In this document: positions 1 through 64,000 of the stretch, piece by piece
Layout of the letters: every line of letters begins with the position of its first letter
How positions within the stretch are numbered: position 1 is the stretch's first letter
Source: Monarcha castaneiventris obscurior
Taxonomy: Eukaryota > Chordata > Aves > Passeriformes > Monarchidae
Direction of reading: 5' to 3'
Length of the DNA stretch: 64,000 nucleotides
Assembly: GCA_026261815.1 (NCBI GenBank)
Contig: JAMPIT010000580.1
Coordinates: 62,001 to 126,000 of the forward strand
The notes under the pieces: generated by a model
Database searches by the model: none
What the model was told of the DNA's origin: nothing
Seen by the model: only the letters and a program-made list of their open reading frames with translations
Made by a program: the position numbers and the translations under genes

Positions 1-179
1 CAGCTGCCCCCAGGTGTGCTGAGGTGTACCCCAGGTGTGCCCAGGTGTGTCTGTGGGTGCCCCAGGTGTGCCCAGGTGTGCCAGTTTGTGGGTGGGTGGG
101 GTGGTGTTGGTGGTGTGGTGGGTGTTGGTGCCAGGTGTCCCAGGTGTGCCCAGGTGCCCTGATTTGTGTCTCCCCGCAG
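1..179. repeat. PPAN intron end with CCCAGGTGTGCC repeat
   Basis: Intronic sequence ending in the acceptor tccccgcag at 171-179. Bases 10-165 are imperfect copies of a CCCAGGTGTGCC-type unit with GGTGTTGGTGGTG interruptions. No coding potential is supported. Confidence 0.7.
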
Positions 180-3100
180 CCCCCAAGGGCGAGGCCGAGC
201 TGCAGCAGCTCCGGGCCCTGCGGGAGCAGCGGCTGCGCCTCAGGGACGAGCGGCGGCGGCAGCAGGAGCTGAACCTGCAGCGCAAGCGGCTGCAGCGCCT
301 CAGGCACAGGTGGGCACGGGGGGGGGGCACAGGTGGGCACAGGTGGGCACGGGGGGGCACAGGTGGGCTCAGGTGGGCACGGGGGGGCTGAGAGGGGCAC
401 AGGTGAGGCACAGATAGGGCTGAGGGGGGCACAGATGGGGCTCAGGTGGAGCGTAGGTGAGGCTCAGGTGAGATGGGGAAGGGCTCAGATGGGTACAGAT
501 GGGGCTGAGGGAGCGCACAGGTGGGCACGGGGGGCACGGGGACACAGGTGGGCACAGGTGGGGCTGAGAGGGGCTCAGGGGGGCTCAGGTGAGATGGGGA
601 GGGGTTCAGGTGGGGCTGAGGGGGGCTCAGGTGGGGTGAGGTGGGGCAGAGGGGGCACAGGTGGGCTCAGGTGAGATGGGGAGGGGTTCAGGTGGGGCAG
701 AGGGGGCACGGGGGGTCTCAGGTGGGCACAGGTGGGGCACAGATGGGCTCAGGTGAGCATAGGAGGGCACAGGTGGGCACAGGTGAGATGGGGAGGGGCT
801 CAGGTGGGGCTGAGGAGGGCACGGGGGGACACAGGTGGGTACAGGTGGGGCAGAGGAGGGGCACAGGTGGGCACAGGTAAGCTCAGGTGGGGTCAGAGGG
901 GCACAGGTGAGATGGAGAGGGGTTCAGGTGGGGATCAGGTGGGCACAGGGGGACTCAGGTGGGCACAGGTGGCGGGGCAGGTGGGCATGGGGGGCGGGGG
1001 GGGACGGGGGCACAGGTGGGGTCAGGGGGGCAGAGGAGGGCTCAGGTTAGGCACAGGTGGGGCTAAGGGGGGCACAGGTGAGATGGGGAGGGGCTCAGGT
1101 GGGCACAAGTGGGGCAGAGGAGGCATAGGTGGGGTCAGGTGGGCTCCTGTGGGGCAGAGGGGGCACAGGTGGGGCACAGGTGAGATGGGGAGGGGCTCAG
1201 GTGGGGCTGAGAGGGGCACAGAGGGGCACAGGTGAGGCTCAGGTGGGCTCAGGTGAGATGGGGAGGGGCACAGGTGGGGCAGAGGAGGGCTCAGGTGAAG
1301 CACAGGTGAGATGGGGAGGGGCACAGGTGGGGCAGAGGAGGGCTCAGGTGAAGCACAGGTGAGATGGGGAGGGGCACAGGTGGGGTCAGGAGGGCACAGG
1401 TGGGCACGGGGGGGGCACAGAGTGGCACAGGTGAGATGGGGAGGGGCTCAGGTGAAGCACAGATGGGGCACAGATAAATTTGGGGGAGACAAAGGTGACT
1501 TCTGGGGTTCCCAGGTGCATTTGGGGTGTCCAGGTGAGGCCGGGGCCATCCCCAGCTTCTCTCTCACCTGTCCCTCACCTTTTCACCCCTCCCCAGGGAG
1601 CGCAGCCTGGCCGGGATGGGCCGGGCCGGGGCTGGCACAGGTGACCCTGGAGGTGGCCCAGGTGGCCCCACAGGTGACTCTGGTGGCCCAGGTGGCCCCA
1701 CAGGTGACTCTGGTGGCCCAGGTGGCCCCACAGATGGCCCAGGTGGCTCGGAGGGCGACAGCGGGGCCGAGGATCCGGGCACACCTGGGCCAGGTGAGGC
1801 CTCGGACGAGGACGATGCCGAGTACTACAGACAGGAGCTGGGGGAGGAGCCCGACGCAGGTGAGGGGGCACGGGGGGGGGGGCAGGGGGGTTTGGGGGGA
1901 AAAAAGGTGATTTTGGGGGGGTCCAGGTGAGTTTGGGAGGGTCCAGGTGAGTTCTGGGGGATCCAAGTGAGTTTGGGGTGAATTCAGGTGATTTTGGGGT
2001 GTCCAGGTGAGTTTTGGGGGGGATCCAGGTGAGATCGGGGGTGATTTTGGGGCAGTTCCAGGTGAGTTTTGGGGATGATTCAGGTGGTTTTGGGGGGGGG
2101 TCCAGGTGGGTTTTGGGGGAGTTTCAGGTGGTTTTGGGGGGGGTCCAGGTGAATTCAGGGGAATCCAGGTGAGTTCTGGGGGATTCAGGTGAGTTTTGAG
2201 CTTTCCATGTGACTTTGGGGGGGATCCAGGTGATTTTGGGGGGGATAAAGGTGATTGTGGGGGGGGTCCAGGTGATTTTGGGTGCATCCAGGTGATTTTG
2301 GGAAAGTTCCAGGTGAGTTTTGGGAGATTCAGGTGAGTTTTGAGCTTTCAGGTGATTTCGGGGGAGTTTCAGGTGATTTTGGGGAAATTCCAGGTGAGTT
2401 TTGGGGGAGTTTCAGGTGAGTTTGGGGCAATTCCAGGCGAGTTTGGCATTTCCCAGGTGATTTTTTGGGATCCCCCCCTCCTTTCCCACCCCCCCCTTCC
2501 CCCCTGGAAGTGGCTGATGACGCAAAATTCCGTGAATTCCCGTGATTTTGGATCAAAGTAAACGCTCTGACACTTCCGGGGCCCCTCCTGGCACCCCAAA
2601 CCCCAGTTTTTATCCTAAATCCCAGTTTTTTCCCCTAAATCCCACTTTTCCCACCCAAATCCCATTTTTTTCCCCCCTGAATTCCCGTTTTCTCCCGTTT
2701 TTCCCCCAGATTTGTTCCCCAGCAGCTCCAAGAGGAAGCGAAGCCCCTCGGGAGCTCCCCGAGCCCGGAAACGACGGAAGCAGAGCCAGGGGAGGGCCCA
2801 GGACACCCCCAAATCCCACCCAGGACACCCCAAAAACCCCAAATCCCAACAGGGAACCCCCAAATCCCACCCAGGACACCCCAAAAACTCCAAATCCCAT
2901 CCTGGAACCCCCAAACCCCACCCAGGACATCCTGGGCCATCCAAATCCCGCCCTGGAACCCCCAAATTTCGTTCTGGGACCCCCAAATCCCATCCAGGAC
3001 ATCCTAAAAACCCCAAATCCCACCCTGGAACCCCCAAATTTCATCATGGCGCCCCAAAAGCTCACCCAGGAACCCCCAAATCCCATCAGGAGACCCCCAA

Positions 3101-3392
3101 ATCTCAGCCAAGACATCCTAAAAACCCCAAATCCCGACAGGGAACCCCCAAATCCAGTCCTGGAACCCCCAAATCCCACCCAGGACATCCCAAAAACCCC
3201 AAATCCCACCCCAGGAAATCTGGGACCCCCAAATCCCATCAGGAGACTCCCAAAAACCCCAAATCCCATCCTGGAACCCCCAAAAACCCCAAATCCCCCC
3301 CAAAACCGAGGAGGGGCCGGGGGCAGCTCCTGACCCTCAGGAAAACCCCAAATTTCCAGCGGCCGGGAAGGGCCCGGAAAGGGAAAAACTGA
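180..3392 (+). CDS. PPAN: PPAN (Peter Pan / SSF1 homolog), last three coding exons, partial
   Basis: Three coding exons join in phase: 180-309, 1597-1859 and 2710-3392, with the stop at 3390-3392. The first encodes a charged Arg/Gln/Leu-rich helical segment (AELQQLRALREQRLRL). The second ends in an acidic stretch (ASDEDDAEYYRQELGEEPDA). The third starts DLFPSSSKRKRS and has a basic cluster, RARKRRKQ. The DEDDAEY-RQ-GEEPD-DLFP signature is the conserved C-terminal region of vertebrate PPAN, a Brix-domain nucleolar protein needed for 60S ribosome assembly. The Brix domain itself lies 5' of the window. Position next to EIF3G and DNMT1 fits human 19p13.2. Odd points: exon 2 has a GGPGGPTGDS tandem repeat, and about 180 residues of the last exon are a TPKSHPGHPKNPKS-type repeat with no counterpart I know in mammals. 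The first exon is assigned by phase and composition and is the least certain. Confidence 0.87.
310..1596. repeat. PPAN intronic minisatellite, GGCACAGGTGGG family
   Basis: The intron between PPAN exons 180-309 and 1597-1859 is almost entirely short degenerate units: GGGCACAGGTGGG, GGCTCAGGTGAGATGGGGAG and GGGGCTGAGGGG. The commonest unit matches the upstream exon-intron junction (AGGCACAG|GTGGGCAC), so the array may have been seeded by the splice donor. Dozens of internal CAG|GTGAG donor look-alikes are present. Only the last 100 bp or so before the acceptor are non-repetitive. Confidence 0.85.
1860..2709. repeat. PPAN last intron, GGTGATTTTGGGG minisatellite
   Basis: From about 1890 to 2470 the intron is an array of roughly 20-30 bp units of the form TCCAGGTGAGTTTTGGGGG or AGGTGATTTTGGGG. 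The remainder to the acceptor at 2708-2709 is C/T-rich with repeated AATCCCATTTTTTTCCCC motifs that supply a long polypyrimidine tract. Confidence 0.8.
2790..3305 (+). repeat. PPAN: Coding minisatellite in the PPAN C-terminal tail
   Basis: The reading frame of the last PPAN exon runs through a tandem array with a core unit of 42 nt or fragments of it. It encodes variants of TPKSHPGHPKNPKS and shorter TPKSHPG or TPKSHQE blocks. The product is Lys/Pro/His-rich, strongly basic and predicted disordered. The frame stays open across the array and ends in another basic stretch (KPRRGRGQLLTLRK, then RPGRARKGKN). Array sequence and base composition resemble the intronic minisatellites nearby, so this looks like a repeat that arose in or spread into coding sequence. 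Confidence 0.85.
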
Positions 3393-3940
3393 AGGGAAAG
3401 GGGGGAAAAAAAAGGGGATTTGGGACCCCCCCAGTCCGGGTGGGATTGGGATTTTGGGGCTCTGGGAGGGATTTTGGGGCCCCCCCAGGATTTTGGGATC
3501 TCCCAGAAGAACTTGGGGCTTTCCCAGGGGGAATTTTGGGACCCCCCCAAGGGGAATTTTGGGATCCCCTTGAGAATTTTGGGGTCTCCCAGGGAGTTTG
3601 GGGTCTGTGGGGTGAATTTTGGGGTCCCCCAAGGGGAATTCTGGATCCTCCTGGGAGGAATTTTGGGATCCCCTTGGGAATTTCGGGATCCCCAACCCCC
3701 CCCTCACCTTTTCCCTCCCCGGGACCCCCCAAAACCATGTGAGAAAGCCCCAAAAAATGGGGGAAAACACCCAAAAAATGGGAAAAAAACCCCCAAAAAC
3801 TGGGGGAAAAAACCCAAAAAATGGGAAAAAACCCCAGTGAAAAACCCAGCAGCTCCCAGGTTGGGAATTCCGGGTTGGGATCTTGGGAATTGCAGCCCCT
3901 CCCTCGGGAGGAGCAGATTAAAAGGCAGATCCACTCCCAG
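3393..3940 (+). other. PPAN: PPAN 3' UTR
   Basis: Sequence between the PPAN stop codon and the probable cleavage region. It contains a repeat of GGAATTTTGGGATCCCC units at about 3440-3700 and a CAAAAAATGGGGGAAAA stretch at 3745-3840. No open reading frame here looks like a gene, and P2RY11, which follows PPAN in mammals, is not present. Confidence 0.65.
3917..3922 (+). promoter_or_regulatory. PPAN poly(A) signal ATTAAA
   Basis: ATTAAA hexamer 525 bp after the PPAN stop, followed by a GT-rich stretch (cctcgtggtggtctctttt, 3942-3960) typical of a downstream element. It is the only plausible + strand poly(A) signal before the convergent EIF3G 3' end. Confidence 0.6.
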
Positions 3941-4184
3941 GGCCTCGTGGTGGTCTCTTTTCCTAGGAAAAATCCCTTTTTTTTTAACCCAAAATCTCCT
4001 TTTTCCTAGCAAAAATCTCCTTTTTTTACCCCAAATCCCTCTTTTCCCACCCAAAATCCCCCTTTTTCCCCACCCAAACTCTTTTTCCCTCTAGAAATTC
4101 TTATTTTCCAGCCCAAATTCCCATTTTCCACCCGAATTCCCAGAACAGGGATGGGGGGAGGAGGGGGTGACCAGAACCTGGAGC

Positions 4185-4190
4185 TTTATT
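4185..4190 (-). promoter_or_regulatory. EIF3G poly(A) signal AATAAA
   Basis: The + strand reads TTTATT, which is AATAAA on the minus strand, about 290 nt after the EIF3G stop codon. The transcript would end near 4165. Together with the PPAN signal this makes a tail-to-tail gene pair with a very short intergenic gap. Confidence 0.8.
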
Positions 4191-4481
4191 GAACTGGGAC
4201 CGACTGGAACCAACTGGGATCCAACTGGGACTGACTGGAACCAACTGGGATCCAACTGGGACTGACTGGAACCAACTGGGATCCAACTGGGACTGACTGG
4301 AACAAACTGGGTTCCAACTGGGACCAGCTGGAACTGACGGGGACCAACTGGGATCCAACTGGATCCAATTGGTTCCAACTGGATCTGACTGGCTCCAACT
4401 GGGAGCCACTGGGATGCAGCTGGTTCTGACTGGTTCCGACTGGGATCCAACTGGTTCCAACTGGTTCTGACTGGTCCCAGC
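4191..4481 (-). repeat. EIF3G: EIF3G 3' UTR minisatellite (CAGTTGGATCCCAGTTGG type)
   Basis: The EIF3G 3' UTR from the stop codon to the poly(A) signal is nearly all tandem units of about 30 bp. On the + strand they read CCAACTGGGATCCAACTGGG and ACTGACTGGAA. Each unit contains inverted half-sites (CCAACTGG / CCAGTTGG), so the transcribed UTR could form serial hairpins. Confidence 0.8.
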
Positions 4482-7400
4482 TCAGTTGGTGGAGGGTCTG
4501 TGGGGGAAGGGAGAGAGAGGGGTCAGGAAAGGGAACAGGGACCCCAAAAATGGGGCCAGGGACCCCCAAAATGGGGACAGGGACCCCAAAAAGTGACAGG
4601 GACCCCAAAATGGGGACAAAGCCACCCCAAAATGGGGACAAGAACACCCAAAATGGGGCCAGGGACCCCCAGAATGGGGACAGGGACCCCAAATGGGGAC
4701 AGTGACCCCCAAAAGGTGACAAAACCACCCCAAAATGGGGCTAGGGACCCCAAATGGGGACAGGGATCCCCTGGATCCACCCCAAATGTGACAGTGCCCC
4801 TCAAAAGGTGACAGGGACCCCTAAAGGTGACAGTGACCCCCCAAAACATGACAATGCTCCCCAAAAAGTGACAAAGCCACCCCAAAAGGGGGACAGGGAT
4901 CCCCTGGATCCACCCCAAATGTGACGGTGACCCCCCAAAAGGTGACAGTGACCTCCCAGAAAGTGACAAAGCCACCCCAAAATGGGGACAGGGACCCCCC
5001 AAAAGGTGACAGGGACCCCCAAAAAGGTGCCAAAGCCCCCCCAGAAGTGATAGGGACCCCCAAAATGGGGACAGGGACCCCCCAAAAGGTGACAGGGACC
5101 CCCAAAAGGTGCCAAAGCCCCCCCAAAAAGGTGCCAAAGCCCCCCAGACAGGGTGACAGGGACCCCCCAAAAGGTGCCAACAAGCCCCCCAAAAAGCTGC
5201 CCAAGCCGTACTTGGCCCACTCGACGTTGAGGATGAGGTGGTCGTAGCCGAAGCCCGACACCCCCGCGATGGCTCTGGCCGCGTCCTCGCGCCGGTGGAA
5301 GCTGATGAAGGCGAAACCCTGCGTGGGAGAGGGGAGCAAAAACCGGGCTAAAACCTCGGCAAAAAGGGAAAAGGGGGAAAAGGGAAAAAAAAAGGGAAAA
5401 AAGGGGGAAAAAGGGGGGGAAAGGGGGGAAAAAAGGGGGGGAAAAAAGGGGGGAGGGAAAAAGGGGAAAAAGGGGGAGAAAAAGGGGAAAAAAAGAGGAA
5501 AAAGGGGGGAAAAGGGGAAAAAAAGGAAAAAAAGGGGGAAAAAATGGGAGAAAAGGGGGGGGAAAAGGGGGGGAAAGGGGAAAGAAAAGGGGGAAAAAAG
5601 GGGGGAAAAAAGAAAAAAAGGGGAAAAAAAAGGAAAAAAGGGGGAAAAAGGGGAAAAAAGGGGAAAAAAAGAGGAAAAAGGGGGGAAAAGGGAAAAAAAA
5701 GGAAAAAAGGGGGGAAAAATGGGAGAAAAGGGGGAAAAGGGGGGGAAAGGGGGAAAAGGGGGAAAAAGGGGGGAAAAAGGGGAAAAAAGGGGAAAAAAGG
5801 GGAAAAAAGGGGGAAAAAAGGGGAAAAAAAGGGGGAAAAAAGGGGGAAAAGGGAAAAAAAGGGGGAAAAAGGGGAAAAAGCAGTGCTGGCCACGTCCCCC
5901 AGGCCCCCCAGGCCCCCCAGGCCCCCCAGGCCACCTTGGACTGGCCCGTGGTCTTGTCCTTGGCCAGGTAGATGCGGGAGATGGAGCCGAAGGGGCGGAA
6001 GAGCTCCTGCAGGTCGGTCTCACGCGTGTCCTCAGACAGGTTGGTGACGCGGATCGTGGCGTTGTCATCGGCTGAGGGTGGCAACAAAGTCACCACGAGG
6101 GCCACCAAGTGCCCAGGGGGCACCAAAAGTGCCCAGGGGTCACCAGAAGTGCCCAAAAGGAGCCCAGGTGGCCCCAAAAAGGAGCCCAGGTGGCCCCAAA
6201 AGGAGCCCAGGTGGCCCCAGAAGTGCCCAAAAGGAGCCCAGGAGGAGCCCAGGGATCACCAAAAGTGTCCAAGAGGTGCCCAGGTGTCCCCCAAAGTGCC
6301 CAAAAGGAGCCCAGGGGTCACCAAATGGAGCCCAGGTGGCCCCAGAAGTGCCCAGGTGGCCCCAAAAGGAGCCCAGGAGGAGCCCAGGTGGCCCCAAAAG
6401 TGCCCAAAAGGAGCCCAGATGTCACCAATAGTGCCCAGAAGTGCCCAGCTGGCCCCAAAAGTGCCCAGGTGTCACCAAATGGAGCCCAGGTGCCCCCAAA
6501 AAGGAGCCCAGGTGGCCCTGAAAGTACCCAAAAGGAGCCCAGGTGGCCCCAAAAAGGAGCCCAGGGGTCACCAAAAGTGCCCAAAAGGAGCCCAGGCAGA
6601 GCCCAGGTGTCCCCAGAAGTCCCCAAGGAGGATCCTAGGTGGCCTCAAAAGTGCCCAGTGGCCCCAAAAGGAGCCCAGGAGGAGCCCAGGTGGCCCCAAA
6701 AGGAGCCCAGGTGGCCCCAGAAGTGCCCAAAAGGAGCCCAGGAGGAGCCCAGGGATCACCAAAAGTGTCCAAGAATGCCCAGGTGTCCCCCAAAGTGCCC
6801 AAAAGGAGCCCAGGGGTCACCAAATGGAGCCCAGGTGGCCCCAGAAGTGCCCAGGTGGCCCCAAAAGGAGCCCAGGAGGAGCCCAGGTGGCCCCAAAAGT
6901 GCCCAAAAGGAGCCCAGGAGGAGCCCAGGGGTCCCCAGAAGTGCCCAGGTGCCCCCAAAAATGATCCCAGGTGGCCCCAAAAGGAGCCCAGGAGCAGCCC
7001 AGGGATCACCAAAAATGCCCAGGTGGCCCCAAAAGTGCCCAAAAGGAGCCCAGGAGGAGCCCAGGTGGCCCCAAAAGGAGCCCAGGTGGCCCCGAAAGTG
7101 CCCAAAAGGAGCCCAGGGGTCCCCCGACAGGTTGGTGATGCGGATCGTGGCGTTGTCATCGGCTGAGGGCGGCAACAAAGTCACCACCAGGGCCACCAAG
7201 TGCCCAGGGGGCACCAAAAGGAGCCCAGATGTCACCAATAGTGCCCAGAAATGCCCAGCTGGCCCCAAAAGTGCCCAGGTGTCACCAAATGGAGCCCAGG
7301 TGCCCCCAAAAAGGAGCCCAGGTGGCCCTGAAAGTACCCAAAAGGAGCCCAGGTGGCCCCAAAAAGGAGCCCAGGGGTCACCAAAAGTGCCCAAAAGGAG

Positions 7401-8728
7401 CCCAGGCAGAGCCCAGGTGTCCCCAGAAGTCCCCAAGGAGGATCCTAGGTGGCCTCAAAAGTGCCCAGTGGCCCCAAAAGGAGCCCAGGAGGAGCCCAGG
7501 TGGCCCCAAAAGGAGCCCAGGCGGCCCCAGAAGTGCCCAAAAGGAGCCCAGGAGGAGCCCAGGGATCACCAAAAGTGTCCAAGAGGTGCCCAGGTGTCCC
7601 CCAAAGTGCCCAAAAGGAGCCCAGGGGTCACCAAATGGAGCCCAGGTGGCCCCAGAAGTGCCCAGGTGGCCCCAAAAGGAGCCCAGGGGTCCTCCGACAG
7701 GTTGGTGACGCGGATCGTGGCGTTGTCATCGGCTGAGGGCGGCAACAAAGTCACCACGAGGGCCACCAAGTGCCCAGGGGGCACCAAAAGTACCCAAAAG
7801 GAGCCCAGGAGGAGCCCAGGTGGCCCCAAAAGGAGCCCCGGGGTCACCAAAAGGGCCCAGGGGGCACCCACGGGGGCACCCAAGTCACCACAAGGGCCAG
7901 AAAGTGCCCAGGTGGCCCCAGAAGGAGCCCAGGTGGCCCCAAAAAGGAGCCCAGGAGGCCCCAAAAGTGCCCAAAAGGAGCCCAGGAGGAGCCCAGCCAT
8001 CACCAGAAGTGCCCAGGGGTCACCAGAAGTGCCCAGGTGACCTCGAAAGTGGCCAGGTGTCCCCAGAAGGAGCCCAGAGATGTCCCCAAACCCACCCAGG
8101 TGTGTCCCAAACCCCCCTAGGTGTGCCCAGGTGTATCCCAGGTGCCCCAGGTGTGCCCTCACCACGGTGGTTGGGCTGCATGGACTCCCCGCGCCGGCTG
8201 GCACCGTCCCTCAGGTGTGTCCCCAAACCCCCCAGGTGTGTCCTAGGTATCCCCAAACTCCCCAGGTGTGTCCCAAACCCCCCCAGGTGCCCCCAGGTGT
8301 ATCCCAGGTGTGCCCAGGTGTGCCCTCACCGCAGCGGTTGGGCTGCATGGACTCCCCACGCCGGCTGGCACCGTCCCTCAGGTGTGTCTCAAACCCCCTC
8401 AGGTGACCCCAAACCCCCTCAGGTGTGCCCAGGTGTGTCCCAGGTGTGCCCAGGTGTGTCCCAGGTGCCCTCAGGTGCCCCAGGTGTGCCCTCACCGCAG
8501 CGGTTGGGCTGCATGGACTCCCCACGCCGGCTGGCACCGTCCCTCAGGTGTGTCCCAAACCCCCCCAGGTGTGCCCAGGTGTACCCCAGGTGCCCCCAGG
8601 TGCCCCAGGTGTGCCCTCACCGCGGCGGTTGGGCTGCATGGACTCCCCACGCCGGCTGGCACCATCCCTCAGGCTGGGCGGGACGTACTTGCCCGTCTTG
8701 CTCACCTGGGCAGCCACCGGCTCCGGCT
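4482..8728 (-). CDS. EIF3G: EIF3G exons 8-11 (linker and RRM)
   Basis: Exon 8 (8621-8728) encodes [20 protein letters not shown] and [15 protein letters not shown]. Exon 9 (5935-6071) starts the [23 protein letters not shown], then a stretch ending [13 protein letters not shown]. Exon 10 (5212-5318) carries RNP1 ([20 protein letters not shown]) and ends LNVEWA. Exon 11 (4482-4497) adds KPSTN and the stop. Aromatic residues of RNP1 (F at positions 2 and 4, plus the ISF phenylalanine) are intact. Exon 10 to 11 uses donor AA|GTACGG. Confidence 0.97.
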
Positions 8729-11700
8729 CTGGGAGGGACAGGTGAGACACAGGTGAGGCACAGGTGAGGCACAGGTGAGGCACAGGTGAGGCACAGGTGA
8801 GGGACAGGTGAGAGGGGACAGGTGAGGGACAGGGAGGGACAGGTGAGACAGATGAGGGACAGGGGAGAGGGGAGGGAGGGACAAGAGAGGCAGGGGAGGG
8901 ACAGGGAGGACAGGTGAGGGGACAGGTGAGGGACAGGTGAGAGGGGACAGGTGAGAGACAGGTGAGGGACACGGGAGGGACAGGGGAAGGACAGGTGAGG
9001 CACAGGGGAGAGGGAACAAGTGAGATGGGAGGGACAGGTGAGGGAGAGGTGAGAGGTCAGACAGGTGAGGGGACAGGTGAGACAGGGGAGGGACAGGGCA
9101 GGGAGAGGTGAGGCACAGGTGGGACAGGGGAGGGACAGGTGAGAGGGACAGGTGAGACAGGTGAGAGGTGAGGGAGGGACAGGTGAGACAGGGGAGGGAC
9201 AGGTGAGAGGAGAAGGTGAGGGAGAGGTGAGAGGGGACAGGTGAGGGCAGAGTGTGAGAATGGGGGAAATTCCCCCCCAAAAAAAGCAGGATTTGGGGTT
9301 CCTACCCCTGGGAAGTTTCTCCTTCTCCCCCTTGGACAGCCCCAGCTGCTCGGCAGCTCCTTCTGCTCCAATGACCCCAAATGTCCCCAAATGACCCCAA
9401 AAGACCCCAAAATGTCCCCAAGCTCTGGGACCTCATACAAAAATGGGCAAAAATGGGAAAAATTCCCAAAAAAAGCAGGATTTGGGGTTCCTACCCCCAA
9501 GAATCTTCTCCTTTTGGACAGCCCCAGCTGCTCAACAGCTCCTTCAGCTTGGGACCTCCACAGCGACCCCAAATGTCCCCAAGCTCTGGGACCTCATACA
9601 GAAATGGGGGAAAAGCTGGGAAAAACTCCCAAAAAAACCAGGATTTGGGGTTCCTACCCCTGGGAAGTTTCTCCTTCTCGCCCGTGGACAACCCCAGCTG
9701 CTCGGCCAGCTCCTTCTGCTCCAATGACCCCCAATGTCCCCAAAAGACCCCAAAATGTCCCCAAAAGACCCCAAAATGTCCCCAAGCTCTGGGACCTCAT
9801 ACAAAAATGGGGAAAAACGGGAAAAATTCCCCCAAAAAAGCAGGATTTGGGGTTCCTAGCCCTGGGAAGTTTCTCCTTCTCGCCAGTGGACAGCCCCAGC
9901 TGCTCGGCAGCTCCTTGTGCTGCAATGATCCCAAATGTCCCCAAGCTTTGGGACCTCATACAAACATGGGGGAAAAACTGGGAAAAATGGGAAAAATTTC
10001 CCAAAAAAAGCAGGATTTGGGGTTCCTACCCCTGGGAAGTTTCTCTTTCTCCCCCGTGGACAGCCCCAGCTGCTCAGCAGCTCCTTGTGCTTGGGGCCGC
10101 CACAGCGACCCCAGTGACCCTGGGGTCAATGAGCTCTGGGACCTCGTACAGAAATGGGGAAAAATGGGAAAAATTCCCCAAAAAAAGCAGGATTTGGGGT
10201 TCCTACCCCCGGGAAGCTTCTCCTTCTCGCCCGTGGACAGCCCCAGCTGCTCGGCAGCTCCTTGTGCTCGGGGCCACCACAGCGACCCCAGTGACCCCGA
10301 TCTCCGGGACCTCATAAAAAACTGGGGGAAAAGGTGGGAAAAATTCCCAAAAAAAGCGGGATTTGGGTTTCCTACCCCCGGGAAGTTTCTCCTTCTCGCC
10401 CGTGGACAGCCCCAGCTGCTCAGCCAGCTCCTTCTGCATGGGCCCCAGCGTGTCCTTGTAGGGGCAGCGCGTGGTCCAGTGGTCGCCCTTGCAGATGCGG
10501 CAGGAGACGATCTTCTGGCCCTTGAGCTTGTTCATGGGGTCCTCCTCCTCCTGGCAGTTCAGGTCCTGTGGGGGCACCTGGGTCACACCTGGGGCACACC
10601 TGGGGCACCTGTGCACACCTGGGGACCTGGGTCACACCTGTGCATCATGGCACCTGGGTGACCCAGGGATCACCTCCCTCCTGGCATCAGGTCCTGTGGG
10701 GGCACACCTGGGCACACCTGGGGCACACCTGGGGGCACCTGGGATAGACCTGGGCACACCTGGGGCACACCTGGGCACACCTGGTCACACCTGGGGGCAG
10801 CTGGGGCACCTGGGTCACACCTGGGGGCACCTGTGATAACCTGGGCACACCTGAGAACACCTGGGGAGCTGGGGCACACCTGGGTCACACCTGGGTCACA
10901 CCTGGGTCACACCTAGGGGCAGCTGGGGGCACCTGGGCATGGGGCAGACCCAGGGATGTTCATGGGGCCCTCCTCCTCCTGGCAGTTCAGGTCCTGTGGG
11001 GGCACCTGGGCACACCTGGGCACACCTGGGCACACCTGGGGCACCTGGGGCACACCTGGGTGCACCTGGGTAGACCTGGGCACACCTGGGTCACACCTGA
11101 GTGCACCTGGGTCACACCTGGGTCACCTGGGGACCTGGGACACACCTGGGCCCACCTGGGTCACACCTGAGCACCCCTGGTCACACCTGGGGGCAGCTGG
11201 GGCACCTGGGTCACACCTGGGGGCACCTGGGATAGACCTGGGTACACCTGGGCATCCCTGGGTACACCTGTGATAGACCTGGGCACACCTGAGAACACCT
11301 CGGGGCAGCTGGGGGCAGCTGGGGCACACCTGGGTCACACCTGGGTCACACCTGGGTCACACCTAGGGGCAGCTGGGGGCACCTGGGCATGGGGCAGACC
11401 CAGGGATGTTCATGAGGTCATCCTCCTCCTGGCAGTTCAGGTCCTGTGGGGGCACCTGGGCACACCTGGGCACACCTGGGGGCAGCGGGGGGCACCTGGA
11501 ATAGACCTGGGGCACACCTGGGGGGCTCTGGGCACACCTGGGATAGACCTAGGCACACCTGGGGCACCCCTGGGCACACTGGGGCACACCTGGGGGGCTC
11601 TGGGCACGCCTGGGGCACACCTGGGCACACCTGGGTCACACCTGGGGGCAGCTGAGGGGCTCTGGGCACACCTGGGGCACACCTGGGGCACACCTGGGTC

Positions 11701-14700
11701 CTGTTTGGGCACACCTGGGGCGGTTCTGGGCACACCTGGGTCCTATTTGGGCACACCTGGGGCACAGCTGGGGTTACCTTGGGCACACCTGGGGCACAGC
11801 TGGGGTTACCTGGGGCACACCTGGGGCACAGCTGGGGCACAGCTGGGCACACCTGGGCACACCTGGGCCCCCCTCACCTCCTTGCTGGTGATGAAGGTCA
11901 TGAAGACGTCGTCGCTCACGGTCGTCGTGGCCACGTTGGGCCCGGGGGCGTCGAACTCGGAATTCCCAAACTTCTTCCAGTTCTGGGGGAAGGGGGAGGG
12001 AAAATCAGTGGGAAAAGTGGGGGGATGAGCCCCGGAAATCCCGGGAAATCGGGGTTTGGGAATTCTGTCCCCACTCCTGAGGGAGTCCCTCCCCTTTTTT
12101 CCATGGGAAATCCCCATTTTTCCAAGGGAAACATCCCCCATTCCTGTGGGAATTCCTATTGCTGTTCCCAGGGAATCGATCCCTGTTCCCATTCCCAGAG
12201 AAATCGATCCCATTTCCCAGGGAACCAATCCCACCCCATTCCCACAGAAATCAATCCCTTTTTCCATTCCCAGAGGAATCAATCCCACCCCACTGCCATT
12301 CCCAGGGAATCGATCCCTGTTCCCATTCCCAAGGAATCAATCCCACCCCATTCCCATGGGAATCGATCCCATTCCCAAGGAATCCCTGTTCCCATTCCCA
12401 TGGAATCCATTCCCATTCCCAGGGAATCCCCGTTCCCATTCCCATGGGATCCCCATTCCCATTCCCACTCCCATTCCCAATCCCACTCCCATTCCCAAGG
12501 AACCCATTCCCATTCCATTCCCATCCCCATTCCCAGGGAACCCATTCCCATTCCCAATCCCATTCCCAAGGAACCCATTCCCATTCCCAAGGAATCGATC
12601 CCATTCCCAGGGAATCAATCCCACCCCATTCCCATTCCCAAGGAACCCATTCCCATTCCCCATCCCCATCCCCATGGAATCGATCCCATTCTCATTCCCA
12701 GGGAATCCCACCCCATTCCCATTCCCAAGAAATCTATTCCCATTCCCAGGGAATCAATCCCACCCCATTCCCATTCCCAGGGAATCCCCATTCCCAAGGA
12801 ACCCATTCCTATCCCCATTCCCATCTCCATTCCCATTCCATTCCCATTCCCAATCCCATTCCCATTCCCAATCCAATTCCCATCCCCGTTCCCATTCCCA
12901 AGGAACCCATTCCCAAAGAAATCAATTCCCATTCTCAAGGGATCAATCCCACCCCATTCCCATTCCCACAGGAATCAATCCCACCCCATTCCCATCCCCA
13001 TTCCCATTCCCGTGGGATCCCCATTCCCATTTCCATTCCCATTCCCAAGGAATTCCCATTCCCATTTCCATTTCCATTCCCATTCCCAAGGAATTCCCAT
13101 TCCCATTCCATTCCCATTCCCAGGGAATCCCTGTTCCCGTTCCCATTCCCAAAGAATCCATTCCCATTCCATTCCCATTCCATTCCCATTCCCATTCCCA
13201 CTCCCACTCCCACTCCCACTCCCATTCCCAGGGAGTCCATTCCCATTCCCATTCCCATTCCCAATCCCAATCCCAATCCCATTCCCAAAGAATCCATTCC
13301 CATTCCATTCCCATTCCCATTCCCACTCCCACTCCCATTTCCATCCCCACTCCCATTCCCATTCCCATTCCCATTCCCATTCCCATTCCCATTCCCAATC
13401 CCAATCCCATTCCCAAAGAAATCCAATCCCATTCCCAATCAATCCCGACCTTGCGCCGGGCCACGGCCTTGGAGGCTTTCCGGGTCTCGATGCGGAACGT
13501 GCGGATGATCTGGGAACGGCAAATTCGGGATCGGGCGGGGCCAGGGCTGGGAAAGGCCCCGGGGACCCCAAAATCCCCAAATTCGGGGTGCAAAAGTGAC
13601 AAATTTGGGGATTCTTGGAGCACCTGATCCCAAAATCCCCAAATTCGGGGTGCAAAAGTGGCAAATTTGGGGATTCTTGGAGCACCTGAGCCCCAAAAAA
13701 GCCAAATCTGGGGTTCAGAGGTGCCCAAATTTGGGGCTCAGGTGCCAAATCTGGGGCTTCTTGAAGCACCTGAGCCCCAAAAAAGCCAATTTTGGGGTCC
13801 AAAAGTGACAAATTTGGGGTTACCTGGAGCACCTGATTCCAAAAACCCCAATTTCGGGGTTACCTGGAGCACTTGAGCCCCAAACCCACATAATCTGGGG
13901 TCCAAAAGTGACAAATTTGGGGGTGCCTGGAGCACCTGATCCGAAAAACCCCCGAATTTGGGGATTCTTGGAGCACCTGAGCCCCAAAACCCCCAAATTT
14001 GGAGTCCAAAAGTGACAAATTTGGGGCTTCTTGAAGCACCTGAGCCCCAAAAAAGCCAAATTTGGGGTTCAGAGGTGCCAAATTTGGGGCTTTTTGAAGC
14101 ACCTGAACCCCAAAAAAGCTGAATTTGAAGCTCAGAGGTGCCCAATGTGGGGCTGGCAGGTGCCCAATGTGGGGCTTGGGTGCCCAAATTTGGGGCTCAG
14201 GTGCCAAATTTGGGGATTTTTGGAGCACCTGAGCCCCAAACCCACAAAATCTGGAGTCCAGAAGTGCCAAATTTGGGGATTCTTGGAGCACCTGATCCCA
14301 AAAACCCCAAATCTGGGGGTGCCTGGAGCACCTGGTCCCACAAAAGCCAAATCTGGGGTTCAGAGGTGCCAAATTTGGGGGTTTTTTGAAGCACCTGAGC
14401 CTCCAAAAAGCCAAATTTGAAGCTCAGAGGTGCCCAATGTGGGGCTCAGGTGCCCATGTGGGGCTGGCAGGTGCCAGATTTGGGGCTCAGGTACCAAATT
14501 TGGGGCTTCTTGAAGCACCTGAGCCCCAAACCCACAAAATCTGGGGTCCAAAAGGGACAAATTTGGGGATTCTTGGAGCACCTGAGCCCCAAAAAAGCCA
14601 AGTTTGGAGTTCAGAGGTGCCCCCTGTGGGGCTGGCAGGTGCCCATGTGGGGCTCAGGTGCCCATGTGGGGCTGGCAGGTGCCAAATTCGAGCTCCCTGA

Positions 14701-17700
14701 AGCACCTGAGCCCCAAAAAAGCCAAATTTGAAGCTCAAAGGTGCCCAAATGTGGGGCTCAGGTGCCAATGTGGGGCTGGCAGGTGCCAGATTTGGGGCTC
14801 AGGTGCCAAAATGTGAGACTCAGGTGCCCATGTGGGGCTCAGGTGCCCAAATGTGGGGCTCAGGTGCCCATGTGGGGCTCAGGTGCCCAATGTGGGGCTC
14901 AGGTGCCCAAATGTGGGGCTCAGGTGCCCGATTTGGGGCTCAGGTGCCCATGTGGGGCTCAGGTGCCCATGTGGGGCTGGCAGGTGCCAGATCTGGGGCT
15001 CAGGTGCCCAAATGTGGGGCTCAGGTGCCCAAATGTGGGGCTCAGGTGCCCATGTGGGGCTCAGGTGCCCAATGTGGGGCTGGCAGGTGCCAGATTTGGG
15101 GCTCAGGTGCCCAAATGTGGGGCTGAGGTGCCCAAATGTGGGGCTCCGGTGCCAGATTTGGGGCTCAGGTGCCCAATGTGGGGCTCAGGTGCCAGATTTG
15201 GGGCTCAGGTGCCCAATGTGGGGCTGGCAGGTGCCAGATTTGGGGCTCAGGTGTCCATGTGGGGCTCAGGTGCCCAATGTGGGGCTGGCAGGTGCCAGAT
15301 TTGGGGCTCAGGTGTCCATGTGGGGCTCAGGTGCCCCCCGTGCCCCCACCTTGACCTTGCGCCCGTCCTCCTCCTCGCGGTACTCGGTGATGGTTTTGAT
15401 GTTGCCGTTCACCACCTCCTTGGGGGAGGGGAGGGGCCCTGGGGAGGGGCACAGGTGAGCTCAGGTGGGACCAGGTGTGCCCCAGGTGTGCCCCAGGTGT
15501 GCCCAGAGCCCCCAGGTGTGCCCCAGGTGTGCCCCAGGTGTGCCCAGAGCCCCCAGGTGTGCCCCAGGTGTGCCCCACGTGTGCCCAGAGCCCCCAGGTG
15601 TGCCCCAGGTGTGCCCTGAGCCCCCCAGGTGTGCCCCAGGTGTGCCCCACGTGTCCCAGAGCCCCCCAGGTGGCCCAGGTGTGCCCCAGAGCCCCCCAGG
15701 TGTGCCCCAGGTGTGCCGACCCAGTGTGTGCCCAGGTGTGCCCAGAGGCCCCCCAGGTGGTCCCAGAGCCCCCCAGGTTGTGCACCAGGTGGCCCAGGTG
15801 TGCCCCAGGTGTGCCCATGAGCCCCCCAGGTGTGGCCCCAGTGTGCCAGAGCCCCCGTGTGCCCAGAGCCCCCCAGTGTGTGTCCAGAGCCCCCCAGGTG
15901 TGCGTGGTGTCCGAGCCCCCAGGTGTGCCCAGGTGTGCCCAGGAGCCCCCCAGGTGTGCCCAGAGCCCCCAGGTTGTGCCCCAGGTGTGCCCCAGTGTGC
16001 CCACGGAGTCCCCAAGGTTTGCCCCAGGTGTGCCCCCGTGTGTCCAGAGCCCCCCCAGTGTGCCCAGACCCCCCAGGTGTGCCCAGAGCCAGGTGTGCCC
16101 CACGTGTGCCCTGAGCCTCCCAGGTGTGCCCCAGGTGTGCCCTGAGCCCCCAGGTGTGCCCAGGTGTGTCCTGAACCCCCCAGGTGTGTCCCAGGTGTGT
16201 CCTGAACCCCCCAGGTGTGCCCCAGGTGTCCCCAAAGCCCCCCAGGTGTGCCCCAGGTGTGCCCTGAGCCCCCCAGGTGTGCCCCAGGTGTGTCCAGAGC
16301 CCCCCAGATGTGCCCCGAGCCCCCACAGTTGTGCCCAGGTGTGCCCCAGGTGCCCTCAGGTCTGCCCAAAGCCCCCCAGGTGTGCCCAGATGTGTCCCCA
16401 GAACCCCCCTGGTGTACCCCAAATGTGCCCAGGTGTGCCCCACGTGTGCCCTGAGCCCCCCAGGTGTGCCCCAGGTGTGGCCAGAGCCCCCCAGGTGTGC
16501 CCAGGTGCCCTCAGGTCTGCCCAAAGCCCCCAGGGTGCCCAGATGTGTCCCCAAAGCCCCAGGCGTGCCCAAATGTCCAGGTGTGCCCCAGGTGTGTCCC
16601 CCAAAAGCCCCCCAGGTGTGGCCAAGTGTGGCCAGAGCCCCCAGGTGTGTCCCAGGTGCCCCCAAGCCCCCCAGGTGCCCCCCAGGTGTGTCCCTGAAGC
16701 CCCCCAGGTGCCCCCAAGGCCCCCAGGTGTGCCCCAGATGCCCCCAAAGCCCCCCAGGTGCTTCCAGAGCCCCCCAAGTGCCCCCAAAGCCCCTAGGTGT
16801 GTCCCAGGTGCCCTCCAGATGCCCCTAGAGCCCCCCAGGTGTGCCCACAGCTCCCCAGGTGTGCCCAGGTGCCCCCCAAGCCCACCCAGTTGTCCCCACG
16901 GGCCCCCAGAGCCCCCAGGTGTGCCCCAGGTGTCCCCAGAGCCCCCCATGTACCCCCAGAACCTCCCAGGTGCCCCTAGGTGCCCCCAAAGCCCCCCAGT
17001 TGCCCCAGGTGCCCCCCAGAGCCCCCCAGGTGCCCCAGAGCCCCCCAGGTGCCCCAGAGCCCCCCAGGTGCCCCCAGGCCTCACCTCCCTTGAGCAGCTT
17101 CGGCCTCGGCGCTGGAGGGGCCGCCCAGGACCCCGGGCAGGGGCAGGTCCTTGAGCAGCTCGCTGGTGATCACCTTGTCTGGGGGAGGGGCTCACCTGGC
17201 ACCGTGCCCTCACCTGGGCACAGGTACCACCCACCACCCCTCACTGGCACTGTGCCCTCACCTGGGCACAGGTAACCCTCACCTGGGCACAGGTACCACC
17301 CAACCACCCCTCACCTGGGCATGGCACCCTCACCTGGGCACGGGTACCACCCAACCACCCCTCACCTGGCACTGTGCCCTCACCTGGCCTCAGGTAACCC
17401 CCTCACCTGGGCACAGGTACCCTCACCTAGGCACCATGCCCTCACCTGGGCACAGGTAACCCCCTCACCTGGGCATGGTGCCCTCACCTGGGCACAGGTA
17501 ACCCCTCACCTGGGCTCAGGTACAACCACCCCTCACCTGGCACCGTGCCCTCACCTGGGCATGGCACCCTCACCTGGCCTCAGGTAACCCCCTCACCTGG
17601 GCACAGGTACCCTCACCTAGGCACATGCCCTCACCTGGGCACAGGTAACCCCCTCACCTGGGCTCAGGTACCACCCAACCACCCCTCACCTGGCACCGTG

Positions 17701-19825
17701 CCCTCACCTGGGCACAGGTACTACCCAACCACCCCTCACCTGGGCAAGGAGCCCTCACCTGGCCTCAGGTAACCCCCTCACCTGGGCACAGGTACCCTCA
17801 CCTAGGCACCATGCCCTCACCTGGGCTCAGGTACCCCCTCACCTGGGTACGGTGCCATCCAACCCCCTCACCTGGGCACGGTGCCCTCACCTGGCCATGG
17901 GTAACCCCCGACCACCCCTCACCTGGGCACAGGTAAGTGCCACCTGGGGGTGCCACCCCACCCTTCCCCAGCCCCTGGAATGGTTCCTTGTCCCGAAGAA
18001 CACCTGGGCCCAGGTATCACAGGTGCCCCAGGTGCCAGGGGTGCCACCCCGGGCAGGTGCCCCACATATCACAGGTGCCAGGGGTGCCCCAGGTGGCCCC
18101 CCAGGTGCCATGGGTGCCACTCACCATCCTCTCCTCCCTCCTCCTCCACCTGGTCGGCCCAGCTGGGCTTGGAACTGCCAGGACAGAGAGAGAGCCTCAG
18201 ACCCCCCTGTGCCACCCTTGGGGTCTCTGTGCCACCCTCAGACCCCCCTGTGCCTCCTGTGTGCCCTCTGTGCCACCCTCAGACCCCCCTGTGCCTCCTG
18301 TGTGCCCTCTGTGCCACCTTCAGAACCCCCTGTGACCCCCCTGTGCCACCCTCGGGCTCCCGGTGCCACCCCCAGGGTCCCTCCAATCCCGGTGCCACCC
18401 TCAGACCCTCCTGTGCCCCCCGTGTGCCCTCTGTGCCACCTCAGACCCCCCTTGCCTCCTGTGTCCCTCTGTGCACCTCAGACCCCCCTGTGCCACCCTT
18501 TGCCCTCTGTGCCACCCTCAGACCCCCCTGTGCCCCCCGTGTGCCCTCTGTGCCACCCTCAGACCCCCCTGTGCCTCCTGTGTGCCCTCTGTGCCACCCT
18601 CAGACCCCCCTGTGCCACCCGTGTGCCCTCTGTGCCACCCTCAGACCCCCCTGTGCCCCCCGTGTGCCCTCTGTGCCACCCTCAGACCCCCCTGTGCCTC
18701 CGTGTGCCTCTGTCCACCCCTCAGACCCCCCTGTGCCCTCCGTGTGCCCTCTGTTCCACCCTCAGACCCCTGTGCCTCCGTTTGCCCTCTGTGCCACCCT
18801 CAACCCCCCTGTGCCCTCGTGTGCCCTCTGTGCCACCCTCAGACCCCCCTGTGCCCTCTGTGTCCCTCTGTGCCACCCTCAGAACCCCCTGTGACCCCTG
18901 TGCCACCCTCAGCCCCCCCCGTGCCACCCTTGGGGTCCCTGTGCCACCTTCAGAACCCCCTGTGACCCCCCTGTGCCTCCTGTGTGCCCTCTGTGCCACC
19001 CTCAGACCCCCCTGTGCCCCCCGTGTGCCCCCTGTGCCACCCTCAAACCCCCTTGTGCCTCCTGTGTGCCCTCTGTGCACCCTCAGACCCCCCTTGGTGC
19101 CCCCGTGTGCCCCTGTGCCACCCTCAGACCTCCTGGGCCCTCCGTGTGCCCTCTGTGCCACCCTCGACCCCCTGTCCCCCGTGTGCCCCCTGTGCCACCC
19201 TCAGACCCCCCTGTGCCACCCTTGGGCTCCCGGTGCCACCCCCAGGGTCCCTCCTATCCCGGTGCCACCCCCGGGCTCCCTGTGCCACCCCTGGGGTCCC
19301 GGTGCCACCCTCAGACCCCCCTGTGCCACCCCCGGGCTCCCTGTGACCGGGACCTCCCAGACCCCAATCGGGACCCCCAAACCGGGACCCCCAGGAGCTC
19401 AAACCGGGACCTCAGGGACCCCAAATCGAGACCCCCGGGACCCCCAATCGGGACCTCCGGGCCTCACAACCGGGACCTACAACCGGCACCTCAGGCCGCG
19501 ATTCACAACCAGGACCTCTGGGACCCCAAATCGAGACCTCCGGGATCCCAACCGGGACCGACCGGGCCCCGCCAGGCCGCAGCCCCGCTCCTGGTCACTT
19601 CTCCCGGTCCCACCCCCGCTCCCGGTCCCGGTCCCGGTCCCGGTCCCCCCTCACAGCCCCAGGCCCGGCGCCCCCCCCGCCGCCGCTCCCGATCCACCCC
19701 CAACCCCACTCCCGCCGCCAATCCCAGTTCCCCGCCGCACTCCCGCCGCCGATCCCCGTTCCCAGCCCCGTTCCCGGCGCCGTTCCCGGCGTTTTTCCCC
19801 CTCACTCGTAGTCCCCGGTCGGCAT
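4482..19825 (-). CDS. EIF3G: Eukaryotic translation initiation factor 3 subunit G, complete, 11 exons
   Basis: Coding exons in order: 19806-19825, 18125-18174, 17085-17178, 15350-15438, 13450-13509, 11878-11982, 10376-10565, 8621-8728, 5935-6071, 5212-5318, 4482-4497. The product is the RNA-binding subunit of eIF3, which acts in 43S scanning and re-initiation. It starts MPTGDY, has a CCHC zinc knuckle ([13 protein letters not shown]) near residues 160-175, and a C-terminal RRM with RNP2 IRVTNL and RNP1 KGFAFISF. It ends VEWAKPSTN, as in mammals. Predicted length is about 324 aa against 320 in human. The start is chosen by match to vertebrate MPTGD and by the donor right after it. The summed coding length is 976 nt: exon 3 ends with two spare bases and exon 4 begins with two, so the frame slips by one there. 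The likeliest cause is one surplus C in a five-C run in exon 4. Confidence 0.97.
4498..5211. repeat. EIF3G intron 10, GACAGGGACCCCAAAATGGG minisatellite
   Basis: Nearly the whole intron is tandem units of about 20-24 bp (+ strand GACAGGGACCCCCAAAATGGG, alternating with GGTGACAGGGACCCCCAAAA). A longer unit with CCCCTGGATCCACCCCAAATG occurs at about 4770 and 4905. Open frames on both strands across it are repeat artefacts. Confidence 0.8.
5357..5880. repeat. EIF3G intron 9 homopurine tract (about 520 bp)
   Basis: Essentially pure purine on the + strand: runs of 3-9 A alternating with runs of 2-8 G, with a few interrupting T or C. On the transcribed strand it is polypyrimidine and begins about 40 nt upstream of the exon 10 acceptor at 5318/5319, so it looks like an enormously expanded polypyrimidine tract. 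Mirror symmetry makes triplex (H-DNA) formation plausible. Confidence 0.9.
7124..7220 (-). repeat. Copy 1 of EIF3G exon 9 5' edge with acceptor, inside intron 8
   Basis: Carries the intron end, the acceptor CCGCCCTCAG and about the first 38 nt of exon 9, encoding [12 protein letters not shown], before running back into the repeat. One codon differs from the true exon (Val to Ile). The true edge is at 6071/6072. There is no matching donor, so it is an acceptor-only exon fragment. Confidence 0.9.
7690..7790 (-). repeat. Copy 2 of EIF3G exon 9 5' edge with acceptor, inside intron 8
   Basis: Second intronic copy of the exon 9 acceptor and first codons, encoding [14 protein letters not shown], followed on the intron side by the same GTCACCACGAGGGCCACC segment that flanks the true exon. 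It lies about 570 bp from copy 1, the size of the higher-order block of this intron. Confidence 0.9.
8153..8550 (-). repeat. Three copies of EIF3G exon 8 3' edge with donor, inside intron 8
   Basis: Copies at about 8153-8214, 8322-8381 and 8489-8548 reproduce the last 50 or so nt of exon 8 (encoding [15 protein letters not shown] and the arginine codons) plus the donor GTGAGGGCACACC. The true edge is at 8620/8621. Spacing is about 168, 167 and 132 bp. Between the exon fragments lies CCCCAGGTGTGCCC repeat. Each copy is a potential alternative 5' splice site. Confidence 0.92.
8735..9250. repeat. EIF3G intron 7, GGGACAGGTGAG minisatellite
   Basis: Short units (about 10-13 bp) of GGGACAGGTGAGG and GGCACAGGTGAG fill the part of intron 7 nearest exon 8. 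No coding potential. Confidence 0.85.
9251..10375 (-). repeat. EIF3G intron 7, six tandem copies of exon 7 3' edge with donor
   Basis: Units of about 163-202 bp (starts near 9301, 9490, 9653, 9855, 10025, 10202; true edge 10376). Each holds about 65 nt of the end of exon 7 (encoding [18 protein letters not shown]) and its GTAGG donor, then about 100 bp of intron (AACCCCAAATCCTGCTTTTTTT and CCCAGAGCTTGGGGAC on the minus strand). The exon part is well conserved between copies; one at about 9490 has an 8-nt deletion. Any of these could compete as a 5' splice site. Confidence 0.93.
10376..13509 (-). CDS. EIF3G: EIF3G exons 5-7 (conserved core and CCHC zinc knuckle)
   Basis: Exon 5 (13450-13509) encodes [20 protein letters not shown]. 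Exon 6 (11878-11982) encodes [16 protein letters not shown] and then [19 protein letters not shown]. Exon 7 (10376-10565) encodes [18 protein letters not shown], the zinc knuckle with C-x2-C-x3-H-x4-C spacing, then [20 protein letters not shown] and EKEKLPG. These are near-identical to mammalian eIF3g. Exon 7 is exceptional because both of its edges, with their splice sites, are copied in the flanking introns. Confidence 0.96.
10566..11877. repeat. EIF3G intron 6, CACACCTGGGGCACCTGGG minisatellite
   Basis: The intron is almost wholly CACACCTGGG or GGCACCTGGGTCACACCTGG units. Two further copies of the exon 7 5' edge lie inside, at 10959-11007 and 11409-11457, with the acceptor CCCCCACAG and about 34 nt of exon (encoding DLNCQEEED). 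A shorter one is at 10678-10704. The true edge is at 10565/10566. Copies are about 450 bp apart. Confidence 0.88.
11983..13449. repeat. EIF3G intron 5, (GGGAAT)n-like simple satellite
   Basis: About 12113-13440 is a near-continuous array of ATTCCC (GGGAAT on the minus strand), broken by AAGGAATC, AGGGAATC and CACCCC spacers. Only about 130 bp next to exon 6 is non-repetitive. Long open frames of alternating Pro/Ile/His/Ser or Gly/Met/Asn on both strands are products of the 6-bp period. Confidence 0.92.
13510..15349. repeat. EIF3G intron 4, two minisatellite families
   Basis: About 13580-14740 has units of about 75 bp (AAATTTGGGGATTCTTGGAG, CACCTGAGCCCCAAAAAAGCC). About 14740-15330 has units of about 22 bp (GGCTCAGGTGCCCAAATGTGG). 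The two families share CTCAGGTGCC, and the second may derive from the first. Confidence 0.85.
15350..19825 (-). CDS. EIF3G: EIF3G exons 1-4 (N-terminal, eIF3-core-binding region)
   Basis: Exon 1 (19806-19825) encodes MPTGDY plus two bases. Exon 2 (18125-18174) encodes [16 protein letters not shown], matching the conserved [15 protein letters not shown]. Exon 3 (17085-17178) encodes [17 protein letters not shown] and then a Gly/Ala/Glu-rich segment. Exon 4 (15350-15438) encodes [19 protein letters not shown] and then DGRKVK. All junctions are GT-AG. The exon 3/4 phases do not match (2+2). Reading four instead of five C in the run at 15413-15417 of the + strand complement area would not help, but removing one base from the G run at 15422-15426 (C run on the minus strand) gives R-A-P-P-L-P-K-E-V-V, close to human GAPLPPPKEV. 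Confidence 0.9.
15439..17084. repeat. EIF3G intron 3, CCCCAGGTGTGCCCAGAGCC minisatellite
   Basis: The whole intron is degenerate CCAGGTGTGCCC and AGAGCCCCCCAGGTG units. If a micro-exon restoring the exon 3/4 phase exists it would have to lie here, but I see none with recognisable coding sequence. Confidence 0.82.
17179..18124. repeat. EIF3G intron 2, CCTCACCTGGGCACAGGTACC minisatellite
   Basis: About 17190-17935 is tandem CCTCACCTGGGCACAGGTAACC units with ACCACCCAACCACCCCTCACC spacers. The last 190 bp near exon 2 is CAGGTGCCCCAGGTG-rich. Confidence 0.82.
18175..19805. repeat. EIF3G intron 1, CCTCAGACCCCCCTGTGCC minisatellite
   Basis: About 18195-19340 has units of about 35-58 bp (GTGTGCCCTCTGTGCCACC, CTCAGACCCCCCTGTGCC). 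About 19340-19560 has CGGGACCCCCAAA / GGGACCTC units. About 19560-19805 is non-tandem, very GC-rich sequence approaching exon 1, part of the promoter CpG island. Confidence 0.82.
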
Positions 19826-20005
19826 CGCCTCCGCCGCCCTCACGCCGCACACCGGAAAGGCCGCCCGCCACTTCCGGCGCGAGCGCGGCACTTCCGGCGG
19901 GGGAGAGAGCGGGAAACGCCCCGCGCGCGCGGCATGGCGGGAAGCGGTTGCTAAGCAACGCCGCCGTGAGGCCTGAGGCCTACTCGTAGCGCGGCGGGAG
20001 CGAAG
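19826..20005 (-). promoter_or_regulatory. EIF3G: EIF3G promoter / 5' UTR, CpG-rich
   Basis: About 180 bp between the EIF3G start codon and the DNMT1 3' end. It is CpG-dense and has two ACTTCCGG motifs (about 19869-19876 and 19891-19898), the reverse of the ETS/GABPA consensus, plus a palindrome at 19947-19959. These are typical of a housekeeping TATA-less promoter. The start site itself is not visible. Confidence 0.6.
19947..19959. promoter_or_regulatory. X-box-like palindrome GTTGCTAAGCAAC
   Basis: A perfect 13-bp inverted repeat, GTTGCT-A-AGCAAC, matching the RFX-family X-box pattern (GTTRCY n AGCAAC). It lies about 125 bp upstream of the EIF3G start codon and about 75 bp past the DNMT1 poly(A) signal. 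Binding is inferred from the motif only. Confidence 0.5.
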
Positions 20006-20027
20006 GGTTTATAATTTATAGTTGCGA

Positions 20028-20033
20028 TTTATT
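20028..20033 (-). promoter_or_regulatory. DNMT1 poly(A) signal AATAAA
   Basis: The + strand TTTATT is AATAAA on the minus strand, about 640 nt after the DNMT1 stop. Cleavage would fall near 20010, almost at the EIF3G promoter. The flanking 20010-20060 is AT-rich, unlike the surrounding sequence. Confidence 0.75.
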
Positions 20034-20673
20034 TGAAGAAATATTACAACATATAAAAACTACATAAAGTATCGAGTTCCACCTTGTACAAAGCGGCCGC
20101 GGGGGGGGGTGGGTACAATGCGATAAAAACGGGGGGAGCGGGCCCCCGGGGGGAGGTTGGACCAGCACAGACAGCACGGAGGGAGGGGGAATTTAAAAAA
20201 TAAAAAAATAATTAAAAAAATAAACAAAAGCCGAAGAGGAAAAATATTAAAAAAAAAAATAAAAGAAGATGGAAACAAAACAAAACAAAAAAATTCCAGG
20301 AAAAAAATTAAAGAGAAGAATGGAGGGAGAAAATTAAAAAAACTCAAGGGGAAAGTAAGGGAGATGGAGTTGAAAATAAGGAGAAAAAAGCAGGGAAAAG
20401 AAGAGGAAAAAAGGAAAAAAAAAAAGGTGGGAGAAAGCAAGGGATATAAAGAGCGAGGAAAAAAGAAGGGAAAAAAAAAAGAGAAAAGAAGAAAAAAAAA
20501 TAGAGGAAAAACAAGGGCAAACCAGAGAAAAACTGGGAAAAAAAGAAGCAAAAAAAAAAGCGGAAAAAAACAAAAGAAAAAAAGCCAAAGCAAAGCAAAA
20601 GGCCGAAAAAATCCCCAAATCAAGCAAGGCACCCCCGTGTCCCCCCCCGGGCGTCTCCGGGCTCCGTGGGGCC
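20034..20673 (-). other. DNMT1: DNMT1 3' UTR
   Basis: Sequence between the DNMT1 stop and its poly(A) signal. Bases 20185-20625 are almost pure A/G on the + strand, so the mRNA carries a U/C-rich tract with long U runs (possible PTB or HuR-type binding, inferred). The stretch 20095-20160 is G/C-rich. Confidence 0.7.
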
Positions 20674-55660
<34,987 letters not shown>

Positions 55661-56010
55661 CGGGAGCGGGGCGGGGGCCGGGCGGGGGGCGCGGGGCGGG
55701 CTCGGGGCCCGGTTCGGGGCCCGGTTCGGGGCCGGGTCGGGGCCGCGCTCGGCGGGACCGGGAGCGGCTTCGCGCGGAAACGAGCGGCGGGGGCGGGGCG
55801 GCGCCGGCAGCCACCACCGCGCGGGGGGAGCCGGCGCGCACCATGCTGCCGCCGCGGGGGGGGGGGGGGGAAACGCGGGGTACAGCGATCGCCGCCGCAC
55901 GGCGGGCAGCGGAGAGGGACGGGGGGGCACCGGAGGGGTCGGGTCGGTACCGGGGAGGGGGCGGAAAAAGCGGGGGGGGGGGGGAAGGGGAGGCCTCAAG
56001 GGGGGCAGGA
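55661..56010 (-). promoter_or_regulatory. DNMT1: DNMT1 promoter / 5' UTR CpG island
   Basis: Very CpG-rich sequence upstream of the DNMT1 start (island about 55440-56010 including exon 1). A GC-box (GGGGCGGGGC, about 55790) and an E2F-like TTTCCGCGC (minus strand, about 55772-55780) are visible, in line with the S-phase regulation known for DNMT1. No TATA box. The transcription start is not determined. Confidence 0.65.
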
Positions 56011-57240
56011 GCGGTGAGGGGGAGGCGGGAGGTACCACTGAGGGGCGGCGGGGGGAGAAGGAAGGTACCACTGAGGGGGGTATGGGAGGTACCACTGAGG
56101 GGCAGCGGGGGGGGGCGGGAGGTACCACTGAGGGGCGGCGGGGGGAGAAGGAAGGTACCACTGAGGGGGGTGTGGGAGGTACCACTGAGGGGAGGCGGGG
56201 GGGAGCATGGGCTGTACCACTGCAAGGCAGCGTGGGGGGGAAAGCGGGTTGTACCACTGTGAAGGGGGGGACAGGCACCCCAGTGTCCATCCGGGGTCAC
56301 CCCAGTGCCCCCCAGTATGTCCCCAGTGCCCCCCCAGTATCCCCCCAGTGCCACCCCAGTGCCCCCCAGACCCCCCCAGTGTCCCCCAGACCCCCCCAGT
56401 GTCCCCCAGTGCCCCCAGTATCCCCCAGTGCCTCCCAGTGCCCCCCAGTATCCCCCAGTGTCCCCCAGTGTCCCCCCAGTGCCCCCAGTATGTCCCCAGT
56501 GCCCCCCCAGTGCCCCCCAGTTTCCCCCCAGTGTCCCCAGTATCCCCCAGTTTCCCTCCAGTGCCCCCCCAGTGTCCCCCCAGTATGTCCCCAGTGCCCC
56601 CCAGTGTCCCCCAGCTTCCCCCAGGTGCCCCCCCAGTATCCCCCAGTGCCCCCCAGTTTCCCCCCCAGTTTCCCCCCAGTGCCCCCCATGCCCCAGTGTC
56701 CCAGTGCCCCCCCAGTGCCAACCCAGTATCCCCCAGGCCCCCAGACCCCCCCAGTGTCCCCCCGTGTCCCCCCAGTGCCCCCAGTATCCCCCCAGTGTCC
56801 CCCAGTGCCCCCCAGTTTGACCCCAGTGCCCCCAGTGCCCCCCAGTGTCCCCCAGTGCCTCCCCTCAGTATCCCCCAGTGCTCCCCAGTATCGCCCAGTG
56901 TCCCCCAGACCCCCTCAGTGTCCCCCCAGTTTGACCCCAGTGCCTCCCAGTATCCCCCAGTGTCCCTCCAGTGCCCCCAAGTGCCCCCAGTATCCCTCCA
57001 GGTCCCCCAGTGACCCCAGTGCCTCCCAGTGCCCCCAGTATCCCAGTGTCCCTCAGTGCCCCCCCAGTGCCCCCAGTTGTCCCCAGTGCCCCCCCAGTGT
57101 CCCCCCAGTGTCCCCAGTGCCCCCCCAGTGCCCCCAGTATCCCCCCAGTGTCCCCCCAGTTTGACCCCAGTGCCTCCCAGTATCCCCCAGTGCCCCCCCA
57201 GTGCCCCCCCAGCCCCGGCACAGCCCCCTCAGCACGGACC
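56011..57240. repeat. Intergenic repeats between DNMT1 promoter and MCOLN1 3' end
   Basis: About 56030-56270 has GAGGTACCACTGAGGGGCGG units of about 30-60 bp. About 56280-57230 is a C-rich array of CCCCCCAGTGTCCCCCAGT units of about 9-12 bp. No gene is supported here. Confidence 0.85.
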
Positions 57241-57259
57241 CTTTTTGTCCCAGGTCACT

Positions 57260-57265
57260 TTTATT
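57260..57265 (-). promoter_or_regulatory. MCOLN1 poly(A) signal AATAAA
   Basis: TTTATT on the + strand, AATAAA on the minus strand, about 870 nt after the MCOLN1 stop. The transcript would end near 57240, where the intergenic C-rich array begins. Confidence 0.72.
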
Positions 57266-58137
57266 GCCCCCTTAGGGACCCCCCCTCCCCCCCCAAGTGT
57301 GCCCACACCCCAAATTTGGGGTGAAAAGCGACGTTTTTGGGTGTTGGGGGGCTGGGGGGGGGGAACCGGAGCCGCTCCAGCAACCCCAAGGACAAGGACA
57401 GGTCCCAAAGTGTCCCCAAAAAGGGATCCGGGGATCCCAAAGTTCCAAATTTTCCCCCAAAAAATGAGCTGGGGATCCCAAAGTGTCCCCAAAAAGGGAT
57501 CCAGCGGGTCCAAAGGTTCCAAATTTTCCCCCAAAAAATGAGCTGGGGATCCCGAAGTGTCCCCAGAAATGGATTTGGGGATCCCAAAGCATCCCCAAAA
57601 ACGGATTCAGGGATCCCAAAGTGTGCCCAAAAATGGATTTTGGGATCCTAAAGTGTCCCCAAAAACGGATCCGGGGATCCCAAAGTGTCCCCAAAAATGG
57701 ATTTGGGGATCCCAAAGTGTCCCCAAAAAACAGATTTGGGGGTCTCGTGGTTCCAGCTTTACCCCAAAACCACACCTGGGGGTCCTGAAATTCCAAACTA
57801 CCCCGAAAAAATCCCAATTTGGGGGTCCCAAAGTTCCAACCCCCCCCTAAAAAAAATCCATCCCAGAGATCCCAAAACGCCCCCAAAAACAGATTTGGGG
57901 GGTCCCAGGGTCCAAACCCCCCCTTAAAAAAATCCATCCCGGGGGTCTCTGTGGAGCCCCGAGGGGGGGTCCCAGTCCTTCCCAGTCCTTCCCAGTCCTT
58001 CCCAGTCCTTCCCAGTTCCTCCCAGTTTGGCACCGGGAGCTGCTCGGGGTCGGGGTCCCGGGGGTGCCACCCCAAATTTGGGGTCCCGGGCGGGTAAAAG
58101 CAGAGGATAAAATAAATTAAAAGCTGGGGGGGGTCCC
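57266..58137 (-). other. MCOLN1: MCOLN1 3' UTR
   Basis: Contains a 33-36 bp repeat (AAAAATGGATTTGGGGATCCC, AAAGTGTCCCC) at about 57410-57740, and five copies of CCCAGTCCTT at about 57970-58020. Otherwise no coding potential. Confidence 0.65.
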
Positions 58138-63868
<5,731 letters not shown>

Positions 63869-64000
63869 TTATCCACGGGTGGGGTGAGAAAAATGGGAAT
63901 CATGCACGGGTGGGGCAGGGAAATGAGGATTTGAGGCAGGAAAAATGGGAATTATCCATGGGTGGGGTGAGAAAAATGGGAATTATCCATGGGTGGGGCA

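Follow-up and report, generated by a model that had tools for sequence, protein, structure and literature searches.

Genes and Exons of the Window

The window, i.e., the whole 64,000-nucleotide stretch of DNA that was analysed, carries EIF3G, DNMT1 and the 3′ end of MCOLN1, and all three genes lie on the minus strand. Exon location by tblastn and splice-consistent joining placed EIF3G exons from 19825 down to 5212, DNMT1 exons from 48567 down to 22126 (a range that starts after the earlier exons of this gene) and three 3′ exons of MCOLN1 from 63847 to 58850. DNMT1 exons 3–31, EIF3G exons 4–10 and the three MCOLN1 exons join in open frame. DNMT1 exons are numbered here as in our own map, and the numbers of a preliminary description of this DNA appear to be these plus two. 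Within DNMT1, the edges of exons 2–6 and the exon 23 acceptor are placed with less certainty than the other edges. EIF3G exon 3 (window 17178-17085) encodes AEAEAAQG in place of the AEAELLKG of other passerine models and is out of phase with exon 4; it probably holds one extra base, as an assembly error or a real change.

Rows of Tandem Repeats Finder (TRF) account for 74% of the window; among intron bases their share is 83%, and among exon bases 4%. The 41 introns total 40,190 bases, a length that falls to 13,016 after each array is collapsed to one unit. For example, an array of a 72-nt unit (15.4 copies, window 46035-47143) fills the intron between DNMT1 exons 2 and 3. An Rfam search of the window at the gathering threshold gave no matches. 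Composition and genes suggest a dot-type microchromosome as the probable location.

Exon-Edge Copies in the Adjacent Introns

Twelve exon–intron junctions are accompanied by copies of their exon edge in their own intron:

10957..11443, minus strand: EIF3G intron 6, two copies of the 5′-terminal 37 nt of exon 7 (10565-10376) and its acceptor, both with AG
9306..10275, minus strand: EIF3G intron 7, six copies of the exon 7 3′ end (at most 69 nt) and its donor, spacing 163-202, GT in 5/6
8162..8548, minus strand: EIF3G intron 8, three copies of the 3′-terminal 53 nt of exon 8 (8728-8621) and its donor, GT in all
7119..7732, minus strand: EIF3G intron 8, two copies of the 5′-terminal 44 nt of exon 9 (6071-5935) and its acceptor, both with AG
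42441..43413, minus strand: DNMT1 intron 11, seven copies of the 3′-terminal 20 nt of exon 43697-43546 and its donor, GT in all
41809..41851, minus strand: DNMT1 intron 12, one copy, diverged (78%), of the donor and 3′ edge of exon 42164-41977
38285..39113, minus strand: DNMT1 intron 15, array of short copies of the 3′ edge of exon 39321-39174, GT in 11/13
37919..38157, minus strand: DNMT1 intron 16, 48-nt units (4.9 copies by TRF) with the last 27 nt of exon 38246-38131 and the donor; the array extends into its exon
33961..34072, minus strand: DNMT1 intron 21, one copy of the 3′-terminal 110 nt of exon 34756-34564 and its donor (93 nt ungapped)
61766..62494, minus strand: MCOLN1, five copies of the 5′-terminal 58-60 nt of exon 61688-61482 and its acceptor, AG in all
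60382..61356, minus strand: MCOLN1, donor and 3′ edge (about 31 nt) of exon 61688-61482 in three close copies and a weaker one, GT in all
59086..60158, minus strand: MCOLN1, 5′-terminal 31 nt of exon 59021-58850 in 16 copies, AG in 8 and none in 8

A screen with 20 bases of each exon edge and a cut-off of 16 matches found 49 copies at 12 of the 82 junctions (8 of 41 donors and 4 of 41 acceptors), where 0.34 copies are expected by chance from other introns and 0.30 from the opposite strand, and none of 48 mid-exon 20-mer controls had copies. A looser search (20 matches of 30) at the 12 positive junctions yielded 62 copies. When 44 exons were compared with the window by blastn, 40 off-exon matches fell in the adjacent intron in sense orientation, and 39 of these came within 7 nt of the exon edge; the remaining six matches were weak (E 8e-5 to 7e-4) and lay elsewhere or on the opposite strand. 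Identity of the copies to their exon ranges from 71 to 100%, with both shared and private changes. As repeats occupy so much of the window and its introns, arrays that reach exons are unsurprising here.

The preliminary description had claimed arrays across the three genes whose units join an exon edge to its splice site and sit in the adjacent intron while the authentic exon stays single, and these features are real. Its counts were reproduced for EIF3G exon 7 (six at the 3′ edge; two at the 5′ edge, given as 2-3), EIF3G exon 8 (three at the 3′ edge) and exon 9 (two at the 5′ edge), for the 3′ edges of DNMT1 exons 11 and 21 (seven and one; its exons 13 and 23), and for MCOLN1 exon 61688-61482 (five at the 5′ edge; at the 3′ edge, given as 3-4, three with the exact 20-mer and one weaker). 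Two of its counts need qualification. The four copies claimed for the 3′ edge of DNMT1 exon 16 (its exon 18) correspond to four places with 22-33 of 35 matches, of which two pass the 20/30 cut and one the 16/20 cut, and the array at the 5′ edge of MCOLN1 exon 59021-58850 is present with 16 copies instead of about 12, AG being retained in 8. The DNMT1 exon 12 and exon 15 donors come in addition to its list. Copy number at the latter depends on the cut, with four copies at 16/20 and 13 at 20/30, and copy length is 35 nt in the first copy and 9-14 nt in most others.

Relationship to Exon Stuttering

It had also been stated that no named class exists for such arrays. This does not hold, since the class has been called exon stuttering, or sequence stuttering, by Hron et al. 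(2026; PMC12954441), whose text on chicken dot microchromosomes includes copied splice sites. Within the collection of papers searched, these two terms led to that paper alone. According to passages of PMC12954441, the edge of a coding exon is repeated with its donor or acceptor through the adjacent intron, the exon is unaltered, the introns are full of imperfect tandem repeats, and confident distal copies are absent, all of which is common to the window. Here, the host introns are heavily covered by repeats (83% of intron bases vs 4% of exon bases), and the coding exons are intact as exon stuttering demands, judging from the open-frame joins, with the exception of EIF3G exon 3 and its probable one-base error.

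The published blastn-short screen was nearly repeated, using our own exon table, the sense strand and five shuffles, with the repeat filter and manual review omitted. It gave 43 proximal and 7 distal matches of at least 20 bases. At a score of at least 42.1 bits, there were 31 proximal matches in 6 of 41 introns and no distal match in the 41 introns, and the best match in five shuffles of the introns scored 24.3 bits. The source of all 31 confident matches begins 0-7 nt from the exon border, and their exon part has a median of 37 nt; for chicken, passages of PMC12954441 give over 90% within 1 base of the border and a median exon part of 36 nt. The window differs in that exon stuttering was published for chicken and the present case is a passerine, and in that 6 of 41 introns here compare with 3.4% of chicken dot-chromosome introns at the same score cut (PMC12954441). 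EIF3G, DNMT1 and MCOLN1 are absent from the main text of that paper, whose supplementary list of 115 genes lies outside this comparison. The class is described there as having a strong preference for dot microchromosomes, and a main feature of it is an intron length that differs widely between individuals (PMC12954441); the window is one sequence. The window arrays are a case of exon stuttering in another lineage and other genes, not a new class. They extend the phenomenon from chicken to a songbird and to genes outside the main text of the chicken paper, including DNMT1.

Older relatives can be named. Turri et al. in 1995 reportedly described, to judge by the title, a minisatellite that gives multiple splice donors in an interferon-induced human transcript; a unit carrying a splice donor is common to that case and the window, and a single human locus is the difference, both points being taken from the title. 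Zhuo et al. in 2007 are said to have treated introns from tandem arrays. Internal tandem repeats at exon–intron boundaries of human genes are treated in passages of PMC2812944. These cases and those of Zhuo et al. resemble the window in having boundary repeats in which splice sites take part and through which splicing can change. There, as far as those passages go, the repeats form or change introns in recent paralogues, whereas in the window existing introns are enlarged and the exon is left single (PMC2812944).

Probable Capture of Exon Edges and Growth of the Arrays

The exon base at which each copy ends in ungapped extension served as its breakpoint. A common exon breakpoint was found in EIF3G at 37 nt in 2/2 copies (exon 7, 5′ edge), 53 nt in 3/3 (exon 8) and 44 nt in 2/2 (exon 9), in DNMT1 at 20 nt in 7/7 (exon 11) and 27 nt in 2/2 (exon 16), and in MCOLN1 at 31 nt in 4/4 (3′ edge) and 58-60 nt in 4/5 (5′ edge) of exon 61688-61482 and at 31 nt in 13/16 for exon 59021-58850. 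EIF3G exon 7 donor copies have no single clean breakpoint (19-62 nt, partly via indels), nor does the DNMT1 exon 15 array; two of the 12 junctions have a single copy each. In 5 of 9 arrays, at least one substitution foreign to the authentic junction is common to all copies used, copies below 75% identity having been left out (1/6, 1/5, 1/4 and 2/16). Judged from these sequence patterns, most multi-copy arrays look like one exon-edge capture followed by amplification inside the intron. Stepwise copying between neighbours has mixed support, adjacent copies being more alike than chance in 2 of 5 arrays (permutation p below 0.05). Capture through similarity between exon breakpoint and intron array was rejected as a general rule, as this similarity was in the top tenth for 1 of 12 junctions only; a shared 6-mer between breakpoint and intron array is missing at 6 of 12 junctions.

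The preliminary description had proposed a mechanism that duplicates junctions as such. In a placement model, the observed unit lengths of TRF arrays with a period of at least 60 (n = 42) were dropped at random over introns plus exon edges, and junction-crossing arrays were expected at 6.5 of 42 with the present introns and 16.8 of 42 with collapsed introns (6.7-17.7 of 50 arrays at a period cut of 40; 5.6-14.0 of 30 at 80). The 12 junctions observed fall between the bounds of 6.5 and 16.8, which are rough, being far apart, and 3 of the 12 junctions have mostly shorter units. Only one of these 42 arrays is drawn by TRF itself to more than 15 nt inside an exon. Because the number of junctions with copies is within the rough random-placement range, no junction-directed mechanism is needed. 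It is improbable that a process aimed at junctions, e.g., one coupled to splicing or R-loops, copies them into introns: copies occur at 12 of 82 junctions with every copy run reaching the junction, and 12 exceeds the lower bound, but it lies under the upper bound, many purely intronic arrays occupy the same introns, and the shared breakpoints indicate few events. The statement that copies always sit on the intron side is right in that they lie in the adjacent intron; the geometry of tandem duplication would produce this with no special rule, since one breakpoint in the exon and one in the intron would leave the far exon part single and place the copies intron-side. Selection would eliminate most duplications confined to an exon.

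Exon stuttering in a songbird, by capture through local tandem duplication and then intronic growth, is very probably the best explanation of the copies, common exon breakpoints, retained splice sites and match to the published screen, which are directly observed. Local tandem duplications would arise at a high rate in GC-rich introns by slippage, template switching or unequal exchange, and wherever a breakpoint fell inside an exon, the intron would gain that exon's edge along with its splice site. Capture would have happened once in most arrays, with later growth among units inside the intron, so that the exon stays single. Splicing presumably still uses the exon-proximal site, which would leave the mRNA unchanged, and the captured edges, probably without function, would drift like other intron sequence.

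Comparison with Other Birds

Protein searches put the window with the passerines, probably in a species other than zebra finch. The DNMT1 protein is 99% identical to that of Corvus moneduloides and 97% to that of zebra finch (among 120 listed of 1,253), and the MCOLN1 protein is 97% identical to that of Cyanocitta cristata and 93% to that of zebra finch (among 120 listed of 1,699); for EIF3G, conservation is too strong to be informative. Clear EIF3G edge repeats occur in 2 of 25 birds by name, zebra finch and Grallaria, and in none of 18 named non-birds (among 120 listed of 1,679), and the Vidua model has one 8-residue repeat, out of order. The Grallaria varia model P0112 repeats the exon 7 end, and the zebra finch (Taeniopygia guttata) model P0116 contains two extra copies of the exon 7 start that end at the same exon-7 breakpoint as two window copies, both being gene models and not transcripts. 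The residues after each P0116 copy were back-translated and compared with the bases after the window copies. For one copy, the fit to the bases after both window copies beats that to any of 1,236 other positions in the same intron and 1,500 sampled EIF3G intron positions; for the other it is weaker, equalled by 0.9% of same-intron positions. Copy spacing differs, with 92 and 75 residues in the zebra finch model vs 450 and 428 bases in the window. Since the exon-7 breakpoint is the same and one unit matches in another species, one EIF3G exon-7 capture seems, from these sequences, to be common to the window species and zebra finch.

A comparison of bird EIF3G models gave 12 rows with insertions at exon joins, including five that resemble read-through introns, with lengths of 66 nt for Corvus and 117 nt for Urocolius (1,312 in the window), 84 nt for Nyctibius (1,647), 81 nt for Podargus (2,549) and 78 nt for Leptocoma (616). 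The 66-nt intron 6 suggested by the Corvus model is awkward for a shared capture if the window species is a corvid relative, and reconciling the two would need loss in Corvus or a collapsed assembly. In DNMT1, exon-edge repeats were found in none of 21 birds, and 4 of 99 non-birds have repeats (among 120 listed of 1,253). Five MCOLN1 models have self-repeats, none taken as a copy of the window edges (among 120 listed of 1,699); one model, P0241, resembles two fused paralogues.

The zebra finch model also bears on the idea that the copies are false duplications of the assembly. The arrays are known here from assembled sequence alone, and the seemingly extra base in EIF3G exon 3 relative to other passerine models means that small consensus errors exist. 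Against this, the copies diverge from their exons to varying degrees (71 to 100% identity), some changes being shared and others private, the same edge and breakpoint recur in a zebra finch gene model of independent origin, and the chicken PHF8 case was, according to PMC12954441, checked on raw nanopore reads by its authors. An artefact is hardly credible. The public models P0112 and P0116 take exon-edge copies or array sequence as coding, so bird gene models need care; gene predictors can mistake such copies for coding sequence, as in the zebra finch and Grallaria EIF3G models.

Beyond the published account, our analysis suggests a single capture as the origin of an array, and captures that are traceable between species. 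Through such tracing, existing long-read genomes of birds would allow the rate and age of this instability, and its effects on splicing, to be measured.

Splice Sites in the Copies

Of the 62 copies, 51 retain the dinucleotide GT or AG: 34 of the 37 donor copies have GT, and 17 of the 25 acceptor copies have AG. All eight AG losses belong to the 16-copy MCOLN1 array. As the search that defined copies took in about 8 intron bases, this retention is slightly overestimated. By simple arithmetic, a divergence of 5-6% per site predicts GT in about 33 of the 37 donor copies, so no selection on copied splice sites is apparent for donors. The claim that each intron contains many competing splice sites holds at the level of sequence only.

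Selective maintenance of the copies as alternative or decoy splice sites that regulate these genes is very improbable. Retention of GT/AG in 51 of 62 copies and the capture seemingly common to zebra finch would fit such a role, but 56 of the 62 copies would add an in-frame stop if used as a simple exon extension, donor retention is about that from divergence alone, and AG is missing from half of the 16 MCOLN1 acceptor copies. Drift of once-captured edges remains the preferred reading. A more far-reaching view, which we consider rather unlikely, is that the captures are long-lived heritable events common to songbird lineages and that the introns hold a standing stock of intact splice sites amid surrounding units of fast turnover; if true, this stock would be a source for recruiting new isoforms or introns. 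In the 16-copy MCOLN1 array (59086-60158), the two types of copies, with and without AG, are interspersed, as if a compound unit had been amplified.
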